Shown here: positions 1 to 64,000 of the stretch, piece after piece
Position numbering within the stretch: position 1 is the stretch's first letter
Layout of the letters: each line of letters opens with the position of its first letter
Origin: Streptomyces yatensis
Lineage (GTDB): Bacteria; Actinomycetota; Actinomycetes; Streptomycetales; Streptomycetaceae
Direction of reading: 5' to 3'
DNA: 64,000 nucleotides
Assembly: GCF_018069625.1 (NCBI RefSeq)
Contig: NZ_CP072941.1
Span: forward strand, 1,178,001-1,242,000
Notes under the pieces: generated by a model
Database searches by the model: none
What the model was told of the DNA's origin: nothing
Seen by the model: only the letters and a program-made list of their open reading frames with translations
Program-made: the position numbers and the translations under genes

Positions 1-2414
1 CAGCCGTAGCGGATGGCGTTGGTCATCAGCTCGCTGAGGATGAGTTCGGTGGTGAAGGCGATGTCCTCCAGCCCCCATGCGGCGAGTTGCTCGGCGGCCT
101 CGTTGCGGATGCGGGCGACCGCGGCGGGGTCGGAGGGCAGCTCCCACTCGGCGACGTGCCCGGGGTCCAGCAGATGGGTGCGGGCGACCAGCAGGGCGAT
201 GTCGTCGCCGGGGTGGGCGGAGGTCATGGTGTCGAAGACGGCCTGGCAGGTCTCCTCCGGTGTGCCCTCGGGCAGCCCGGCGAGGGTGCGGCGCAGGACG
301 CCCAGGCCCTCGTCGAAGTCCCGGCCGCGGTCCCGGATCAGGCCGTCGGTGTACAGGGCCAGCCGGCTGCCCTCGGGCAGGTCCAGCTCGACGGTCTCGA
401 TGGGTTCGCCGCCCAGGCCCAGCGGCGGGGCGAGGGGGATGTCGGGGAAGGTCACGGTGGAGTCCGGCAGGACCACCGCCGGGCCCGGGTGGCCGGCGCC
501 CGCCATCGTGCAGTGGCCGGAGACCGGGTCGTAGATGGCGTACAGACAGCTGGCGCCGCTGATCCCCGGGGCGTCGGTGCCCGATGCGGCCTGGTCCTGG
601 TCGAACCGGCTGGCCAGCTCGTCGAGATGGGCGATGAGCTCATCGGGCGGCAGGTCGAGGGCGGAGAAGTTGTGCACGGCGGTGCGCAGCCGGCCCATGG
701 TGGCGGCGGCGTGCAGTCCGTGGCCGACGACATCGCCGACGGCGAGGGCGACCCGGCCGCCGGGCAGGGGGATGACGTCGAACCAGTCGCCGCCGACTCC
801 GGCCTGGGCGGGCAGATAGCGGTGGGCCACGTCCAGGGCGTCCTGGTCGGGCAGGCCCTGGGGCAGCAGGCTGCGCTGGAGGGTGGCCGCCATGGCGTGT
901 TCGCGGGTGTAGCGGCGGGCGTTGTCGATGGCGACCGCGGCGCGGGCGACCAGCTCCTCGGTGAGCGCCACGTCGTCCTCGTCGAACGGGTCGGACTGCT
1001 CGGAGCGCCAGAAAGTGGCGATACCCAGGGTGACGTCCCGGGCCCGCAGCGGGATGGTGATCATCGAGTGGATGCCGTACGTGACGACCTTCGTCGCCTG
1101 TTCGGGGTCCTGCTCCTGCCATCCCTCATACGCCCGCAGATCCGCCTCGAGCACCGGCCGGCCCGCGCCGAAGCCCAGCGCCTGGGGCACGCCGCCGGCG
1201 TAGGTGATCATCTTGCCGACCCGCCACAGCGGATGGTCGGCCCGGATGCCGGAGGTGGCGGTGCGGCGCATGGCGTTGCCCGTGGGCTCGTCGCCGCGCA
1301 GCACGGGGTCCACCAGGTCGACGGTGGCGAAGTCGGCGAACCACGGGACGCCGAACTGGGTCAGCTCCTCGGCGGTCCGCACGACGTCCAGGGTGGTGCC
1401 GATCTTCGAGCCCGCCTCGAAGAGCAGCCTCAGCCGCCGCTCGGCCACTTCGGCCTTGCCGGACAGCGCGCGCAGTTCGGTGGAGTCACGGAGCGTGGCG
1501 ACGCTTCCGGACATCCCGCCGTCCCACCGGGTGGGCCGCTGGTTGATGGCGAGCAGCCGGTCCCCGGCCAGATGCACCTCGTCGGTGGCGACCCGGCCCG
1601 AGGCGAGCAGCTCGGCGGTGCGCGGCTCGAGGCCGAGCTCGGTGATGGGGCGGCCCTCGGCGTCCCGGGGCAGCTCGAGCAGCCGGCCGGCCTCGTCGTT
1701 GGCGAGGACGAGACGGCCGTGGCTGTCGACGATGAGCACCCCTTCCCGCACGGAGTGCAGGACGGCGTCGTGGTGCTCGTACATGCGGGTCATCTGGGCG
1801 GGGCCGAGCCCTCGCGTCTGGCGCCGCAGCCGCCCGCCGACCAGCGCCGTCCCGCCGGTGGCGAGCGCGAGCGCACCGGCGGCGGAGCCGAAGACCAGCG
1901 GCAGCTGGCGCTCGACCCGGCCGCTCACATCCGCGGCGGTCATGCCGGCGCACACCACACCGGCCACGGTGCCGTTGGCCCGGGGGATCGGGACGGTGGC
2001 CTGGACCTCCCGGCCGAGGGGCCCCTGCACCGACTCGGTGACGATCTTGCCCTTCACCACGGGCCGCCAGTCGGCGACGAGCTCCTTGCCGATGAACTCC
2101 GGCCTGGGGTGGGTGTAGCGGATGCCCTTGGTGTTCGCCACGACCACGAAGTCCAGATGCGCCCGCTTACGGGTCTCCTCGGCCCGCGGCTGCAGCTGGG
2201 CGGTGGGATTCTCCGTGCCCATCGCGGACGCGATCCCCGGGGAGGTGGCGAAGGTCTGGGCGACCGCGGTCGCGCGGCGGACGGCCTCCTGCTCACTGTC
2301 GTTGCGCGCCTGGAGGATGAGCGCCGTCGTGGCCGCGACGATGAGCAGGCCGACGAGCAGCACTTGAACAGCGAAAACCTGCCCGGCGATGCTGCGTACG
2401 CTCAAGCTGCGCAT
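1..2414 (-). CDS. SpoIIE-family sensor protein phosphatase (3' end cut by window edge)
   Basis: Reading from the ATG at 2414, the protein opens with a membrane helix (about residues 8-28), an extracellular Cache-like sensor segment (about 35-165) and a second helix (about 170-190). It continues with a PAS domain (motif LHSVREGVLIVDSHG), a GAF domain, a PP2C/SpoIIE phosphatase (GGDWFDVIPL, AVGDVVGHG, LYTDGL) and the start of a HATPase_c domain (ELILSELMTNAIRYG) that runs off the window. Such Streptomyces proteins sense a ligand or cell state and dephosphorylate anti-anti-sigma factors, while the ATPase domain can act as an anti-sigma kinase; which partner is used here cannot be told. At least 804 residues are present. 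The start was chosen because the first transmembrane helix follows directly; no strong Shine-Dalgarno sequence is visible, so it is slightly uncertain. Confidence 0.9.
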   Translation of the reverse strand, partial: MRSLSVRSIAGQVFAVQVLLVGLLIVAATTALILQARNDSEQEAVRRATAVAQTFATSPGIASAMGTENPTAQLQPRAEETRKRAHLDFVVVANTKGIRYTHPRPEFIGKELVADWRPVVKGKIVTESVQGPLGREVQATVPIPRANGTVAGVVCAGMTAADVSGRVERQLPLVFGSAAGALALATGGTALVGGRLRRQTRGLGPAQMTRMYEHHDAVLHSVREGVLIVDSHGRLVLANDEAGRLLELPRDAEGRPITELGLEPRTAELLASGRVATDEVHLAGDRLLAINQRPTRWDGGMSGSVATLRDSTELRALSGKAEVAERRLRLLFEAGSKIGTTLDVVRTAEELTQFGVPWFADFATVDLVDPVLRGDEPTGNAMRRTATSGIRADHPLWRVGKMITYAGGVPQALGFGAGRPVLEADLRAYEGWQEQDPEQATKVVTYGIHSMITIPLRARDVTLGIATFWRSEQSDPFDEDDVALTEELVARAAVAIDNARRYTREHAMAATLQRSLLPQGLPDQDALDVAHRYLPAQAGVGGDWFDVIPLPGGRVALAVGDVVGHGLHAAATMGRLRTAVHNFSALDLPPDELIAHLDELASRFDQDQAASGTDAPGISGASCLYAIYDPVSGHCTMAGAGHPGPAVVLPDSTVTFPDIPLAPPLGLGGEPIETVELDLPEGSRLALYTDGLIRDRGRDFDEGLGVLRRTLAGLPEGTPEETCQAVFDTMTSAHPGDDIALLVARTHLLDPGHVAEWELPSDPAAVARIRNEAAEQLAAWGLEDIAFTTELILSELMTNAIRYG

Positions 2415-2659
2415 GCTCAAGAACGAACGGAAGCGCTTCCGGGAGAGGGGGTGTGGGGCAGGTCCTGACCGACCGAAAACTCCGACCACGCACCCTTCCT
2501 ACCATTTGTCACCCTCGGATCGTGAAGCCCGGCGGCACACGATCGGGGACCGTCCCGGCCTCCGATACACATCGGCACCATACGTGGCGGCTCGGCCACG
2601 CATCGCTCACCGTGGCGCTCCTCGTCGAGCGCCGGGCCATATCGGCCCACCTACCACGG

Positions 2660-3034
2660 TCACACATCGAGCCGGTGGGCCACAGCCCCCATCGTCGCCC
2701 TCGCGGCGCCAAGATCCACCCGCGCCCGGTCGGCCACCAGATAGAGAAAGACACCCTGGCGGGTGCGCTGGCTGAGCGGACGGATCAGATGGTATTCGGT
2801 GTCCAGGGTGACCACGATGTCCTCGAGACGATCCGGGTCGTAGCCGAGCAGCTCCAGCGTGGACAGCTTGGCCCGCATGACATCCGTGTCCCCGTAGGCC
2901 ACCTTCTCCAGGTCCGGACCGCGCGGGGTCTGGACGGCACCCAGGGTGATCCGGCTCAGATAGTCCACGAGCGAGGCCGCCAGCGCGCCCTCGCACTCCA
3001 TCATCTCGCGCAGTGACTCCTCGATGTCGATCAT
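2660..3034 (-). CDS. Small roadblock/LC7-like protein
   Basis: A 124-residue protein beginning MIDIEESLREMMECEG. Its size and alternating helix/strand pattern (hydrophobic strands DIVVTLDTEYHLI and GVFLYLVADR) resemble roadblock/LC7 proteins, which in Streptomyces commonly work with sensor kinases and small GTPases to set cell polarity or development. I see no catalytic motif. It lies directly upstream of, and on the same strand as, the SpoIIE phosphatase with a 245-bp gap, so a shared signalling role is possible but not shown. The assignment rests on fold-like pattern rather than a diagnostic motif; a conserved hypothetical protein is the safe description. Confidence 0.7.
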   Translation of the reverse strand: MIDIEESLREMMECEGALAASLVDYLSRITLGAVQTPRGPDLEKVAYGDTDVMRAKLSTLELLGYDPDRLEDIVVTLDTEYHLIRPLSQRTRQGVFLYLVADRARVDLGAARATMGAVAHRLDV

Positions 3035-3232
3035 GGCCCGTCGCCCTCCCGGGGACCCTGGAGATCACATCCACCTATTTCATCCTTGCACAAGGCTCGC
3101 CGACGCACCCCCGCTCGCGCCCGATCGCCGGCACCGGGTGCCCCACCCCGTGGTGGCGGGCCGCCGATCGTCCTATCCTGCGCACGCGTTGATCGACTTC
3201 GGACTGAATCGTCGCTTCCCGCTGGAGGACGC

Positions 3233-4591
3233 ATGACCATCGGCAGCACCCCGTCCCGGGCCGTGGTGGTGGGCACCGGCTCCCGGGCCCAGATGTTCAC
3301 CGAGGCGCTGGCCCGCCGCCCGCAGCTGAGGGTCGCCGCGCTGTGCGATCCGAACCCGGTGCGCATCGCCCACCACCAGCGGCTGCTGAAGGAGGCGGGC
3401 GAGCCGGAAGCCGCCGCCTGGAGTCCCGAGGAGTTCGAGCGGCGGCTGCGCGCGGACGATATCCAGGAGGTGGTGGTGACCTGCGTGGACGCACTGCACG
3501 ACGCGTACATCGTGCCCGCGCTGCGAGCCGGCTGCCGGGTGGTCACCGAGAAGCCGATGACCACCGATGCGGCCAAGTGCCGCCGCATCCTGGAGACGGT
3601 CGAGGAGACCGGCAACCATCTGGCGGTCGCCTTCAACTACCGCTTCAACCCGGTGCACGAGGAGGTCCACCGGCAGCTGTCCGGCGGCGCCATCGGCGAG
3701 GTGCTGTCGGTGCACTTCGAATGGCTGCTGGACACCCGGCACGGGGCCGACTACTTCCGCCGCTGGCACCGCGAGAAGGAGCACAGCGGCGGGCTGATGG
3801 TGCACAAGTCCAGCCACCACTTCGACCTGGTCAACTGGTGGCTGGGGGCCCGGCCGGCGGAGGTGTTCGGCTACGGCCGGCTCGGCTTCTACGGCCGTGC
3901 GGCGGGCGAGCGCAGCGGCTACCGGCGCGAGTACGAGCGGGCGCACGGCGCCGCCGCCGCGCAGGACGACCCGTTCGCGCTGGAGCTCGCCGAGAACGAC
4001 GCGCTGCGCTCGCTGTATCTGGACGCCGAGGGCGTGGACGGCTACCACCGCGACCGCAACGTGTTCGGCGACGGCGTCACCATCGAGGACGACATGGCGC
4101 TGCTGGTCCGCTATGACACCGGCGCCACCATGACGTACCACCTGACCGCCTACTCCCCCTGGGAGGGCTACCGGGTGATGTTCAACGGCACCCGGGGCCG
4201 GCTGGAGCTGGAGGTCGAGGAGAGCGCGTGGCAGCCGTCGCTGCTGGGCACCTCCTCGGGCCACGGCACCATCCACGGCGACCAGGCCCTGGCCAACGCG
4301 GGCGGTCCGCGGCTGGTGCTGCGGCCGCTGTGGGAGCCGCCGCGGGAGGTGGGGCTGCCGGAGTTCGACCACGCGGGACACGGCGGCGGCGACGAGCGGA
4401 TGCTGGAGGTGCTGTACGGCCCGGTGGATCCGGCGGCGGCCACCGGGACGGCGGCCGGGGACGCCTCGGACGCCTCACGCCGGCGGGCCACCGAGGAGGA
4501 CGGGGCGCTGGCGCTGGTCACCGGGCTCGCGGCCAACCAGTCGTTCGTCAGCGGAAAGCCGGTGGCCACGGCGGATGTCGTGACGCTGTAG
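3233..4591 (+). CDS. Gfo/Idh/MocA family oxidoreductase
   Basis: A 452-residue NAD(P)-dependent sugar or polyol dehydrogenase-type protein. The N-terminal Rossmann fold shows VVGTGSRAQMFTEAL (nucleotide loop), VVVTCVDALHD, and the family EKP motif in VTEKPMTTDAAKC. The C-terminal alpha/beta domain holds MVHKSSHHFDLVNWW, whose His and Asp are placed like the family substrate-binding and catalytic residues. The ATG at 3233 is chosen because GGAGG lies at 3224-3228 and the Rossmann fold starts within ten residues; upstream in-frame starts lack this. The family is broad (inositol, glucose, oligosaccharide dehydrogenases), and no neighbouring transporter fixes the substrate. It is divergent from the roadblock-like gene and probably monocistronic. 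Confidence 0.9.
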   Translation: MTIGSTPSRAVVVGTGSRAQMFTEALARRPQLRVAALCDPNPVRIAHHQRLLKEAGEPEAAAWSPEEFERRLRADDIQEVVVTCVDALHDAYIVPALRAGCRVVTEKPMTTDAAKCRRILETVEETGNHLAVAFNYRFNPVHEEVHRQLSGGAIGEVLSVHFEWLLDTRHGADYFRRWHREKEHSGGLMVHKSSHHFDLVNWWLGARPAEVFGYGRLGFYGRAAGERSGYRREYERAHGAAAAQDDPFALELAENDALRSLYLDAEGVDGYHRDRNVFGDGVTIEDDMALLVRYDTGATMTYHLTAYSPWEGYRVMFNGTRGRLELEVEESAWQPSLLGTSSGHGTIHGDQALANAGGPRLVLRPLWEPPREVGLPEFDHAGHGGGDERMLEVLYGPVDPAAATGTAAGDASDASRRRATEEDGALALVTGLAANQSFVSGKPVATADVVTL

Positions 4592-4650
4592 CCGGGGGCG
4601 CCGGGTCCAACGCGGCTCATCCCGCCCGGGGTTGGGGCAGGATGAGCCGC

Positions 4651-5565
4651 ATGGACACGGATGCGATCGAAACACCCCGGGCGCCCCTCTTCCGGAGCGC
4701 CACCCGGCACCGCCGAAGACGGCTGCTCGGCTGCCTCGCGGCGGCCGGCCTGCTCAGTGCCTGCGGTACGCAGACCTCCTCGGGAGTCGCCGCGGTGCCC
4801 GACGAGGCCACCTCCCGCCCGTCGGGCCCCACCGTCTCCCCGGACAGCGCCGCCCCCGCGGTCTGCCCCGAGTCGGGGGTGCTGCTGCGGGCCGCGGAGG
4901 CCAACGCCGCGATGGGGCTGCGGGAGCAGCAGATCGAGCTGGTGAACTGCGGCGGACGCGTCTATACGGTCAACGGCCATCCGTCCGTCCAGGTCCTCGA
5001 CGCGGACCTGGAGCCGCTGGAGGTCACGGTCGGCCATGGGGCGTCGGGCATCGCCACCGTCGACGGCTTCGAGACGGCCACCGGGCCGGTGCGGCTGAAG
5101 CCCGGTGAGCGGGCGGTGATGCGTCTGCTGTGGCGGAATCTGGTGACGGACACCACCCGCCCCGCCGCCGAGGGGCGCTATCTGCGGATCGCGCCGAACG
5201 GCGACGGAGCGGATGTGCAGACCGTGCCCGACCTCGTCGACCTGGGCACCACCGGCAAGCTGGGCGTGAGCGCCTGGGCCCGCCCCGGAGCGTCCTTCCC
5301 CGGATCGTCCTGGCGCGGATCGCCCGGACGCCGGTTCGTCACCCGCGCCGGTGGTGCCGTAGGTCCCGCGGCCCCGTCAGCCCGGGGCGCCCAGCCGCTC
5401 CTGCGGCCGGTCGGCCGGATCCAGCCCCAGTTGCTCGGCGAGCCCGGCGGCCAGGGCCTCCAGGGTCGGATGGCGCCAGACGAAGTTGCCCGCGAGCTTG
5501 ATGTTCAGCCCCGTCTCCAGGCGCACCCGCAGCTCCATGGCGAGCAGCGAGTCGAACCCCAGTGA
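4651..5565 (+). CDS. DUF4232-type lipoprotein with doubtful 3' end
   Basis: The N-terminus is a lipoprotein signal: arginine-rich start, hydrophobic stretch and lipobox LSAC with the acylated Cys at about residue 38, then a Pro/Ser/Thr linker. The body (CPESGVLLRAAEANAAMGLR, VELVN/CGGRVYTV-like strands, VTVGHGASG, LKPGERAVMRLLWRN) matches DUF4232 proteins, which are surface-exposed and of unknown role. The ATG at 4651 is preferred to the one at 4642 because AGGA at 4639-4642 is spaced correctly for it. Homologues as I recall them end soon after the strand LGTTGKLGVSAW, but here the frame stays open for another 90 or so residues and overlaps the convergent PKS gene by 189 bp. A real extension, a frameshift near 5260 (the next frame stops at 5267 and 5360) or a sequencing error are all possible. 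Confidence 0.7.
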   Translation: MDTDAIETPRAPLFRSATRHRRRRLLGCLAAAGLLSACGTQTSSGVAAVPDEATSRPSGPTVSPDSAAPAVCPESGVLLRAAEANAAMGLREQQIELVNCGGRVYTVNGHPSVQVLDADLEPLEVTVGHGASGIATVDGFETATGPVRLKPGERAVMRLLWRNLVTDTTRPAAEGRYLRIAPNGDGADVQTVPDLVDLGTTGKLGVSAWARPGASFPGSSWRGSPGRRFVTRAGGAVGPAAPSARGAQPLLRPVGRIQPQLLGEPGGQGLQGRMAPDEVARELDVQPRLQAHPQLHGEQRVEPQ

Positions 5566-8500
5566 CCTCAGGGGGGTCTGCGGATCGAGGGTGGCGCTGC
5601 TGAGCCGCAGCACGGCACGGATGTGGTCGGTCAGATAGGACTCCAGCGCGGCCCGGCGGGCCGGCCCCGCGGGGAGTGCGGCCAGCCGGGCGCGGATGTC
5701 GTCGGTGCCCTCCCGGGCGGCCACCGGAGTGTCGTCGCCGGGGAGGAGCGGGGCGAACAGGGCGGACCGGCGGGCGGCGGCGGGGATCCAGGTGGCCGGT
5801 TCGCCGGGGATCACACCGGTCTGCACCCGCCGGTGGGCCAGCAGGGCGCCGAGCGCGCCGAGCCCCTGCTCGGTGGGGATCGTCTGATAGCCGCGGTCGG
5901 CGAAGCCGGTGGCCACTCCGGTCTCGCCCCACGGGCCCCAGTTGACCGCGAGGGTGGGCAGGCCGCGGGCCGAGCGCCATCCGGCGAAGCCGTCCAGCCA
6001 GGCGTTGGCGGCCGCGTAGGCGCCCTGTCCGGCGTTGCCGAGCAGCGAGGCCATCGAGGAGTACACCGCGAACCAGTCGAGCCGGTGTCCCTCGGTGGCC
6101 TGGTGCAGGCGCCACGCCCCGGTGACCTTCGGCGCCCAGACGCGGCCCAGCTGGTCCTCGCGTATGTTGGCCACGGCCGCGTCGTCGAGGACCATCGCGC
6201 TGTGGACGACACCGTTCAGCGACGCCCCTTCGGGCGCGGTGGCGGCGGACACGAGCCGGTCGGCCGTGCCCGGGAGGCTGATGTCGCCGGTGACGACGGT
6301 GATCCTGGTCCCGGTCGCGGAGAGTTCGGCGAGGGTCCGCGCGGCGGCGCCGATCGGTGCGGTACGCCCGTTCAGCACCAGGTGGCCCGCGCCCCGCCGG
6401 GCCAGCCAGCACGCGGTGGCGAGCCCGAGACCGCGCAGGCCGCCGGTGACGATGTACGTACCGCCCTCGCGTACCGTCAGCGGTCCGTCGGGCAGAACGG
6501 CGTCGAGCTCGCCCTCCTGCGGGATGGTCAGCACCAGTTTGCCGATGTGGCGGGCACCGGCCATCCGCCGGAACGCGTCGGTGACCTCCGCCAGCGGGTA
6601 GGTGGTGCAGCGCAGCGGCTTGAGATGGCCCTCGGCGATCGCGGCGAGCACCTCGCGCAGCATCGCCGCGTACACCTGCGGGCGGGCCAGCTGCAGCTCC
6701 CTCAGGTCCACGGTGGAGAAGGTGATGTTGTGGCGCAGCGGGGAGAGTCCGAGCGGGGCGTCGGAGAGGATGTCGCGGACGCCGAGTTCGACGAACCGGC
6801 CGAAGGGGCGCAGGCACTCCAGCCCGGCCCGGATGGCCGAGCCGGCGAGGGAGTTGAGCACGACGTCCACGCCCTCGCCCCCGGTGGCCTCCTTGACCTC
6901 GTCGCGGAAGTCCAGCGACCGGGAGTCCATCACCTGGGCGATGCCCATGGCCCGCAGGAAGCGCCGCTTCTCCTCGCTGCCCGCCGTGGCCAGCACCTCG
7001 GCGCCCAGCAGCCGGGCGACCGCGATGGCGGCGAGCCCGGTGCCGCCGGTGGCCGAGTGGATCAGCACCCGCTCCCCCGCGGTCACCTGGCCGATGTGGC
7101 GCAGCGCGTACCAGGCGGTGAGGAACGCGATCGGCAGCCCGGCGGCGGTGTCCGGGGCGAGGCCCTCGGGGAGGGGTGCGGTGCGGTCGGCGGGGACGAC
7201 GGTGAACGATCCGAAGGCGCCGCCGTGCACATCGGCCGCCACCACCCGGTCACCGGCGCGGAGATGGTCGACACCGGGCCCCACCGCGCTCACCTCGCCC
7301 GCGCATTCGAAGCCGAGCCGGTAGCGGATGTTCTCGTCGCCGGGGAGCAGGCCCATGGCGGTGAGGACGTCGCGGAAGTTCAGGCCCGCGGCGAGCACCC
7401 GCAGCTCCACCTCTCCGGGCCCGGGCCGGCGGCGGGGGGTGGTGGTGAGCTCCAGGCTGCCGAGGTCGCCGAGGCGGCCGGCGCGCAGCCGGAAGCCGTC
7501 GGTGCCGCAGCGCACGGTGCGGGCACAGGCGGTGGTGCGCTCGGTGTCGGTGAGGGGCGCGTAGTCCAGCTCGGCGGTGTAGCGGGCGCTGTCGCGCAGC
7601 GCGATCTCCTCCTCGGGGCCGTCGGCGAGGAGTTCGGCGGCGAGGGTTTCCGCGAGCTCGTCGGGGGCGGCCGGGTCGGTGTCCACCAAGGTGGCCCGCA
7701 GCTCGGGGTGTTCCAGGGCGAGCACCCGCACGAGTCCGCGGAGCGGGCTCTGTCCGGGGTCGGCCAGGTCCCCGGGGGTGACGGTGCGGGCGCCGCGGGT
7801 GGCGGCGTAGAGGCGGGGCGGTTCGGGGAAGCGGGCGGTGAGCGCCTGGGCGGCGGCGAGCAGCCGGCGGGTGCGGCGCAGCCCGTCCTCCGCTCCGCCG
7901 TCGGCGGGGCGCGGGCCGCACAGGAGCACCACGGCGCGCGGCCGTTCTCCGGGGCGGGTGAGCCGGCTGGTGAGGGCGTCGCGGAAGGCGTCGAGCCCCT
8001 GGTCGGCCAGGGGCGTCTCCCACACCCGGGCGGTGGCGCCGGCGTTGCGCAGGGCGGCTGCCACCGGGCGGGCGGTGCCGTCCGCCTCTCCGACGATCAG
8101 CCAGCGCCCCGGGGGCCGGGTGGTCGCGGGCCGGGTGGCGCGCCGCCAGCCGACCTCGAGGAACCACTGGTCGGCCTCGGCCGTGCGGTCCGCGGCGCTG
8201 TGGACGATCCGCAGTCCGTCGACGGCGAGGACCGGGCGGCCGTCCGCGTCGAGCAGGCGGACGTGCCCGACGGTGGCCCCCGGGGTGGTCTCGACGAGGC
8301 GGGCGTGGCAGTACACGGCGGTACCGGGGTCGCCGAGGACGCGTGCGCTCTGCATCCGCACGGGCAGCATCAGCCGCCGGTCGCCCTCGTCGAGCAACCC
8401 GGCGCCGAGGAGTTGGGCGCACAGGTCGACCAGGACGGGATGGACGCGCAGCCCGTGTCCGGGCTCGCGGGCGGCCTCGGGAATCCGTACCCGGGCCCAG

Positions 8501-11500
8501 AAGCTGTTGCCGTGGCGGGCGGTGGACAGCTCGGTGATGCCCTGGAACGCCGGTCCGTGTGTCACGCCCCGGGCCCGCAGATCGGCGTACAGCGCTTCGG
8601 CCGCCATGGGCACGGGGTGGCGCAGGGCGAGGGTCCGGACGGAGGCGGGGCGGGAGCGCGGTGGTACGGCGAGTCTGCGGAGCACGGCAGTGGCCTGCCG
8701 CACCCAGGCGCCGTCCTCGGCGCGTCCGAAGATCTCGCATTCGGCCCGGTCGGCGGCGGCGAGGGTCACCGTGGTGGAGAGGTCGGTGTGCTCGGCGAGC
8801 CGCAGCAGTTCACGGAAGTGCAGATCGGTGACCTCGACCTCCTCGGGTGTGGCGCCGAACACCTCGCAGGCGGCGGTGAGCGCGAGGGCGTAGGAGGCCG
8901 CGCCGGGCAGGACGGGGGCGTCGTGCACCCGGTGGTCGTCGAGCCAGGGCAGGGCCGCGGTGCCGGTGCGGGCGCGCCAGGAGTGGCGGACGGGTTCGCC
9001 GGGCACCTCCAGGTGCGCGCCGGGCAGCGCACCGGCCGGGCCCGCGCCGGGCGGGTCGTCGGAGGGCGCGGGGAGTGGGGCGTCGGCCCAGTGGCGGGTG
9101 CGGTCGAAGGTGATGGGCGGTACGTCGGCGAGGGCGGCGTCCGCGTACAGCACCGACCAGTCGACGGGGACGCCCGCGCAGTGCAGCGCGGCCAGCTGGG
9201 TCCGGAAGGTGGCCGGCTCGTCCTCCTCGCGGCGGAGCGTGGGCAGGACGACGGGGTCCTCCACCAGACCGGCGAGACCGCGCAGGACGGGGTGGGTGAT
9301 GACCGGATGGGGGGATATCTCGACGTACACCAGGTGGCGGTCGGCCGCGGCGGCGGCGACGGCCGCGGCGAACCGGACCGGGTGGCGCAGATTGGCGCAC
9401 CAGTAGTCGGCGTCGAAGGCGGGCGGGGTGTGCGGATCGTCGAGGACGGTGGTGTAGAAGGGCACGTCGGGGCGGCGGGGGGTGAGGTCGGCGAGGGCGG
9501 TGCGCAGATCGGCCAGGAGCGGGTCCACCTGGGGTGAGTGCGAGGCGACGTCCACGGCGATCGGCGCGGCGGGCACGGAGCGGGCCTGCCAGCCGGCCAC
9601 GAGCCGTTCGACCTGGGCGGTGTCCCCGGCCACCACGGTGGAGCCGGGTGCGGCCATGACGGCGACGGTGACCGCTGCCGCGGCGGCGCCGGTGTCGAGT
9701 TCGGCCTGCACCTCGTCGGCGCCCAGGCCCACCGTGGCCATGGCGCCGTTCCCGGCGACCCGGGTGAGCAGCCTGGAGCGGCGGCAGATCACCTTGGCCC
9801 CGTCGGCCAGGGAGAGCGCCCCGGCCACCACGGCGGCGGCGACCTCCCCCATGGAGTGGCCGATGACCCCGGCGGGCTCCACGCCGTGGGCGCGCCAGGT
9901 GGCGGCGAGCGCGGTCTGCAGGGCGAACAGCACGGGCTGCACCCGGTCGCAGCCGGTCACCGGGGCGCCGGAGCGGACGATGTCGAGCACCGAGAATCCG
10001 GACTCGGCGGCGATGAGCGCGTCGGCCTCGGCGAGCGCCTCGGCGAAGGCCGGTTCGCTCTCCAGCAGCCGCCGTCCCATACCGGGCCACTGGGAGCCCT
10101 GTCCGGAGAACACCCAGATCGGCCGGCGGGAGACCGAGGCGCCCACGGCCCCGCTCACCACGGCGGGGTGGGCCTGACCGTCGGCGAACGCCCGCAGGGC
10201 GGCCACGAGTTCGGCGCGGGAGGCGGTGGTGACGCCGAGCCGCCCGCGGCCGGCGGCGCGGCGCAGCGCCAGGGTGTGGGCGATGTCGCGCAGCGGGGTG
10301 TCCGCGCCGTCGCCCTCCAGCCAGTCCGCCGTCCGCCGTGCGGCGGACGGCAGCGCGGCCGGTGAGCCGGCGGGGACGAGGAACACCTGCGGAACGGCGC
10401 GGGTGGCGGTGCGGGGGCGCGGTGCGGTGCGGGAGGCGGGCGCGGTGGGGGGTTGTTCCAGCACCACATGGGCGTTGGTCCCGGAGAAGCCGAAGGAGGA
10501 CACGGCGGCCAGCCGGGGGCCGGTCCGCACCGGCCAGGGGGTGAGCTCGCGGGGGATGAAGAAGCGGGTTCCCTCGGCGGCGATGGCGGGGTTCCACCGG
10601 GTGAAGTGCAGATTGGGCGGGATGAGTCCACGGCCCAGGCACAGCACGGCCTTGATCAGTCCGGTGACCCCGGCGGCGGGCTCCAGATGGCCCAGGTTGG
10701 CCTTGACGGAGGCCAGGGCGCAGCGGTCGCGGCCGGTGCCGTAGACCTGGGCGAGGCTGGTGAATTCGACCGGGTCGCCGACGGGGGTGCCGGTGCCGTG
10801 GGCCTCCACCATGCCGACTTCGGCGGGGTCCACCCCGGCGCGGCCGAGCGCCTCCTCGTACAGGGCGCGCTGGGCGGTGGCCGAGGGCGCGGCGAGGCCG
10901 TCGGAGCGGCCGTCCTGGTTGACGGCCGAGCCGCGCAGCACGGCCAGGATCCGGTCCCCGTCGCGCAGGGCGTCGGTGAGGCGCTTGAGGACGACGATGC
11001 CGCACCCCTCGCCGCGGACGAAACCGTCGGCGGCGGCGTCGAAGACGTGGCAGTGGCCGGTGTGCGAGAGCATGCCCATCTGGTCGAACGAACGGGTGGT
11101 CCGCGGCTCGAACATCAGGGTGACCCCGCCGGCCAGGGCCAGTTCGCATTCCCCGGCGCGCAGCGCCTGGGCGGCCAGGTGGACGGCGACCAGGGAGGAG
11201 GAGCACGCGGTGTCCAGGGCCACCGACGGGCCGTGGAGGCCCAGGAGGTAGGAGATCCGGCCGGTGGCGACGCAGTGCCCGTTGGTCAGGACGGAGCCCT
11301 CGACCTCCCGTTCCCGGGGGCGCCGGTCGAGCCCGTTCATGTAGTCGTTGTAGCTGATCCCGGCGAAGACGCCGGTGGCGGTGGAGCCGAGCCGGTCGGG
11401 TGGCATTCCGGCGTGTTCCAGAGCCTCCCAGGACACTTCGAGCAGCAGCCGGTGCTGGGGGTCGAGGACATCGGCCTCGCGTCCGGAGACGCCGAAGAAG

Positions 11501-11757
11501 TCGGCGTCGAAACCGGACACATCACGCAGATATCCGCCACGGCCCGGCGGTGCGGACTCGGGCCGGACGGTCGTGGCGGGGTCGGCCGCCCAGAGCGCGG
11601 CGCGCTCGGCGGGCGGTTCGCCGACGGCGTCGCGTCCGTCGGCCAGCAGCCGCCACAGGGCGGCGGGTGAGTCGGTGTCACCGGGGAGCCGGCAGCCCAT
11701 GCCGACGATGGCGATGCGGCCGGGGGAACGGCCGGGGGCGGGAGTGTGCTGACGCAT
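5377..11757 (-). CDS. Single-module reducing type I polyketide synthase (KS-AT-DH-ER-KR-ACP)
   Basis: A 2126-residue one-module PKS. KS: residues about 13-435 with Cys185 (DTACSSS), His320 (EAHGTGT) and His357 (NLGHLE). AT: about 545-850, GHSMGE with Ser635; the specificity motif is VASH (737-740), nearer the methylmalonyl YASH type than malonyl HAFH. DH: His942 and Asp1111, with the usual HxxxG changed to HRVHD. A structural pseudo-KR follows, then ER about 1420-1750 (NADPH loop HSATGGTG; Leu instead of Tyr in AMGLLPGD, which predicts a 2R methyl if a branched extender is used). KR about 1765-1940 has LDD (1857-1859, B-type) with Ser1901 and Tyr1914. ACP Ser2070 is in LGFDSL. There is no thioesterase and no evident docking domain, so it may act iteratively or hand its chain to a trans enzyme. 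A stand-alone ketosynthase lies just upstream on the same strand. Confidence 0.95.
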
Positions 11758-11838
11758 CGGGGTCTCCGTGGGTGGTGCCCGGCCCGGGGTGGGGGCCGTG
11801 GGGGGCCGTGGGGTGGAGATCGCCGTGGGGGTACGGAC

Positions 11839-13185
11839 TCAGGTGGCGTCCGGACCGCCCAGCAGCATCGCGTGCTTCACGCCACCGATCTGGTAGTTGA
11901 AGCTCAGCGCGTGGTCGAAGTCGAGGGGGCGGGTGCGGGTGCCGGGGACGGGGTCGAAGGGGAGCCCGTCGTCGGGCTGTTCGCAATTGGCGGTGGGACA
12001 CACCTCGCCGTACTCCATCATCATCAGGGTCAGGGCGAGGTCGAGGCAGCCCGAGGCCGATCCGAGGTGGCCGAAACATCCTTCCTGGGAGGACATCAGC
12101 ACCGTGGAGTCGGGGCCGTAGAGCTCGCGAACGGTGTTGGCCTCCAGGGCGGTGACGACCGGATCGCCGTCACTCGCGCCGTTGATGTACGGCAGCTGCT
12201 CGATCCGCCAGCGGTCGCCCATGCACAGGCGGACGGCCCTGATCAGCTGGGCGCCGGAGTCGTCGGCGGCGAGCGGGTTGGCCAGGCCGTCGCGGGTCAG
12301 GGCGGTGGCGAGCACCTGGCCGTAGACGTGGGCGCCCCGCCGTTCGGCGTGTTCCCGGCTCTCCAGGACCACGGTGGCGGATCCCTCGCCGTGGTTGATG
12401 CAGTCCGCTCGCCGGTCATAGGGACGCATCAGGGAGTCGAAGGAGGGCAGCAGATCGGGCATTCCGACCGCATTCGTCGCGTCGTGGGCGTGCTGGGCGC
12501 CACGCAGCAGCCGCTGGCCCTTCTGGATCAGGCCGACGTTGAAGACGTCGACGCCGGTCACCACCGCGAGATCGATCTCGCCGGCCGCGATGAGCCGGCG
12601 GGCGTTGCCGATCTGCACGGCGGCGGAGGCGCAGCCGCAGGATACGGTGAAGCAGGGACCGACGGTCCGGGCCAGGGCGCCCTGGACGAGGACGACATCG
12701 GAGGGCGACACGGCCTGTTCGGTCGCGACGAGCAACTCCACGGCGTCGAGTGGGGTGGCGGAGTCGGGGTCGGCGCCGAGCAGGGTGACATAGCTGTCGA
12801 CATTGGCGTCCACGCCGCCTCGGCCGACGAGTACGGCCGCCTGGCTCAGATCACCGGCGGTCACCTCCAGTTCCGCGTCGGCGCACGCCTCGACCAGGGA
12901 GACCAGGCCGTACCGATGGGCGTTGGTGTAGTGGCGGGAGAAGAATTCGGGGATGTCGGGAAGTCGTTCCTCGAACCGCTCGGCGCTGAGGTGGACCGAG
13001 CCGAAGTGGACGCCGTCCCGGCCGAGGACGGTGCGGCCCTGGGAGGCGATGTCCCACACCTGGGCCGCGGTGAAGACGGGTTCGGCGCCGCCAGGAAGGC
13101 AGAAGCCCAGGCCGGTGACGACGGTGTCCCGGGCGCTCCCGGAGCCGCCCGGAGCCGGGCGGGAGGGGTGGCCGCGCGGGCTCAC
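11839..13185 (-). CDS. Stand-alone beta-ketoacyl synthase with missing catalytic His
   Basis: A FabF/KAS-II-like thiolase-fold protein of about 448 residues. The nucleophile region reads VSCGCASAAVQIGNA; aligning IGNA with FabF IGDA puts the active Cys at the second Cys. NHGEGS and GCFGHLGSASG are recognisable, so the second catalytic His is present. Where FabF has NAHGTSTPLND this protein has INGASDGDP, so the first catalytic His is absent. It may therefore be a chain-length-factor-like, acyl-transferring or decarboxylative variant. The GTG at 13185 is chosen because it overlaps the TGA of a 10-codon ORF (GTGA) and has GGCGG upstream; the in-frame ATG at 13200 has no clear ribosome site. It precedes the PKS gene by 81 bp and is probably co-transcribed with it. 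Confidence 0.85.
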   Translation of the reverse strand: MSPRGHPSRPAPGGSGSARDTVVTGLGFCLPGGAEPVFTAAQVWDIASQGRTVLGRDGVHFGSVHLSAERFEERLPDIPEFFSRHYTNAHRYGLVSLVEACADAELEVTAGDLSQAAVLVGRGGVDANVDSYVTLLGADPDSATPLDAVELLVATEQAVSPSDVVLVQGALARTVGPCFTVSCGCASAAVQIGNARRLIAAGEIDLAVVTGVDVFNVGLIQKGQRLLRGAQHAHDATNAVGMPDLLPSFDSLMRPYDRRADCINHGEGSATVVLESREHAERRGAHVYGQVLATALTRDGLANPLAADDSGAQLIRAVRLCMGDRWRIEQLPYINGASDGDPVVTALEANTVRELYGPDSTVLMSSQEGCFGHLGSASGCLDLALTLMMMEYGEVCPTANCEQPDDGLPFDPVPGTRTRPLDFDHALSFNYQIGGVKHAMLLGGPDAT

Positions 13186-13214
13186 GACGCCCCGCCGCAT
13201 CTGGAAAGAGTCAT
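13182..13214 (-). CDS. Ten-codon coupling ORF (tentative)
   Basis: The ATG at 13214 has a good ribosome site (GAAAGGGA, about 9 nt upstream) and opens a 10-codon ORF, MTLSRCGGAS. Its TGA overlaps the GTG of the ketosynthase (GTGA), while its own ATG overlaps the TGA of the upstream 63-codon ORF (ATGA). The arrangement suggests a translational-coupling relay or leader peptide. It is too short to judge by coding statistics and could be chance. Confidence 0.25.
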   Translation of the reverse strand: MTLSRCGGAS

Positions 13215-13402
13215 GACGGTGGTCCCTTTCGCTCACACCGGAGTACGGACCCGCCGGTACGGTGCGTCGCCGAAAGCGCGGTGGCACCGTCGGTGAGCGG
13301 AATCGGTTCACCGGCGAATTCGGCGCGTACGGCGCGGCGTTGGGCGTACTCGAAGCCTTTCCCCGTTGGCTGGTGAGTCGTCTCCGTTCGGGAGTCGCTC
13401 AT
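13211..13402 (-). CDS. Small hypothetical protein upstream of the ketosynthase (tentative)
   Basis: A 63-residue ORF starting MSDSRTETTHQPTGKG. I recognise no domain. It is hydrophilic with no membrane segment. About 70 per cent of its codons end in G or C, lower than its neighbours, and the ribosome site is weak (GAAAG abuts the ATG), so it may be an untranslated leader. In its favour, its stop codon overlaps a following start by ATGA, as in tightly coupled Streptomyces operons. If real it would be the first gene of the ketosynthase-PKS operon. Confidence 0.35.
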   Translation of the reverse strand: MSDSRTETTHQPTGKGFEYAQRRAVRAEFAGEPIPLTDGATALSATHRTGGSVLRCERKGPPS

Positions 13403-13717
13403 CTTTCGGAAAGGACGGGTGGAATAGATGACGCTACGCCCGCGGGGACATGGGCCGGTAGGTGGTATCCGCATCACCGAGGTGGATTCGTCCGTTCCGG
13501 TGCACCGCCGTTGTACCCCCGGAGCCCGTGCCGCGCGACCCTTGGAAAGAAGGGGCTCGCGCCCCGGTTCACGCCCCCCTGTTGTGGAATCTTTCTGAAA
13601 GAGCGTACAGAAAAGGCGCCCCAGGCATTCAATGAGTACCGGGCGGTTTGAAAGCGCGGAAGAGCCCTTTGCCTTATGGGTACCTCATGGGGCAAAAACC
13701 GTAAAGGACGACAAAAG
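13403..13717. other. Divergent intergenic region between the ketosynthase operon and the Lrp gene
   Basis: These 315 bases hold no convincing gene. They lie between the minus-strand ketosynthase/PKS genes and the plus-strand Lrp gene and so must carry both promoters. The stretch is less GC-rich than its surroundings towards 13560-13720. Apart from the dyad at 13668-13696 I could not assign a clear -35/-10 pair. Confidence 0.6.
13668..13696. promoter_or_regulatory. 29-bp imperfect dyad, candidate Lrp operator
   Basis: The outer arms are perfect (TTTGCC and GGCAAA) and the inner part is ATGGGTACCTCAT centred on GGTACC; 20 of 29 positions are symmetric. It ends 21 bp before the Lrp ATG and just upstream of its ribosome site (AAAGGACG). 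Lrp/AsnC regulators often repress their own gene from such sites, so autoregulation and control of the divergent operon are plausible. Confidence 0.45.
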
Positions 13718-14209
13718 ATGACGCACCCGTCCCCCTTGTTCGACGATCTGGACCGCAAGATCGTCGCGGCACTGGTGGAGAACGCCAGAACCAGCTTCAC
13801 CGAGATCGGCGCCGCGATCGGGCTCTCCGCCTCGGCGGTCAAACGCCGGGTCGACCGGATGCGGGAGACCGATGTGATCACCGGCTTCACCACCACCGTG
13901 CGCCCGGCCGCCCTCGGCTGGCGGACCGAGGCGTATGTCGAGGTGTACTGCGACAGCGCCGCACCACCCCGGCGCCTCGCGGAGGTCGTGCGCAACTATC
14001 CGGAGATCATCGCGGCCATGACGGTGACCGGTGGCGCGGACGCCCTGCTGCATGTCATGGCCACCGACGTGGAGCACTTCGAGGAGGTGCTGGAGCGCAT
14101 CCGGGCCGAACCGTTCGTCCGCCAGACGATCAGCTACATGGTGCTGTCCCACCTGCTCACAGGCAGTCCGGAGGCCGGTTCGGCGCCCCCCGCGACCGCG
14201 ACGCAATGA
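13718..14209 (+). CDS. Lrp/AsnC family transcriptional regulator
   Basis: A 163-residue protein with the standard architecture. The N-terminal winged helix-turn-helix (LDRKIVAALVENARTSF, then IGLSASAVKRRVDRMRE) occupies roughly residues 8-58, and a C-terminal RAM ligand/oligomerisation domain contains VTGGADALLHVMATDVEHF. The start is set by AAAGGACG upstream of the ATG. The gene is directly upstream of dimethylargininase and ornithine aminotransferase genes on the same strand; Lrp-ddaH-rocD is, as I recall, a common Streptomyces arrangement, so it probably regulates arginine/ornithine breakdown in response to an amino acid. It is also divergent from the ketosynthase operon. Confidence 0.92.
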   Translation: MTHPSPLFDDLDRKIVAALVENARTSFTEIGAAIGLSASAVKRRVDRMRETDVITGFTTTVRPAALGWRTEAYVEVYCDSAAPPRRLAEVVRNYPEIIAAMTVTGGADALLHVMATDVEHFEEVLERIRAEPFVRQTISYMVLSHLLTGSPEAGSAPPATATQ

Positions 14210-14342
14210 ACCGCCGCCAGACGGCCTCAGCACGCAGCATCGGTGCGCCCACACGCAGTTTTCCTTTCTTGTCTCCCCTCTCCTCCGTTTTCTACCGTTG
14301 ATTCATCCCCCCGGTCGCCCGCGGAAGCGAGAGGAATCCTCC

Positions 14343-15152
14343 GTGTCCCTTACGCGTGTGCCGCGCCCCCGGCGCTTCTTGACCTGTGCCCCCAGATTTT
14401 TCGATGTGCGGTATGCCATCAATCCCTGGATGCGTGAGGACACCGAGGTCGATACCGACCTCGCCCAGGCGCAATGGGAGACGCTGATCGGCGTCTACCG
14501 CGACCACGGCCATCGAGTCGAATTCATCGAGCCGGTGGCGGGGCTGCCGGACATGGTGTTCGCGGCGAACTCGGCCCTCGTCCTGGAGGGCCGGGTCTTC
14601 GGCTCGCGATTCCACGCCCCGCAGCGCCGGCCGGAGCAGCTCGCCTACGAGCGGTGGTTCAAGGCCAACGGTTTCGACGTCCATCCGCCGGAGTCGGTGT
14701 GCGAGGGCGAGGGCGACTTGGTGCCGGCCGGGCCCTTCGTCCTGGCGGGCACCGGCTTTCGCACCACCCGGGCGGCCCACCAGGAGGTGCAGGAGTTCTT
14801 CGGAGTGCCGACCATCAGCCTGCTGCTGGTGGACCCGTACTTCTACCACCTGGACACCGCGCTGTTCGTCCTCGACGACCGGAACATCGCCTACTACCCG
14901 GAGGCCTTCTCCCCCGGCAGCCGTGAGGTGCTGGAGCGGCTCTACCCCGACGCGCTGATCGCCACCCGCGACGACGCCATGGCCTTCGGGCTCAACTCCG
15001 TCTCCGACGGCCGCCATGTCTTCGTCGCGCCCCAGGCCACCGGCCTCATCGACCAGCTCACCGACCGCGGTTACGTCCCCGTCCCCGTCGACCTGTCGGA
15101 ACTGCACAAGGCCGGCGGGGGCATCAAGTGCTGCACACAGGAGATCCGCTGA
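14343..15152 (+). CDS. ddaH: Dimethylargininase / arginine deiminase-fold amidinohydrolase
   Basis: A 269-residue guanidino-modifying enzyme. DDAH hydrolyses N-omega-methylarginines to citrulline. Family motifs are visible: the substrate-binding DMVFAANSALVLEG, GEGDLVPAG, the catalytic His in FYHLDTALFVLDD, and the nucleophilic Cys near the C-terminus in GGGIKCCTQEIR. The GTG at 14343 gives the expected N-terminus just before RFLTCAPRFFDV. The stop overlaps the next start (TGATG), so it is co-translated with the aminotransferase gene. Arginine deiminase or another amidinohydrolase specificity cannot be excluded, but the size and the ornithine aminotransferase neighbour favour DDAH. Confidence 0.9.
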   Translation: MSLTRVPRPRRFLTCAPRFFDVRYAINPWMREDTEVDTDLAQAQWETLIGVYRDHGHRVEFIEPVAGLPDMVFAANSALVLEGRVFGSRFHAPQRRPEQLAYERWFKANGFDVHPPESVCEGEGDLVPAGPFVLAGTGFRTTRAAHQEVQEFFGVPTISLLLVDPYFYHLDTALFVLDDRNIAYYPEAFSPGSREVLERLYPDALIATRDDAMAFGLNSVSDGRHVFVAPQATGLIDQLTDRGYVPVPVDLSELHKAGGGIKCCTQEIR

Positions 15153-16414
15153 TGACCGCCACCACCCCCACCGCCTCCGGTTCCCCCGCCGCCGCGGCGG
15201 ACGGTGCCCGCGCCGCCCGCACCTCGCGGGAGCTGATCCGCGCCGAGGAGTCCTCGCTCGCGCACAACTACCATCCGCTGCCCGTGGTCGTCGCCCGCGC
15301 CGAGGGCACCTGGGTTTGGGACGTCGAGGGGCGCCGCTATCTCGACATGCTGGCCGGCTACTCGGCGCTCAACTTCGGCCACCGCCACCCGGCGCTCATC
15401 GAGGCGGCCCACCGCCAGCTCGACCAGCTCACGCTGACCTCGCGGGCCTTCCACAACGACCGGCTGGCCGGGTTCGCCGAGGGGGTGGCGGAGCTCACCG
15501 GGCTCTCCATGGTGCTGCCGATGAACACCGGCGCGGAGGCGGTGGAGAGCGGCATCAAGGTCGCCCGCAAGTGGGCGTACGAGGTCAAGGGCGTCGCGCC
15601 GGACCAGGCCACCATCGTGGTGGCGGCCGACAACTTCCACGGCCGTACGACGACGATCGTCGGCTTCTCCAGCGACCCCGTCGCCCGCGACGGCTTCGGC
15701 CCGTTCGCCCCGGGCTTCCGCGTCGTGCCGTACAACGACCTCGCGGCGCTGGAGGCGGCCGTCGACGAGACCACGGCGGCGGTCCTCATCGAGCCCATCC
15801 AGGGCGAGGCGGGCGTCGTCATCCCCGACGACGGCTATCTGCGGGGGGTGCGCGAGCTGACCCGGCGCACCGGGACGCTGTTCATCGCCGATGAGATCCA
15901 GTCCGGTCTGGGCCGCACCGGCACCACCCTGGCCGTCGAGCACGAGTCGGTGATGCCGGATGTGCTGCTGCTCGGCAAGGCGCTGGGCGGCGGCATCGTG
16001 CCGGTGTCGGCGGTCGTGGCCGACCGTGCGGTGCTCGGCGTGCTGGGCCCCGGCGAGCACGGCTCCACCTTCGGCGGCAATCCGCTGGCCGCCGCGGTCG
16101 GCTCGGCCGTGGTCGACCTGCTGCGCACCGGCGAATTCCAGCGCCGCGCCACCGAGTTGGGCGAGGTGCTGCGGACCGGGCTGGCCACGCTGACCGGCAA
16201 GGGCGTCGTGGGCTACCGCTGCCGCGGGCTGTGGGCGGGCGTCGATGTGGACCCCGCCCTCGGCACCGGGCGCGAGGTGAGCGAGCGGCTGATGGCCGAG
16301 GGGATCCTGGTCAAGGACACCCATGGCTCGACGATCCGGCTGGCACCGCCGCTGACCATCACCCGTGAGGAGCTGGAGGGGGCGCTGGCCGCGCTGGAGA
16401 AGGTGCTCGGCTGA
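15152..16414 (+). CDS. rocD: Ornithine aminotransferase
   Basis: A 420-residue PLP-dependent class III aminotransferase that converts ornithine and 2-oxoglutarate to glutamate-5-semialdehyde and glutamate. Diagnostic parts include YLDMLAGYSALNFGHRHP, the glycine-rich NTGAEAVESGIKVARKW, VLIEPIQGEAGV, LFIADEIQSGLGRTG, and the PLP lysine in LLLGKALGGGIVPVSA. The ATG shares a base with the stop of ddaH. A strong hairpin follows the gene, ending the Lrp-ddaH-rocD transcript. The Ala/Thr-rich first 20 residues look like a flexible extension. Confidence 0.95.
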   Translation: MTATTPTASGSPAAAADGARAARTSRELIRAEESSLAHNYHPLPVVVARAEGTWVWDVEGRRYLDMLAGYSALNFGHRHPALIEAAHRQLDQLTLTSRAFHNDRLAGFAEGVAELTGLSMVLPMNTGAEAVESGIKVARKWAYEVKGVAPDQATIVVAADNFHGRTTTIVGFSSDPVARDGFGPFAPGFRVVPYNDLAALEAAVDETTAAVLIEPIQGEAGVVIPDDGYLRGVRELTRRTGTLFIADEIQSGLGRTGTTLAVEHESVMPDVLLLGKALGGGIVPVSAVVADRAVLGVLGPGEHGSTFGGNPLAAAVGSAVVDLLRTGEFQRRATELGEVLRTGLATLTGKGVVGYRCRGLWAGVDVDPALGTGREVSERLMAEGILVKDTHGSTIRLAPPLTITREELEGALAALEKVLG

Positions 16415-16430
16415 GCGATTGACCGAAAGC

Positions 16431-16480
16431 GACGAGGAGCGCCGGGCCGCATTACGTTTCATACGGCCCGGCGCTTCGTC
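16431..16480 (+). terminator. Terminator hairpin after rocD
   Basis: A perfect 12-bp stem (AGCGCCGGGCCG at 16438-16449 with CGGCCCGGCGCT at 16464-16475) has a 14-nt loop and extends outward through GACGA/TCGTC with a small bulge. No U-tract follows, as is usual in Streptomyces. Confidence 0.8.
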
Positions 16481-16602
16481 ATGTTCAATCCGCGCGCAGA
16501 TTCTTTTTCGGCGGCCCTGTCGCGGTACCGCGAGAACTCCGGATCGCAGATAACGCCCAGGTCACGGCGGGCTTTTCGAGTTTTTATGTACGTTGTTGAG
16601 CA

Positions 16603-16632
16603 TTCCACTGTTCCCGATCGCACGGTGTGGAA
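16603..16632. promoter_or_regulatory. Inverted repeat upstream of the PABA gene set
   Basis: TTCCAC at 16603-16608 and GTGGAA at 16627-16632 are perfect inverted 6-mers with an 18-nt spacer in a comparatively AT-rich patch between rocD and the ABM gene. A TTGACA lies at 16671 but has no good -10 before the ABM start. It is a candidate operator only. Confidence 0.3.
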
Positions 16633-16713
16633 CACTTCGTGTCATCTCGCCGGGTGGACCTGACGGGAAGTTGACAGTTCCCACAGGTCGGCACGGTGGA
16701 GAAGGCAAACGTC

Positions 16714-17337
16714 ATGGTGCGGAAGGGAGTTGCGGCTGGAGTGGACGGTGAGCCGGTCACGGTGACTGCCGCATACCGGGTGGACCCCGGCCGCGAAAGC
16801 GAGTTCTATGCCTGGGCGATCGAGATGCTCAATGCCGCGGCAAGCCTTCCGGGATATCTCGGGGGCGGGGTCATGGGATCCGGTTCGGCCTCCTCGGAGT
16901 GGCATGTCCTCTACCGGTTCGAGGCGGAAGGCCCGGCACGGGCATGGGATTCCTCGCTGGACCGTGCGCGTTTGGCATCCCGGACCGGGCCCTTCGTCCA
17001 GGAAAAGGGAACACAGCGCACCTCGGGACTGGAGAACTGGTTCAAGGGGCCGGTGCGGCCACTGCCGCCACCGCCCAAATGGAAGCTGTGGCTGGTGAAT
17101 CTGAGCGCCGTCTTCCCTCCGGTTCTCATCTTCAATGTGCTGGTGATCCCGTTCATCAAGGACACCAATTTCCTGCTGCGGACCCTGGCTCTGTGTCTCG
17201 GTGTGACCGCGATGGTGACCTGGCTGGTCATGCCACGGCTGCAGCGGATTCTGAAGAAGTGGCTCTACCCGCCGCTTCAGTCGATACGAGGACGTCACAG
17301 GCGGATGGTGGCCGACGGTCCGCGCGCTCGCCGGTAG
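16714..17337 (+). CDS. ABM-domain (antibiotic biosynthesis monooxygenase) membrane protein
   Basis: A 207-residue protein. Residues about 10-100 form a ferredoxin-like ABM domain (VTVTAAYRVDPGRESEF, WHVLYRFEAEGPARAW), and the C-terminal half carries two membrane helices (LWLVNLSAVFPPVLIFNVLV; LALCLGVTAMVTWLVM). The ABM domain can be a cofactor-free oxygenase or merely a structural dimer unit, so the reaction is unknown. GGAGAAGG at 16697-16704 sets the ATG at 16714. It is the first gene of the plus-strand run leading into pabAB and could be membership or coincidence; similar membrane-anchored ABM proteins also occur outside biosynthetic clusters. Confidence 0.85.
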   Translation: MVRKGVAAGVDGEPVTVTAAYRVDPGRESEFYAWAIEMLNAAASLPGYLGGGVMGSGSASSEWHVLYRFEAEGPARAWDSSLDRARLASRTGPFVQEKGTQRTSGLENWFKGPVRPLPPPPKWKLWLVNLSAVFPPVLIFNVLVIPFIKDTNFLLRTLALCLGVTAMVTWLVMPRLQRILKKWLYPPLQSIRGRHRRMVADGPRARR

Positions 17338-17415
17338 GTGGGCGGCGCGGCACGGCCCGACGACCGGGGCGGGTGCTCCCCGGCCGGTTTTCTCATCGCA
17401 AGGAGGCAAATCCGG

Positions 17416-19728
17416 ATGGAATCGCTGAGGACACTCCTCGTCGATCATCACGACTCGTACACGTACAACCTCTTTCATCTGCTGACCGAGGTCAACGGCG
17501 AGGAACCGGAGGTGCTTCTCCATGACGCGCCGGAATGCGCGGACATCGATCTGGCCGCGTTCGACAACATCGTGCTCTCCCCAGGCCCCGGGCATCCGGC
17601 CGATCCGCGGGACTTCGGCGCCACCGCCCGGCTGATCGAGCGGTCGACCATTCCGGTGCTTGGGGTGTGCCTGGGGTACCAGGGAATCGCGCTCGGCGCC
17701 CAGGCGCGGGTGATGCCCGCGCCCGAACCGAAACACGGACATCTGTCCCGGATCAAACACGGCGGGCGCGGGCTGTTCCGCGGTCTGCCACAGGACTTCA
17801 CGGCCGTTCGCTATCACTCGCTGTGTGTGGCCGAGCCGCTGCCGCTGGGGCTGCAGGGCATCGCCTGGTCCGAGGACGGTGTGCTGATGGGGGTGCGGCA
17901 CCGGGCCCGTCCGCTGTGGGGCGTGCAGTTCCACCCGGAGTCGGTGCTGACCGGATACGGCCACCGTATGCTCAGCAACTTCCGCGATCTGACCGTCGAG
18001 CATGCCAATGGCGAGTCGGTGACCTCGACCGTGGCCCCCGCCTCCGCCGAGGAGCCGCGCCGCGCCCGCACCTCCGCCGAACCGGCCGCGGGGCCTTCCG
18101 CCGGGGAGGGCTCCCCGCGGGCACCCGAGGCGGACCCCCGGGCGGAACTGGCGCGGCTCGACACCATGGCGAGCGCCCCGGCGCCGTCGCCCCCGGAAGG
18201 CCCCGCCTACCGGCTGCACGCCCGGTGGCTGGCCGATGCCACCGACACCGAGGCGGCCTTCACCCGGCTGTACGCGAAGGCGCCGCACGCGTTCTGGCTC
18301 GACAGTTCGCGCGCCGAGTCCGGCGAGGCGCGCTTCTCCTTCCTCGGGGACGGCACCGGTCCGCTCGCCGAGTTCGTCCGCTACGACACCGATACGGGCG
18401 TCTGCGAGGTCGAGCGGACGGGACGGCCCACCGTCCGGGTCGAGGGCAGCGTCTTCGACTACCTCGAACGGGAACTGACCCGCCGCCGGGTGACCGCCCC
18501 CGGTCTCCCCTTCGACTTCACCGGCGGCTATGTGGGCTACTTCGGCTACGAGCTCAAGGCCGACTGCGGCTCCCCGGGCCGCCACCGGTCCGCCACCCCG
18601 GACGCCTGCTGGCTCTTCGCCGACCGGTTCGTCGCGGTCGACCACCAGGAGGGCGTCACCTACATCTGCTGCCTCACCGAGGACACCCCCGACGGCCACC
18701 GGGAGGCGAAGGACTGGCTGGACACCACCGTGACCGTGCTCAGCGGGGTGCCGACGCTCAGCGGCCCCGCCCCGCGGCCGCCCGCCCTCACCACCACGGC
18801 CGCAGCGGAGCCCTGGCTGGTGCGGGACCGGGAGCGGTACCTGGCCTCGATCGAGGCGTGTCTGCGGGAGCTGCGCGCCGGGGTGAGCTATGAGATCTGC
18901 CTGACCAACGCCGCCTGGCTGCCCGCCCCGAGCGACAGCTACGCCTTCTACCGGGCCCTGCGGCGGTTCAACCCGGCGCCGTACGCCGCCTATCTGCGGT
19001 TCGGCGGCACCGATGTGGCCTGCGCCTCCCCCGAGCGGTTTCTGCGCATCACCCCCGACGGCACCGCCGAGGCCAAGCCGATCAAGGGCACCGCGCCGCG
19101 TGGCCAGAACCCGGAGCAGGACGCGCGGGCGCTCGCCGCCCTCGCCTCCAGCCCCAAGGCCCGCGCCGAGAACCTGATGATCGTGGACCTGCTCCGCAAC
19201 GATCTGGGGCGGGTGTGCGCACCGGGCAGCGTGTATGTGCCGCGGCTGATGAACACCGAGACCTATGCCACCGTCCACCAGCTGGTCTCCACCGTGCGCG
19301 GCCGGCTGCGCCAGGAGACGAGCGCCGTCGACTGCGTCCGGGCCTGCTTCCCCGGCGGCTCCATGACCGGCGCCCCCAAGGTGCGCACGCTGGAGATCAT
19401 CGACTCGCTGGAGACCGAGGCCCGCGGTGTCTACTCCGGGGCGCTCGGCTACCTCAGCTGCAACGGCGCAGCCGACCTCAACATCGTCATCCGCACGGCC
19501 GTGTTCACCGGCGGCCGGATGCACATCGGCGCGGGCGGTGCCATCGTGCTCGATTCCGATCCGGTCGAGGAGTACGAGGAAATGCTGCTGAAGACCGCTG
19601 CCACCATGCGTGCCTACGAGGCCGTGGAGCCCGTGCCCGACGCGGAGTCCGCCGGGGAGATCGACGACCTGCTGGTGGCCGCCACCACGGCGCCACCGGC
19701 CCCCGCGGCGAAGGAGCCCGGCCGGTGA
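17416..19728 (+). CDS. pabAB: Fused aminodeoxychorismate synthase (PabA-PabB)
   Basis: A 770-residue fusion that makes 4-amino-4-deoxychorismate from chorismate and glutamine. The N-terminal class I glutamine amidotransferase (about 1-195) has DHHDSYTYNL, the oxyanion/Cys motif VLGVCLGYQGIALG and the catalytic His-Glu pair in GVQFHPESVLTGYG. A low-complexity Ala/Glu/Pro linker follows. The C-terminal chorismate-binding domain has AGVSYEICLTN, PIKGTAPRG (the PIKGT form typical of PabB, not the PIAGT of TrpE), AENLMIVDLLRNDLGRV and ACFPGGSMTGAPK. AGGAGG at 17401 sets the ATG. As a second, cluster-located copy next to pabC, ligases and an oxygenase, it probably feeds p-aminobenzoate into a secondary metabolite rather than folate. 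Confidence 0.95.
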   Translation: MESLRTLLVDHHDSYTYNLFHLLTEVNGEEPEVLLHDAPECADIDLAAFDNIVLSPGPGHPADPRDFGATARLIERSTIPVLGVCLGYQGIALGAQARVMPAPEPKHGHLSRIKHGGRGLFRGLPQDFTAVRYHSLCVAEPLPLGLQGIAWSEDGVLMGVRHRARPLWGVQFHPESVLTGYGHRMLSNFRDLTVEHANGESVTSTVAPASAEEPRRARTSAEPAAGPSAGEGSPRAPEADPRAELARLDTMASAPAPSPPEGPAYRLHARWLADATDTEAAFTRLYAKAPHAFWLDSSRAESGEARFSFLGDGTGPLAEFVRYDTDTGVCEVERTGRPTVRVEGSVFDYLERELTRRRVTAPGLPFDFTGGYVGYFGYELKADCGSPGRHRSATPDACWLFADRFVAVDHQEGVTYICCLTEDTPDGHREAKDWLDTTVTVLSGVPTLSGPAPRPPALTTTAAAEPWLVRDRERYLASIEACLRELRAGVSYEICLTNAAWLPAPSDSYAFYRALRRFNPAPYAAYLRFGGTDVACASPERFLRITPDGTAEAKPIKGTAPRGQNPEQDARALAALASSPKARAENLMIVDLLRNDLGRVCAPGSVYVPRLMNTETYATVHQLVSTVRGRLRQETSAVDCVRACFPGGSMTGAPKVRTLEIIDSLETEARGVYSGALGYLSCNGAADLNIVIRTAVFTGGRMHIGAGGAIVLDSDPVEEYEEMLLKTAATMRAYEAVEPVPDAESAGEIDDLLVAATTAPPAPAAKEPGR

Positions 19729-21308
19729 CCGCCCTCTCGGTGTCCCCCGCTTCGGTGTCCGCCGCTTGGGTGTCCTCCCCGCCCCTGCCCACCGGCCCCA
19801 CGGTCTCCGCCAATGTGGCCGCGCATCTCGCGGCGCTCGCGGACCGCCGCGGCTGGTCCGGCCGGGCCGCCTTCTTCGAGGGCCACCGGGCCTGGACCCA
19901 CGGCGAGGTCCACGACCGCGCCGAGCGCGCCGCCACCGTGCTGGCGGGCCGGGGCGTGGCGGCCGGTGACCGGGTGCTGCTCGCGTTACCCGACGGCATC
20001 ATGTGGGTGATCACGTTCCTGGCCGCCGCCCGGCTGGGCGCGACGGCGGTGCTGGTCAATCCCGCGCTCACCGCCGACGACCACCGCTTCATGACCGAGG
20101 ACGCACGCGCCGTGCTGGCCGTCTCCGGCCCCGATCTCCAGGACCACTTCGACGGCGTCCGCTGGCTCGGCGCCGACCAGCTGTCGGCCCTGACCGGCCC
20201 GCCCGCCACCCTGGGCACGGCGGCTCCGGCCCCGGCGGCGGAGCCGGTGACGGCGGCCACCCCGCTGTACCTCCAGTACACCTCCGGAACCACCGGCCGC
20301 CCCAAGGCGGTGACCCACCGCCATGGCGATGTGGCCGCGTATCACGATCTGGTCGGGCAGGAGGTGCTCGACATCGGCCCGGCGGACGTGTCGTTCTCGG
20401 TGTCCAAGCTGTTCTACGCCTACGGCTTCGGGAACGCCTTCGCCTTCCCCCTCTTCTCCGGCTCGGCCGCGGTGCTGACCGCGGACCGCCCCGGACCGGC
20501 CCTCATCGACGACCTCGTGGCCCGGTACCGGGTGACCCTGCTGTACTCGGTGCCGTCCTCGTACGCCGCGCTGGTGGACGAGCGCGGCAGCGGCCATACG
20601 GCCTGCTTCGCCTCCGTCCGCGCGGCGGTCAGCGCGGGCGAGGGGCTGCCGCCCGCCCTCGGCGAGCGGGTCGGTGAGCTGCTCGGCGCGCCGGTGCTGG
20701 AGCAGATCGGCTCCACCGAGGCGGGCCACGCCTTCTGCGCCAACACGGTGTGGGACAACACGCCCGGCACCCTCGGACGTCCGGTGCCCCGCTTCGAGCT
20801 GGAGTTACGGGACCACGAGGGCGCCGTCGTGGCGGACGGGACCGACGGCACCGCCGAGGGCGAGCTGTGGGTGCGGGGCCCGACGGTGGCCACCGGCCGC
20901 CCGGGGGACGGCGGCTGGCTCGCCACCCGGGACCGGGCCCGGCGCGAGCGCGACGGGACCTATCGCCATCTGGGCCGGGTCGACGACCTGGAGATGGTCG
21001 GCGGGATCACCGTGTCGCCGCTGGAGGTCGAGGAGGTGCTGCGGCAGCACCCGGCGGTGCGGGAAGCGGCGGTGGCGGCCGTCCCCGACGAGCGGGGCGC
21101 GACCCGGCTGCGCGCCTATGTCGTACCGGCGGCCGACCCGGGTGGCCGGGCGGCCGACGAGGAGACGCTGACGGCCGATCTGATCGCGCTGGCCCGGCGG
21201 CGGCTCGCGGCCTACAAGGCGCCGCGCACCGTGCGCCTGGTGGCCTCGCTGCCGCGCACCCCGACGGGAAAACTGCGGCGCCACATCGTCCGCACGGGCC
21301 GCTGGTGA
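19725..21308 (+). CDS. Benzoate-CoA-ligase-like aryl-CoA synthetase with two TTA codons
   Basis: A 527-residue member of the ANL adenylate-forming superfamily. The P-loop-like LQYTSGTTGRPKAVTH, the segment VSFSVSKLFYAYGFGNAFAF typical of benzoate/hydroxybenzoate-CoA ligases, the A5 motif QIGSTEAGHAF and the C-terminal catalytic Lys in RTPTGKLRRH are all present. The GTG overlaps the pabAB stop (GTGA), so the two are translationally coupled, making p-aminobenzoate or a derivative the obvious substrate. Two in-frame TTA leucine codons occur (19986-19988 and 20805-20807); TTA is rare in Streptomyces and makes expression depend on the bldA tRNA, a hallmark of late or secondary metabolism. Confidence 0.93.
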   Translation: MTALSVSPASVSAAWVSSPPLPTGPTVSANVAAHLAALADRRGWSGRAAFFEGHRAWTHGEVHDRAERAATVLAGRGVAAGDRVLLALPDGIMWVITFLAAARLGATAVLVNPALTADDHRFMTEDARAVLAVSGPDLQDHFDGVRWLGADQLSALTGPPATLGTAAPAPAAEPVTAATPLYLQYTSGTTGRPKAVTHRHGDVAAYHDLVGQEVLDIGPADVSFSVSKLFYAYGFGNAFAFPLFSGSAAVLTADRPGPALIDDLVARYRVTLLYSVPSSYAALVDERGSGHTACFASVRAAVSAGEGLPPALGERVGELLGAPVLEQIGSTEAGHAFCANTVWDNTPGTLGRPVPRFELELRDHEGAVVADGTDGTAEGELWVRGPTVATGRPGDGGWLATRDRARRERDGTYRHLGRVDDLEMVGGITVSPLEVEEVLRQHPAVREAAVAAVPDERGATRLRAYVVPAADPGGRAADEETLTADLIALARRRLAAYKAPRTVRLVASLPRTPTGKLRRHIVRTGRW

Positions 21309-21380
21309 CGCTCCGCGGACCCCACGGCCGCGCCCGGGCGCACGGCCTCCCGACCGACTTCGAACGATGAGGACCTCGAT

Positions 21381-22970
21381 ATGTTGCAGCGGCTGCTCCC
21401 CGAGCGCGGGTTCTATCTGGGGCTGATGTTCCAGGACGCGGCGGCCCGCCACGGCAGGGTCAGGGTGACCCTGGACCGGCCACTGGACGTCGCCCCCGAC
21501 GCCGGTACCGACCTCGGCTACACCGAACTGGCCGATCTGGTCGACGACCTGGCCGCCCGGCTGTGGTCGGCGGGGGTCCGCCCGAGTGAGCATGTGGCGA
21601 TCCTCAAGGGCGACAACGTCGACATCGTGCTGCTGACCTGTGCGGTCTCCCGGATCGGCGCGGTCCCGGCGCTGCTGTCGCCCTCGCTGGACGGACACGT
21701 GGCCGCGGTGCTGCTGGACCGGCTGCACGCGCCCTGGCTGATCACCGACCGGGCGACGCTGGAGTCCACGCTCAGCACGGTGGACACCACCCTGGCCCGG
21801 GGTGTGCTGACGGTGGACGAGGCGCCCGGGAACACCATCGCGCTGGCCGCGCTCGCCGGGGTGCCGCGCCGCCCGGCCATCCGGCTCCATCCCGGGGAGC
21901 CCTCGCTGATCACCCACAGCTCGGGGACCACCGGCATCCCGAAGCTGGCCGTGCACTGCCCGCACACCATGTGGAACCGGCTGGTGCCCCAGCAGGCACT
22001 GGGCCGGGCCACCCGCCGTGAACCGGCCGCGCTCCACATGTCGTTCGTCCACTCCCGCTTCTACCATCTGCTGGGTGTGCTGCTGCACTTCGGCAGCCCG
22101 CTGCTGCTGCTCGTCGACCCCGACCCGGCCCACGCCGGCCCGCTGCTGGCGGCACACCGCCCCGGCATCGTCGAAACGCATCCCAACACCTATGTGCTGT
22201 GGGAGGACCTGGCCGACGCACCGGACGGGCCGCTGGCCAACGTCCGCGCGTACGGCTCCACCTTCGACGCCATCCACCCCCGTACGGTGCGGCGGCTGCT
22301 CGCCGCCTCCCGGCGCCGCGACCCCCGGCTGATGCAGTTGTACGGGCAGAGCGAGACCGGGCCCATCGCGTTTTGCTGGTACACCCGGCGGGGCGCGGAC
22401 CGGGTGCAGGCGCGGCGGGTGGGCACCGGCATCCCCGGCTTCACCCGGATCCGGGTGGTGGACGAGCGGGGCCGCACCTGTCCGCCGGGGGCGACGGGGG
22501 CCATCGAGGCCCGTACTCGCGGCCGGATCCTCACCTACCTCGGCGCGCCGGAGAGTTACGCCCGGCAGGTGGACCGGGGCTGGTGGCGGATGGGCGACAT
22601 GGGCTACCGCGACCGCTGGGGCGCGCTGTATCTGCTGGACCGCGAGGTGGACCAGATCTCCGCCGTGGACAGCAATCTGGAGGTGGAGGACGAGCTGCTG
22701 TCGCGGATCGCCGACCTCCGTGAGGTGGTCATCGTCCACGGTCCGCAGCGGCAGCCGGTGCCGGTGGTGTGCACCCGGGGGGACCAGCCGCTGGACCCCG
22801 CCCGCTGGCGGGAGGCGACCGGGGATCTTCCGGCGCTGGCCGAGCCGGTGCAGTGCCGCTTCGAGGATCTGCCGCGCACCGGCACCTGGAAGATCAAGCG
22901 GCTGGAGATCGCCCGGCTGCTCGCCGCGGGTGAGCTGCCCACCCTGTCCACCGCCCCGGTCGGTGGCTGA
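21381..22970 (+). CDS. Acyl-CoA synthetase / AMP-dependent ligase
   Basis: A second ANL-superfamily enzyme, 529 residues. Motifs: SLITHSSGTTGIPKLAVH (A3), MQLYGQSETGPIAF (A5), WWRMGDMGYRD (A7) and the catalytic Lys in GTWKIKRLEIARLL. Its N-terminus (LPERGFYLGLMFQDAAARHG) and its binding region differ from the preceding aryl ligase, so it probably activates another acid such as a fatty acyl or polyketide chain; substrate is not readable from sequence. It starts 72 bp after the first ligase and abuts the FAD monooxygenase gene (2-nt gap), so all are likely one transcript. Confidence 0.9.
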   Translation: MLQRLLPERGFYLGLMFQDAAARHGRVRVTLDRPLDVAPDAGTDLGYTELADLVDDLAARLWSAGVRPSEHVAILKGDNVDIVLLTCAVSRIGAVPALLSPSLDGHVAAVLLDRLHAPWLITDRATLESTLSTVDTTLARGVLTVDEAPGNTIALAALAGVPRRPAIRLHPGEPSLITHSSGTTGIPKLAVHCPHTMWNRLVPQQALGRATRREPAALHMSFVHSRFYHLLGVLLHFGSPLLLLVDPDPAHAGPLLAAHRPGIVETHPNTYVLWEDLADAPDGPLANVRAYGSTFDAIHPRTVRRLLAASRRRDPRLMQLYGQSETGPIAFCWYTRRGADRVQARRVGTGIPGFTRIRVVDERGRTCPPGATGAIEARTRGRILTYLGAPESYARQVDRGWWRMGDMGYRDRWGALYLLDREVDQISAVDSNLEVEDELLSRIADLREVVIVHGPQRQPVPVVCTRGDQPLDPARWREATGDLPALAEPVQCRFEDLPRTGTWKIKRLEIARLLAAGELPTLSTAPVGG

Positions 22971-22971
22971 C

Positions 22972-24276
22972 ATGACGGCGCGGCAGGAGAGCGGGCCGGT
23001 TCTGGTGGTGGGCGCCGGACCGGTCGGGATGACGGCGGCGCTCGCCCTGCGCGCCGCCGGGCTGCCGGTCACGGTGCTGGAGGCCGGGGCGCGGGACCGG
23101 GTGCGGCCGGGAAGCCGCGCGCTGTTCGTCCACCGGCGGTCGCTGCGGCTGCTGGAGCGGGCCCGCCCGGGGCTGGGCGCGCGGATCGCGGCTTACGGGA
23201 CGACGTGGCACACCCGGCGGACCCTCTACCGCGGCCGTGAGGTGTTCGCGCGCACCTTTCCGCGGGCCGCCGGAGACGGGGCCCGCGCAGACGAGGGCCG
23301 CGCAGACGAAGGCCGCGCAGACGGGGGCCACGGAGACGGGATTTCCGCCGACGGGGTTTTGGGAGACGCGGCCGCGGCACTGCCCGCGTTCACCAGCCTG
23401 CGTCAGGTGGACACCGAGCGGTTCCTCTTCGAGGCGTGCACGGAGGCGGGCGTGGAGTTCCGCTTCGACGCCGAGGTGCACGGGGTGCGTTCGGACGGCG
23501 ACGGGGTGACGGTGACCGCGAAGGACGGCGGAAGCTGGACGGCCGGTCATGTGATCGCCGCCGACGGGCCCCGTTCGGGGGTGCGCGAGGCGCTGGACAT
23601 CCCGCTGGAGGGCACCCGGTCCGAGGGATACCACGTGGTCGTGGACGTGGCGGATCCGGCCGGCGGGGACCTGCCGGTCGAGCGGGTATTCCACTACGAG
23701 CACCCGGGCACCGGCGGCCGCACCGTGCTGCGGGTGCCTTTCACCGGGGGCTTCCAGATCGACCTGCAGTGCCGCGCGGACGATCCGCCGGAGTCCTTCG
23801 GCACCGAGAAGGCGGTCCGCCGCTGGCTGCCCCGGCTGGTGGGCGAGGACTGCGCCCACCGGGTGCTGTGGGTGTCGCGGTACCACTTCCTGCGCAAGGT
23901 GGCCGCGTCGTTCGCCGATCCGTCGGGCCGGGTGCTGCTGGCCGGTGAGGCCGCGCATCTGTTCCCGCCGTTCGGCGCCCGCGGGATGAACAGCGGGATC
24001 GCGGACGCCGTCGCCGCTGCCGAGGCGGTGTCGGCGGCATGCTCCGAGCCGTCCCGGGGACCCGCGGCGGTGGCCGGATACGCCGCCGCCCGCCGGAGCG
24101 CGGCCCTGCACAACAGCGAGGCCGCCGGGGCGGCCCTGGACCATCTGCGGCCCCGGCCGCTCAGGCGGGCGGCCCAGCGGGCGGCGGCGACTCTGGCCCC
24201 GGTGGTCCCCCGCTGCGGGGAGTGGCTGGAACGCGCTCCCTACGGCCCCCGGGGCGGACCGGCGCGCGGCTATTGA
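22972..24276 (+). CDS. FAD-dependent monooxygenase (PheA/TfdB type)
   Basis: A 434-residue group A flavoprotein hydroxylase. The N-terminal Rossmann motif is VLVVGAGPVGMTAALALRAAG, followed by GSRALFVHRRSLRLLE, the VIAADGPRSGVRE region and the second FAD motif GRVLLAGEAAHLFPPFGARG. The last has Glu where most relatives have Asp (GDAAH). Such enzymes hydroxylate aromatic rings or act on aryl amines using NAD(P)H and oxygen; with PabAB/PabC beside it, a p-aminobenzoate-derived substrate is likely. Residues about 99-123 are an Asp/Gly/Arg-rich insertion encoded by 15-bp tandem repeats, probably a surface loop. Confidence 0.92.
   Translation: MTARQESGPVLVVGAGPVGMTAALALRAAGLPVTVLEAGARDRVRPGSRALFVHRRSLRLLERARPGLGARIAAYGTTWHTRRTLYRGREVFARTFPRAAGDGARADEGRADEGRADGGHGDGISADGVLGDAAAALPAFTSLRQVDTERFLFEACTEAGVEFRFDAEVHGVRSDGDGVTVTAKDGGSWTAGHVIAADGPRSGVREALDIPLEGTRSEGYHVVVDVADPAGGDLPVERVFHYEHPGTGGRTVLRVPFTGGFQIDLQCRADDPPESFGTEKAVRRWLPRLVGEDCAHRVLWVSRYHFLRKVAASFADPSGRVLLAGEAAHLFPPFGARGMNSGIADAVAAAEAVSAACSEPSRGPAAVAGYAAARRSAALHNSEAAGAALDHLRPRPLRRAAQRAAATLAPVVPRCGEWLERAPYGPRGGPARGY
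23266..23340 (+). repeat. 15-bp tandem repeat (five degenerate units) inside the monooxygenase gene
   Basis: Five consecutive 15-bp units related to GGCCGCGCAGACGAG occupy this span, with a sixth, poorer unit to 23355. They encode five-residue repeats of the kind GRADE, GRADG and GHGDG in frame, so copy-number change would not break the gene. Confidence 0.85.
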
Positions 24277-24430
24277 CCGGCAATCCAGCGAGCGCGGCTA
24301 GGAATCCGGCCGGACATCCGCACACCGGCCACCGGCCACGGACACGGGACAGCACGCATCGGACATCGGACATACCGGAAACACCGGAAGCAGCTTCGGA
24401 CACCATCGGGACGGAGACGTGGAAGCGGAC

Positions 24431-25273
24431 ATGGTCGCTGCACAGAACATCGGTCACGCCGACGCGTCGGACCAGAAGCAGTGGACGCTGATGTGGCGCG
24501 AGGACGGCGGGCTGATGCCCTCCCGGGCGGCGCCGGAAGCCGCCCTGCTGGCCGCCGATTCCTGGCTGGTCGACGACGGGCGGGTGCGCGGGCTCGACCA
24601 CCACCGCCGCCGGTTCGTCGCCGCGTGTGTCGAGGCGTCCGGCGACTCCCCCGCCCGGATCGAGAGCTTCTGGCGCGACGCGATCGCCGCCCTGCCCCGC
24701 ACCGAGCGCTGGTTCCCACGGGTCGAGCTGGCCGGTCCGGAACCGGCCCGGCTGTTCCTGGGGATACGCCCGGCGCCGCCGCGGACGGTCAATGTGACCG
24801 TCTGCCTCACCGAGGAGTTCGATCCGCGGTCGCATCCCCGCCGTAAGGGCCCCGACCTCCCCCTGCTGGCGCATCTGCGCGAGCGGGCCGCCGCCCGGGG
24901 CGCGCAGGAGCTGATGCTCACCACCCCCTCCGGGCTGGTGCTGGAGGGGACGACGGCGAGCGTTCTGTGGTGGGAGGACGACGTCCTGTGCCTGCCGCCC
25001 CCGGGGCTTCCGCTGCTGGCTGGCGTGACCTCGGCCCTGATCCAGGACCGGGCCGCCGAGCTGGGCGTCCGCACCGAGTACCGCAACCGCACCGTGCAGG
25101 AGCTGGACGGCCGTGAGGTGTGGCTGGTCAACGCGGTACACGGAATCCGTCCGGTGACCGCGTGGCTGGGCCGCCCGCTGCGGGCGGGCCCGGCGCTGCG
25201 CGCCGCCTCCTGGCAGACCTGGCTCGACGGGGCTGCCGATCCCCTGGTTTCGACGAACGGAGTTCACCGATGA
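24431..25273 (+). CDS. pabC: Aminodeoxychorismate lyase-like class IV PLP enzyme
   Basis: A 280-residue branched-chain-aminotransferase-fold protein. ADC lyase removes pyruvate from 4-amino-4-deoxychorismate to give p-aminobenzoate, completing what PabAB starts. Family features are the helix-rich N-terminus with the arginine-rich LDHHRRRF, a candidate PLP lysine in RRKGPDLPLLAHLRE, and LMLTTPSGLVLEGTTASVLWW, which corresponds to the substrate-side loop with Glu. The ATG at 24431 follows GGAAGCG; a GTG at 24419 is an alternative. D-amino-acid aminotransferase activity cannot be excluded, but the context supports PabC. Confidence 0.85.
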   Translation: MVAAQNIGHADASDQKQWTLMWREDGGLMPSRAAPEAALLAADSWLVDDGRVRGLDHHRRRFVAACVEASGDSPARIESFWRDAIAALPRTERWFPRVELAGPEPARLFLGIRPAPPRTVNVTVCLTEEFDPRSHPRRKGPDLPLLAHLRERAAARGAQELMLTTPSGLVLEGTTASVLWWEDDVLCLPPPGLPLLAGVTSALIQDRAAELGVRTEYRNRTVQELDGREVWLVNAVHGIRPVTAWLGRPLRAGPALRAASWQTWLDGAADPLVSTNGVHR

Positions 25274-25767
25274 CGACGACCACCCCGGCCCGCACCACCG
25301 CCCGGCTGGATCTGAAGGGCCTCGCCCCCGAGGTCTCCGCCGCGATGGGCGAGCTGCACCGGGCGGCGGTGCGGGCGGCCCGGGCGGCGGGGGTCGAGCC
25401 CGAGCTGCTGGAGCTGGTGCGCATCCGCGCCTCGCAGCTCAACGGCTGCGCCTTCTGCCTGGACATGCACACCAAGGACGCCCGCGCCCAGGGCGAGACC
25501 GAGCAGCGGATCCACACCCTCACCGCCTGGCGGGAGACCCCGTTCTTCACCGAGCGCGAGCGGGCCGCGCTGGCGCTGGCCGAGGCGGTGACCTCGGTCC
25601 AGGACGGCCAGGTGCCGGACGAGGTCTACGCGGCGGCCCGCGAGGTGTTCGACGAACCGCAGGTGGCGGCGGTGATCTGGGCCGCCGTCGTGATCAACGC
25701 CTACAACCGCACGGCGATCAGCGCACGGATGGTGCCCGGCGCCTATCAGCCCGCCCCGCGCTCCTGA
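25270..25767 (+). CDS. Carboxymuconolactone decarboxylase / AhpD-like protein
   Basis: A 165-residue all-helical protein with the AhpD redox motif CxxC followed by His: NGCAFCLDMHTKDARAQG. The remainder (RERAALALAEAVTSVQDGQVPDEV, NAYNRTAISARM) matches the common actinobacterial alkylhydroperoxidase-like subgroup. It may detoxify peroxides or serve as a redox partner for the flavoprotein. The ATG overlaps the pabC stop (ATGA), so it is the last gene of the coupled pabAB-to-AhpD run. Confidence 0.92.
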   Translation: MTTTTPARTTARLDLKGLAPEVSAAMGELHRAAVRAARAAGVEPELLELVRIRASQLNGCAFCLDMHTKDARAQGETEQRIHTLTAWRETPFFTERERAALALAEAVTSVQDGQVPDEVYAAAREVFDEPQVAAVIWAAVVINAYNRTAISARMVPGAYQPAPRS

Positions 25768-25821
25768 CCCCGACGCCGGTGCGGGAGCGCGCCGTCGTCA
25801 GCACTCGCTGGAGGCCAGACC

Positions 25822-26433
25822 ATGAACACCCACGGACCGCGACGCGTCTTCGGGCCGCGTCCGCCCCTGCCCGGGCGTCCGGCCAGGGGTCCCAATCCGC
25901 TGCGCCGCCGCACGGACCGGATCCAGACCTGGTGCACCGTGCTGTTCGCGCTGATCCTCGCGGTCGGGCTGCCGGCCGCCGCGATCAGCGCGGGGTACGC
26001 GGCGCACGCCTCCCAGATGCGCGTCGTGGCCGCCGAGACCTCGACGCGGCACCAGATCACCGCACGGCTCGCCGAGGCCCCGCCCCGGCCGGACCACACC
26101 GATGTGCGGGAGCCGCGGCAGGCCCGGGTGCGCTGGGTCGCCGACGACGGTGAGCGCCATACGGGCACCGCCACGGTGTCGGGCGGCGGCTCGGGCGGCG
26201 AGGTACGGGTCTGGGTGAACCGCGAGGGCGCCCTGGCGCAGGCGCCCTCCTCCCCGGCGACCGCGCGGACCATGGGCTGGTTCACCGGCTGTGTCACCGC
26301 CGCGGCGGTGGCCGCGGTCGCGTGCACGGGGCGGTCCCGGGCCCGGCGGGCCCTGGACCGCAGGCGGTACGCGCGATGGGAGGCAGAGTGGAAGGAGGTG
26401 GAACCCGCGTGGTCCGGCAGGAACCGCCGCTGA
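25822..26433 (+). CDS. Rv1733c-family membrane protein
   Basis: A 203-residue membrane protein with two transmembrane helices, about residues 38-62 (TVLFALILAVGLPAAAISAG) and 150-172 (GWFTGCVTAAAVAAVACTG), enclosing an extracellular domain that includes VRWVADDGERHTGTATV. The overall layout and the Arg/Pro-rich cytoplasmic N-terminus are those of the actinobacterial Rv1733c family, whose biochemical function is unknown. GGAGG upstream supports the ATG at 25822. It is 54 bp after the AhpD-like gene; no functional link to it is evident. Confidence 0.88.
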   Translation: MNTHGPRRVFGPRPPLPGRPARGPNPLRRRTDRIQTWCTVLFALILAVGLPAAAISAGYAAHASQMRVVAAETSTRHQITARLAEAPPRPDHTDVREPRQARVRWVADDGERHTGTATVSGGGSGGEVRVWVNREGALAQAPSSPATARTMGWFTGCVTAAAVAAVACTGRSRARRALDRRRYARWEAEWKEVEPAWSGRNRR

Positions 26434-26522
26434 GCGGCTCCGGCCCCATGACGCGGGGTGCACGGCCGCCGGAAAGCAGCCACAGCCACCGGAGGCGGCC
26501 GCCGGAAGATGAGGAGCAGACC

Positions 26523-26813
26523 ATGTCGCACACAGTGGAGTGGAGGGTCCATCTCTACCTCTCCGAGGACGAGGGGCGGACCACCGCGCGCGTCGAGCTG
26601 GACACCGGGGCCGCGGCGCTCACCGGCCGGGGGCTGGCCCGGTGCAACCCGGACGACGAGGACGTGCCCGTGATCGGCGATGAGCTCGCCGCCGCTCGGG
26701 CGCTCAGCGACCTGGGCCAGCAGCTGGTCCACGCCGCCGAGCGGGACCTGGAGAGCGTGGGCGCGCCCCCGGCATCGCGCAGGCCGCGGCCCGGCTACGG
26801 CTGGATCGCCTGA
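26523..26813 (+). CDS. DUF1876 domain protein
   Basis: A 96-residue protein starting MSHTVEWRVHLYLSEDE and containing [25 protein letters not shown] and IGDELAAARALSDLGQQLV, the sequence pattern of DUF1876 proteins, which are small dsRBD-like-fold proteins common in actinomycetes and of unknown role. The ATG is preceded by GAGGAGCAGACC, a good ribosome site. It follows the Rv1733c-like gene by 89 bp and is closed by a hairpin terminator. Confidence 0.9.
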   Translation: MSHTVEWRVHLYLSEDEGRTTARVELDTGAAALTGRGLARCNPDDEDVPVIGDELAAARALSDLGQQLVHAAERDLESVGAPPASRRPRPGYGWIA

Positions 26814-26839
26814 GGAGCCGGACGCGACAGACCGTAGTA

Positions 26840-26861
26840 CGGACCTCGGGGGCGAGGTCCG
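26840..26861 (+). terminator. Terminator hairpin after DUF1876 gene
   Basis: Perfect 9-bp arms, CGGACCTCG and CGAGGTCCG, enclose a GGGG loop 27 bp after the stop codon. It separates the upstream genes from the hydrolase operon. Confidence 0.75.
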
Positions 26862-26947
26862 GTGGGCGCCGACGGTCTCGGCGAAGGCCGGAGGAAGGGT
26901 GCGGACATTCAACCCCGCCAGCGCTGGCCATTATTTATGAATACATC

Positions 26948-26977
26948 TTGACAGTCCGTTTGGCGCCCCCGGACGAT
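26948..26977 (+). promoter_or_regulatory. Probable promoter of the hydrolase-MFS-anmK operon
   Basis: A consensus -35 TTGACA at 26948-26953 is followed after 18 bp by GACGAT at 26972-26977, a moderate -10. The 20 bases upstream are strikingly AT-rich for this genome. Transcription would begin about 40 bp before the GTG start at 27023. Confidence 0.45.
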
Positions 26978-27022
26978 GAACCGGTCTCTCATCGCCGAGC
27001 CGCCGACCGCGGGGAGCCCCCT

Positions 27023-28279
27023 GTGACGCTGTCGCCGCATCTGCCGGACAAACTGACCATCTCGCTGTGGGACTTCAGCTGGTACACCCGCACCGGCCCG
27101 GGCGAGCCCTTCGCCGACCTCGACCGCGCCTTCGAGGAGGCCGTGGCGCGCGGTTACAACACCGTACGCATTTGCGCCATGCCGTTCCTGCTCTTCGGCT
27201 CCCGGCTCGACACCGGCAAGCTGCGGCTGTCGGGGCTGGGCGGCGCCTACGGGCAGCGGATGCGCTGGTACGACGTGGGCGGCGGGGGCGAGATCGACGG
27301 ACGGGCCTGGCTGCGCGAGCTGTTCGAGGCGGCCCTGCGCCACGACTGCTTCGTCATCCTCTCCAGCTGGGAGTACCAGCAGAGCCCGTCGTTCGGCGAG
27401 GACCGCGCCTGGTTCGACGCGCTGATGGCCGTCGATCCCGAGCGGCGCGCCGAGGCGCTCGCGGACGCGCTGGCCGATCTGATCGACTTCCTGGTGATCC
27501 ACGGTCTGGACGACCGGATCGCCTTCACCGAGCTGCACAACGAGGTCCAGGGCAGCCGGCTCACCGAGGGGCTGGACGGCCAGGACAAGGTCGTCGCCCT
27601 GCGGCCACGGCTGGAGCGGGGCATCGCGCGCTTCAAGGAGCGCCACCCCAACCGGCCCGTCACGGTCAACTACGCCAAGGTGCCGGTCGGTTCGCTGCGC
27701 GGGGTCCCCCGCGAGGTGGATGTGGCCGTCTTCCACCCCTATGTCTACGGGGTGCTGGACGAGCTCCTGACCACCTTCGCCATCCGCGACCGCGGCCGCC
27801 CCTTCGCCCAGGAGCCGGTCCGCCGGGAGCTGCTGCGCCCCGGCGCCCCCGATCTGGCCGACTGGGCTCCGCCGCCCGGCGATCTGTGGCGGCTGGAGGC
27901 CACCACGGTCGGCCCCCGGGAAATCTACGTCCACGACTGGTGCGACCCCGACCGCTGGGACGCCTGGCTGTACGACCGCTATGCCATGCACCGTCTGGCG
28001 ATGGAGCAGCGCCTGGTCACCTGGATCGAGGCGGCCGCGGACTGGGCGGCCGGGAGCGGGGTCCCGCTGGTCTTCGGCGAGGGCTGGATCGGCTACACCC
28101 CGCTGCACGGGACCTTCGAGGAGGGCCCGGTGGGGGCCGCGTTCTGCCGCCGCGCCGTCGAGGAGTCGGCACGGGTGGGGGCGTGGGGCGCGGTGGTGTG
28201 CTCCAACGCGGCGCCGCAGCACCCGATGTGGCAGGACATCGCGCTGCAGCGGGAGTGCAACGCGGTGCTGCGCGGCTGA
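27023..28279 (+). CDS. Cellulase-like glycoside hydrolase family protein
   Basis: A 418-residue TIM-barrel-like protein (PF12876-type cellulase-like). Landmarks are SLWDFSWYTRTGPGEPF at the N-terminus, CFVILSSWEYQQSPSF, IAFTELHNEVQGS (Glu in an N-E-type acid/base position) and PLVFGEGWIGYTPL, whose Glu is placed like a nucleophile. There is no signal peptide, so it should act on imported sugar in the cytoplasm. The GTG at 27023 is chosen because GGGAG precedes it; an upstream TTG at 26948 sits inside the predicted promoter. It is followed by an MFS carrier and an anhydro-N-acetylmuramate kinase. Confidence 0.8.
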   Translation: MTLSPHLPDKLTISLWDFSWYTRTGPGEPFADLDRAFEEAVARGYNTVRICAMPFLLFGSRLDTGKLRLSGLGGAYGQRMRWYDVGGGGEIDGRAWLRELFEAALRHDCFVILSSWEYQQSPSFGEDRAWFDALMAVDPERRAEALADALADLIDFLVIHGLDDRIAFTELHNEVQGSRLTEGLDGQDKVVALRPRLERGIARFKERHPNRPVTVNYAKVPVGSLRGVPREVDVAVFHPYVYGVLDELLTTFAIRDRGRPFAQEPVRRELLRPGAPDLADWAPPPGDLWRLEATTVGPREIYVHDWCDPDRWDAWLYDRYAMHRLAMEQRLVTWIEAAADWAAGSGVPLVFGEGWIGYTPLHGTFEEGPVGAAFCRRAVEESARVGAWGAVVCSNAAPQHPMWQDIALQRECNAVLRG

Positions 28280-28445
28280 CGTGCCCGGCCGTCGGCGGCC
28301 GCGGTGCCGATGACGCACGTCACGGGGGCAGGCGTGCCGCCAGGCCCTCGCGCGTCACTGGAGCCGCGCTCGCACCGGTAACCGCCGCCGCCAACGGGTA
28401 CGCACATCACGTTCCCCTTGGCGGTGACGGCGAAAGGGCCCGAAA

Positions 28446-29843
28446 GTGACGACGTCCCCAGCGGATCCCAGAGAGCGTGCCGCCGGGCGGGCCCCGCGCC
28501 GTGCGCTGGTGGCCGGTTCGGTCGGCAACTTCATCGAGTGGTACGAATTCGGTGTCTACGGCTTCTTCGCGACGATCATCGCGGCGAACTTCTTCACCCC
28601 GCACGGCGGCACCGAGATCGAGGGCCTGGTCAAGACCTATGCCTCCTTCGGGATCGCGTTCTTCTTCCGCCCCGTCGGCGCCGCCGTCTTCGGCCGGGTC
28701 GGCGACCGGATCGGCCGCCGGCCCACGCTGATCCTGGTGCTGCTGCTGATGACCGGCGCCACGACGCTCATCGGAGTGCTGCCCACCTACGACACGGTGG
28801 GTGCGGCCGCGCCCTGGCTGCTCACCCTGTTGCGGATCCTCCAGGGGCTGTCCGCGGGCGGGGAGTTCGGCGGCGCCGTGTCGATCATGACGGAGTTCGC
28901 GCCACCGGGCCGCCGCGGGCTGTACGGGGCGTGGCAGTCGTTCACGGTGGCGCTGGGGCTGCTGGCCGGGGCCGGTGTGGCGGCGCTGCTGGCCACCGTG
29001 ATGAGCGAGGAGTCGCTGGGCGACTGGGGATGGCGGTTGCCGTTCCTGGCGACCCTGCCGATCGGGCTGGTCGCCCTGTGGCTGCGGCTGAGACTGGAGG
29101 AGACCCCGTTCTTCCGCGCGGCGGCGGACGGGGAGACCGGCCCCGCGCCGGGCCCCGGGGCGCCGTCCGCCGCACCGGAGCGGGTGGCGGACCCCCGTGA
29201 GATGGCCGGGGCCATCGTCATCGGAGCCGCGCGCATCATGGGCTGGGCGGCGGCCGGTTACACCTTCCTGGTCGTCATGCCGTCGTATCTCCAGGCCACC
29301 TTGAACGCCACCTTCCAGCAGGCGCTGGTCGCCACCGTGGTGGCCAACGCGGGCTTCGCGCTCTCCATCCTCCCGGCGGGCCTGCTCAGCGACCGGATCG
29401 GGCGGCGGCCGGTGATGCTGACCGGGGCCGCGCTGGTGGCGGTGCTGGCCTTCCCGCTGCTCAACGTGTTGCAGGAGCCCGACAGTTCGGCATGGGTCCA
29501 GGGAGCGGCGGTCTTCGTCGCGGGCGTGGTGGTGGGCCTGATGGCGGGGCCGGGCCCGGCCATGCTCGCCGAGATGTTCCCGACCCGGGTCCGCTACACG
29601 GGCCTCGGACTGGCGTACGCGCTGTCCAACGCGGTGTTCTCCGGATGCGCGGGGCTCATCATCACCGAGGTGATCAAGCGCACCGGCGAGGTCGACATCC
29701 CGGCCTACTACGTGACGGTGACCTGCGCCATCAGCGTGCTCGCACTGCTCACCCTGCGCGGGGAGGACCACCGCGGCGCGCTGCCCGAGGCGGCGCGGGC
29801 GGAGAAGGCCGCCGAGACCGAGGAGGAGACACCATGCGCGTGA
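28446..29843 (+). CDS. MFS transporter, metabolite:H+ symporter family
   Basis: A 465-residue permease with about 12 hydrophobic helices. It has SVGNFIEWYEFGVYGFF at helix 1, the MFS loop motif GRVGDRIGRRPTLI and its second-half copy DRIGRRPVMLTG, and RILQGLSAGGEFGG, all typical of the MHS (ProP/KgtP/shikimate) branch. Substrates of this branch are usually organic acids or osmolytes. Here the flanking hydrolase and AnmK genes suggest a sugar acid, possibly anhydro-muramyl compounds, which is inference. The GTG at 28446 follows GAAAGGGCCCGAAA. It overlaps anmK by 10 bp. Confidence 0.92.
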   Translation: MTTSPADPRERAAGRAPRRALVAGSVGNFIEWYEFGVYGFFATIIAANFFTPHGGTEIEGLVKTYASFGIAFFFRPVGAAVFGRVGDRIGRRPTLILVLLLMTGATTLIGVLPTYDTVGAAAPWLLTLLRILQGLSAGGEFGGAVSIMTEFAPPGRRGLYGAWQSFTVALGLLAGAGVAALLATVMSEESLGDWGWRLPFLATLPIGLVALWLRLRLEETPFFRAAADGETGPAPGPGAPSAAPERVADPREMAGAIVIGAARIMGWAAAGYTFLVVMPSYLQATLNATFQQALVATVVANAGFALSILPAGLLSDRIGRRPVMLTGAALVAVLAFPLLNVLQEPDSSAWVQGAAVFVAGVVVGLMAGPGPAMLAEMFPTRVRYTGLGLAYALSNAVFSGCAGLIITEVIKRTGEVDIPAYYVTVTCAISVLALLTLRGEDHRGALPEAARAEKAAETEEETPCA

Positions 29844-31006
29844 TCGGCCTGATGTCGGGCACGTCCCATGACGCGGTCGACGCCGCGGCAGCCGATCTGG
29901 TGCTCGACGGCGACACCGTGGTGCTGGCCCCGCTGGGGATGGTCGGCGAGGCGTATCCGGAGGCGCTGCGGTCGGCGCTGAGCGCCGCGCTGCCCCCGGC
30001 GGCCACCACCATGAAGGAGGTGTGCGCCCTCGACACCCGTATCGGCCAGGCGTTCGCCGCGCTCGCGGCCCGCGCCGACCGGGAGCTGTGCGAGGGGCGC
30101 GCGGATCTCATCGGCTCCCACGGTCAGACGGTGTACCACTGGGCCGAGGACGGACGGGTGCACGGAACGCTGCAGCTCGGCCAGCCCGCCTGGATCGCCG
30201 AGGCCACCGGCTGCCCGGTCGTCTCCGATCTGCGCACCCGCGATGTGGCCGCGGGCGGCCAGGGCGCTCCCCTGGTCAGCCTGGTGGACGCCCTGTGGCT
30301 GCGCGGGCGGCCCGGTGTGTGCGCCGCACTGAACCTGGGCGGGATCGCCAACATCACGGTGGTGTCGAGCGCCGGCGATCCGCTGGCCTTCGACACCGGC
30401 CCGGCCAACGCGCTCATCGACGCGGCGGTCGGCGATCTGACGGACGGCCGCCTCGACCATGACGTGGACGGCGCGATGGCGGCGCGCGGCACCGTCCACG
30501 AGCCGCTGCTGGAGCGGCTGCTGGCCGAGCCGTACTATGCGCTGCCCGCGCCCAAGACGACCGGCAAGGAGCTGTTCCACGGCTCCTATCTGCGGGCGGC
30601 GCTGGCCGCCGCGGGCCCGGTGCCGGACGATGACGTGGTCGCCACCGTCACCGAGCTGACGGCCCGTACCGTCGCCGACGCGGTGCGGTCGGTGCACGCC
30701 ACCGAGGTGATCGCCTCGGGTGGCGGCACCCGCAACCCCACCCTGATGGGGGCGTTGCGCCGGGCGCTGGGCACCGTCGCGCTGCGGACCTCCGATGAAC
30801 TCGGCCTTCCGGCGGCGGCGAAGGAGGCGTACGCCTTCGCCGTCCTCGCCTTTCTGACCGCCCATGGGCTGGCCGGTACGGCACCGAGCTGCACCGGCGC
30901 CCGCCATGCCAGCGTGCTGGGGTCGATCACCCCGGGGAGCCGCGGCCTCACCCTGCCCGCACCGGGCCGGCCGGCGCCCACCCGGCTGGAGATCTTCCGC
31001 CGCTGA
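29834..31006 (+). CDS. anmK: Anhydro-N-acetylmuramic acid kinase
   Basis: A 390-residue sugar kinase of the ASKHA fold. AnmK hydrolyses the 1,6-anhydro ring of anhMurNAc while phosphorylating it to MurNAc-6-phosphate during cell-wall recycling. Motifs: IGLMSGTSHDAVDAA (ATP phosphate loop), LIGSHGQTVYH, GQPAWIAEATGCPVVSD, CAALNLGGIANITV, FDTGPANALID and VIASGGGTRNP. GGAGGAG precedes the ATG. Its 10-bp overlap with the MFS gene implies translational coupling, and the cellulase-like hydrolase is in the same operon. Confidence 0.95.
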   Translation: MRVIGLMSGTSHDAVDAAAADLVLDGDTVVLAPLGMVGEAYPEALRSALSAALPPAATTMKEVCALDTRIGQAFAALAARADRELCEGRADLIGSHGQTVYHWAEDGRVHGTLQLGQPAWIAEATGCPVVSDLRTRDVAAGGQGAPLVSLVDALWLRGRPGVCAALNLGGIANITVVSSAGDPLAFDTGPANALIDAAVGDLTDGRLDHDVDGAMAARGTVHEPLLERLLAEPYYALPAPKTTGKELFHGSYLRAALAAAGPVPDDDVVATVTELTARTVADAVRSVHATEVIASGGGTRNPTLMGALRRALGTVALRTSDELGLPAAAKEAYAFAVLAFLTAHGLAGTAPSCTGARHASVLGSITPGSRGLTLPAPGRPAPTRLEIFRR

Positions 31007-31050
31007 GCCGGCGGCGGCGCGTGGCCGGTAAAGGGGATGTCCGCAGCGGC

Positions 31051-31065
31051 CGTACCCGGGGTACG
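31051..31065. promoter_or_regulatory. 15-bp perfect palindrome upstream of the NTPase gene
   Basis: CGTACCC and GGGTACG flank a single central G. A -10-like TATAGA occurs at 31081-31086, so the palindrome would cover the -35 region of a promoter starting about 60 bp before the GTG at 31152. This is a plausible repressor site; the regulator is unknown. Confidence 0.4.
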
Positions 31066-31151
31066 TTGGGAATGGTCGGCTATAGAAGGGGCGAACGTGG
31101 GTAAAGACCCCCCGAGTTGCCGACGGGGGGCCGACGGGGGGACGGGGGCAC

Positions 31152-33134
31152 GTGGCGGAATCCGGAATGGGTGTGGGCTTAAGAGGCCGCAGCGGGATCA
31201 TCAGTCTGGTCGGGGAGTGTCTCAGACTGGGGCCCACGGACGAGCGGCCGGTGATCATGCTGCTGGGGCCGCGCGGCAGTGGGGCCAGCGAGGCCCATGG
31301 CGCGCTGATGGAGAAGTTCGGGCCCGAGACGCCGTTCGCGTATCTCAATCTCGGCGGTGAGCAGTCGCTGCTGCCGCGGTACGCGCTGGCGCTGCTCGCC
31401 CGCCAGCTGGAGCGCAAGCTGCCGCGCTACCGCCGCTCCCACTTCCCGCGGCTGACCCTCGGTCTGCTCGCCTCGGACCACCAGCTGCGGATGACGAGTC
31501 TGGCGGAGGGGCGGCGCAACATCCGGCGGGAGCTGGACGCGTTCCAGGAGCGGGCGGAGGCGCGTTACGGCGACTATCTCGCCGCCTTCTTCGAGGTGGC
31601 CGGAGGCGCCGTGGGCGCCCCCGACGGCGCCTCCACGGCGGCGCTCGCGCTGCTGCGGGACGCGCTGCGGCGCGGCCGGAGGCGGCTGCCGGGCCGCAAG
31701 TTCACCAGCAGCGCCGCCTGGTACGGCGGCCATCCGCTGCTGCAGAGCCGGGATCCGTGGGAGGCGCTGGTCGAGCTCAACCTGTGGCGCCACGACGGGG
31801 ACGAGGACGATCAGGAGCGGCTGGACCGGGTGCTGTTCTCGGCCCTGCTGGAGGACATGCGCGGCAATGTGCGCCACTCGTTCACGCCCCGCTCCTATCT
31901 GCTGCTGCTCGACAACTCCCATACGGAGTACGGCCGTCGCTTCCTCGATCTGCTGATCCGGGCCCGCCATGACGACGCCGTGGTGGCGGGCACCGACTGC
32001 GATCCGCTCACCGTCGTGGCCAGCTCCAACCGGTGGCTGCCCCGTTGGGGCCCGGCCACCGGCGATCAGTGGCCCTGGCGGCTGCGCGGCCCGGACCGGG
32101 CCTCCCTCACGGACTGGACGGAGCACCGGCCGGGCCGGGACAGCGATGACACCTGGTGGTATCCGCTGCGGCTGCGCGATCTCAATCTGGACGAGGTGCG
32201 CATCCGGATCGAGCTGGAGCTGCGCCACCACCCCGACCTCGCGCCGTTCGCCCGGCTCGCGCCCTTCATCCACCGGCTGACCGCGGGGCTCCCCCGGGCG
32301 GTCAGCCAGGTCCTGGAGCTGTTCCGGCACTCGTCCGTGCCCATCGAGGACGGCGCCGAGCAGGACCGCTGGCTGCGCACCCTGCCGGACCGCACGCCGC
32401 GCGAGGGCGAGGACCCCCGGACGCTGGTGGAGGCCGCCCTGGACCATCTGCTGCGCGGTTTCGACCCCATGCAGCGGGCGGCGCTGGAGGAGTGCGCTGC
32501 GGCCCGTGATCTGTCCATCGGCACCCGGCTGCTGGGCTCGGGCGACTCGCTGTTCGGCGAGGTCCGCGGCCGCTGGCTGCTGCACAGCCCGGGCACGGTG
32601 ACCCCGGCCCTCCACCCCTGGCCACGGCGGCTGCTGCTGTGGCGGCTGGCCGCGCGTCCGGACGACTGGGACGCGGTGCACGAGCTGCTGGCCGAGCACT
32701 TCAGGTCCGAGGGCCGCACCGTCCAGGAGATGTACCACCGGCTGGCGGCCGAGCGGATCGACGAGGTGACCGGGTATCTGGTGGCGCGCTTCCCGGCGGT
32801 GCCCGCGGCGCAGTGGATCAGCGAGTTCAACACGATCACGGCCGCGCCCAACCGGCTGGGCCAGGCCGGCGGCCCGCTGGAGCTGCTCGCCGGCCTCGCC
32901 CCGGAGGAGCCCCCGGAGGCGGTCACCACCGCCTCGGTGATCCGGGAGCTGATCACGGTGCGCTGGGTGTGGAGCGATCCGCTGGCCGACCCCGGAATGC
33001 GGCTGAACGACATGATCGCCGACGGGTTCAACCAGCTCTCACGACTGCGGAGGAACGACATCGTGGCCCTGTTCAACGAGGCGGAGCGGTACCGCCACTG
33101 GCGCCATCCGCTGACGTGCGCGGGCGAGGGGTGA
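31152..33134 (+). CDS. Large NTPase-like protein of unknown function with degenerate P-loop
   Basis: A 660-residue cytoplasmic protein. After a short N-terminus, VIMLLGPRGSGASEAHG looks like a Walker A loop (GPRGSGAS, residues 39-46), but Ala45 replaces the invariant Lys. A Walker-B-like strand SYLLLLDNSH ends in Asp254. The middle contains an Arg-rich helical segment, and the C-terminal half is helical with many Trp/Leu/His residues; no known effector domain is recognisable. It overlaps the next gene (GTGA), so the two products should be made together. Either nucleotide is bound without hydrolysis or another lysine substitutes. I cannot assign a role. Confidence 0.85.
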   Translation: MAESGMGVGLRGRSGIISLVGECLRLGPTDERPVIMLLGPRGSGASEAHGALMEKFGPETPFAYLNLGGEQSLLPRYALALLARQLERKLPRYRRSHFPRLTLGLLASDHQLRMTSLAEGRRNIRRELDAFQERAEARYGDYLAAFFEVAGGAVGAPDGASTAALALLRDALRRGRRRLPGRKFTSSAAWYGGHPLLQSRDPWEALVELNLWRHDGDEDDQERLDRVLFSALLEDMRGNVRHSFTPRSYLLLLDNSHTEYGRRFLDLLIRARHDDAVVAGTDCDPLTVVASSNRWLPRWGPATGDQWPWRLRGPDRASLTDWTEHRPGRDSDDTWWYPLRLRDLNLDEVRIRIELELRHHPDLAPFARLAPFIHRLTAGLPRAVSQVLELFRHSSVPIEDGAEQDRWLRTLPDRTPREGEDPRTLVEAALDHLLRGFDPMQRAALEECAAARDLSIGTRLLGSGDSLFGEVRGRWLLHSPGTVTPALHPWPRRLLLWRLAARPDDWDAVHELLAEHFRSEGRTVQEMYHRLAAERIDEVTGYLVARFPAVPAAQWISEFNTITAAPNRLGQAGGPLELLAGLAPEEPPEAVTTASVIRELITVRWVWSDPLADPGMRLNDMIADGFNQLSRLRRNDIVALFNEAERYRHWRHPLTCAGEG

Positions 33135-34621
33135 GACCGGTGCCGAGACTCGAATGGCCACTGCACATCGTGCGCCGGGTGGTGATCGGCGTGATCGTCG
33201 TCGCGCTGCTCGCGGTGGCGATCCCCCTCACCTGGAGCTGGATCGAGGAGAAGCGGGCGCGGTGCGGCGACGGCGTCGTCAAGAAGGGCGACGACCACGA
33301 GTGCGTCGGTGTCACCGACGGCTCGTATGTCTTCGCGGACCATCTGAAGTCCGTGGAGAAGAAGATCAAGACGGAGAACGACCGGGTGGAGGAGAACACC
33401 GGCAAGGAGCCGTACGTCAGCGTCGCCTATATGACCTCCTTCACCCTGACCGACGACGACAGCAACTCCGAGGAGTCGGTCCGCCATGAGCTCGAGGGCG
33501 CGTATCTGGCGCAGTACCGGCACAACCGCGGCGATCTCTCCTCCTCCCCCAAGATCAAGCTGCTGATCGCCAATGTGGGGAGCAGCGCGGCCCACTGGGA
33601 GCACACCGTCGACGAGCTGATCGGCCGGATGACCTCCGACCGCGACAAGCTGGTCGCGGTCACCGGGCTCGGCCCCAGCACCGATCGGAGCCTGAGCGCG
33701 CTCAGGCGGCTGTCGGACCGCGGGCTCGCCCTGGTGGCCAGCACCATGACGGCCACCAACATCGAGGGCATAAAGGGTTTCGTCCGGGTCTCGCCGACCA
33801 ATGTGGACGAGGCGTATGCCGCCTCCGCCTATCTGAAGAAGCAGAAGGTCCGTACGGCGGTGGTGGTCCAGGACGCCGCGCGGAGCAACTACTACGCCAA
33901 GACGCTGGGTGACGCCTTCACCGAGGTCTTCCAGGACACCAAGGGCCATCGGCTGGTGGCGGACCGGATGACCTATGACTCCTCGGTGCGCAGCGCCTGG
34001 GAGAACGAGCTGCGCTATATGCCGGGGCAGCTGTGCGACCAGAAGCCGGAGGTGGTCTACTTCGCGGGCCGCGGCAAACACCTCACCCGGTTCCTGGACT
34101 CGCTCGCCAACCGGCCCTGTCAGGAGCGGAAGTTCACCGTCATCACCGGTGACGACACCTCCAACCTCACCGCCAAGGAGCTCGCGCACGCCGCCGAGAG
34201 CGGGGTGCGGGTGCTCTACACGGGTCTGGCGCACCCGGATATGTGGCGGCAGGACCCCCTCCATGTCTCCGGCCCCTCGGCCGGCCACTTCCAGCCGGGC
34301 GGGTCGATGGACAAGTGGTTCCCGGGCGATCCGCGCTACGACGGCCAGGCCATCATGGGGCATGACGCGGTGCTCGCCGCCGCCCATGGCATCCAGATGG
34401 CGGCGGGCTGGCAGGGCGAGGTGTCGGGGGACGCGGTGGCGCGGATGTTCCACCAGATGGACGGGCGTCAGCAGGTGGCGGGGGCGAGCGGCTTCATCTC
34501 GTTCCAGAACAACGGCAATCCGCGCAACAAGGCCATCCCCATCCTGCACCTGAACGCCAGGGGGCGCTCGGAGTTGGTGGAGGTCTCGGCGCCACGGGGC
34601 GAGCCGCCCAGGAAGCAGTGA
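33131..34621 (+). CDS. Membrane-anchored type 1 periplasmic-binding-like protein
   Basis: A 496-residue protein with one N-terminal transmembrane anchor (about residues 14-36, VVIGVIVVALLAVAIPLTW) that lacks a cleavage site or lipobox, then a large extracellular domain. This domain reads like the amino-acid-type ABC substrate-binding (Peripla_BP_6) fold: VAVTGLGPSTDRSLSALRRL, LALVASTMTATNI, GFVRVSPTNVDEAYAASAYL, RTAVVVQDAARSNYYAKTL, EVVYFAGRGKHLTRFL and GYD-like RYDGQAIMGHDAV. No ABC permease or ATPase genes are nearby, so it is more likely a sensor or scaffold than a transporter. The GTG overlaps the stop of the NTPase-like gene; a GTG at 33140 is an alternative. Confidence 0.85.
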   Translation: MRPVPRLEWPLHIVRRVVIGVIVVALLAVAIPLTWSWIEEKRARCGDGVVKKGDDHECVGVTDGSYVFADHLKSVEKKIKTENDRVEENTGKEPYVSVAYMTSFTLTDDDSNSEESVRHELEGAYLAQYRHNRGDLSSSPKIKLLIANVGSSAAHWEHTVDELIGRMTSDRDKLVAVTGLGPSTDRSLSALRRLSDRGLALVASTMTATNIEGIKGFVRVSPTNVDEAYAASAYLKKQKVRTAVVVQDAARSNYYAKTLGDAFTEVFQDTKGHRLVADRMTYDSSVRSAWENELRYMPGQLCDQKPEVVYFAGRGKHLTRFLDSLANRPCQERKFTVITGDDTSNLTAKELAHAAESGVRVLYTGLAHPDMWRQDPLHVSGPSAGHFQPGGSMDKWFPGDPRYDGQAIMGHDAVLAAAHGIQMAAGWQGEVSGDAVARMFHQMDGRQQVAGASGFISFQNNGNPRNKAIPILHLNARGRSELVEVSAPRGEPPRKQ

Positions 34622-34624
34622 GGG

Positions 34625-36544
34625 TCAGCCGCCATCCGGGGGCCGCTCGCCCCCGGACTTCTCGCCCCCGGACTTCTCGTCGTCGACGATCTCCGCGTCC
34701 ACGACCTCGTCGTCGGACGCATGCGCCTGGCCCCCGCCGTCACCGGAGGAGCCGCCCGCCGAGCCGCCGGCTCCGCCGTCGGACGAGCCGGACTGCTGGG
34801 CCTGGGCGTAGATGGCGGTGCCGATCTTCTGCCCGACGGCGGCGGTCCGCTCGGTGGCCTCGCGGATCGCGTTGGTGTCCTCGCCCTCCAGGGTCCCCTT
34901 CAGCTCCGCGACCGCCGCCTCGGCCTCCTGCCGGACGTCCTGCGGCACCTTGTCGGCCTGGTCCCGCAGCAGCTTCTCGGTCTGGTAGACGAGCGCCTCG
35001 GCCTGGTTGCGGGTCTCGGCGGCCTCGCGGCGCTTGTGGTCCTCCTCCGCATAGCTCTCGGCCTCGCGCATCATGCGGTCGATGTCGTCCTTGGGCAGCG
35101 CGGAGCCGCCGGTGACGGTCATCCGCTGCTCCCGGCCGGTGCCGAGGTCCTTGGCGGAGACGTGCATGATGCCGTTGGCGTCGATGTCGAAGGCGACCTC
35201 GATCTGCGGCACCCCGCGCGGGGCCGGCGGCAGGCCGGTCAGCTCGAACATCCCGAGCTTCTTGTTGTACGCGGCCATCTCGCGCTCGCCCTGGAAGACC
35301 TGGATCTGCACCGACGGTTGGTTGTCCTCGGCCGTGGTGAAGACCTCCGAGCGCTTGGTCGGGATCGTGGTGTTGCGTTCGATCAGCTTGGTCATGATGC
35401 CGCCCTTGGTCTCGATGCCGAGGGACAGCGGGGTGACATCCAGCAGCAGGACGTCCTTGACCTCGCCCTTGAGGACACCGGCCTGCAGGGAGGCGCCGAT
35501 CGCCACGACCTCGTCCGGGTTGACGCCCTTGTGCGGCTCCTTGCCGGTCAGCTCCTTGACCAGGCTGCTCACGGCGGGCATCCGGGTGGAGCCGCCGACC
35601 AGGATCACATGGTCGATATCGGAGGTCTTGATCCCGGCGTCCTTGATCGCCTGGTGGAAGGGGGCCTTGCAGCGCTCCAGGAGGTCCTCGGTCAGCTGCT
35701 GGAACTGCGAGCGGGTGAGCTTCTCGTCCAGATGCAGCGGACCCGCGTCGGACGCGGTGATGTACGGCAGGTTGATGGTGGTCTCGCTGGCCGCGGAGAG
35801 CTCGATCTTGGCCTTCTCGGACGCCTCGCGCAGCCGCTGGACCGCCATCTTGTCGTTGGCCAGATCGACGCCGTAGCCGCCCTTGAAGCGGGAGACCAGA
35901 TGGTCCACGATCCGCTGGTCCCAGTCGTCGCCGCCCAGGTGGGTGTCGCCGTTGGTGGCCTTGACCTCCACCACCCCCTCGCCGATCTCCAGCAGCGAGA
36001 CATCGAAGGTGCCGCCGCCGAGGTCGAAGACCAGGATGGTCTGGTCGTTCTCCTTGTCCAGCCCGTACGCCAGGGCGGCGGCCGTCGGCTCGTTGATGAT
36101 CCGCAGCACCGTCAGCCCGGCGATCTCGCCCGCCTCCTTGGTGGCGGTGCGCTGGGAGTCGTTGAAGTACGCGGGGACGGTGATCACGGCATCCGTGACG
36201 TCCTCGCCGAGATATGCCTCGGCGTCGCGCTTGAGCTTCTGCAGCACCCGCGCGGAGATCTCCTGCGCGGTGTAGCGCTTGCCGTCGACGTCGCCGGTGG
36301 CCGGGAACCGCCACCGGTCCTCGCCCACGTGGCGCTTGACCGATCGCGCGGTGCGCTCGACGTTCGTCACCGCCTGGCGCTTGGCGACCTCGCCCACCAG
36401 CACCTCGCCGTTCTTGGCGAAGGCCACCACCGAGGGGGTGGTCCGGGTCCCCTCGGTGTTGGTGATGACGGTGGGCTCGCCGCCCTCCAGGACGGATACG
36501 ACCGAGTTCGTCGTACCCAGGTCAATACCGACTGCGCGGGTCAT
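34625..36544 (-). CDS. dnaK: Chaperone DnaK (orphan Hsp70 paralogue)
   Basis: A 639-residue Hsp70. The nucleotide-binding domain has [65 protein letters not shown] and [10 protein letters not shown]. The substrate-binding domain has [16 protein letters not shown], and the helical lid ends in a Gly/Ser-rich tail and an acidic EIVDDE segment. It is not followed by grpE, dnaJ or hspR, and I do not see the HAIR element of the main Streptomyces dnaK operon upstream, so it is probably a second DnaK. The ATG is 76 bp downstream of sthA, on the same strand. The C-terminus carries a duplicated EKSGG repeat. Confidence 0.97.
34649..34678. repeat. Perfect 15-bp tandem duplication in the dnaK 3' end
   Basis: GCCCCCGGACTTCTC occurs twice head to tail (34649-34663, 34664-34678) and encodes the duplicated GEKSG units of the DnaK tail. 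It is in frame and likely tolerated because the tail is disordered. Confidence 0.9.
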
Positions 36545-36573
36545 CTGAGCCCTCCTCCCGATCTGCCTCCCAG

Positions 36574-36590
36574 TATCCCAAAAAGGGATA
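36574..36590. promoter_or_regulatory. Inverted repeat in the dnaK leader
   Basis: TATCCC and GGGATA are separated by AAAAA, 30 bp upstream of the dnaK start and inside the 76-bp sthA-dnaK gap. It could be an operator for dnaK or a weak attenuator between the two genes. It does not match the CTTGAGT-type HspR box. Confidence 0.4.
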
Positions 36591-36620
36591 TTCGGGGCGG
36601 GTGCGGAGGCGGGCCGGGGC

Positions 36621-38024
36621 TCAGTCCCGCAGGTGGTCGATCTCGCGCATCTTGTTCGTGGCGTCCAGCGCGGCGACCTTGTAGGACTCGGCGAAGGTCG
36701 GATAGTTGAACACCGCGTCCACCAGATAGTCGACGGTGCCGCCGCAGCCCATCACGGCCTGGCCGATGTGGATCAGCTCGGTGGCGCCGGTGCCGAAGCA
36801 GTGCACCCCGAGCAGCCGCCGGTCCTCCGGGGAGACCAGCAGCTTCAGCATGCCGTGCGCATCGCCGACGATCTGGCCCCGGGCCAGCTCGCGATAGCGC
36901 GACACCCCGACCTCGAAGGGCACCTTCTCGTCCGTGAGCTGGTCCTCGGTGCGGCCGATGAAGCTGATCTCGGGGATGCTGTAGATCCCGATCGGCTGCA
37001 GATGGTGGATCGGGTTCACCGGCTCCTCGCAGGCGTGGTACGCCGCGCTGCGCCCCTGTTCCATCGAGGTCGCGGCCAGCGCCGGGAAGCCGATCACATC
37101 GCCGACCGCGTAGATGTGCGGTACGGCGGTGCGGTAGTGCTCGTCCACCGCTATCCGGCCCCGCCGGTCGGCGGTGAGCCCGGCCTTGCCGAGGTCCAGC
37201 CCTTCGGTGAGCCCCTGGCGCCCCGCGGAGTACATCACCGCGTCGGCGGGGATCTTCTTCCCGCTCTCCAGAACGGCCAGGGCGCCCCGCGCATGGCGCT
37301 CGACGGCCGCCACGGTCTCGCCGAAGCGGAAGGTGACGGCCAGGTCGCGCAGCCGGTACTTCAGCGCCTCGACGATCTCGACATCGCAGAAGTCCAGCAT
37401 CCCCTCGCGCTGCTCGACCACGGTGACCTTGCTGCCCAGGGCGGCGAACATCGAGGCGTACTCGATGCCGATCACCCCGGCGCCCACGATGACCATGGAG
37501 CGCGGCACCCGCTCCATGTTGAGGACACCGTCGGAGTCCATGATCGTCCGCTCGTCGAACTCCACGCTCGCGGGGCGGGCCGGGCGGGTGCCGGTGGCGA
37601 TCACGATATGCCGCGCGGTCAGCAGCTCTTCCTGACCGGTCGCGTCCGTGACGGCCACGGTGTGGTCGTCCACGAATCGCCCGGTGCCCGGGAACATCGC
37701 GACCCGGTTGCGGGAGAGCTGGTTGCGGACGACGTCCATCTCACGGCCGACCACATGCTGGGTGCGGGCCGTCAGGTCGGCGACGGTGATGTCCTCCTTG
37801 AGCCGGTAGCTCTGGCCGTACAGATCCCGCTGGGTCAGTCCGGTGAGATAGAGCACCGCCTCGCGCAGGGTCTTCGAGGGAACGGTTCCGGTGTGCAGGG
37901 AGACCCCGCCCACCATCTCCTTGCGGTCGACGACGGCCACCCGGCGACCGAGTTTGGCGGCTGCGATGGCAGCTTTCTGGCCGCCCGGTCCGGACCCAAT
38001 CACAAGCATGTCAAAGTCGGTCAC
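36621..38024 (-). CDS. sthA: Si-specific (soluble) NAD(P)+ transhydrogenase
   Basis: A 467-residue flavoprotein of the pyridine nucleotide-disulfide oxidoreductase family that interconverts NADPH and NADH. FAD loop: [24 protein letters not shown](P) loop: [20 protein letters not shown]. Second FAD motif: [19 protein letters not shown]. Where lipoamide dehydrogenases have the CxxxxC redox pair, this protein has [15 protein letters not shown] with neither Cys, which is the hallmark of the transhydrogenase branch. The GTG at 38024 is chosen because the Rossmann strand starts six residues later; an ATG at 38009 is also possible. The dnaK gene follows on the same strand. Confidence 0.92.
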
Positions 38025-38108
38025 GGACCGAGTCTGGCATCGGATGACGTCCCGCTGGAAGAGGAATCGCCGGTCAACCGCCCCGGGCGGCAACAGACTT
38101 GGGGCACC

Positions 38109-38837
38109 CTACTCGCCGTGCGGCCACAGCCGGCCCTCGGCGTCCCGGGCCAGAGAGGTCAGGGAGGCCAGCAGGACGAGGGCCACCAGCCCGGTCGGCA
38201 GGGCGGGCGCGGCCCGCGCGGCATGGGCCACCAGCAGCCCGCCGGACGCGGCACCCACCACCAGGGCCCCCAGCAGCGCCATGCTGAGCCGGCCCACGGT
38301 GCCCCTGCGCGCCACGTCGACCAGCAGCCCGGTCAGGACGCCGGTGAGATAGGTGGTGGAGAAGCCGGGCGGCCCGACCGCCCGCACCAGACCGCTCTGC
38401 CCTCCCATGGCGAGCGCGGCCACGGCCAGCAACCACAGCTGCCGGCCGCCGGAGGGGTGGCCACCGGCGGCCGCCCACGCCGCCCAGAGCCCGCCGAGTG
38501 CGAGCAGTTCCACGGTGAGCGCGCAGCGGGCGCGCCAAGCGGGCCGGCGACCGCGGACGATCCGGCCGCTGAGCAGCGCACCCACGATGTATCCGGCCAT
38601 GGCGACCGCGGTGTCCCGGGCCAGCGACGCGTCCAGGGAGGCGGTCGACATGCCGAGCAGGGAGAGGTTGGCGGTCATGACACTGGTGAAGACCCCGCCC
38701 AGCGCCAGAAAGCTGATGGCGTCCATCGCCCCGGTCGCCACGGTCAGCGCGACGGCGGCCGCCACTCCCCCGGCGTCGCACGCCCGTCCCGGGCGCCGTC
38801 GCTTCGGTGCGAGGTCGGTGTCGCTCTCATCGGCCAT
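38109..38837 (-). CDS. DUF1275 (YoaK) family membrane protein
   Basis: A 242-residue integral membrane protein with about six hydrophobic helices. VATGAMDAISFLALGGVFTSVMTANL and GPPGFSTTYLTGVLTGLLVDVA match the two characteristic blocks of DUF1275/YoaK proteins, putative small-molecule permeases. GGAGG seven bases before the ATG at 38837 fixes the start. It is 84 bp upstream of sthA on the same strand; no substrate is known. Confidence 0.9.
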   Translation of the reverse strand: MADESDTDLAPKRRRPGRACDAGGVAAAVALTVATGAMDAISFLALGGVFTSVMTANLSLLGMSTASLDASLARDTAVAMAGYIVGALLSGRIVRGRRPAWRARCALTVELLALGGLWAAWAAAGGHPSGGRQLWLLAVAALAMGGQSGLVRAVGPPGFSTTYLTGVLTGLLVDVARRGTVGRLSMALLGALVVGAASGGLLVAHAARAAPALPTGLVALVLLASLTSLARDAEGRLWPHGE

Positions 38838-38909
38838 CGGCACTCCTCCGGCCACCTCGGGTGCCCCGGGCGGCGCACCGGAAACAACGGTCCGGGGGGC
38901 GCCGGGGCG

Positions 38910-39542
38910 TCAGGAGCCGGCCGGGGCGGCGGCCGCCCGCCGCTCGCGGTGTTTCGCGGCCTTGGCACTGTTGCCGCACAGCCGCATCGAGCACCACCGG
39001 CGCCTGCCGCCCGGTGTGTGATCGAGGTAGACCATCGTGCACAGCGAGGCGTCGCACACCCGCAGCGCCCCGCGCCGCTCCGGGTCCCCGAGCACCGCTA
39101 TGAGGTCGCGGACGACGACCGACTGCAGCTCCCGCCCGGACAGGGGGCGATCGGCGTCGACCCCGACACCGGTGCCGGTCGCTATCAGCAGCGGCTGCGG
39201 CGGGGCGGGGCGCGCCCGGTCGTTGAGCAGCGCCACGGACACATCCGACGGGGGCCGGCCGTCGACCACCGCGGCCACCACGTCGTAGGCCGCCTCGCGC
39301 AGCGTCCACAGCTCGGTGAGGAGTTGGTCGGTGACGGCCTCGTCGTGGAGCCGCAGCCCGACGCCGTCGCACCACTCCCGCAGCCGGTCGAGGGTGCCGA
39401 GGCGCTCGATCGGGGTGCTGCCGCGCCGCCCGAGGGTCGCGACGAGATTCAGGGCGAGGCTGCCGGCGTCGAAGCGCAGGGCCCGCAGCCGGGCGGTCAC
39501 CCGCGGCCGCGGGACCGGCTCCGTCGAGGAATCCATCCGCAT
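38910..39542 (-). CDS. ABATE/CGNR zinc-finger transcriptional regulator
   Basis: A 210-residue protein. The N-terminal ABATE domain (FDAGSLALNLVATLGRRG, IERLGTLDRLREWCDGVGL) is followed by a CGNR zinc finger, with Cys pairs in RVCDASLCTMVYLDH and RWCSMRLCGNSAKAAKH. Proteins of this class are stress-linked DNA-binding regulators. It is divergent from panE across a 49-bp gap that contains a perfect 6-bp inverted repeat, so self-regulation and control of panE are likely. The ATG at 39542 is four bases from that palindrome, so the message may be nearly leaderless; a second ATG is at 39536. Confidence 0.9.
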   Translation of the reverse strand: MRMDSSTEPVPRPRVTARLRALRFDAGSLALNLVATLGRRGSTPIERLGTLDRLREWCDGVGLRLHDEAVTDQLLTELWTLREAAYDVVAAVVDGRPPSDVSVALLNDRARPAPPQPLLIATGTGVGVDADRPLSGRELQSVVVRDLIAVLGDPERRGALRVCDASLCTMVYLDHTPGGRRRWCSMRLCGNSAKAAKHRERRAAAAPAGS

Positions 39543-39545
39543 ATA

Positions 39546-39565
39546 GTAACCGCCTGAAGGGTTAC
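39546..39565. promoter_or_regulatory. Operator-like palindrome between the CGNR gene and panE
   Basis: GTAACC and GGTTAC form a perfect inverted repeat with an 8-bp spacer, centred in the 49-bp divergent region. One bound dimer could control both genes. Confidence 0.55.
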
Positions 39566-39591
39566 CAAGCGGCTGAGGATGAGGACACATC

Positions 39592-40560
39592 ATGCGGATC
39601 GCGGTCATCGGCGCGGGTGGCGTCGGCGGATACTTCGGGGCGCGGCTCGCCGCCGCGGGTGACGAGGTCACCTTCGTGGCACGGGGCCGCCATCTCGCGG
39701 CGATCCGGGAGAAGGGGCTGACGGTGCGCAGCCCGCTGGGCGAGCTGCGGGTGCCGTCCGAGGCGGTGGTGCCGGCCATCTCCGACCTCGAGGCCCCGGA
39801 CCTCGTGATGGTGGCGGTGAAGCTGTGGGACACCGAGGACGTCGCCCGGCAGCTGGCGCCCCTCGCGGAAGGCGGCGCCGCCGTCGTGTCGTTCCAGAAC
39901 GGGGTCCAGAAGGACACGGTGCTGCGCCGCCATCTGCCGGACGGGTCCGTCCTCGGCGGGGTCGGCTATATCTCGGCGTTCATCGAGGAGCCCGGGGTGG
40001 TGGTGCACAACGGCACGCTGCAGCGGCTGGTGTTCGGGGAGTACGACCGTACGGAGTCCCCGCGCGCCCGCGCTTTCCTCGACCGGGCTGTGGCGGCCGG
40101 TATCGACGCGGAGATCAGCGCCGACATCGAGCGCACCATCTGGGAGAAGTTCGTCTTCCTGGTGGGCCTTTCCGGGACGACGTCGGCGGTGCGGCAGCCG
40201 ATCGGGGTGGTCCGCGGGGATCCCGGGTCGCGGGCGCTGCTGCGTGAGGTGATGCACGAGGTGGTCGCCGTGGGACGGGCCAAGGGGGTGGCCCTGGACC
40301 CCGGTTTCGCCGACGACCGGCTCGCCTTCTGCGACACGCTGCCCGCCGCGATGACGTCCTCCATGCACAACGACCTGCTGCGCGGCAACCGTCTCGAACT
40401 CGGCTGGCTCAGCGGGGCGGTGGCCGGCCTCGGCGCCGAGCTGGACGTCGCCACCCCGCGCAACCGGGCCATCGCCGACATCCTCTCCCCGTACGCCCTG
40501 GGCGATCCGGCCACGACCGGTGGCGCGGGGGTCAGCGCAGCAGGGGCAGCTTCCCGATGA
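39592..40560 (+). CDS. panE: 2-Dehydropantoate 2-reductase family protein
   Basis: A 322-residue NADPH-dependent ketopantoate reductase-type protein. The nucleotide motif is IAVIGAGGVGGYFGARLAAAG, followed by DEVTFVARGRHLAAIREKGL, FQNGVQKD and the C-terminal helical domain with IWEKFVFLVGLSGTTSAV (catalytic Lys in WEKF) and SSMHNDLLRGNRLELGWLSG (Asn and Glu of the active site). The enzyme makes D-pantoate for CoA, though paralogues act on other 2-oxo acids. Its divergent regulator suggests a specialised role. The 3' end overlaps the convergent DUF2000 gene by 29 bp. Confidence 0.9.
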   Translation: MRIAVIGAGGVGGYFGARLAAAGDEVTFVARGRHLAAIREKGLTVRSPLGELRVPSEAVVPAISDLEAPDLVMVAVKLWDTEDVARQLAPLAEGGAAVVSFQNGVQKDTVLRRHLPDGSVLGGVGYISAFIEEPGVVVHNGTLQRLVFGEYDRTESPRARAFLDRAVAAGIDAEISADIERTIWEKFVFLVGLSGTTSAVRQPIGVVRGDPGSRALLREVMHEVVAVGRAKGVALDPGFADDRLAFCDTLPAAMTSSMHNDLLRGNRLELGWLSGAVAGLGAELDVATPRNRAIADILSPYALGDPATTGGAGVSAAGAASR

Positions 40561-40996
40561 GCTTGCTCACCCTGTTCCGCGGGCCGACGAGGCTGAGCGC
40601 GAGATAGTCGAGGTCCTCGGTCTTGGTGCCGGCCAGGCTGTCGAGGTACTCGTCGTAGACCCGTGAGGTCTGGGCCTGCCCGGGCATGTCGACGAGGTAC
40701 AGGTCGTCCTTCCCGGCGGCCTTCGCGCGCAGCTCGCGCAGCGCCTCGGGGCCGGCGGCCAGGATCGAGCAGCCGGCCCACGGCAGCCCCGGGTGGCCGG
40801 CGCCGGACCCGTCCGTGCCGTCCGGTCCCAGCAGCTCCGGCATGGCCCGGCCGACGGCGGCGGCCATGCAGGCGGCGGCGTTCACCGCCCGGCCCGCGGG
40901 CAGTTCCTCGTCCACGACGATCACCCACTTCAGCTTCGCCTGGCGGGTGGACTGATCGGTGCGGACATCCTCGTCGGTCAGCTGGGGAACGGACAC
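40532..40996 (-). CDS. DUF2000 domain protein
   Basis: A 154-residue protein with KLKWVIVVDEELPAGRAVNAAACMAAAVGRAMPELLG, the signature block of DUF2000, which resembles a peptidyl-tRNA hydrolase II-like fold; function is unknown. The GTG at 40996 is set by AAGGAG with eight bases of spacing. It is divergent from an Lrp/AsnC gene with a shared regulatory region. Confidence 0.85.
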   Translation of the reverse strand: MSVPQLTDEDVRTDQSTRQAKLKWVIVVDEELPAGRAVNAAACMAAAVGRAMPELLGPDGTDGSGAGHPGLPWAGCSILAAGPEALRELRAKAAGKDDLYLVDMPGQAQTSRVYDEYLDSLAGTKTEDLDYLALSLVGPRNRVSKLIGKLPLLR

Positions 40997-41054
40997 GAGC
41001 GGCACTCCTTGTCGATGGCTAATGTGGTGGATGAGGTGGACGGTACCCATCCAT

Positions 41055-41070
41055 CCGTGCCGTGGCACGG
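41055..41070. promoter_or_regulatory. Perfect palindrome between DUF2000 and Lrp genes
   Basis: CCGTGCC and GGCACGG are perfect 7-bp arms with a 2-bp centre, 34 bp upstream of the Lrp start. It is a good candidate for the binding site of this regulator in the 108-bp divergent region. Confidence 0.5.
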
Positions 41071-41104
41071 CCCGCCGAATTTCGTCAGGCAAGGGAGCGC
41101 TTTC

Positions 41105-41599
41105 GTGGAACTTGATGCACTGGACCGCGCTCTTCTGCGGGAGCTGCAGAACGATGCACGCCAGACCAATCGCGAGCTGGCCCTGCGCACGGGGGTCTCG
41201 CCGTCGACCTCCCTGGAGCGGGTCCGGGCGCTGCGCGAGCGCGGCATCATCAGCGGCTATCACGCCGCCGTCGATCTGGAGGCGGTCGGCCGTCCCGTCC
41301 AGGCGCTGATCTCGGTGCGGATCCGCCCGCCGTCCCGGCCGGTCATCGAGGGCTTCCGGGAATGGGCCGCCCAACTGCCGGAGACCATCGGCCTGTTCGT
41401 CACCTCCGGCGCCCATGACTTCCTCATCCATGTGGCGGTGCCGGACACCAATGGGCTGTACGCGTTCGTCATCGACCGCCTCACCGAGCGCCGTGAGGTG
41501 GCGGATGTGCAGAGCACGATGGTCTACGAACACGCCCAGTCGCGCTGTATCGACCCGGCCCCCGCCGAGCGCCCGGCGCCCTCCCGCCGGAGGCGGTAG
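41105..41599 (+). CDS. Lrp/AsnC family transcriptional regulator
   Basis: A 164-residue regulator with an N-terminal helix-turn-helix (LDALDRALLRELQNDAR, LALRTGVSPSTSLERVRALRE) and a C-terminal RAM domain (IGLFVTSGAHDFLIHVAVPDT). The GTG at 41105 gives the canonical N-terminus a few residues before LDRALL. It is divergent from the DUF2000 gene, a pairing that suggests the latter is its target. The Arg/Pro-rich C-terminal tail is not part of the domain. Confidence 0.9.
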   Translation: MELDALDRALLRELQNDARQTNRELALRTGVSPSTSLERVRALRERGIISGYHAAVDLEAVGRPVQALISVRIRPPSRPVIEGFREWAAQLPETIGLFVTSGAHDFLIHVAVPDTNGLYAFVIDRLTERREVADVQSTMVYEHAQSRCIDPAPAERPAPSRRRR

Positions 41600-41629
41600 C
41601 GAGCGAGTCGGGTCAGGGGATGGGATGGG

Positions 41630-42241
41630 TCAGTGGTGCGGGGTGTCGCCGAAGGCCGTCACGGTCAGGAACCGTATGGGCAGGGTGATCAGCTTCTCCG
41701 GGCCGTGCGGCGCCTCGCCGTCGAACTGCAGGGCGTCACCGGCCCCCAGGGTGTAGCTGGACTTGCCGTGGCCGTAGACCATGACGCCGTCGAGCATGTA
41801 GATCAGCTCGGTGCCGCCGTGCTGGAAGAGCGGGAACACCTCGCTGGACTCGGTGAGGGTGACCTCCAGCGCCTCCATCCGCTTGTCGCTGCCGCGCAGG
41901 GCGCCGAGCAGGGCGTACTCATGGCCGATCCGGGTGCCGCGGCGCACGATGCGGGCGCCGTGGCCGGCCGGGACGAAGACGGCCTCGCGCTCGTCGTCCA
42001 ACCCGCGGAAGAGCGCGGTGACGGGCACGCCCAGGCCGCGCGCGAGCCGGGAGAGGGTGGTGAGGCTGCAGGCGGTCTGGGCGTTCTCGATCTTGGACAG
42101 CATGGCCTTGGAGATGCCCACCCGCTGGGCCATCCCGCCCACCGACGCCCCGGCCGCCTGCCGGTACTCCCGCGTGCGGACCGCGATGATCCGCTCCAGT
42201 GCCTTGTCGTCGTCCCCCGCGTCTGCCGCCATTCCCCGCAT
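41630..42241 (-). CDS. XRE-cupin transcriptional regulator
   Basis: A 203-residue protein: an N-terminal XRE helix-turn-helix (AQRVGISKAMLSKIENAQTACSL-type region, residues about 20-75) joined to a C-terminal cupin (LFQHGGTELIYMLDGVMVYGHG, YTLGAGDALQFDGEAPHGP), which would bind a small molecule. Such regulators often control amino-acid, polyamine or permease genes. It is downstream of, and on the same strand as, the NCS1 permease gene with a 236-bp gap containing two hairpins, so it is probably a separate transcript. A start at 42232 is an alternative. Confidence 0.92.
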   Translation of the reverse strand: MRGMAADAGDDDKALERIIAVRTREYRQAAGASVGGMAQRVGISKAMLSKIENAQTACSLTTLSRLARGLGVPVTALFRGLDDEREAVFVPAGHGARIVRRGTRIGHEYALLGALRGSDKRMEALEVTLTESSEVFPLFQHGGTELIYMLDGVMVYGHGKSSYTLGAGDALQFDGEAPHGPEKLITLPIRFLTVTAFGDTPHH

Positions 42242-42307
42242 TCTAAGCGGCCTCGATGAAGTCCGGTGCGGTTCGGGTGCGCCGCGAAGGGGCGCGGGGC
42301 TGTGCCG

Positions 42308-42352
42308 ATATGCGGCTCCGCCGCGGCTGTGTCCATATGCGGCTCCGCCGCG
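42308..42352. repeat. Two tandem 18-bp hairpin-forming direct repeats
   Basis: ATATGCGGCTCCGCCGCG occurs at 42308-42325 and again at 42335-42352. Each copy contains GCGGC-TCC-GCCGC, a 5-bp stem with a 3-nt loop. They lie in the gap downstream of the permease gene and may act as a bipartite terminator or mRNA-stability element. Confidence 0.7.
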
Positions 42353-42477
42353 TGGCCGGCCACGACACAGCCGCGGAGGAACGACCGCACCTCGCGGCAC
42401 CTCCCGCGGAGCGCTTCCTCGGCGGCGGGCGGCGCCGTCGCGACGCCGCCCGCCCCGGGCCGTGCACTGCCGGGAGG

Positions 42478-43905
42478 TCAGGAGCCCGCCACCGCCGCCG
42501 TCTTCTCCGGCCGCGGCCCGGGCGTGGCGGGGACGTCCCGCGTCCACAGCGGCCGCAGCCGGTAGGTCAGCAGATAGAGCACCGCGGCGGCGGCCGCCGC
42601 GACGAACATGCTCAGATCGCCCGCGTGCGGATAGGCCGCGGCGAACGCCCCCGTGTAGAGGTCGGATTGCCAGAACGGCACCGAGGCCACCACCCCGCCG
42701 GCCCAGGCGACGAAGCCCCAGGAGAGCACCCGTCCGCGGTCGTACAGCTCGGCGATCCGGCCGGGGTCGGAGCGGCCGCCCAGGTGGTAGTCGAGCAGCA
42801 GCACGGTGGCGAACGGCGCGATGAAGTACGCGGTGAGGTTGAGGAACACCGAGAACTTGTCCTCGATCCCGGAGTGTCCCCACAGGCTGATCCCGTACGC
42901 CAGCGCGCAGATGAGGGTGACCGCCTGGGTCCGGGTGAACGGCACCTTCAGCGTCTGGATGGAGATCGCGCCGCCGTAGACGTTGAGGAAGTTCTGCGCG
43001 AGCGCCGAGAGCCCGATGGCGACGAGGGCGGGGATGGCGAACGGCCCGGTCAGCTGGTGCAGGGCGGTGATGGAGTCGGTGCTGGTGGCGTTGGAGCCGA
43101 GGAGCACGCCGAGGATGCCGAGCCAGCAGATGGTGACGAAGTTGCCGAGCCCGGTGTACCAGGCGGTGCGGCTCACCACACGGGGCGAGTCGGGCAGATA
43201 GCGCGAGTAGTCCGAGGCGAACGGCGCCCAGGCGACCAGGAAGGAGAGGAACCAGCCGCCGAAGGTGATCCAGCCCCCGGTGGAGCCCACGTAGTCCGGT
43301 GCCTTCGGATCGGCGTCGAAGGTGCCCGCGCCCCGGACCAGGGCCACCACCGTGATCATGACGAACAGCGGGGTGAGCACATAGGTCAGCACCCGCTGCA
43401 GGAAATTGATCATGTTGTAGCCGTAGATGGACACCACCAGCTCGACCAGGGTGAGCGCCAATCCACAGACCCAGAAGGGCAGATGGGTCAGCTCGGCGAT
43501 GGCCTTGCCGCCGAGGATCACGGTGACGGCGGCCCAGCCGACCCCGGCGAACACATTGATGTACGCCACCGGCAGGAAGTTGCCGAAGAAGCCGAGCGGG
43601 CCACGCGCCTGGATCTGCTGGGGCACCCCCAGCCGTACGCCCATCCGGGACATCACGGCCATCAGCAGCGAGCCGAGACCCGCGCCGGCCACGATCGCGG
43701 CGACGGCGGCGCCGAAGCTGAGACCGAGCCCGACCGCGCTGAACCCGAGCAGGATGATGGGGAAGTTGAGACCGGCGGCGAACCAGACGAAGAACTGCGA
43801 ACTGGGCTTGCCATGCCGCTCGTTGTCGGGGATGTGGTCGACCCCGAAGGGCTCCACCTTGGTGACCGCGCTGCCGTACACCGGCGCCGTGTCGTCGTGG
43901 GTCAT
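42478..43905 (-). CDS. NCS1-family cytosine/purine-type permease
   Basis: A 475-residue permease with about 12 helices. VEPFGVDHIPDNERHGKPSSQFFVWF is the conserved NCS1 cytoplasmic N-terminus of CodB-like carriers; GGWFLSFLVAWAPFASDYSRYLP carries the conserved SDYSRY block. NCS1 proteins import nucleobases, allantoin, hydantoin or related heterocycles by H+ or Na+ symport. AGGAG precedes the ATG. It is 73 bp downstream of the SnoaL-flavin reductase gene on the same strand and so likely brings in the substrate of the neighbouring oxygenase locus. Confidence 0.92.
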   Translation of the reverse strand: MTHDDTAPVYGSAVTKVEPFGVDHIPDNERHGKPSSQFFVWFAAGLNFPIILLGFSAVGLGLSFGAAVAAIVAGAGLGSLLMAVMSRMGVRLGVPQQIQARGPLGFFGNFLPVAYINVFAGVGWAAVTVILGGKAIAELTHLPFWVCGLALTLVELVVSIYGYNMINFLQRVLTYVLTPLFVMITVVALVRGAGTFDADPKAPDYVGSTGGWITFGGWFLSFLVAWAPFASDYSRYLPDSPRVVSRTAWYTGLGNFVTICWLGILGVLLGSNATSTDSITALHQLTGPFAIPALVAIGLSALAQNFLNVYGGAISIQTLKVPFTRTQAVTLICALAYGISLWGHSGIEDKFSVFLNLTAYFIAPFATVLLLDYHLGGRSDPGRIAELYDRGRVLSWGFVAWAGGVVASVPFWQSDLYTGAFAAAYPHAGDLSMFVAAAAAAVLYLLTYRLRPLWTRDVPATPGPRPEKTAAVAGS

Positions 43906-43978
43906 GGGCGTGCTCCTGGGACGGGAGGAGTGGACGTCAGGGGGGACCGGTGGGCGTACGGATCCGGGTGGCGGCGTC

Positions 43979-44896
43979 TCACCACGGCAGCGGCGCGGTC
44001 TGCGAGATGTCGAAGAAACCGCCGCCGCTGTAGACCAGCGGGGCCAGCTCCGCATGGCGGGCGGAGACCACCCGGCCGGTGAAGACGGTGTGGCTGCCGG
44101 CCTCCAGCCGCTCGCCGATCTCCACCTCCAGCTGGGCGCAGGACCCGTCGATCAGCGGGGCGCCGAACTCACCGGCGGTCCAGGGCAGTTCGGCGAACTT
44201 GTCGTCCGCCTTGGAGGCGAAGGTCCTGGCCACCTCGAGCTGGCCGGCGGCGAGGATGTTGATCCCCAGATGGCCGGCCCGGTGCAGCGCGGGGTGGGTG
44301 GTGGAGGTGCGCTGCACGCAGACCAGCACCATCGGCGGATCCAGCGAGATGCTGGCGAACGCGTTCACCGCGAGCCCCCGGGGCCTGCCGTCGTCCTGGC
44401 AGGTCACGACGGTGACACCGGTGATGAACTTACGGTGCACCCCACGGACCAGATCGGCGTCGACGGCCGCTCGCTGGGTGGTGGTGATGATCCCGAGCGC
44501 CTCCAGCAGCTGACGGGGATCCCAGGTCACCCACTCCTCGCTGACCACACCGTGGTCGAAGCGGGTGAAGGTGGCGCCGGAGACCTCGACCGGCCTGCCG
44601 GTGGCCGGCACGCCGAGGAAGTCGCCGGTGTGACTGCCGGTGCTGCGCCAGCGGATCGCCAGCGACTCGCCCTCCTCGACGATCTCCTCGATCTCGGTAC
44701 GGAGATCGGGGAAGGCCCGGCGGATGGCGCGGACCGACTCCTTGAACTGCTCCCGGCCCTGGGGGGCCGCGGCAGGGCCGCGACGGCGCACATAGCCGGG
44801 GCTGAGCAGCTGGTCGAGCGCGTCGACCTGACCCTGGTCCCAGACGGCCTGCCAGGTGGAGCGGATGCGGGCGGTGCGGTCAAGAGTATGCGTCAT
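43979..44896 (-). CDS. Fused SnoaL-like / flavin reductase protein
   Basis: A 305-residue two-domain protein. Residues about 1-135 are a SnoaL-like (ester cyclase/NTF2) domain: ALDQLLSPGYVRRRGP, RRAFPDLRTEIEEIVEEGE, WRSTGSHTGDFLGVPATGR. Residues about 148-300 are an FMN-binding NADH:flavin reductase of the RutF/HpaC type: VHRKFITGVTVVT, GLAVNAFASISLDPPMVLVC, GINILAAGQLEVARTF. The reductase should supply reduced flavin to the divergently encoded LLM monooxygenase. The fused SnoaL domain is unusual and might cyclise, hydrolyse or hold an intermediate. GAGGGAAG precedes the ATG at 44896. Confidence 0.9.
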   Translation of the reverse strand: MTHTLDRTARIRSTWQAVWDQGQVDALDQLLSPGYVRRRGPAAAPQGREQFKESVRAIRRAFPDLRTEIEEIVEEGESLAIRWRSTGSHTGDFLGVPATGRPVEVSGATFTRFDHGVVSEEWVTWDPRQLLEALGIITTTQRAAVDADLVRGVHRKFITGVTVVTCQDDGRPRGLAVNAFASISLDPPMVLVCVQRTSTTHPALHRAGHLGINILAAGQLEVARTFASKADDKFAELPWTAGEFGAPLIDGSCAQLEVEIGERLEAGSHTVFTGRVVSARHAELAPLVYSGGGFFDISQTAPLPW

Positions 44897-44918
44897 GACG
44901 TCTTCCCTCACTCAGCTC

Positions 44919-44928
44919 TTGTATGGCA
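44919..44928. promoter_or_regulatory. Candidate operator 1, TTGTATGGCA
   Basis: This 10-mer lies at the predicted transcription start of the flavin reductase promoter. The same sequence recurs at 49871-49880 and a near-copy in reverse at 49961-49970, by the GntR gene. Confidence 0.55.
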
Positions 44929-44932
44929 GAGG

Positions 44933-44962
44933 ACCGTAGGAAGGGCCATCAGTCGCTGTCAA
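44933..44962 (-). promoter_or_regulatory. Promoter of the flavin reductase-permease operon
   Basis: On the minus strand, TTGACA (44962-44957) and TACGGT (44938-44933) are separated by 18 bp. Transcription should start near 44926, about 30 bp before the ATG. Confidence 0.65.
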
Positions 44963-45053
44963 CACCTAGGGCCGAATGAACCGGAAATGGGCCGGCGAGA
45001 CCTCTCCGAACAGCAAAGACACAGGTCAATAGGAGTTGCCTCGACCGTGACCC

Positions 45054-45083
45054 TTGACGGAGCCAGAATCGGACTCCTAGCCT
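45054..45083 (+). promoter_or_regulatory. Promoter of the LLM monooxygenase operon
   Basis: TTGACG at 45054-45059 and TAGCCT at 45078-45083 have an 18-bp spacer. The start point falls near 45090, which rules against the in-frame ATG at 45091 as the true start codon unless the mRNA is leaderless. Confidence 0.65.
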
Positions 45084-45086
45084 CCC

Positions 45087-45096
45087 TGCCATGGCA
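45087..45096. promoter_or_regulatory. Candidate operator 2, perfect palindrome TGCCATGGCA
   Basis: A perfect 10-bp palindrome covering the predicted start of LLM transcription. It is built from the same TGCCA/TGGCA half-sites as the other candidate operators of this locus. Confidence 0.55.
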
Positions 45097-45129
45097 CAGC
45101 GTGAGCCGGAAGAACAGGACGGACGCTGC

Positions 45130-46269
45130 ATGCGCTTCTCGATATTTCACAATCTCGGTGCCCCGGGCCGTCTCGGCGAGTACGCCGACGTCATGGCGGA
45201 GGCCCGGGAGTTCGCGGTCACCGCGGACCGGGCGGGCTTCTGGTCCACCTGGTACACCGAGCACCACTTCGGGCACGAGGCGATCGAGATCACCCCGAAC
45301 CCGGTGCTGATGGGGGCGGACATCGCCGCCCGTACGACGGATATCCGGATCGGCCAGGCGGCCTCGATCGCCACCTTCTGGCATCCGCTGCGGCTCGCCG
45401 AGGACATCGCGATGCTCGACCAGCTCTCGGGGGGCCGGGTCGAGGTCGGCCTCGGCCGGGGGCTGTACGGCCGCGAGGCGCTCAACCTCAACGCCCTGGC
45501 CGATCCGCGCGACCAGGAGCAGAACCGCGCGCTCTACGCCGAGACCGTGGAGGTCCTGCGCAAGGCGTGGAGCGGCGAGTTCTTCTCGCACCAGGGCCGC
45601 TTCTATGAGTTCCCCGCCCCCGGGGTGAAGTGGAACCATCCCCTCTCCCCCGCCACCCCGGAGTACACCGAGGCCGGGGTCATCACGAAGATGCGGGTGA
45701 CCCCCTTCCCGTTGCAACGGCCGCACCCTCCGCTGTGGCAGGTCATCGACAGCCCCCGCTCGATCAGGGCCGCGGCGGCGGACGGCGTCCAGGGGCTCTT
45801 CTGGCTGCCGCCGGTCTCGGCGCTCAAGGAGCGGTTCGAGCTCTACCGGGACACCGCGAGCCAGGCGGCGGGGCGCGAGTACGCGCTGGGCGAGGGCATC
45901 GGTCTGGTGCGGGATGTGTATGTCGCGGACACCATGGAGCAGGCGCGCGCCGAATTCGAAGAGGCGCTGATGACCACCTACCGGTGGATCATGCACTGGC
46001 GGGGGCTGGGCAACCTCATGGAGGCGGGCGAGGAGCTCACCGACGCCCATGAGCTGTCCTTCGACTTCCTCCAGCGGCGCAATCTGCTGGTCGGCACCCC
46101 CGAATACGTCTCGGAGAAGATCGCCGAGCTGCGCGACGAGGTGGGGTGTGAGCATCTGCTGCTGTGGACCACCCATCCCGGTCTGCCGCACCGCAACGCG
46201 ATGCGCAGCCTGGAGCTGTTCGCCGAGAAGGTCATGCCGCAGTTCACCACCGGCGGCGGTCATGGCTGA
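45130..46269 (+). CDS. LLM-class flavin-dependent monooxygenase
   Basis: A 379-residue luciferase-like TIM-barrel protein. Family marks are MRFSIFHNLGAPGRLGEYADV, AGFWSTWYTEHHFGHEA (the EHHF motif of LLM oxygenases), IRIGQAASIATFWHPLRLAEDIAMLDQLSGGRVEVGLGRG-type core (seen at residues about 75-115) and HPPLWQVIDS. Enzymes of this class use reduced FMN and oxygen, for example RutA, which opens the uracil ring. The ATG at 45130 is preferred because the promoter starts near 45090. The flavin reductase is encoded divergently and the gene overlaps the following PF06684 gene by 8 bp. Confidence 0.93.
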   Translation: MRFSIFHNLGAPGRLGEYADVMAEAREFAVTADRAGFWSTWYTEHHFGHEAIEITPNPVLMGADIAARTTDIRIGQAASIATFWHPLRLAEDIAMLDQLSGGRVEVGLGRGLYGREALNLNALADPRDQEQNRALYAETVEVLRKAWSGEFFSHQGRFYEFPAPGVKWNHPLSPATPEYTEAGVITKMRVTPFPLQRPHPPLWQVIDSPRSIRAAAADGVQGLFWLPPVSALKERFELYRDTASQAAGREYALGEGIGLVRDVYVADTMEQARAEFEEALMTTYRWIMHWRGLGNLMEAGEELTDAHELSFDFLQRRNLLVGTPEYVSEKIAELRDEVGCEHLLLWTTHPGLPHRNAMRSLELFAEKVMPQFTTGGGHG

Positions 46270-46870
46270 GGCGGTGCTGCGCAAGGTCGTCACCGTCGCC
46301 GATGAGCTGCTGCTGGAGCTCGGCCGCCCGGTCGCGGTGCCGGTGCGCCGGGTCGCGGCGGCCGCGGTGATCCACAACCCCTGGGCCGGCGGCGGCCTCG
46401 TCGCCGATCTGGGGCCCGAGGTGGAGCGAATCGCACCGGGGCTGGCCCGGCTGCTCACCGGCCGGATCAGCGAGGCGCTGGGCGGGGTCGACCGGATCGA
46501 GTCCTTCGGCAAGGCCGCGATCGTGGGGCTCGACGGGGAGATCGAGCACGGCGGCGCGCTGATCCACACCCCCTTCTTCGGCAATGTCTTCCGCGAGCTG
46601 ACCGAGGGCACCTCGATCATCGTCTTCAGCGACGACCGGCTTCCGGCCGGTGAGCCGCTGACCGTGCCGCTGTGGCACAAGACCGCGGCCGCGACCCGCT
46701 CGCACTACCAGACCTGCCAGATCCGCATCCCCGACGCGCCCCGCCCGGACGAGATCGTCGTCATCGCGGCCGGGGCGTCCGGCCCCCGTCCGAACGCCCG
46801 GATCGGGGACCGCGCCACCGACCCCCTCATCCGCCTCGCCGATCTGGACGATCTGGAGACCGTGACGTGA
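46262..46870 (+). CDS. PF06684 (amino acid synthesis) family protein, copy 1
   Basis: A 202-residue protein of the family named for amino acid synthesis, whose activity is not established. Conserved blocks are AAAVIHNPWAGGGLVADLGPEV, IESFGKAAIVGLDGEIEHGGAL, LWHKTAAATRSHYQTCQIR and RPDEIVVIAAGASGPRPNARIG. The ATG lies within the end of the LLM gene and its stop overlaps the next start (GTGA), so it is coupled on both sides. Its location between an oxygenase and a hydrolase suggests a catabolic step on a ring-opened product rather than biosynthesis; this is inference. Confidence 0.9.
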   Translation: MAEAVLRKVVTVADELLLELGRPVAVPVRRVAAAAVIHNPWAGGGLVADLGPEVERIAPGLARLLTGRISEALGGVDRIESFGKAAIVGLDGEIEHGGALIHTPFFGNVFRELTEGTSIIVFSDDRLPAGEPLTVPLWHKTAAATRSHYQTCQIRIPDAPRPDEIVVIAAGASGPRPNARIGDRATDPLIRLADLDDLETVT

Positions 46871-47418
46871 ACATCCGCAAGATCATCACCTTCACCGAGG
46901 ACATCCACAGCGAGGGCGGCCGCCCGGTGGACCCGCCGGCCCGTACGGCGGTGGTGCTCGCCGTCATCGAGAACCCGTGGGCCGGTCAGGGCTTCGTGGC
47001 GGATCTGCTGCCCGGGATCGACGAGGCGGCGCCGAAGCTGGGCGCGTTGCTGGCACCCCGTGTGGTCGAGGCGCTGGACGCGCCGGTGGAGGCGTACGGC
47101 AAGGCCGCGATCGTGGGGCTCGACGGGGAGGTCGAGCACGGCTCCGCGCTGATCCACACCCTGAAGTTCGGCGACCACTTCCGCCGGGCGGCGAACGCGA
47201 CCACCCTGCTGCCGGCCGTGGAGAAGCGGGCCGCCGCGGGAACGGTCTTCGACATTCCGCTCAAGCACATCACCGACGCCACCATCCGCTCGCACCACCA
47301 GAGCATCGAGGTCCGGGTGGCGGACGGGCCGCGCGCCGACGAGATCGTCATCGGGCTCGCGGCGGCCGCCCAGGGCCGCCCCCAGGCCCGGCTGGCCCCG
47401 CTGTCGACGGAGCGGTGA
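46867..47418 (+). CDS. PF06684 (amino acid synthesis) family protein, copy 2
   Basis: A 183-residue paralogue of the preceding protein: VIENPWAGQGFVADLLPGI, VEAYGKAAIVGLDGEVEHGS, LKHITDATIRSHHQSIEVR and ADEIVIGLAAAAQGRPQARL line up with copy 1. The two differ by about 20 residues in length, mainly in the C-terminal tail. A 34-nt stretch (46507-46540 and 47097-47130) is identical between the copies, far above the rest. They may form a hetero-oligomer. The GTG start overlaps the copy 1 stop; the gene ends 5 bp before the alpha/beta hydrolase ATG. Confidence 0.9.
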   Translation: MNIRKIITFTEDIHSEGGRPVDPPARTAVVLAVIENPWAGQGFVADLLPGIDEAAPKLGALLAPRVVEALDAPVEAYGKAAIVGLDGEVEHGSALIHTLKFGDHFRRAANATTLLPAVEKRAAAGTVFDIPLKHITDATIRSHHQSIEVRVADGPRADEIVIGLAAAAQGRPQARLAPLSTER

Positions 47419-47423
47419 GCGGC

Positions 47424-48329
47424 ATGGACGCGGTGCGGGCTCCCGGCGGGACGCCGGGGGCGGGCGCTCCCGGCGGGCCGGCCCCGGCGGGGGCCCGGGC
47501 GCCGGTGGCGCTCGCCCATGAGTCCCATGGCACGGGGACACCCATGGTGCTGCTGCACGGCGTGGGCCTGGACCGCCACATGTGGGACCGCTGTCTGCCC
47601 GCGCTGGCCGCCCGGCACCACGTGACGCTGGCCGACCTGCGCGGCCACGGCGCCTCCCCGGCCGCGGCGGCCGGGGTGTCCCTCGCCGAGCTGGCCGCGG
47701 ACGTCGGGGCGCTGCTGAGCGGCCCCACGCATATCGTCGGCTTCTCGCTCGGGGCCCTGGTCGCCCAGCGGCTGGGGCTGGACCGGCCGGACCTCACCGC
47801 CTCGCTCACCCTGGTCAGCTCGGTCGCGGGCCGGTCGGAGGAGGAGCGGGCGGCGGTCTCCCGCCGCCAGGAGCTGGCCGCCGAGGACTTCGGGGCGTCC
47901 GCGTGGGCCGCGGTCGACCGCTGGTTCTCCCCCGCCTGGCGGGCCCAGGACCCCGGTCTGGCGCAGCGGGTGCTCGACACCCTGCTGGCCAACGACCGGG
48001 CCTCCTACCTCGCGTGTTACCGGGTCTTCGCGACGGCCGACACCGGGCTGTGGCGGTGGCTGCCCCGGATCGCCGCCCCCACCGTGGCGGTGACCGGCGA
48101 GCGGGACCCCGGCTCGACCCCGGCCATGTCGCACCGGCTGGCCGGGCGGATCCCCGGCGGCCGGGCGGTGATCGTGCCCGGCGCCCGCCATCTGCTGCCG
48201 CTGGAGTGCCCCCAAGAACTCGCCGCCGTGATCCTCACCCACACCGGAGCCCACCCCGGAAGCCCCACCGGAACCGATACCGGAACCGACGCCGGAGCCC
48301 ACACCGGACAGGAGTCCCACCGCTCATGA
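47424..48329 (+). CDS. Alpha/beta hydrolase (enol-lactonase/RutD-like)
   Basis: A 301-residue hydrolase. PMVLLHGVGLDRHMWDRCL (oxyanion HG), VTLADLRGHGASP, HIVGFSLGALVAQRLGL with the nucleophile Ser, VAVTGERDPGSTP with Asp, and GARHLLPLECP with His give a full catalytic triad. It resembles 3-oxoadipate enol-lactonases and RutD. An Ala/Gly/Pro-rich N-terminal extension and a C-terminal tetrapeptide-repeat tail are likely disordered. The ATG at 47424 follows GGAG; a GTG at 47415 overlapping the previous stop is an alternative. The stop overlaps the aldehyde dehydrogenase start (ATGA). Confidence 0.9.
   Translation: MDAVRAPGGTPGAGAPGGPAPAGARAPVALAHESHGTGTPMVLLHGVGLDRHMWDRCLPALAARHHVTLADLRGHGASPAAAAGVSLAELAADVGALLSGPTHIVGFSLGALVAQRLGLDRPDLTASLTLVSSVAGRSEEERAAVSRRQELAAEDFGASAWAAVDRWFSPAWRAQDPGLAQRVLDTLLANDRASYLACYRVFATADTGLWRWLPRIAAPTVAVTGERDPGSTPAMSHRLAGRIPGGRAVIVPGARHLLPLECPQELAAVILTHTGAHPGSPTGTDTGTDAGAHTGQESHRS
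48243..48302 (+). repeat. 12-bp tandem repeat in the hydrolase 3' end
   Basis: Five consecutive 12-bp units related to ACCGGAACCGAC, plus half a unit, encode tetrapeptides such as TGAH, TGTD and AGAH at the C-terminus. They run up to the coupled start of the aldehyde dehydrogenase gene. Confidence 0.8.
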
Positions 48330-49813
48330 ACCCTCTGCCGCGCCACGACCACTACATCGCGGGCGAGTGGACCGCCCCCGCCGACGGCGGTTACTTCGCC
48401 AGCGTCAACCCGGCCACCGCCGAGCCCTGGTACGAGGCGGCGCGCGGCACCGCCGCCGATGTGGACCGTGCGGTGGGCGCCGCCCGTACCGCCTTCGAGG
48501 ATCCGCGCTGGCGCGATCTGAGCCAGACCCGGCGCGGACGGCTGCTGCGGAACCTGGGCGATCTGATCGGTGAGCACGCGGAGCGGCTGGCCCGTACCGA
48601 GACCCTCGACAACGGCAAGCTGCTGCGGGAGATGCGGGCCCAACTCGCCGGGCTGCCCGAGTACTTCTACTACTACGCGGGACTCGCCGACAAGATCCAG
48701 GGCGAGGTGATCCCCGGGGCCAGCCGCGAGCTGCTCAACTACACCCTGCGCGAACCGGTGGGCGTGGTCGGCGCCATCACCCCCTGGAACTCCCCGCTGC
48801 TGCTCACCGCCACCAAGCTGGCCCCGGCCCTGGCCGCGGGGAACACGGTGGTGGTCAAGCCCTCCGAACACACCTCGGCCTCGCTGCTGGCGCTCGCACC
48901 GCTCTTCGAGGAGGCGGGGTTCCCGCCCGGGGTGGTCAATGTGGTCACCGGATACGGCGCGGAGGCGGGCGCGCCGCTGACCGAGCACGAGGCCGTGGCC
49001 AAGGTGACCTTCACCGGCTCCAGCGGGACCGGCCGCCGGATCGCCCGTACCTGCGCCGACCGGTTGATCGGCTGCACCCTGGAGCTGGGCGGGAAGTCGC
49101 CCAACATCATCTTCCCGGACGCCGATCTGGGGTCGGCCGCCATGGGGGTGATCGCGGGCATCTTCGCGGCCGCCGGGCAGACCTGTGTGGCGGGGAGCCG
49201 GGTGCTGGTGCACCGGGAGGCGTACGACGAGGTCCTGGAGCGGGTGACGGCGCGGGCGGCCACGATCCGGGTCGGCGATCCGCTGGAGGAGACCACCGAG
49301 CTCGGCCCGCTGGCCCTCGCCGAGCAGCTGGCGAAGGTCGAGTCGTATGTCGAGCTGGGGCAGGCCGAGGGCGGAAAGGTGGTCTGCGGCGGCAGGCGGC
49401 CGGACACGGGCCTCGACGGGTACTACTACTCCCCCACCGTCTTCACCGGCACCGACAACGGGATGCGGATCTGCCAGGAGGAGATCTTCGGCCCGGTCGC
49501 GACCGTCATGCCCTTCGGCTCCGAGGAGGAGGCCCTGGCGATCGCGAACGACTCCGCGTACGGCCTGGCGGCGGGGGTGTGGACCCGGGATGTGAACCGC
49601 GTGCACCGGATGGCCGCCCGGCTGGAGGCCGGGACGGTGTGGGCCAACACCTATCGCTCGATGTCGCCGATGTCGCCCCGGGCCGGGTTCAAGACCAGCG
49701 GGATGGGGACCGAGCACGGCACGGAGGTGATCCGGGAGTACACCCGGCTGAAGAGCGTCTGGATCAACACCAGCGAGGAGCCCGCCGGGGATCCCTTCAT
49801 CCTGAGGTCCTGA
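48326..49813 (+). CDS. Aldehyde dehydrogenase (NAD(P)-dependent)
   Basis: A 495-residue classical ALDH. Cofactor site: GAITPWNSPLLLTATKLAPALAAG and FTGSSGTGRRIA. Catalytic Glu: LELGGKSPNI. Nucleophilic Cys: AAGQTCVAGSRV. EEIFGPVATVMPF near the C-terminus is the usual family block. It would oxidise an aldehyde left after ring opening and hydrolysis to an acid that enters central metabolism. It is the last gene of the LLM-PF06684-PF06684-hydrolase-ALDH operon, all members of which overlap or nearly abut. Confidence 0.95.
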   Translation: MNPLPRHDHYIAGEWTAPADGGYFASVNPATAEPWYEAARGTAADVDRAVGAARTAFEDPRWRDLSQTRRGRLLRNLGDLIGEHAERLARTETLDNGKLLREMRAQLAGLPEYFYYYAGLADKIQGEVIPGASRELLNYTLREPVGVVGAITPWNSPLLLTATKLAPALAAGNTVVVKPSEHTSASLLALAPLFEEAGFPPGVVNVVTGYGAEAGAPLTEHEAVAKVTFTGSSGTGRRIARTCADRLIGCTLELGGKSPNIIFPDADLGSAAMGVIAGIFAAAGQTCVAGSRVLVHREAYDEVLERVTARAATIRVGDPLEETTELGPLALAEQLAKVESYVELGQAEGGKVVCGGRRPDTGLDGYYYSPTVFTGTDNGMRICQEEIFGPVATVMPFGSEEEALAIANDSAYGLAAGVWTRDVNRVHRMAARLEAGTVWANTYRSMSPMSPRAGFKTSGMGTEHGTEVIREYTRLKSVWINTSEEPAGDPFILRS

Positions 49814-49870
49814 GGTCCGGAGCAGATCGTGGGCCGGTCCTGGGCCGGTCCTGGGCCGAAGGAAGGGTTC

Positions 49871-49880
49871 TTGTATGGCA
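49871..49880. promoter_or_regulatory. Candidate operator 3, TTGTATGGCA
   Basis: An exact copy of the 10-mer at 44919-44928; with flanking bases it reads TTGTATGGCACAA, a TTGT/ACAA dyad. It is 58 bp after the ALDH stop and about 85 bp before the GntR start. Confidence 0.5.
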
Positions 49881-49926
49881 CAACACCCGAGCGCGTCTCC
49901 GGTTGATTTCTCCGCTGATCCCTCGG

Positions 49927-49956
49927 TTGACGGGGGACGGCGGCCGCCTCTAGGGT
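49927..49956 (+). promoter_or_regulatory. Promoter of the GntR/FCD gene, probably leaderless
   Basis: TTGACG at 49927-49932 and TAGGGT at 49951-49956 have an 18-bp spacer. The predicted start falls at about 49963, at the ATG (49965), so the mRNA should lack a leader; no ribosome site is visible before the ATG. Confidence 0.65.
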
Positions 49957-49960
49957 CACG

Positions 49961-49970
49961 TGCCATGCAA
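49961..49970. promoter_or_regulatory. Candidate operator 4, TGCCATGCAA
   Basis: The reverse complement (TTGCATGGCA) matches the TTGTATGGCA sites at nine of ten positions. It covers the predicted transcription start and the start codon of the GntR gene, so it is well placed for autorepression. Confidence 0.5.
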
Positions 49971-50645
49971 CAACCCACCGGAAAGCGGCTTCAGCAGACC
50001 AGCATGCAGGCGAGGGTCGCCGAAGAGCTGCGGCAGATGATCATCAGTGGTGAACTGCCGCCCCGCTCCAGCCTCTCCGAGATGGCGCTGTCCGAGACCT
50101 TCGGCGTCAGCCGGACGCCCATCCGCGAGGCCCTCAAGCAGCTCCAGATCGAGGGGCTGGTCGAGGTGCGGCCACGGGTCGGAACGTTTGTCGCCGTACC
50201 GTCCCGGCGCGAGCTGACCGAGCTGTTCCAGATGAAGGAGCTGCTGGAGGGCGCCGCCGCCCGGCTGCTCGCCTTCCGCGGGAACGTACCGGAAGTGGAG
50301 CGGCTGGAGGCCACTATGACGGCGGCCGACGCGGCCGTCCGGGACGGCGACGCCGAGCAATACGCGGCGCTGGTCCACGAGTTCCACGATCTGATCGTGG
50401 TGGGCGCCGACAACAGCAAGCTGGAGGCGCACTACCGCACCCTGATGAACCAGCTGGCCTACGCCCGGCTGGTGCGCACCTCGCTGTCCCGGCCCGGCCG
50501 GCTGGACGAGTCCGACGATGAACACCATCGCGTCCTCAACCTGATCCAGGCCAAGGACGGCGACGGCGCGGAGCGGGTGATGCGGGAGCACGTGCGGATG
50601 AGCCACCAGGCCCTGATGGCGGGCATGGACGAGCGCCGGGCCTGA
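49965..50645 (+). CDS. GntR-family (FCD) transcriptional regulator
   Basis: A 226-residue FadR-type regulator. The winged helix-turn-helix (LRQMIISGELPPRSSLSE, LSETFGVSRTPIREALKQL) occupies residues about 15-80. The all-helical FCD ligand domain has the metal-site pattern in VHEFHDLIV and DDEHHRVLNLI. The ATG at 49965 fits the leaderless promoter. It follows the ALDH gene by 151 bp on the same strand and likely represses the catabolic locus until a substrate or acid intermediate binds. Confidence 0.93.
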   Translation: MQQPTGKRLQQTSMQARVAEELRQMIISGELPPRSSLSEMALSETFGVSRTPIREALKQLQIEGLVEVRPRVGTFVAVPSRRELTELFQMKELLEGAAARLLAFRGNVPEVERLEATMTAADAAVRDGDAEQYAALVHEFHDLIVVGADNSKLEAHYRTLMNQLAYARLVRTSLSRPGRLDESDDEHHRVLNLIQAKDGDGAERVMREHVRMSHQALMAGMDERRA

Positions 50646-50670
50646 CGACATCCCTCCGCGGAAGGGCGGT

Positions 50671-51348
50671 TCACCCCTGGTCGACCGCCGCGCGTGCGGA
50701 GCGCAGCGCGGCGCGGAGCCGGTTCCCGGCGCCGAGGAGGTGTGCGCGCAGGGCGGTGGCGGCGTGCTCGGCATCGCCGGCGCGCACGGTCGCCAGCAGG
50801 TCGGCATGGGCCTCGGCGGAGGGGCGCGGATCGACGTCCTGGGCGTTGGCGACGTCGAGGATCACACCGAAGGTGGGGCGGTACTGCTCCCAGACCGCCA
50901 GCAGCCTGCGATGCCCGGAGAGCACATAGAACTGGGAGTGGAACTCCAGGTCGGCGAGGGCGAAGTCGCCACCCGCGGCGCGGTCCGCCGCGTCGCGCAT
51001 GTCCCGTACGAAGCGCTCGGCGGGCTCCCAGTCGCCGGGCCCCGCCCTGCCGATGGCGAGCGTGAGGGCGAGCGTCTCCAGGGACTCCCGCAGGGTGTAG
51101 AGCTCGTCGATGTCGCCCTCGGTGAGCCCGGTGACGAAGACCCCGCGGCGGCGCGCCTCGACCAGCCCCTCGGCCTCCAGCTGACGCAGCGCGCCCCGCA
51201 CCGGGCCGCGGCTGACGTCGTACTGCTCGGCGAGGGCCCCTTCGACAAGATGGGTGCCGGGGCGCAGCCGTCCTGACACGATGAGCACACGCAGCTCATG
51301 CGCGACCAGATCGCCGAGGGACCGCTGCTGCAGCGAGGTGATGGGCAC
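50671..51348 (-). CDS. GntR-family (FCD) transcriptional regulator
   Basis: A 225-residue FCD regulator distinct from its convergent neighbour. The helix-turn-helix is LRVLIVSGRLRPGTHLVE, LAEQYDVSRGPVRGALRQLEAEGL; the FCD domain has FALADLEFHSQFYVLSG and AEAHADLLATVRAGD with metal-type Asp/His residues. AAGGAG sets the GTG at 51348. A 22-bp perfect palindrome lies 35 bp upstream. The gene it might have controlled, an MFS carrier, survives only as a fragment upstream. Confidence 0.92.
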   Translation of the reverse strand: MPITSLQQRSLGDLVAHELRVLIVSGRLRPGTHLVEGALAEQYDVSRGPVRGALRQLEAEGLVEARRRGVFVTGLTEGDIDELYTLRESLETLALTLAIGRAGPGDWEPAERFVRDMRDAADRAAGGDFALADLEFHSQFYVLSGHRRLLAVWEQYRPTFGVILDVANAQDVDPRPSAEAHADLLATVRAGDAEHAATALRAHLLGAGNRLRAALRSARAAVDQG

Positions 51349-51382
51349 CGACGGGCTCCTTCTGGCGGATGGACCGGGCGCT

Positions 51383-51404
51383 GGTCGACGGTTAACCGTC
51401 GACC
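51383..51404. promoter_or_regulatory. 22-bp perfect palindrome, GntR operator candidate
   Basis: The 20-bp core GTCGACGGTTAACCGTCGAC is flanked by G and C, giving 22 symmetric bases centred on GTTAAC. It sits 35 bp upstream of the GntR start codon, ideal for autorepression. Confidence 0.8.
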
Positions 51405-51570
51405 TCAGTATCGGCCTCCGGCGCCCCACCCGGAACACCGGACGCACCGGGAGCCTGCACGCCGATCCTGTCGTACGTTGGCAGAAGACCCACGGCAAAG
51501 GTGACGGCCCACATCCCGCACAGGGTCGTGACCAGCATGGTCTTGAGGAACTCGGACTCGGGGACAACAG
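51392..51570 (-). pseudogene. Decayed MFS (MHS-type) transporter fragment
   Basis: Read on the minus strand, this span encodes TMLVTTLCGMWAVTF and then FAVGLLPTYDRIGVQAP. That closely resembles the segment around helices 3-4 of metabolite:H+ symporters (compare LIGVLPTYDTVGAAAP in the intact MFS protein at 28446-29843). There is no start codon in a sensible place, no other helices remain, and the frame ends at 51392 inside the GntR palindrome. The GH3 gene begins 26 bp beyond, so a deletion or insertion probably removed the rest. It could be chance, but the match extends over about 30 residues. Confidence 0.5.
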
Positions 51571-51595
51571 ATCGCCGAAGGCCAGGACGAAGACC

Positions 51596-53881
51596 ATGAA
51601 TGATGTGCGCAGACGTACGGTGCTCGCCGCGGCCGGAGGGACGGCCATCGCGGGCAAGGCCGCGACCGCCCGGGCAAGGGCCCCGGGCGCCCCCACCTCC
51701 GACGCGCCCCGGCCGGGGCCGGAATCCGGCCCGTACGAGACCAGGATTCGGGCCCTGATGGCGCGGATGACCATCGACGAGAAGCTCGGCCAGCTGCAGC
51801 AGTTCGCCTGGACCGGCGACACCGGGCCCGGCGGCGGGCAGACCGCCGCCGCGGAGAAGGCGGCCCGCGGGGGCAGGCTCGGCTCGGTGCTCAACATCTA
51901 CGGGGCCCGCACCACCAACACCCTGCAGCGGATGGCCGTCGAGAAGTCCCGGTTGGGCATTCCCCTGATCTTCGGCCTCGATGTCATCCATGGCATGTGG
52001 ACCACCTTTCCCATCCCCCTCGGCCAGGCCGCCGCCTTCGACCCCGCGGTGGCCGAGTGGGACGCGGAGGTCTCGGCCAGGGAGGCCCGCTCCAACGGTG
52101 TGCACTGGGCGTTCTCCCCGATGATGGACGTCACCCATGAACCGCGCTGGGGGCGGATCGCCGAGGGCGACGGCGAGGACCCGTATCTGGCGGCGGCGCT
52201 CGCGGCCGCCAAGACCCGCGGCTACCAGGGCGACGACCTCCGCTCCCGGCACCGCCTCGCGGCCTGCGCCAAGCACATGATCGCCTACGGGGGCGTCGAG
52301 GGCGGCCGCGACTACAACACGGTGGATGTCTCCGAGGCCCGGCTGCGCAACTTCTACCTCCCCCCGTTCAGGGCGGCCCTGGACGCCGGAGTGGCCACCG
52401 TCATGGCGAGTTTCAACACCGTCAGCGGGGTCCCCGCGCACGGCTACCGGCATGCGCTGACCGACATCCTCAAGGAGGAGTGGGGCTTCCGCGGCTTTGT
52501 CGTCAGCGACTACAACGGCGTCCAGGAAATGATCGTCCATGGCTATGCCGCCGACCGCTCCGACGCGGCCCGGCTGGCCTTCAACGCCGGGATCGACATG
52601 GAGATGGCCAGCACCACCATCAACGAGTACGGCAAGCGGCTGCTGCGCAGCGGGCAGATCACCATGGACCGGCTGGACGACGCGGTGGCCCGCATCCTGC
52701 GCCTGAAGTTCCGGCTCGGGCTCTTCGAGCACCCCTACGCGGACGAGGACACGGCGATCGCCGGGCCCACGAAGGCATCCCGGGCGGCGGCACGCGAGGC
52801 GGCCGGGCGCACCATGGTGCTGCTCAAGAACGAGAAGTCCACGCTCCCCCTGGACCGATCGGGCTCCATCGCCGTCGTCGGCCCCTTCGCCGACTCCACC
52901 GACCTGCGCGGCTCCTGGGCCGGGACGTGGGCCGACGCGTTCCGCCCGGTCACCGTCCTGGACGCGATCAAGGACGCGGCACCGAAGGCCAGTGTCAGCC
53001 ATGTCGAGGGCGTGGACGCCTCCGGACGGAGCACCCGGGGCATCGCCCGGGCGGCCTCGGCGGCCCGGGCGACCGATGTGACCGTGGTGGTGGTCGGGGA
53101 GGCGGCGACGCTCAGCGGGGAGGCGTCGGTGCGCAGTGACCTCGGTCTGCCCGGCCGGCAGGAGCGGCTGATCACCGCGATCGCGGACACCGGCGCGCCG
53201 TTCGTGGTGGTGCTGCTCAGCGGGCGTCCGCTGACGATGGGCGGCTGGCTGGACCGCACCCCCGCCGTGCTGCAGGCGTGGCATCCGGGGATCGAGGGCG
53301 GCAACGCCATCGCGGATGTGCTCTTCGGCACCGTGAACCCCGGTGGCAAGCTCCCGGTGACCTTCCCGCGCACGGTCGGGCAGATCCCCATCTACTACAA
53401 CCACGAGAACACCGGACGCCCCTACGACCGGGCCAACCACTACACCTCCAAGTATCTGGACCTGGCCTACGGACCCCAGTTCCCCTTCGGCCACGGCCTC
53501 AGCTACACCACCTTCGACATCGGCGAACCACGGCTCAGCGTCAGCCGCGTCCGGGCCGAGGCGCTGCGCAAGGGCGACACCGTCGAGGTGGCGGTCGCGG
53601 TGCGCAACACCGGGCGCCGCAAGGGCGATGAGGTGGTGCAGCTGTACATCCGCGATCCGGTGGCGAGCATCGTGCAACCGGTGCGCAGGCTCAGCGGTTT
53701 CCGCCGGGTCAGCCTCGGCGCCGGGAAGGCCACCACCGTCCGCTTCCGGCTGAGCGCCGAGGAGCTGGGCTTCTGGACCCAGGACCCGCACGGCAGGTTC
53801 CTGCTGCAGAAGGGCGAGATCCGGGTCTTCGCGGGCAACAGCTCGCTGGCGAAGGGGGGTCGCACCCTCACCATCACCTGA
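51596..53881 (+). CDS. Secreted GH3 beta-glucosidase-like enzyme
   Basis: A 761-residue glycoside hydrolase family 3 protein. The N-terminus RRRTVLAAAGGTAIAG looks like a Tat signal with a possible cut near ARARA. The (beta/alpha)8 domain has IPLIFGLDVIHGMWT, FSPMMDVTHEPRWGRIAEGDGEDP and the nucleophile Asp in GFVVSDYNGVQEM. The second domain has TMVLLKNEKSTLPL and VVLLSGRPLTMGGWL, and a C-terminal FnIII-like domain contains DEVVQLYIRDPV. It should release glucose or related sugars from oligosaccharides outside the cell. The ATG at 51596 follows AGGACGA. No transporter is adjacent, but an MFS remnant lies upstream. Confidence 0.93.
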   Translation: MNDVRRRTVLAAAGGTAIAGKAATARARAPGAPTSDAPRPGPESGPYETRIRALMARMTIDEKLGQLQQFAWTGDTGPGGGQTAAAEKAARGGRLGSVLNIYGARTTNTLQRMAVEKSRLGIPLIFGLDVIHGMWTTFPIPLGQAAAFDPAVAEWDAEVSAREARSNGVHWAFSPMMDVTHEPRWGRIAEGDGEDPYLAAALAAAKTRGYQGDDLRSRHRLAACAKHMIAYGGVEGGRDYNTVDVSEARLRNFYLPPFRAALDAGVATVMASFNTVSGVPAHGYRHALTDILKEEWGFRGFVVSDYNGVQEMIVHGYAADRSDAARLAFNAGIDMEMASTTINEYGKRLLRSGQITMDRLDDAVARILRLKFRLGLFEHPYADEDTAIAGPTKASRAAAREAAGRTMVLLKNEKSTLPLDRSGSIAVVGPFADSTDLRGSWAGTWADAFRPVTVLDAIKDAAPKASVSHVEGVDASGRSTRGIARAASAARATDVTVVVVGEAATLSGEASVRSDLGLPGRQERLITAIADTGAPFVVVLLSGRPLTMGGWLDRTPAVLQAWHPGIEGGNAIADVLFGTVNPGGKLPVTFPRTVGQIPIYYNHENTGRPYDRANHYTSKYLDLAYGPQFPFGHGLSYTTFDIGEPRLSVSRVRAEALRKGDTVEVAVAVRNTGRRKGDEVVQLYIRDPVASIVQPVRRLSGFRRVSLGAGKATTVRFRLSAEELGFWTQDPHGRFLLQKGEIRVFAGNSSLAKGGRTLTIT

Positions 53882-54082
53882 CCCCTGACCCCTGACCAGC
53901 GGTCTGTAACCGACTTCACCAGCGCAGCGGCCGGATTACTTGTAGGGTGCATGCTGACCGCTACGCACCCGGAAGACGCCCTTGATGACCGCCGCGCCCT
54001 GGCCCTCGACCACCACGACGAGCGGACGAGACCCCGCGGCACACCGCGCCGGACGCTCCGGCCTCGGCGGGGTGGAGGCCCA

Positions 54083-55003
54083 GTGGGCGGTGTGATCACC
54101 GGCTTCGGCGTCATCGCGTCCATCATCGTCGTCGGCTACGTCATCGGATGCCGCCGCTCCCTGGGCGAGCACGGCCGGGAGGTGCTCACCAAGCTCTCGT
54201 TCGATGTCGCCTCCCCCGCGCTGCTGTTCACCACGCTCTCCAGGGCCGACCTCTCCGCCATCATCTCCACCCCGCTGCTGGTGACAGCCCTGAGCACCTT
54301 CGTGGTGGCGGGTACGTTCGTCGCCGTGGGCGCCGTACGGCGGTGGAGCGTGGGCCGGACGACGATCGGCGCGCTGTGCGCGAGCTATGTGAACGCGGGC
54401 AACCTCGGCATCCCCATCGCGATGTACGTCCTCGGCGACGCGAGCCTGATCGCGCCGGTGCTGCTCTTCCAGCAACTCGTCATGACCCCGATCGCCCTGA
54501 CGGTCATCGACCTCAGCCGCCCCGACCGGCGGCCCTCGCTGCTCCGCAGGCTGACCACGCCGTTCCGCAATCCCATCGTGATCGGCTCACTGTCCGGCGT
54601 CCTCGTGTCCGCCACGGGCTGGCGGATCCCCGGGCCCGTCACCGAACCGCTCTCACTGCTGGGCGGCATGGCCGTGCCCGCCGTCCTGCTGGCGTTCGGG
54701 ATCTCGCTGCCGGGCAGTCAACTCCCCGGGCGCGGCGAGGAACGCGGGCCGGTGCTGCTGTCGGTGGCGCTGAAGTCCTTCGCCCAGCCGGTGGTGGCCT
54801 GGGCCATCGCGGCGGGGGTGTTCGGGCTGGACGGCCCGGCGCTCTTCGCCGCCGTCGTCACCTCCGCGCTACCGGCGGCTCAGAACCTGTTCACCTACGC
54901 CTCACGGTATGAGACCGCCACCATCCTGGCCCGTGAGTCGATCCTGCTGTCCACGCTGCTCGCGGCGCCGGTGCTGATGACGGTCGCCGCGCTGCTGGGC
55001 TGA
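54083..55003 (+). CDS. AEC family transporter
   Basis: A 306-residue membrane protein with about ten helices in two halves. ITGFGVIASIIVVGYVIG and LTKLSFDVASPALLFTTLSR at the N-terminus, SYVNAGNLGIPIAMYVLGD in the middle and LPAAQNLFTYASRYE near the end are the conserved blocks of the auxin-efflux-carrier/malonate-type family. The substrate is unknown. The GTG at 54083 has GGAGG four bases upstream; a GTG at 54092 is also possible. An in-frame ATG at 53951 would add an Arg-rich non-membrane stretch and sits directly after a -10-like TAGGGT, so it was rejected. Confidence 0.9.
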   Translation: MGGVITGFGVIASIIVVGYVIGCRRSLGEHGREVLTKLSFDVASPALLFTTLSRADLSAIISTPLLVTALSTFVVAGTFVAVGAVRRWSVGRTTIGALCASYVNAGNLGIPIAMYVLGDASLIAPVLLFQQLVMTPIALTVIDLSRPDRRPSLLRRLTTPFRNPIVIGSLSGVLVSATGWRIPGPVTEPLSLLGGMAVPAVLLAFGISLPGSQLPGRGEERGPVLLSVALKSFAQPVVAWAIAAGVFGLDGPALFAAVVTSALPAAQNLFTYASRYETATILARESILLSTLLAAPVLMTVAALLG

Positions 55004-55263
55004 GCCCGGCCCCACTGCGGCCGCTCGGGGCAGGTGTTCGCCGCGGTGTGCCGCCGCGCGGACCCGTCGGGGAAGAACTTTGTTTGCCCCCCAGGGCCCA
55101 GGGCAGGCGGATACTCGTGCTTCGGACCGTAGGCACGCACCGCGGGAGCAGTCTGTATTGCTCCACACCGCGGCGGCGCGCCGGTCAGCACGTCCCCGTG
55201 AACCCTCCCGCGATGCACCCCGGTCCCAGGTGACCCGTCAGCCCATCGCAGGAGGTGTGTTCC

Positions 55264-56082
55264 GTGACGACCGCGACGCAGGACATGGCACGGCCCCAGA
55301 CCGGCCCCACGAAGCACCCGCATGACGACGCGCCCGACACCAGCGCCGAGTTCGCGGAAATGGCCCGTCTCCCCGACGGGCCGGAGAAGGAGGCGCTGCG
55401 CCGTCGGGTGGTGGAGGCATGGATGCCGATGGCCGAACGGCTGGCCCGGCAGTACCGCAACCGCGGTGAATCCCTGGAGGACCTGCAGCAGGTGGCCGCG
55501 CTCGGTCTGGTGAAGGCCGTCAAGCGGTACGACCCGGAACACGGCACCGCCTTCGCCGGGTTCGCGGTGCCCACCATCGTCGGCGAGATCAAGCGCCACT
55601 TCAGGGACCACCTGTGGGTGCTGCACGTCCCCCGCCGGGTCCAGGACCTGCGCAACCGGGTGCGGGCCGCCCACCGGGAGCTGTCCCATTCGGCGGACGA
55701 CCGGCCGCCGCGGACCCAGGACATCGCCGAGCGCACCGGACTGACCGAGAAGGAAGTGCGGGCCGGTATGGAGGCCATGGGCAGCTTCACCCCGCTCTCC
55801 CTGGACGCCCAGCTGACCGGCTCCGACGACGGCTACTCCCTGGCCGACACGCTCGGCGCCCAGGAGACGGCGTACGACCGGGTGGTGGACCGCGAGGCCG
55901 TGCGCCCCGGTCTGAGCCGGCTCCCCGACCGGGAGCGCCAGATCCTCTACATGCGGTTCTTCTGCGATATGACACAGAGCCGGATCGCCGAGCAGCTGGG
56001 CATATCGCAGATGCACGTCTCACGGCTCATCAACCGCACCTGCTCGACACTGCGCGATCAGGCGCTGGCCGAGGCCGGCTGA
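55264..56082 (+). CDS. SigB/SigF-type RNA polymerase sigma factor
   Basis: A 272-residue group 3 sigma factor of the general stress/sporulation type. Region 2: ARQYRNRGESLEDLQQVAALGLVKAVKRYD and FAGFAVPTIVGEIKRHFRD. Region 3: LWVLHVPRRVQDLRNRV. Region 4: LSRLPDRERQILYMRFF and QSRIAEQLGISQMHVSRLI. AGGAGG eight bases upstream sets the GTG at 55264. No anti-sigma gene is adjacent; control would come from an RsbW-like partner elsewhere. Several nearby genes (SDR, DUF2267, HdeD-type) are of the kind such factors switch on. Confidence 0.95.
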   Translation: MTTATQDMARPQTGPTKHPHDDAPDTSAEFAEMARLPDGPEKEALRRRVVEAWMPMAERLARQYRNRGESLEDLQQVAALGLVKAVKRYDPEHGTAFAGFAVPTIVGEIKRHFRDHLWVLHVPRRVQDLRNRVRAAHRELSHSADDRPPRTQDIAERTGLTEKEVRAGMEAMGSFTPLSLDAQLTGSDDGYSLADTLGAQETAYDRVVDREAVRPGLSRLPDRERQILYMRFFCDMTQSRIAEQLGISQMHVSRLINRTCSTLRDQALAEAG

Positions 56083-56243
56083 GCCGGGGGGGCGGCCCGG
56101 CCGGGGCGCGCGTTGCGCCGCTGGAACGATGTGCATCGCCTTAGTGGGTGACCGTGGCGCCGTGGGGAGCGGCGGCTCCCCCCACGGACTGCGAGGGTCG
56201 GTGCGGCGGGTGACGGACGCCCAAGCGAAGGAGACGAAAGCCA

Positions 56244-57083
56244 GTGAACACCAATCCCGAGCGTCCTCCTCCGGTACACGCCCCGGAGCTCCTCAAGGGC
56301 CAGAAGGCGCTGGTGACCGGGGGGAACTCGGGGATCGGGAAGGCGACCGCGATCGCCCTGGGGCGGTCCGGAGCGGATGTGGTGGTCAACTACGTCAGCG
56401 ACCGGCCGGCCGCCGAAGCCGTCGTCACCGAGGTCCAGAGCCACGGTGTGCGCTCCTACGCCCATCAGGCGGATGTGTCCCAGGAGGACCAGGTCATCGA
56501 CATGGTGTCCACGATGATCGACCGGCTGGGCACGATCGACATCCTCGTCGCCAACGCGGGGCTCCAGCGGGATGCCCCCACGGTGGAGATGACACTGGAG
56601 CAGTGGGAGAAGGTCATCTCCGTCAACCTCACCGGCCAGTTCCTCTGCGCCAGGGAGGCGATCAAGGAGTTCCTGCGGCGCGGAGTGGTCCCGGAGGTGT
56701 CGCGAGCGGCCGGGAAAATCATCTGCATGAGCTCGGTCCACCAGACCATCCCATGGGCGGGCCATGTGAACTACGCCTCCTCCAAGGGCGGCGTGGCGCT
56801 GCTGATGCAGACCCTGGCCCAGGAGTTCGCCCCCCAGAAGATCAGGGTGAACGCGATCGCGCCGGGCGCCATCAAGACCCCGATCAACCGCAGTGCCTGG
56901 GAGACCCCCGAGGCGCGGACCGCCCTCCTGGAGCTCATCCCGTACGGCCGGGTCGGCGATCCCCTGGACATCGCCAACGCCGCCGTGGTCCTGGCTTCCG
57001 ACCTGTGCGACTACGTGGTGGGCACCACCATCTACGTCGATGGCGGCATGACCCTCTTCCCGGGTTTCGCCACCGGCGGCTGA
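56244..57083 (+). CDS. SDR-family oxidoreductase (glucose 1-dehydrogenase-like)
   Basis: A 279-residue short-chain dehydrogenase. The cofactor motif KALVTGGNSGIGKATAIAL is followed by ILVANAGLQRDAP (NAG), the catalytic Ser in IICMSSVHQ, the YASSK Tyr/Lys pair in NYASSKGGVALL and VNAIAPGAIKTPIN. It resembles glucose 1-dehydrogenase and stress-induced YhdF/YghA-type proteins. The GTG at 56244 is 161 bp after the sigma factor gene on the same strand; a role in stress physiology is inference. Confidence 0.93.
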   Translation: MNTNPERPPPVHAPELLKGQKALVTGGNSGIGKATAIALGRSGADVVVNYVSDRPAAEAVVTEVQSHGVRSYAHQADVSQEDQVIDMVSTMIDRLGTIDILVANAGLQRDAPTVEMTLEQWEKVISVNLTGQFLCAREAIKEFLRRGVVPEVSRAAGKIICMSSVHQTIPWAGHVNYASSKGGVALLMQTLAQEFAPQKIRVNAIAPGAIKTPINRSAWETPEARTALLELIPYGRVGDPLDIANAAVVLASDLCDYVVGTTIYVDGGMTLFPGFATGG

Positions 57084-57129
57084 CCGGGAGCCACGGCGCG
57101 GCGGGCAAATGTCGGGAAGACTGGCGCAC

Positions 57130-57771
57130 ATGTCCGAGGCCTCCGTTTCCCTCACCCATCCCGTCCCCTACTACGCCCAGTGGGAGTCGGCCGCCCTGGT
57201 GCCCGACATCATCGCGGGCACCCGGTCGGCGGCCGACGACCCGCTGTGGCAGAAGTCCGGGGCGGCGAGCCGGGAGGAGTACGCGTTCTGGTCGTGGCGG
57301 CTGTGCGGGATGGCGTGTCTGCGCATGGCCCTGGAGCACTGGTGTGACACCGCGCCGCCCGCGGTGACGCTCGCCGAGGAGTGTGTCGAGGCGGGGGCCT
57401 ATGTGCGCCATCCGGACCGGGTGGACGGGCTCGTCTACGCCCCGTTCGCCGCCTACGCGCTGCGGCGCTGGGGGCTGTTCGCCGAGTCCCGGCCGCGGCT
57501 GCCGGCCGAGGAGTTGCCGGGACATCTCGCGGCCGGGCGGCTCGCGATGCTCTCCGTCCACCCCTCGCTGCGCACCCTGGACCCGCGGCCGCCGCACCGG
57601 GGCGGCCATCTGGTGCTGGCGGTCGGCGCCACCCCGGACCATCTCCTCGTACACAACCCGTCGGGCTTCCCGGACGGCTCCCAGCGCTTCGCCGAGGTCC
57701 CCTGGACCGACCTCGGGCGGTTCTACGCGGAGCGGGGTGTTCTGCTCGGGCCGGGTGAGCACCGGCCGTAG
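57130..57771 (+). CDS. C39-like cysteine peptidase domain protein
   Basis: A 213-residue protein with a papain-like C39 layout. VPYYAQWES at the N-terminus, WSWRLCGMACLRMALEHW with the likely catalytic Cys, HRGGHLVLAVGATPDHLLVHNP with the catalytic His and an Asn/Asp following, match the C39_2 group found in actinomycetes. No signal peptide is seen, so it may be cytoplasmic; substrate unknown. GGAAG precedes the ATG at 57130; an ATG at 57109 without ribosome site is also in frame. Confidence 0.88.
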   Translation: MSEASVSLTHPVPYYAQWESAALVPDIIAGTRSAADDPLWQKSGAASREEYAFWSWRLCGMACLRMALEHWCDTAPPAVTLAEECVEAGAYVRHPDRVDGLVYAPFAAYALRRWGLFAESRPRLPAEELPGHLAAGRLAMLSVHPSLRTLDPRPPHRGGHLVLAVGATPDHLLVHNPSGFPDGSQRFAEVPWTDLGRFYAERGVLLGPGEHRP

Positions 57772-57901
57772 GGCCTCGCGTCGTCGGGGGGTCCTGGTGG
57801 CGGGCACACCGTGTCACTCGTGCGCACCGTTGCGGTTACCGCCGGGCCGGGTACCCATGTGGTTCCCGTAGATCATCGACGCACCTTCCCAGGGAGCCGC
57901 A

Positions 57902-58729
57902 GTGAAAATCGGCGTATCCACGTTCGTCACCGACCAGGGCATCCGGCCCGCTCCGCTGGGGCGGGCCCTCGATGAGCGCAGGTTCGACTCGCTCTTCCTC
58001 GCGGAGCACAGCCATATCCCGGTGGAGCGCCGCACCCCCTATCCGGGAGGCGGAGACCTGCCGGAGATCTACTACCGTACGCTCGACCCGTTCGTGACGC
58101 TGGCCTCGATCGCCGCGGTCACCCGCCATCTCCTGCTGGGGACCGGTATCGCCCTGGTGGCGCAACGGGACCCGATCACCACCGCCAAGGAAGTGTCCTC
58201 CCTCGACCTGGTCTCCGACGGAAGAGCCGTCTTCGGGGTCGGCGCCGGCTGGAACCGCGAGGAGATGGAGAACCACGGGACGGATCCCTCCACCCGGGGC
58301 CGGCTGGTGAACGAGCGGCTGCGCGCCATCCGTGAGCTGTGGACGAAGGAGAAGGCCGAATTCCATGGGGAGTTCGTGAACTTCGACCCCGTCTTCCAGT
58401 GGCCCAAGCCCGTCCAGCGGCCACATCCGCCGATCTATGTGGGTGGTGGCGGCGACGCCGCGTTCCGGCGGATCGCCGAGCTCGGCGACGCCTGGCTGGC
58501 CAACAGCGAATCCCCCGAGCAGCTGCGACCGCAGATCGAGCGGCTGCGCGAGGTGGCCGGCCGCGAGGTGCCGGTGACGGTGTACGCGGCGCCCGAGGAC
58601 CCCGACGTGGTCGAGGGGTATCAGCGCATCGGTGTGGAGCGGGTGCTCTTCTATCTGCCGACGATGCCGGAGGCGGAGACGATCGCCCGGCTGGACGCGA
58701 TGGCCCAGGTCGCCACCCGGTTCCGGTGA
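57902..58729 (+). CDS. LLM-class F420-dependent oxidoreductase
   Basis: A 275-residue luciferase-like protein. FDSLFLAEHSHIPVER, LGTGIALVAQRDPITTAKEVSSLDL-type region, VFGVGAGWNREEMENHG and PPIYVGGGGDAAFRRIAELGD are typical of F420-dependent LLM proteins from mycobacteria and streptomycetes. Its substrate is unknown. The GTG at 57902 is the only start near the first strand (KIGVSTFV). It is 16 bp upstream of a PPOX-class F420 protein gene, so the two are probably co-expressed and share a deazaflavin cofactor. Confidence 0.92.
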   Translation: MKIGVSTFVTDQGIRPAPLGRALDERRFDSLFLAEHSHIPVERRTPYPGGGDLPEIYYRTLDPFVTLASIAAVTRHLLLGTGIALVAQRDPITTAKEVSSLDLVSDGRAVFGVGAGWNREEMENHGTDPSTRGRLVNERLRAIRELWTKEKAEFHGEFVNFDPVFQWPKPVQRPHPPIYVGGGGDAAFRRIAELGDAWLANSESPEQLRPQIERLREVAGREVPVTVYAAPEDPDVVEGYQRIGVERVLFYLPTMPEAETIARLDAMAQVATRFR

Positions 58730-58745
58730 GCCGCCGGGAGACACG

Positions 58746-59177
58746 ATGCCACAGCTGACGAGCGCGCAGGCGCGTGAGCGTTTCGCACGGGCCAGGCTGG
58801 CCCGGCTGGCGACCGTCGGCGCCGAGGACCGCCCGCACCTGGTGCCGGTGGTCTTCGCGCTGACCGGCGACACCGTGGTGACGGCCGTCGACCACAAGCC
58901 GAAGCGGACGACGCGGCTGCGGCGTCTGGACAACATCCGCGCCCACCCCGCCGTATGCCTCCTGGTGGACGACTACGACGAGAACTGGGACCACCTGTGG
59001 TGGGCGCGGGGGGACGGCACGGCCCGCGTCCTGCCCCCGGCGGACGAGTCGGCGCTGTCCTCGGAGTACATCCGGCTGCTCGTGAACACCTACCCGGCCC
59101 AGTACGGGGACCGGCCGCCGCGCGGGCCGGTCGTGGAGATCACCGTCGGCCGGTGGAGCGGCTGGCGGGCCGTCTGA
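58746..59177 (+). CDS. PPOX-class F420-dependent oxidoreductase (TIGR03668 type)
   Basis: A 143-residue split-barrel protein: RFARARLARLATVGAEDRPHLVPVVFAL, VVTAVDHKPKRT and HPAVCLLVDDYDENWDHLWW, the pattern of the TIGR03668 subgroup. These bind F420 or FMN and reduce small substrates or biliverdin-like compounds. GGGAGA sits before the ATG. It is directly downstream of the LLM F420-dependent gene. Confidence 0.9.
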   Translation: MPQLTSAQARERFARARLARLATVGAEDRPHLVPVVFALTGDTVVTAVDHKPKRTTRLRRLDNIRAHPAVCLLVDDYDENWDHLWWARGDGTARVLPPADESALSSEYIRLLVNTYPAQYGDRPPRGPVVEITVGRWSGWRAV

Positions 59178-59198
59178 GCCGCGGCGCCGGCGGACGCG

Positions 59199-59576
59199 TC
59201 AGCGCACGGACTCCGCCATCTTCGCGTACTCGCTGCCCAGCTGGGACATGGCGTGGTCGTACTCCTCGGCGGAGACCGCCTCCCGGAGCGTGGCGAGGAC
59301 CGCACGCACACCTCGGTCGGCCTCCGACTCGGACAGCCCGGTGCGCTCATGCACCCTGCGGACCGACTCGTCGGGGTCGAAGATCTCCATGTCCCCTTCC
59401 CCTCGCTGCAGGGACTCCCGGAGGTGTTCGGGCAGCTCCAGGGCGAGATCGCGGGCCTCGCCCGCACTCAGGCGGGCCGCCAGGGTCTCGAGCGTGGCAC
59501 GGGTGACGTCGGCCGCTTCCTGCCGTGAGAGCTGGGTGCGGTCCGCCACTGTCTGGAAAAACTCCCTGTCGTCCAT
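59199..59576 (-). CDS. DUF2267 domain protein
   Basis: A 125-residue helical protein: QLSRQEAADVTRATLETLAARLSAGEARDLALELPEHL and then VRRVHERTGLSESEADRGVRAVLATLREAVS, two similar helical units that are diagnostic for DUF2267. The function is unknown; such proteins are common in stress regulons. AGGGAGG precedes the ATG at 59576. It is convergent with the PPOX gene and divergent from the HdeD-type gene. Confidence 0.9.
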   Translation of the reverse strand: MDDREFFQTVADRTQLSRQEAADVTRATLETLAARLSAGEARDLALELPEHLRESLQRGEGDMEIFDPDESVRRVHERTGLSESEADRGVRAVLATLREAVSAEEYDHAMSQLGSEYAKMAESVR

Positions 59577-59744
59577 GCGGGCCTCCCTATGACGCGCCCA
59601 GGACACGGCCTCATCCACCACCTTGCCATGCGTGACCGCCGCCCGCGAGGCACTACCCGGTGTCATCAGGCGCGGGCACGGGCGCGGGTGGACGATGGTT
59701 CTGTGGGGCTACGGCCATCCTGTTCCCCCAGGAGGTGGACGACC

Positions 59745-60458
59745 ATGACTTACTCCTCCGACAGTCCGCACGGCGCCGAACAGCCGAGAGGGGAGCCCTC
59801 CGGCCGGCCGGGAGAGCGGCCCTTCGGCGAGGGCACGCCGTACGCCACGTTGCAGAACATACTCTCCGATACCGCCTGGCAGGTCCTGGTGGCCGCGGGT
59901 CTGGTGGCGATCGTGCTGGGCATCATGGTGCTGGCGTGGCCGGGGGCCACGCTGGTGGTGGTGGGCGCCCTGTTCGGCGCCTATCTGCTGATCAGCGGGA
60001 TCTTCCAGCTGGTCGGGGCCTTCGGCGCGCATATACCGAGGCATCTGCGGGTGCTGAGTTTCGTCACCGGGGCACTGAGCGTGCTGCTCGGGCTGCTCTG
60101 CTTCCGGGGTCCGGCCCAGTCGATCCTGCTGCTCGCGCTGTGGATCGGCTTCTCCTGGCTGATCCGGGGCGTGATGCAGACCGCCACGGCGATCTCCGCT
60201 GAGGGCATGCCCGCCCGGGGCTGGCAGCTGTTCCTCGGTGCGCTCACCATCCTGGGCGGGATCATCCTGATCGTGGCGCCCTTCGGCTCGATCACGGCGC
60301 TGACCGTGGTGGCCGGCATCTGGCTGCTCGCCCTGGGCATCATCGAGATCATGCACGGCATCCAGTTGCGCACCCATCTCGGCGGCGGTGCACCCCGCGC
60401 GGAGCACCGGGGTCTGCACTTCCCCCGCTTCCGCTCACAGCCGCATCCGCAGGCGTAG
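59745..60458 (+). CDS. HdeD/DUF308 family membrane protein
   Basis: A 237-residue membrane protein with six helices arranged as three similar pairs: VLVAAGLVAIVLGIMVLAWP, TLVVVGALFGAYLLISGIFQ, FVTGALSVLLGLLCF, LLLALWIGFSWLIRG, LFLGALTILGGIILIVAPF and VAGIWLLALGIIEIMHG. This is the DUF308/HdeD pattern, linked to acid-stress resistance in enterobacteria but not characterised here. AGGAGG precedes the ATG at 59745. Confidence 0.92.
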   Translation: MTYSSDSPHGAEQPRGEPSGRPGERPFGEGTPYATLQNILSDTAWQVLVAAGLVAIVLGIMVLAWPGATLVVVGALFGAYLLISGIFQLVGAFGAHIPRHLRVLSFVTGALSVLLGLLCFRGPAQSILLLALWIGFSWLIRGVMQTATAISAEGMPARGWQLFLGALTILGGIILIVAPFGSITALTVVAGIWLLALGIIEIMHGIQLRTHLGGGAPRAEHRGLHFPRFRSQPHPQA

Positions 60459-60544
60459 CCGGGCCGTCGCGATGGCCGCTCACGGCCGCCGCGACGGTGC
60501 GGGACGGTCAGGGGCTCCGGCTCGGGACGGGGTGGCGGGGCGGG

Positions 60545-60703
60545 TCAGCGGGTCTGCACCCACCACGCCATCAGGCCGATGGCCGCGGTGCCGCAGGCGT
60601 ACGACGCGCCGCGGACGAAGTTGGCGGCCGCGAGTCGGCCGTATCGACGCCATCTGCTGGTGGAACGGCTGGGTACCGGTGGGCGAACCTCCATGGTGTG
60701 CAT
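60545..60703 (-). CDS. Small membrane protein of 52 residues
   Basis: The ORF starts MHTMEVRPPVPSRSTSRWRR and ends with one hydrophobic segment (YACGTAAIGLMAWWVQ) after a basic stretch, giving an N-in small membrane protein. GAAAGGGG seven bases before the ATG supports translation. No family is recognised. It is downstream of the GH2 gene across a 146-bp AT-richer gap that probably contains its promoter. Confidence 0.55.
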   Translation of the reverse strand: MHTMEVRPPVPSRSTSRWRRYGRLAAANFVRGASYACGTAAIGLMAWWVQTR

Positions 60704-60849
60704 ATGGAGCCCCTTTCTGAACGTACGGACAGTGACTGTCCGACACGGGGGAACGACGCGCTGGAGAAAGCATACAAAAGTGTGAACTTGCTCCATGCAT
60801 CGGACTCGCCGAAAAAATTCCTTTCGACACGATTTCAGGACGGGGCCGA

Positions 60850-63615
60850 TCAGCGGGATTTGGCGGCCGCGGGGACGGTACGGGTGGCGGTGTTCCAGCC
60901 CGAGATCCGGACCGAGGGGGCCGAACCGCCCAGGTCCGCCGTGCGATAGGTGGCGGTGAGCGTCACCGACTCCCCCGGCCACAGGCTCACCTCGTTGTCC
61001 GACCAGCGCACGGGCAGGACGGGCGTGTCCGAGCCGTTCACCAGATGGGCGTCCACGAGCAGCGCCGGTGTGCCACGGCTCGCGGTGTTGCGCAGGGTGA
61101 CGGTCGTGGTGGCGGTGGAGTCCGGCCCACGGGTCGTGGTGGCGGTGGCGGACACGGGCGCCTCGGCCATGTCGTCCAGCCCGGTCAGATCCGCGTAGGA
61201 GGTGGTGGGGGTGTAGTACCAGTCGGTGTTGTCCCAGTCGAGCACGTCCTGCTCGGTGGAGAGCCAGTACACATTGCGGCCGATCTCCTTGCCCGCGCCA
61301 TCGGTGAGCTGGAGCTTGGCCAGATAGGCGCCGGACACTCCGCTCACCTTCGCCGGGACGGTGAGCGCGGTGGCCTTGCCGCCGTCGCCCGGCACCGTGA
61401 GACCGGTGGCGCTCTTGTCGAACTTCCGGGTGCCGTCGGGGGTGTAGAGGCTGACCCGGGCGGTGAGACCGGTGGCGGCGGTGTGCCGGCTGTTGACCAC
61501 GACCACCGAGCGGGAGTCGTACGAGTACTGGACGTGCAGCGGCTCATTGGCCTTCTTGGCGCCGTAGTAGGCCCCGCCCTGGTCCAGATAGCGGTCGAAG
61601 AGCTGCCAGTGGAGCGAGGTCCAGCCGCTGTTCAGCATCCAGTGGACGACACCGGTGGCGGGCCGTGCGGCGTCGGAGAAGTTGCGCGCGTACGCCTCGA
61701 ACTGGGCGCGCACCGCCTCGTACCGCGCGAGCCGCGCCTTGCGCACATAGTCCGTCAGTCCGGTCGGCGGTCCGTAGCGGCCGATCAGCGCGTTGTCGAA
61801 GATTTTGAGGTCACCGAAGGTGTCCGACGGGGACCGGTGGTACTGCTTGGCCGACGGATCCCGCCACAGGGTCTCCAGTTCGCCGGGGGACATCATGCGC
61901 CGGAGCGTGTCCAGGGTGGGGATATCGGGTCCGGCGCTGGTCTCGGAGTTGAAGCCGGTGGCCCCGCCCTCCCGCTTGGCGTACCAGTAGTCCGGCGGGA
62001 CCCAGTCGTAGGGGCCCGTCATCTTCATGCCGGACTTGCCGAGCTTCGGGGAGGACTTGGCGGAGGCGGCGGGGATCACCGGGTTCGGCCAGTCCGCCGC
62101 GTCGAGCGCGTCGAGGTAGTTCTTCTCGATGGTGGCATCGGGGGCGAAGTCACTGCCGATGAGGAAGGAGATGACGCTGGGGTGGTCGCGCAGCCGCGCG
62201 GCCTCGGCGGCCATCGAGTCCTTGGCGACCGGGTAGTCGGCGGCGGTCCACTTGTCCCCCGTCTCGTCGCCGTTGACGTGGCCCTCCCACTTGTCGCAGC
62301 ACTCCCAGCCGGGGAGGGTCAGGATGCCGTAGCGGTCGGCGAGGTCGAAGAACTCGTCCGGCTCGATATGGCCTTCGAGGCGGACGGTGTTCAGCCCCAG
62401 GTCGAGGGTGTACTTCAGCCGGTCCTCCACCGAGCGGGCGTCCCAGCGCAGAAACACATCGGGTGACCAGCCGCCCGCCTTGATCAGCAGCGGGCGTCCG
62501 TTGATGCGGTACTGGCGGGCTCCGTCGGCGTTCAGCGGCGTCTTGACGTCGCGGATGCCGAAGCTGTGGTGAGCGGTGTCGGAGGGGGTGCCCGAGACGG
62601 TGGCGGTCAGGTCGAGGTCGTACAGCGGCTGATCGCCCATCCCGGCGGGCCACCACACCTTGGGCCGGTCCAGCCGCAGCCCCGGAACGTCGTCGGGGGT
62701 GAAGGTGACGGTCTTGGTCTGGTGCGGGGCGAGCGACACCGCGCGGCTGACGGCCGCGGGGCCGGCCGTACCGGAGACCGTGGCGGTGACCGTGTCGCCG
62801 GAGTCGTTGCGGACCTGGGCCTTGACGGTGAGTTCGGCGGAGGCGAGCGAGTCGGTGTCCAGCCGGGTCGTCACATGCGCGTCGCGCAGGGCCACCGGGC
62901 CACCGCGGCGGACCAGCACATCGCGGACGATGCCCATGTTCTCGTCGGGCGGGGGCTGCAGCCAGTCGATCCAGCCCATCGTGAGGTTCTTGCGCGGATC
63001 GTTGGGCTGGACGCGGAACGCCACGGTGTTGGTGCCCGCCTTGACCAGGTCGGTGACGTCCAGCTCATGGCGGGTGTACGCGCCGGCGATCCGGTCCTTG
63101 TTGGCGACCTGGGTCCCGTTGACGTACACATCGGCGGCGGACACCACACCGCTGACGTCCAGATAGGTGCGGCGGGAGGGGTCGGCCACGGTGAAGTCGC
63201 TCCGGTACCACCACGGGACGGCGAAGTCGGCGGCCGGGATCTTCTTGAGGTTGGTCGAGTAGAACGGATCCGGGTAGGTACCGGCCTTGAGCAGCCCGGA
63301 GAGCACCGTCGACCGGGGCCCCATCGGGTGCCAGCCGGACGTGGGGTAGCCGGGTGTGGAGACGGCCGCGGGGGTGTCCGACACCTTGGCCGAGGACTGC
63401 GTGGCGAAACCCGCGAGCGGAGTCGCGGTGCCCGGGGCCCCGCCCACCCGGGTCACCGGGGCCGGGGCGCCCGTAGCCGTACCGGGGCGCGGGGGCGCGG
63501 CGCCCGTGGTCAGGGAGACGGTGAGGAGGAGGCCGCCGACGGCGAGCGAGGCGGTCAGGGCGCGTCGGACGCGGGCTCGCGCCCGCCGCCGGGATGGTGC
63601 CGGACGGAGGACCAC
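60850..63615 (-). CDS. Secreted GH2 exo-beta-D-glucosaminidase-like enzyme
   Basis: A 921-residue secreted glycoside hydrolase family 2 protein. A signal peptide (ALTASLAVGGLLLTVSLTTGAA) is followed by the jelly-roll sugar-binding domain (VPWWYRSDFTV, ADVYVNGTQVA), immunoglobulin-like domains and a TIM barrel (LNTVRLEGHIEPDEFFDLADRYG, PGWECCDKW). GFNSETSAG probably holds the nucleophile Glu. HPSVISFLIGSDFAPD has S-D where most GH2 enzymes have N-E, which I recall as typical of the CsxA-like exo-glucosaminidase branch acting on chitosan oligomers. GGGAGA precedes the GTG at 63615. An operator-like dyad lies 32 bp upstream. Confidence 0.9.
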   Translation of the reverse strand: MVLRPAPSRRRARARVRRALTASLAVGGLLLTVSLTTGAAPPRPGTATGAPAPVTRVGGAPGTATPLAGFATQSSAKVSDTPAAVSTPGYPTSGWHPMGPRSTVLSGLLKAGTYPDPFYSTNLKKIPAADFAVPWWYRSDFTVADPSRRTYLDVSGVVSAADVYVNGTQVANKDRIAGAYTRHELDVTDLVKAGTNTVAFRVQPNDPRKNLTMGWIDWLQPPPDENMGIVRDVLVRRGGPVALRDAHVTTRLDTDSLASAELTVKAQVRNDSGDTVTATVSGTAGPAAVSRAVSLAPHQTKTVTFTPDDVPGLRLDRPKVWWPAGMGDQPLYDLDLTATVSGTPSDTAHHSFGIRDVKTPLNADGARQYRINGRPLLIKAGGWSPDVFLRWDARSVEDRLKYTLDLGLNTVRLEGHIEPDEFFDLADRYGILTLPGWECCDKWEGHVNGDETGDKWTAADYPVAKDSMAAEAARLRDHPSVISFLIGSDFAPDATIEKNYLDALDAADWPNPVIPAASAKSSPKLGKSGMKMTGPYDWVPPDYWYAKREGGATGFNSETSAGPDIPTLDTLRRMMSPGELETLWRDPSAKQYHRSPSDTFGDLKIFDNALIGRYGPPTGLTDYVRKARLARYEAVRAQFEAYARNFSDAARPATGVVHWMLNSGWTSLHWQLFDRYLDQGGAYYGAKKANEPLHVQYSYDSRSVVVVNSRHTAATGLTARVSLYTPDGTRKFDKSATGLTVPGDGGKATALTVPAKVSGVSGAYLAKLQLTDGAGKEIGRNVYWLSTEQDVLDWDNTDWYYTPTTSYADLTGLDDMAEAPVSATATTTRGPDSTATTTVTLRNTASRGTPALLVDAHLVNGSDTPVLPVRWSDNEVSLWPGESVTLTATYRTADLGGSAPSVRISGWNTATRTVPAAAKSR

Positions 63616-63646
63616 GGATGTCTCCCTGAGGGCAGGCAGAGCATTG

Positions 63647-63665
63647 GTTAAGTAAGTTTCCTAAC
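63647..63665. promoter_or_regulatory. Operator-like dyad upstream of the GH2 gene
   Basis: GTTAAGTAAGTTTCCTAAC is an imperfect 19-bp palindrome (14 of 19 positions symmetric) 32 bp before the GTG. Similar AAGTTTCCTAAC-type dyads precede sugar-hydrolase genes controlled by ROK-family repressors in Streptomyces, from memory, so substrate-induced control is plausible. Confidence 0.45.
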
Positions 63666-64000
63666 AGCCTAGGGACGGTAGAGAGCTGAGGGAGGCATGT
63701 CAACCAGGCCCACCGAGAAATAGCCCGTCCGGCGGATAGGGCGGTGCGGTGCGGACCCACGATGGCGTGCGGGCACGCGCCGCCCCGGCCGAGGTGCGGC
63801 CGCCGCGCTCTGCCGGCGCCTGGCCGCTCTGGCCGTGCCGTGCTGACCGCCGATAGCGAAGCGGCCCACGCGGAGCAGCTGAGCACGGCACCGCCAGGTA
63901 CGGAGCAGTCACCCGGCCGAGCGCGGAGCGGCAACGCGGAGCGGCCGAGCACGGAACCGCCAGGCGCGGAGCGGTCACCCCTGCCGAGCGCGGCACGGCC
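63666..64000. other. Non-coding right edge with repeats
   Basis: These 335 bases upstream of the GH2 gene hold no convincing gene: the frames that stay open on the minus strand encode Arg/Ala/Pro-rich strings with internal duplication. The stretch from about 63880 to the edge is a repeat tract that probably continues beyond the window. Confidence 0.6.
63881..63993. repeat. About 46-bp direct repeat with 66-bp period
   Basis: A block beginning GAGCACGGCACCGCCAGG (63881-63926) recurs at 63947-63993 as GAGCACGGAACCGCCAGG with a few substitutions and one inserted base. The 66-bp period is a multiple of three. CGGAGCRG-type subunits recur within and between the copies, so a longer array may lie to the right. 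Confidence 0.75.

Follow-up and report, generated by a model that had tools for sequence, protein, structure and literature searches.

The nearest characterised system to the locus described here is the trigonelline (tgn) pathway of Acinetobacter, reportedly worked out by Perchat in 2018. A second pathway of broadly similar plan, the Rut pathway of E. coli, combines a luciferase-like monooxygenase (LLM), a reductase, a hydrolase, and a permease with RutB, RutC, and RutE. On a plasmid of Acinetobacter sp. PK01, a single cluster (L061) brings together a GntR regulator, a PF06684 protein, an alpha/beta hydrolase (ABH), a reductase, an LLM, an aldehyde dehydrogenase (ALDH), a cytosine permease, and a succinic semialdehyde dehydrogenase (SSADH); the names tgnA, tgnB, and tgnC used there come from NCBI annotation rather than experiment. 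According to PMC7913881, TgnE, the SSADH of the pathway, is stimulated by TgnF, a PF06684 protein; for HcdD, the PF06684 protein studied in that paper, the authors report that a TgnF-like effect could not be seen.

We compared these systems with a locus of Streptomyces yatensis that lies in a window of 64,000 nucleotides, the whole stretch of DNA analysed (NZ_CP072941.1, positions 1,178,001 to 1,242,000). The NCS1 permease, LLM, paired PF06684 proteins, ABH, ALDH, and GntR regulator named in a preliminary description were all confirmed (Table 1), as were the overlaps between the plus-strand genes. The core of the locus is a tight operon of LLM, two PF06684 genes, ABH, and ALDH, in which consecutive genes overlap by 8, 4, 4, and 4 nt; the GntR gene starts 152 nt after the end of ALDH. 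The fusion of the reductase to a SnoaL domain is likewise correct for the window, with SnoaL at residues 15-137 and Flavin_Reduct at residues 160-302 of the ORF (Pfam).

Table 1. Features of the locus, in positions of the window
Feature	Position	Strand	Basis
XRE-cupin regulator adjoining the permease, possible additional part	41630..42232	-	recurrence near relatives
NCS1-type permease, transporter slot	42478..43905	-	PF02133, Pfam 115.7 bits
SnoaL and flavin reductase in a single uninterrupted ORF, TgnA-type reductase domain	43979..44911	-	PF07366, PF01613
Divergent promoter region between the SnoaL-reductase and LLM genes	44912..45090	.	alignment of 12 loci
LLM-A, luciferase-like flavin-dependent oxygenase, proposed ring opener	45091..46269	+	PF00296, 170.6 bits
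PF06684 protein P1, TgnF-like	46262..46870	+	195.9 bits
PF06684 protein P2, GTG start	46867..47418	+	204.9 bits
ABH, GTG start, TgnD-like role proposed	47415..48329	+	PF12697
ALDH, TgnC-like	48326..49813	+	PF00171
GntR/FCD regulator of the locus	49965..50645	+	Pfam

The preliminary description missed the trigonelline pathway, which is the closest model by gene content. Like the PK01 cluster, the window has GntR, PF06684, ABH, flavin reductase, LLM, ALDH, and NCS1 permease genes, but it differs in having two PF06684 genes, a SnoaL-fused reductase, another gene order, and no SSADH in the locus. A Pfam scan found no SSADH (TgnE) there; the best SSADH of the genome, 46% identical to that of PK01, is located at 446 kb, 0.78 Mb from the locus at 1,223 kb. 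The window ALDH is 47% identical to PK01 TgnC over 486 aa versus 35% to the PK01 SSADH. Identity to PK01 TgnA is 41% over 147 aa, covering the reductase half only, and the fusion partner differs. The ABH proteins are 30% identical over 246 aa, and the best NCBIfam match of the window ABH was the PcaDC model (168.2 of 390 bits). The two NCS1 permeases share only 25% identity; the 'allantoin permease' of a tgn-like cluster on a Pantoea plasmid is 60% identical to the PK01 NCS1 protein.

Other plasmids carry similar clusters. Sinorhizobium meliloti pSymA (L033) and a plasmid of Rhizobium sp. SL42 (L032) have PF06684, ABH, reductase, LLM, and ALDH genes like the window, with an SSADH nearby in L033; unlike the window, they have ABC transporter genes in place of NCS1, one PF06684 gene, and an LLM 72% identical to PK01 TgnB. 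Arthrobacter dokdonellae pDCT5 (L031) shares NCS1, SnoaL-reductase, GntR, tandem PF06684, ABH, and ALDH genes with the window at 49-77% identity. In contrast, its LLM, placed last in the operon after a tautomerase gene, is TgnB-like, with 50% identity to PK01 TgnB against 29% to LLM of the window; this tautomerase, an SSADH, a riboflavin kinase, and a NUDIX gene are extra relative to the window.

To define the neighbourhood of the window oxygenase, which we call LLM-A, loci were selected by LLM-A alone, yielding 40 from Actinomycetota, 30 from Bacillales, and 10 from SAR11. Among the families tested, PF06684 came next after LLM-A in 80/80 loci, and in 77/80 PF06684 directly preceded ABH and the order PF06684-ABH-ALDH was intact. 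Thus, the gene set is conserved together elsewhere, which bears out the grouping seen in the window. The S. yatensis genome has 41 PF00296 matches, counting the window LLM, and just two PF06684 matches, both being the window pair. Because the only PF06684 pair of the genome sits beside one of 41 such oxygenases, and because the LLM-PF06684 pairing recurs in every locus, the grouping goes beyond chance.

The surrounding genes vary more. A GntR match lay near the operon in 38/40 actinobacterial, 28/30 Bacillales, and 0/10 SAR11 loci; near the ten SAR11 loci no matched reductase or NCS1 gene was found either, and eight have a EutA-like gene nearby that scores below the cut-off of its model. In the actinobacterial loci, SnoaL and reductase share one ORF in 19, form two ORFs in 12, and are represented by a reductase with no matched SnoaL in 9; L084, whose SnoaL match extends beyond the limit set for the count and would place it in the last group, has a separate 149-aa ORF. 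L135 has a 595-aa ORF between LLM and PF06684, four Micrococcaceae operons (L090, L092-L094) end with a tautomerase gene, and in the two Bacillales loci tested, the second ALDH had lactaldehyde dehydrogenase as its best model, below the cut-off.

Both window PF06684 proteins score far above the 27-bit gathering cut-off of the family (AA_synth, DUF1185). P1 and P2 are 47% identical to each other and 47% and 41% identical, respectively, to the PK01 protein. P1 keeps E93, E95, H96, H102, H148, R176, and R180, and P2 has the equivalent conserved residues; all of these except H148 are invariant across 12 alignment rows. Relatives of P2 in the PDB are 2qtp and 3byq. The preliminary description credited the family with no firm activity; it overlooked the stimulation of TgnE by TgnF reported in PMC7913881, so the family is not lead-less. 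A literature search found no co-mention of the amino acid synthesis family and luciferase-like monooxygenases.

LLM-A is not an orthologue of TgnB. It is 26% identical to PK01 TgnB, contains an insertion of roughly 24 residues relative to it, and forms a separate clade. In the LLM tree, LLM-A (24 rows, support 100/99) and the TgnB-like LLM-B (8 rows, 100/100) each required one change. The sister of LLM-A is the LLM of a Peribacillus plasmid (L064), which has other neighbours and no PF06684, and because this protein groups with LLM-A, a single clade of LLM-A plus LLM-B was rejected (p-AU 0.0012). Set against 22 LLMs of the window's own genome, many of them long-branched, the grouping of LLM-A, LLM-B, and L064 received support of 99/91.

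In the ALDH tree, ten actinobacterial LLM-B cores and the four Micrococcaceae LLM-A cores form a 14-row branch (100/100) inside the actinobacterial branch. Since 10 of the 12 actinobacterial LLM-B cores are thereby nested among LLM-A cores, the oxygenases have been swapped at least once. The remaining two (L203 and L204) group with the proteobacterial tgn cores. The starred branches of this tree require three label changes, and a single LLM-B clade was rejected (p-AU 0.0096); the P1+P2+ABH tree did not reject one (p-AU 0.30). A second exchange is suggested by one tree, that of the ALDH. The same downstream genes paired with two distant oxygenases amount to a natural swap experiment from which the shared steps could be told. 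One LLM-B gene (L202) has no partner genes. Among 394 genomes of the class, LLM-A was present in 3, LLM-B in 10, and both in none, numbers too few for substrate inference.

The transporter offers a clue to the substrate. Of the 40 actinobacterial LLM-A loci, 27 have an NCS1 permease, 11 a transporter of the betaine/carnitine/choline family (BCCT), and 2 neither; BCCT was found in 18/30 Bacillales loci, and the two likewise alternate in loci with LLM-B. Because the same slot is filled by a carrier type for N-heterocycles or one for betaines, an N-heterocyclic betaine such as trigonelline is pointed to. We consider it likely that the locus serves the catabolism of a small betaine of this kind, with trigonelline or another N-methylpyridinium carboxylate as the foremost candidate. 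The import of a small N-heterocycle and its oxidative opening by LLM and flavin reductase, as earlier proposed, is probable. We infer that the NCS1 permease would import the betaine, the SnoaL-reductase would supply reduced flavin, and LLM-A would open the ring with O2. The ALDH would oxidise the resulting aldehyde or lactol, the ABH would cleave the N-formyl-enamine product, P1 and P2 may assist at the enamine/semialdehyde stage, and an SSADH would act from another site in the genome. Several observations count against this reading: the low identity of LLM-A to TgnB and of the window NCS1 to that of PK01, the Peribacillus sister of LLM-A with its other neighbours, the lack of an SSADH in the locus, the best-scoring model of the second Bacillales ALDH, the absent TgnF-like effect of HcdD, and the SAR11 loci with no matched reductase, NCS1, or GntR gene nearby. 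If the reading is right, an LLM clade with no named substrate gains a testable one, PF06684 gains a pathway and, in the ABH, a steady partner, and the use of pyridinium betaines extends to Streptomyces, many Bacillales, and SAR11. Literature searches found no paper joining most of trigonelline, Streptomyces, and ring opening.

The same type of pathway could possibly act on a different pyridinium betaine or on a pyridine carboxylate (homarine, N-methylisonicotinate, or N-methylnicotinamide), with LLM-A attacking a different ring position than TgnB. The existence of two oxygenase clades fits this, as do the EutA-like genes of SAR11 and the presence of LLM-A in that group, given that homarine is reported in seawater in PMC8269262; its authors later corrected the amounts downward. 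TgnA/TgnB are called unlikely to act on homarine in the same paper, for steric reasons. However, the Streptomyces LLM-B loci L045 and L055 have permeases 82-85% and P2 proteins 77-78% identical to those of the window, and both oxygenases are accompanied by ALDH, PF06684, and ABH proteins of like kinds, which speaks for an identical or very similar product. Furthermore, 70 of the 80 LLM-A loci belong to Actinomycetota and Bacillales, which are mainly terrestrial groups.

Tentatively, LLM-A may form a second, so far unrecognised family of oxygenases that open the rings of pyridinium betaines in Actinomycetota, Bacillales, and SAR11 and that can take the place of TgnB within the same operon. PF06684 may be the enzyme that handles enamines or imines in these pathways, corresponding to RutC in function and having a related, chorismate-mutase-like fold, and in the ocean, homarine or trigonelline may be turned over by the operon of SAR11. 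A homarine operon reportedly exists; none was named among the matches listed in our literature searches, and one paper on SAR11 genes made no mention of related subjects.

A non-betaine heterocycle (pyridine, pyrazine, hydantoin, or imidazole) is an unlikely substrate. NCS1 permeases are described as carriers of neutral heterocycles, PF06684 also adjoins a 6-hydroxynicotinate reductase gene in L063, and Arthrobacter sp. 68b reportedly has a pyridine pathway that could serve as a model, but the replacement of NCS1 by BCCT in Actinomycetota and the presence of BCCT in Bacillales loci argue against this. Most improbable is the Rut-like opening of a pyrimidine (uracil) ring put forward in the preliminary description: the locus does have an LLM, a RutF-like reductase, an ABH, and a nucleobase-type permease, but membership in the pathway was rejected, as the RutF model, at 71.3 of 254.75 bits, and the RutD model, at 47.1 of 238.5 bits, scored far below their NCBIfam cut-offs, RutA was absent among the matches listed (25 of 28 LLM matches), and a BCCT transporter in the permease slot is unsuited to uracil. 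RutB, RutC, and RutE equivalents are missing, as had been noted, since no isochorismatase, RidA, or nitroreductase matched in a Pfam scan of ten proteins; in their place the window has ALDH and PF06684, for which we know of no Rut counterpart.

The divergent promoter region was read by eye in an alignment of 12 Streptomyces-type loci, the window's own among them. One conserved block, CTTGTATGGCAGAGGAC, lies at 44918-44934; no inverted repeat was found in an operator search of the region. Two further blocks, TTGACG (45054-45059) and TAGCCT (45078-45083), resemble -35 and -10 elements and would yield a leaderless LLM transcript beginning at 45091. A start codon at 45130 is possible, and 45091 is preferred, since ATGGCACAGC at that position is invariant and is followed by a 9-nt gap in 6/12 rows. 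The XRE-cupin regulator also turns up near the locus, though differently placed, in L055, L078, L080, L088, L089, and L207, and it adjoins a remnant in L037.

Every gene named in the preliminary description was found in the window, which lies at 1,178,001-1,242,000 of a genome made up of a single 10.36 Mb contig. The closest named relative of the LLM oxygenase, among the matches listed, is from Streptomyces niphimycinicus (98%). An XRE-cupin regulator gene adjoining the permease gene was found again near the locus in relatives, in varying positions, and may be part of the locus.

Genes of the locus and the adjoining regulator gene (window coordinates where given)
Feature	Strand	Coordinates	Remarks
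XRE-cupin regulator		41630-42232	adjoins permease
NCS1 permease	minus		
SnoaL-flavin reductase	minus		310 aa
LLM oxygenase	plus		overlaps first PF06684 gene by 8 nt
Two PF06684 genes (P1, P2)	plus		mutual overlap 4 nt
Alpha/beta hydrolase (ABH)	plus		overlaps PF06684 gene by 4 nt
Aldehyde dehydrogenase (ALDH)	plus		overlaps ABH by 4 nt
GntR/FCD regulator	plus		after ALDH

The LLM start is probably 45091 rather than 45130, because ATGGCACAGC at 45091 is invariant across 12 aligned loci, window included, a 9-nt gap directly follows it in 6 of the 12 rows, and in the window promoter-like boxes (TTGACG - 18 nt - TAGCCT, alignment read by eye) end 7 nt upstream. Judged by eye, the position of these putative boxes would be as for a leaderless LLM transcript.

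Genome contigs were searched with a profile of the window-type LLM (LLM-A) alone, and the best 80 of 324 matching loci were analyzed (40 Actinomycetota, 30 Bacillales, 10 SAR11). In all of these best 80, PF06684 comes next behind the LLM among the tested families, with a 595-aa ORF between the two in L135, and the order PF06684(-PF06684)-ABH-ALDH is unbroken in 77. Of the exceptions, L065 and L067 run into contig ends, and in L095 the ABH was detected by tblastn, though ORF calling gave none. PF06684 is doubled in 39/40 Actinomycetota, the remaining one being L065, and single in 30/30 Bacillales and 10/10 SAR11; a GntR match lies nearby in 38/40, 28/30, and 0/10, respectively. The actinobacterial reductase is SnoaL-fused in 19 loci, split into two ORFs in 12, and reductase only in 9. 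Bacillales have an FMN_red-type protein in 22/30 (Pfam basis, L113) and a TgnA-type one in 9/30, and no reductase matched near the 10 SAR11 operons. A protein of 97 aa (L113:14132-14422), for which Pfam gave no match, has relatives in 29/30 Bacillales loci. Near the SAR11 operons (L135-L144) we observed a EutA-like gene, under its model's cut-off, in 8/10 and a branched-chain-type binding protein in 5/10.

The locus had been likened to the Rut pathway of uracil ring opening. This likeness did not hold, since the NCBIfam models for RutF (71.3 of 254.75 bits) and RutD (47.1 of 238.5 bits) scored far under cut-off and RutA was absent among the best 25 of 28 NCBIfam matches listed for the window LLM. 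The observation itself was borne out, and its interpretation was partly supported.

The closest characterized kind is the trigonelline (tgn) degradation of Acinetobacter. Tgn chemistry, from Perchat in 2018, reportedly involves C5-C6 cleavage and N-formyl intermediates; the products set free are methylamine, formate, CO2, and succinic semialdehyde. A plasmid cluster of Acinetobacter sp. PK01 carries genes annotated tgnA, tgnB, and tgnC, as well as PF06684, an ABH, a 'cytosine permease' (NCS1), GntR, and a succinic semialdehyde dehydrogenase (SSADH). Here, we call its ABH TgnD, its SSADH TgnE, and its PF06684 protein TgnF. Compared with PK01, P1 and P2 are 47% and 41% identical to the PF06684 protein, the window ALDH is 47% identical to TgnC and 35% to SSADH, the reductase domain 41% to its counterpart across 147 aa, the ABH 30%, the LLM 26% to TgnB, and the NCS1 permease only 25%. 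At least 8 among the 120 relatives listed for the S. meliloti LLM bear the name 'flavin-dependent trigonelline monooxygenase'. It is displayed for none among the 120 listed for the window LLM, where names are incomplete and often missing. Because the window locus tested negative for a TgnB-type LLM and for an SSADH within the cluster, we do not class it as a tgn locus. It probably works like a trigonelline-type pathway, with a putative substrate and putative reactions. PMC7913881 describes the PF06684 protein HcdD as a homologue of Acinetobacter baylyi TgnF. In trigonelline degradation, TgnF stimulates TgnE's succinic semialdehyde oxidation; in that study, such stimulation was never seen for HcdD, all attempts failing.

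Transporters in the actinobacterial LLM-A loci (n=40) are NCS1 in 27, BCCT in 11, and neither in 2 (L079, L102). Among the 30 Bacillales loci, BCCT matches occur in 18 and NCS1 in 17 (5 of them weak, 22-24%), with both in 6 and neither in L123; BCCT is Pfam-confirmed for L113, L121, L081, and L083 only. Loci with a TgnB-like LLM (LLM-B) have BCCT matches in 6/6 (L196-L201) and NCS1 in L031, L045, and L055. Because NCS1 and BCCT both serve these loci, we infer that the substrate is an N-heterocyclic betaine, which would fit carriers of either kind, nucleobase-type or betaine-type.

PF06684 may act on an enamine or imine. RutC/RidA proteins have a SCOP fold in common with it. E93, E95, H96, H102, R176, and R180 are invariant in 12 family members and H148 nearly so, and both window copies keep all of them. 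By our mapping, conserved residues correspond to Glu90, Glu92, His93, Arg172, and Arg176 of BB2672, which are discussed in PMC2954203. In Sulfitobacter (L063:8423-9585), tandem PF06684 adjoins UPF0280 and 6-hydroxynicotinate reductase genes, which we regard as a second pyridine-type setting. In a Streptomyces locus (L058:6728-10190), a single PF06684 adjoins ORFs that by eye are hydantoinase-like and class III aminotransferase-like.

PF06684 was found in 22/199 genomes of the genus, and 24 regions around these matches were examined. Layout A, the window type with the LLM first in the operon, occurs in 8 (L041, L043, L047, L048, L052, L053, L054, and L056, which ends at a contig end). Layout B (tandem PF06684, ABH, ALDH, tautomerase, TgnB-like LLM) occurs in L045, L055, and the incomplete L057 together with L038 (one genome). 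In the remaining regions, PF06684 has different surroundings, or there is a remnant (L037) or fragments. This remnant lies elsewhere in the Streptomyces genome (G180) that carries L054, and retains a permease (84%), a SnoaL-reductase (62%), a 48-aa PF06684 stub, and an XRE-cupin gene 87% identical to the window's. An Arthrobacter dokdonellae plasmid (L031) also has layout B, its LLM being 50% identical to PK01 TgnB and 29% to the window LLM. Another TgnB-like LLM (L202), 91% identical to this Arthrobacter LLM over 310 residues, has none of the tested partner genes within the 20 kb examined.

A tree was built from 55 LLMs: 24 LLM-A, 8 LLM-B, one from Peribacillus (L064), and 22 among the 41 encoded in the window's own genome. 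LLM-A and LLM-B each form one clade, and the two group with the Peribacillus LLM (support 99/91), although many of the other branches are long. In the ALDH tree (50 loci, 16 of them LLM-B), 10 actinobacterial LLM-B and 4 Micrococcaceae LLM-A rows form a 14-row branch (100/100) nested in a 34-row actinobacterial branch (100/100), and the actinobacterial LLM-B loci L203 and L204 branch with 4 proteobacterial LLM-B rows, adjoining SAR11 LLM-A. Starred branches force 3 label changes, and with the 34 actinobacterial rows alone a single B clade was rejected (p-AU 0.0096). The P1+P2+ABH tree (31 rows) gave the same nesting with 13 rows and 2 changes; here, a single B clade was not rejected (p-AU 0.30). 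From these trees, one oxygenase exchange or more is well supported, and a second, within Actinomycetota, is supported by the ALDH tree only. The Micrococcaceae loci L090, L092, L093, and L094 are LLM-A operons with a tautomerase 3' of ALDH, and L031 has the tautomerase and then LLM-B; plausibly, these are a before-and-after pair.
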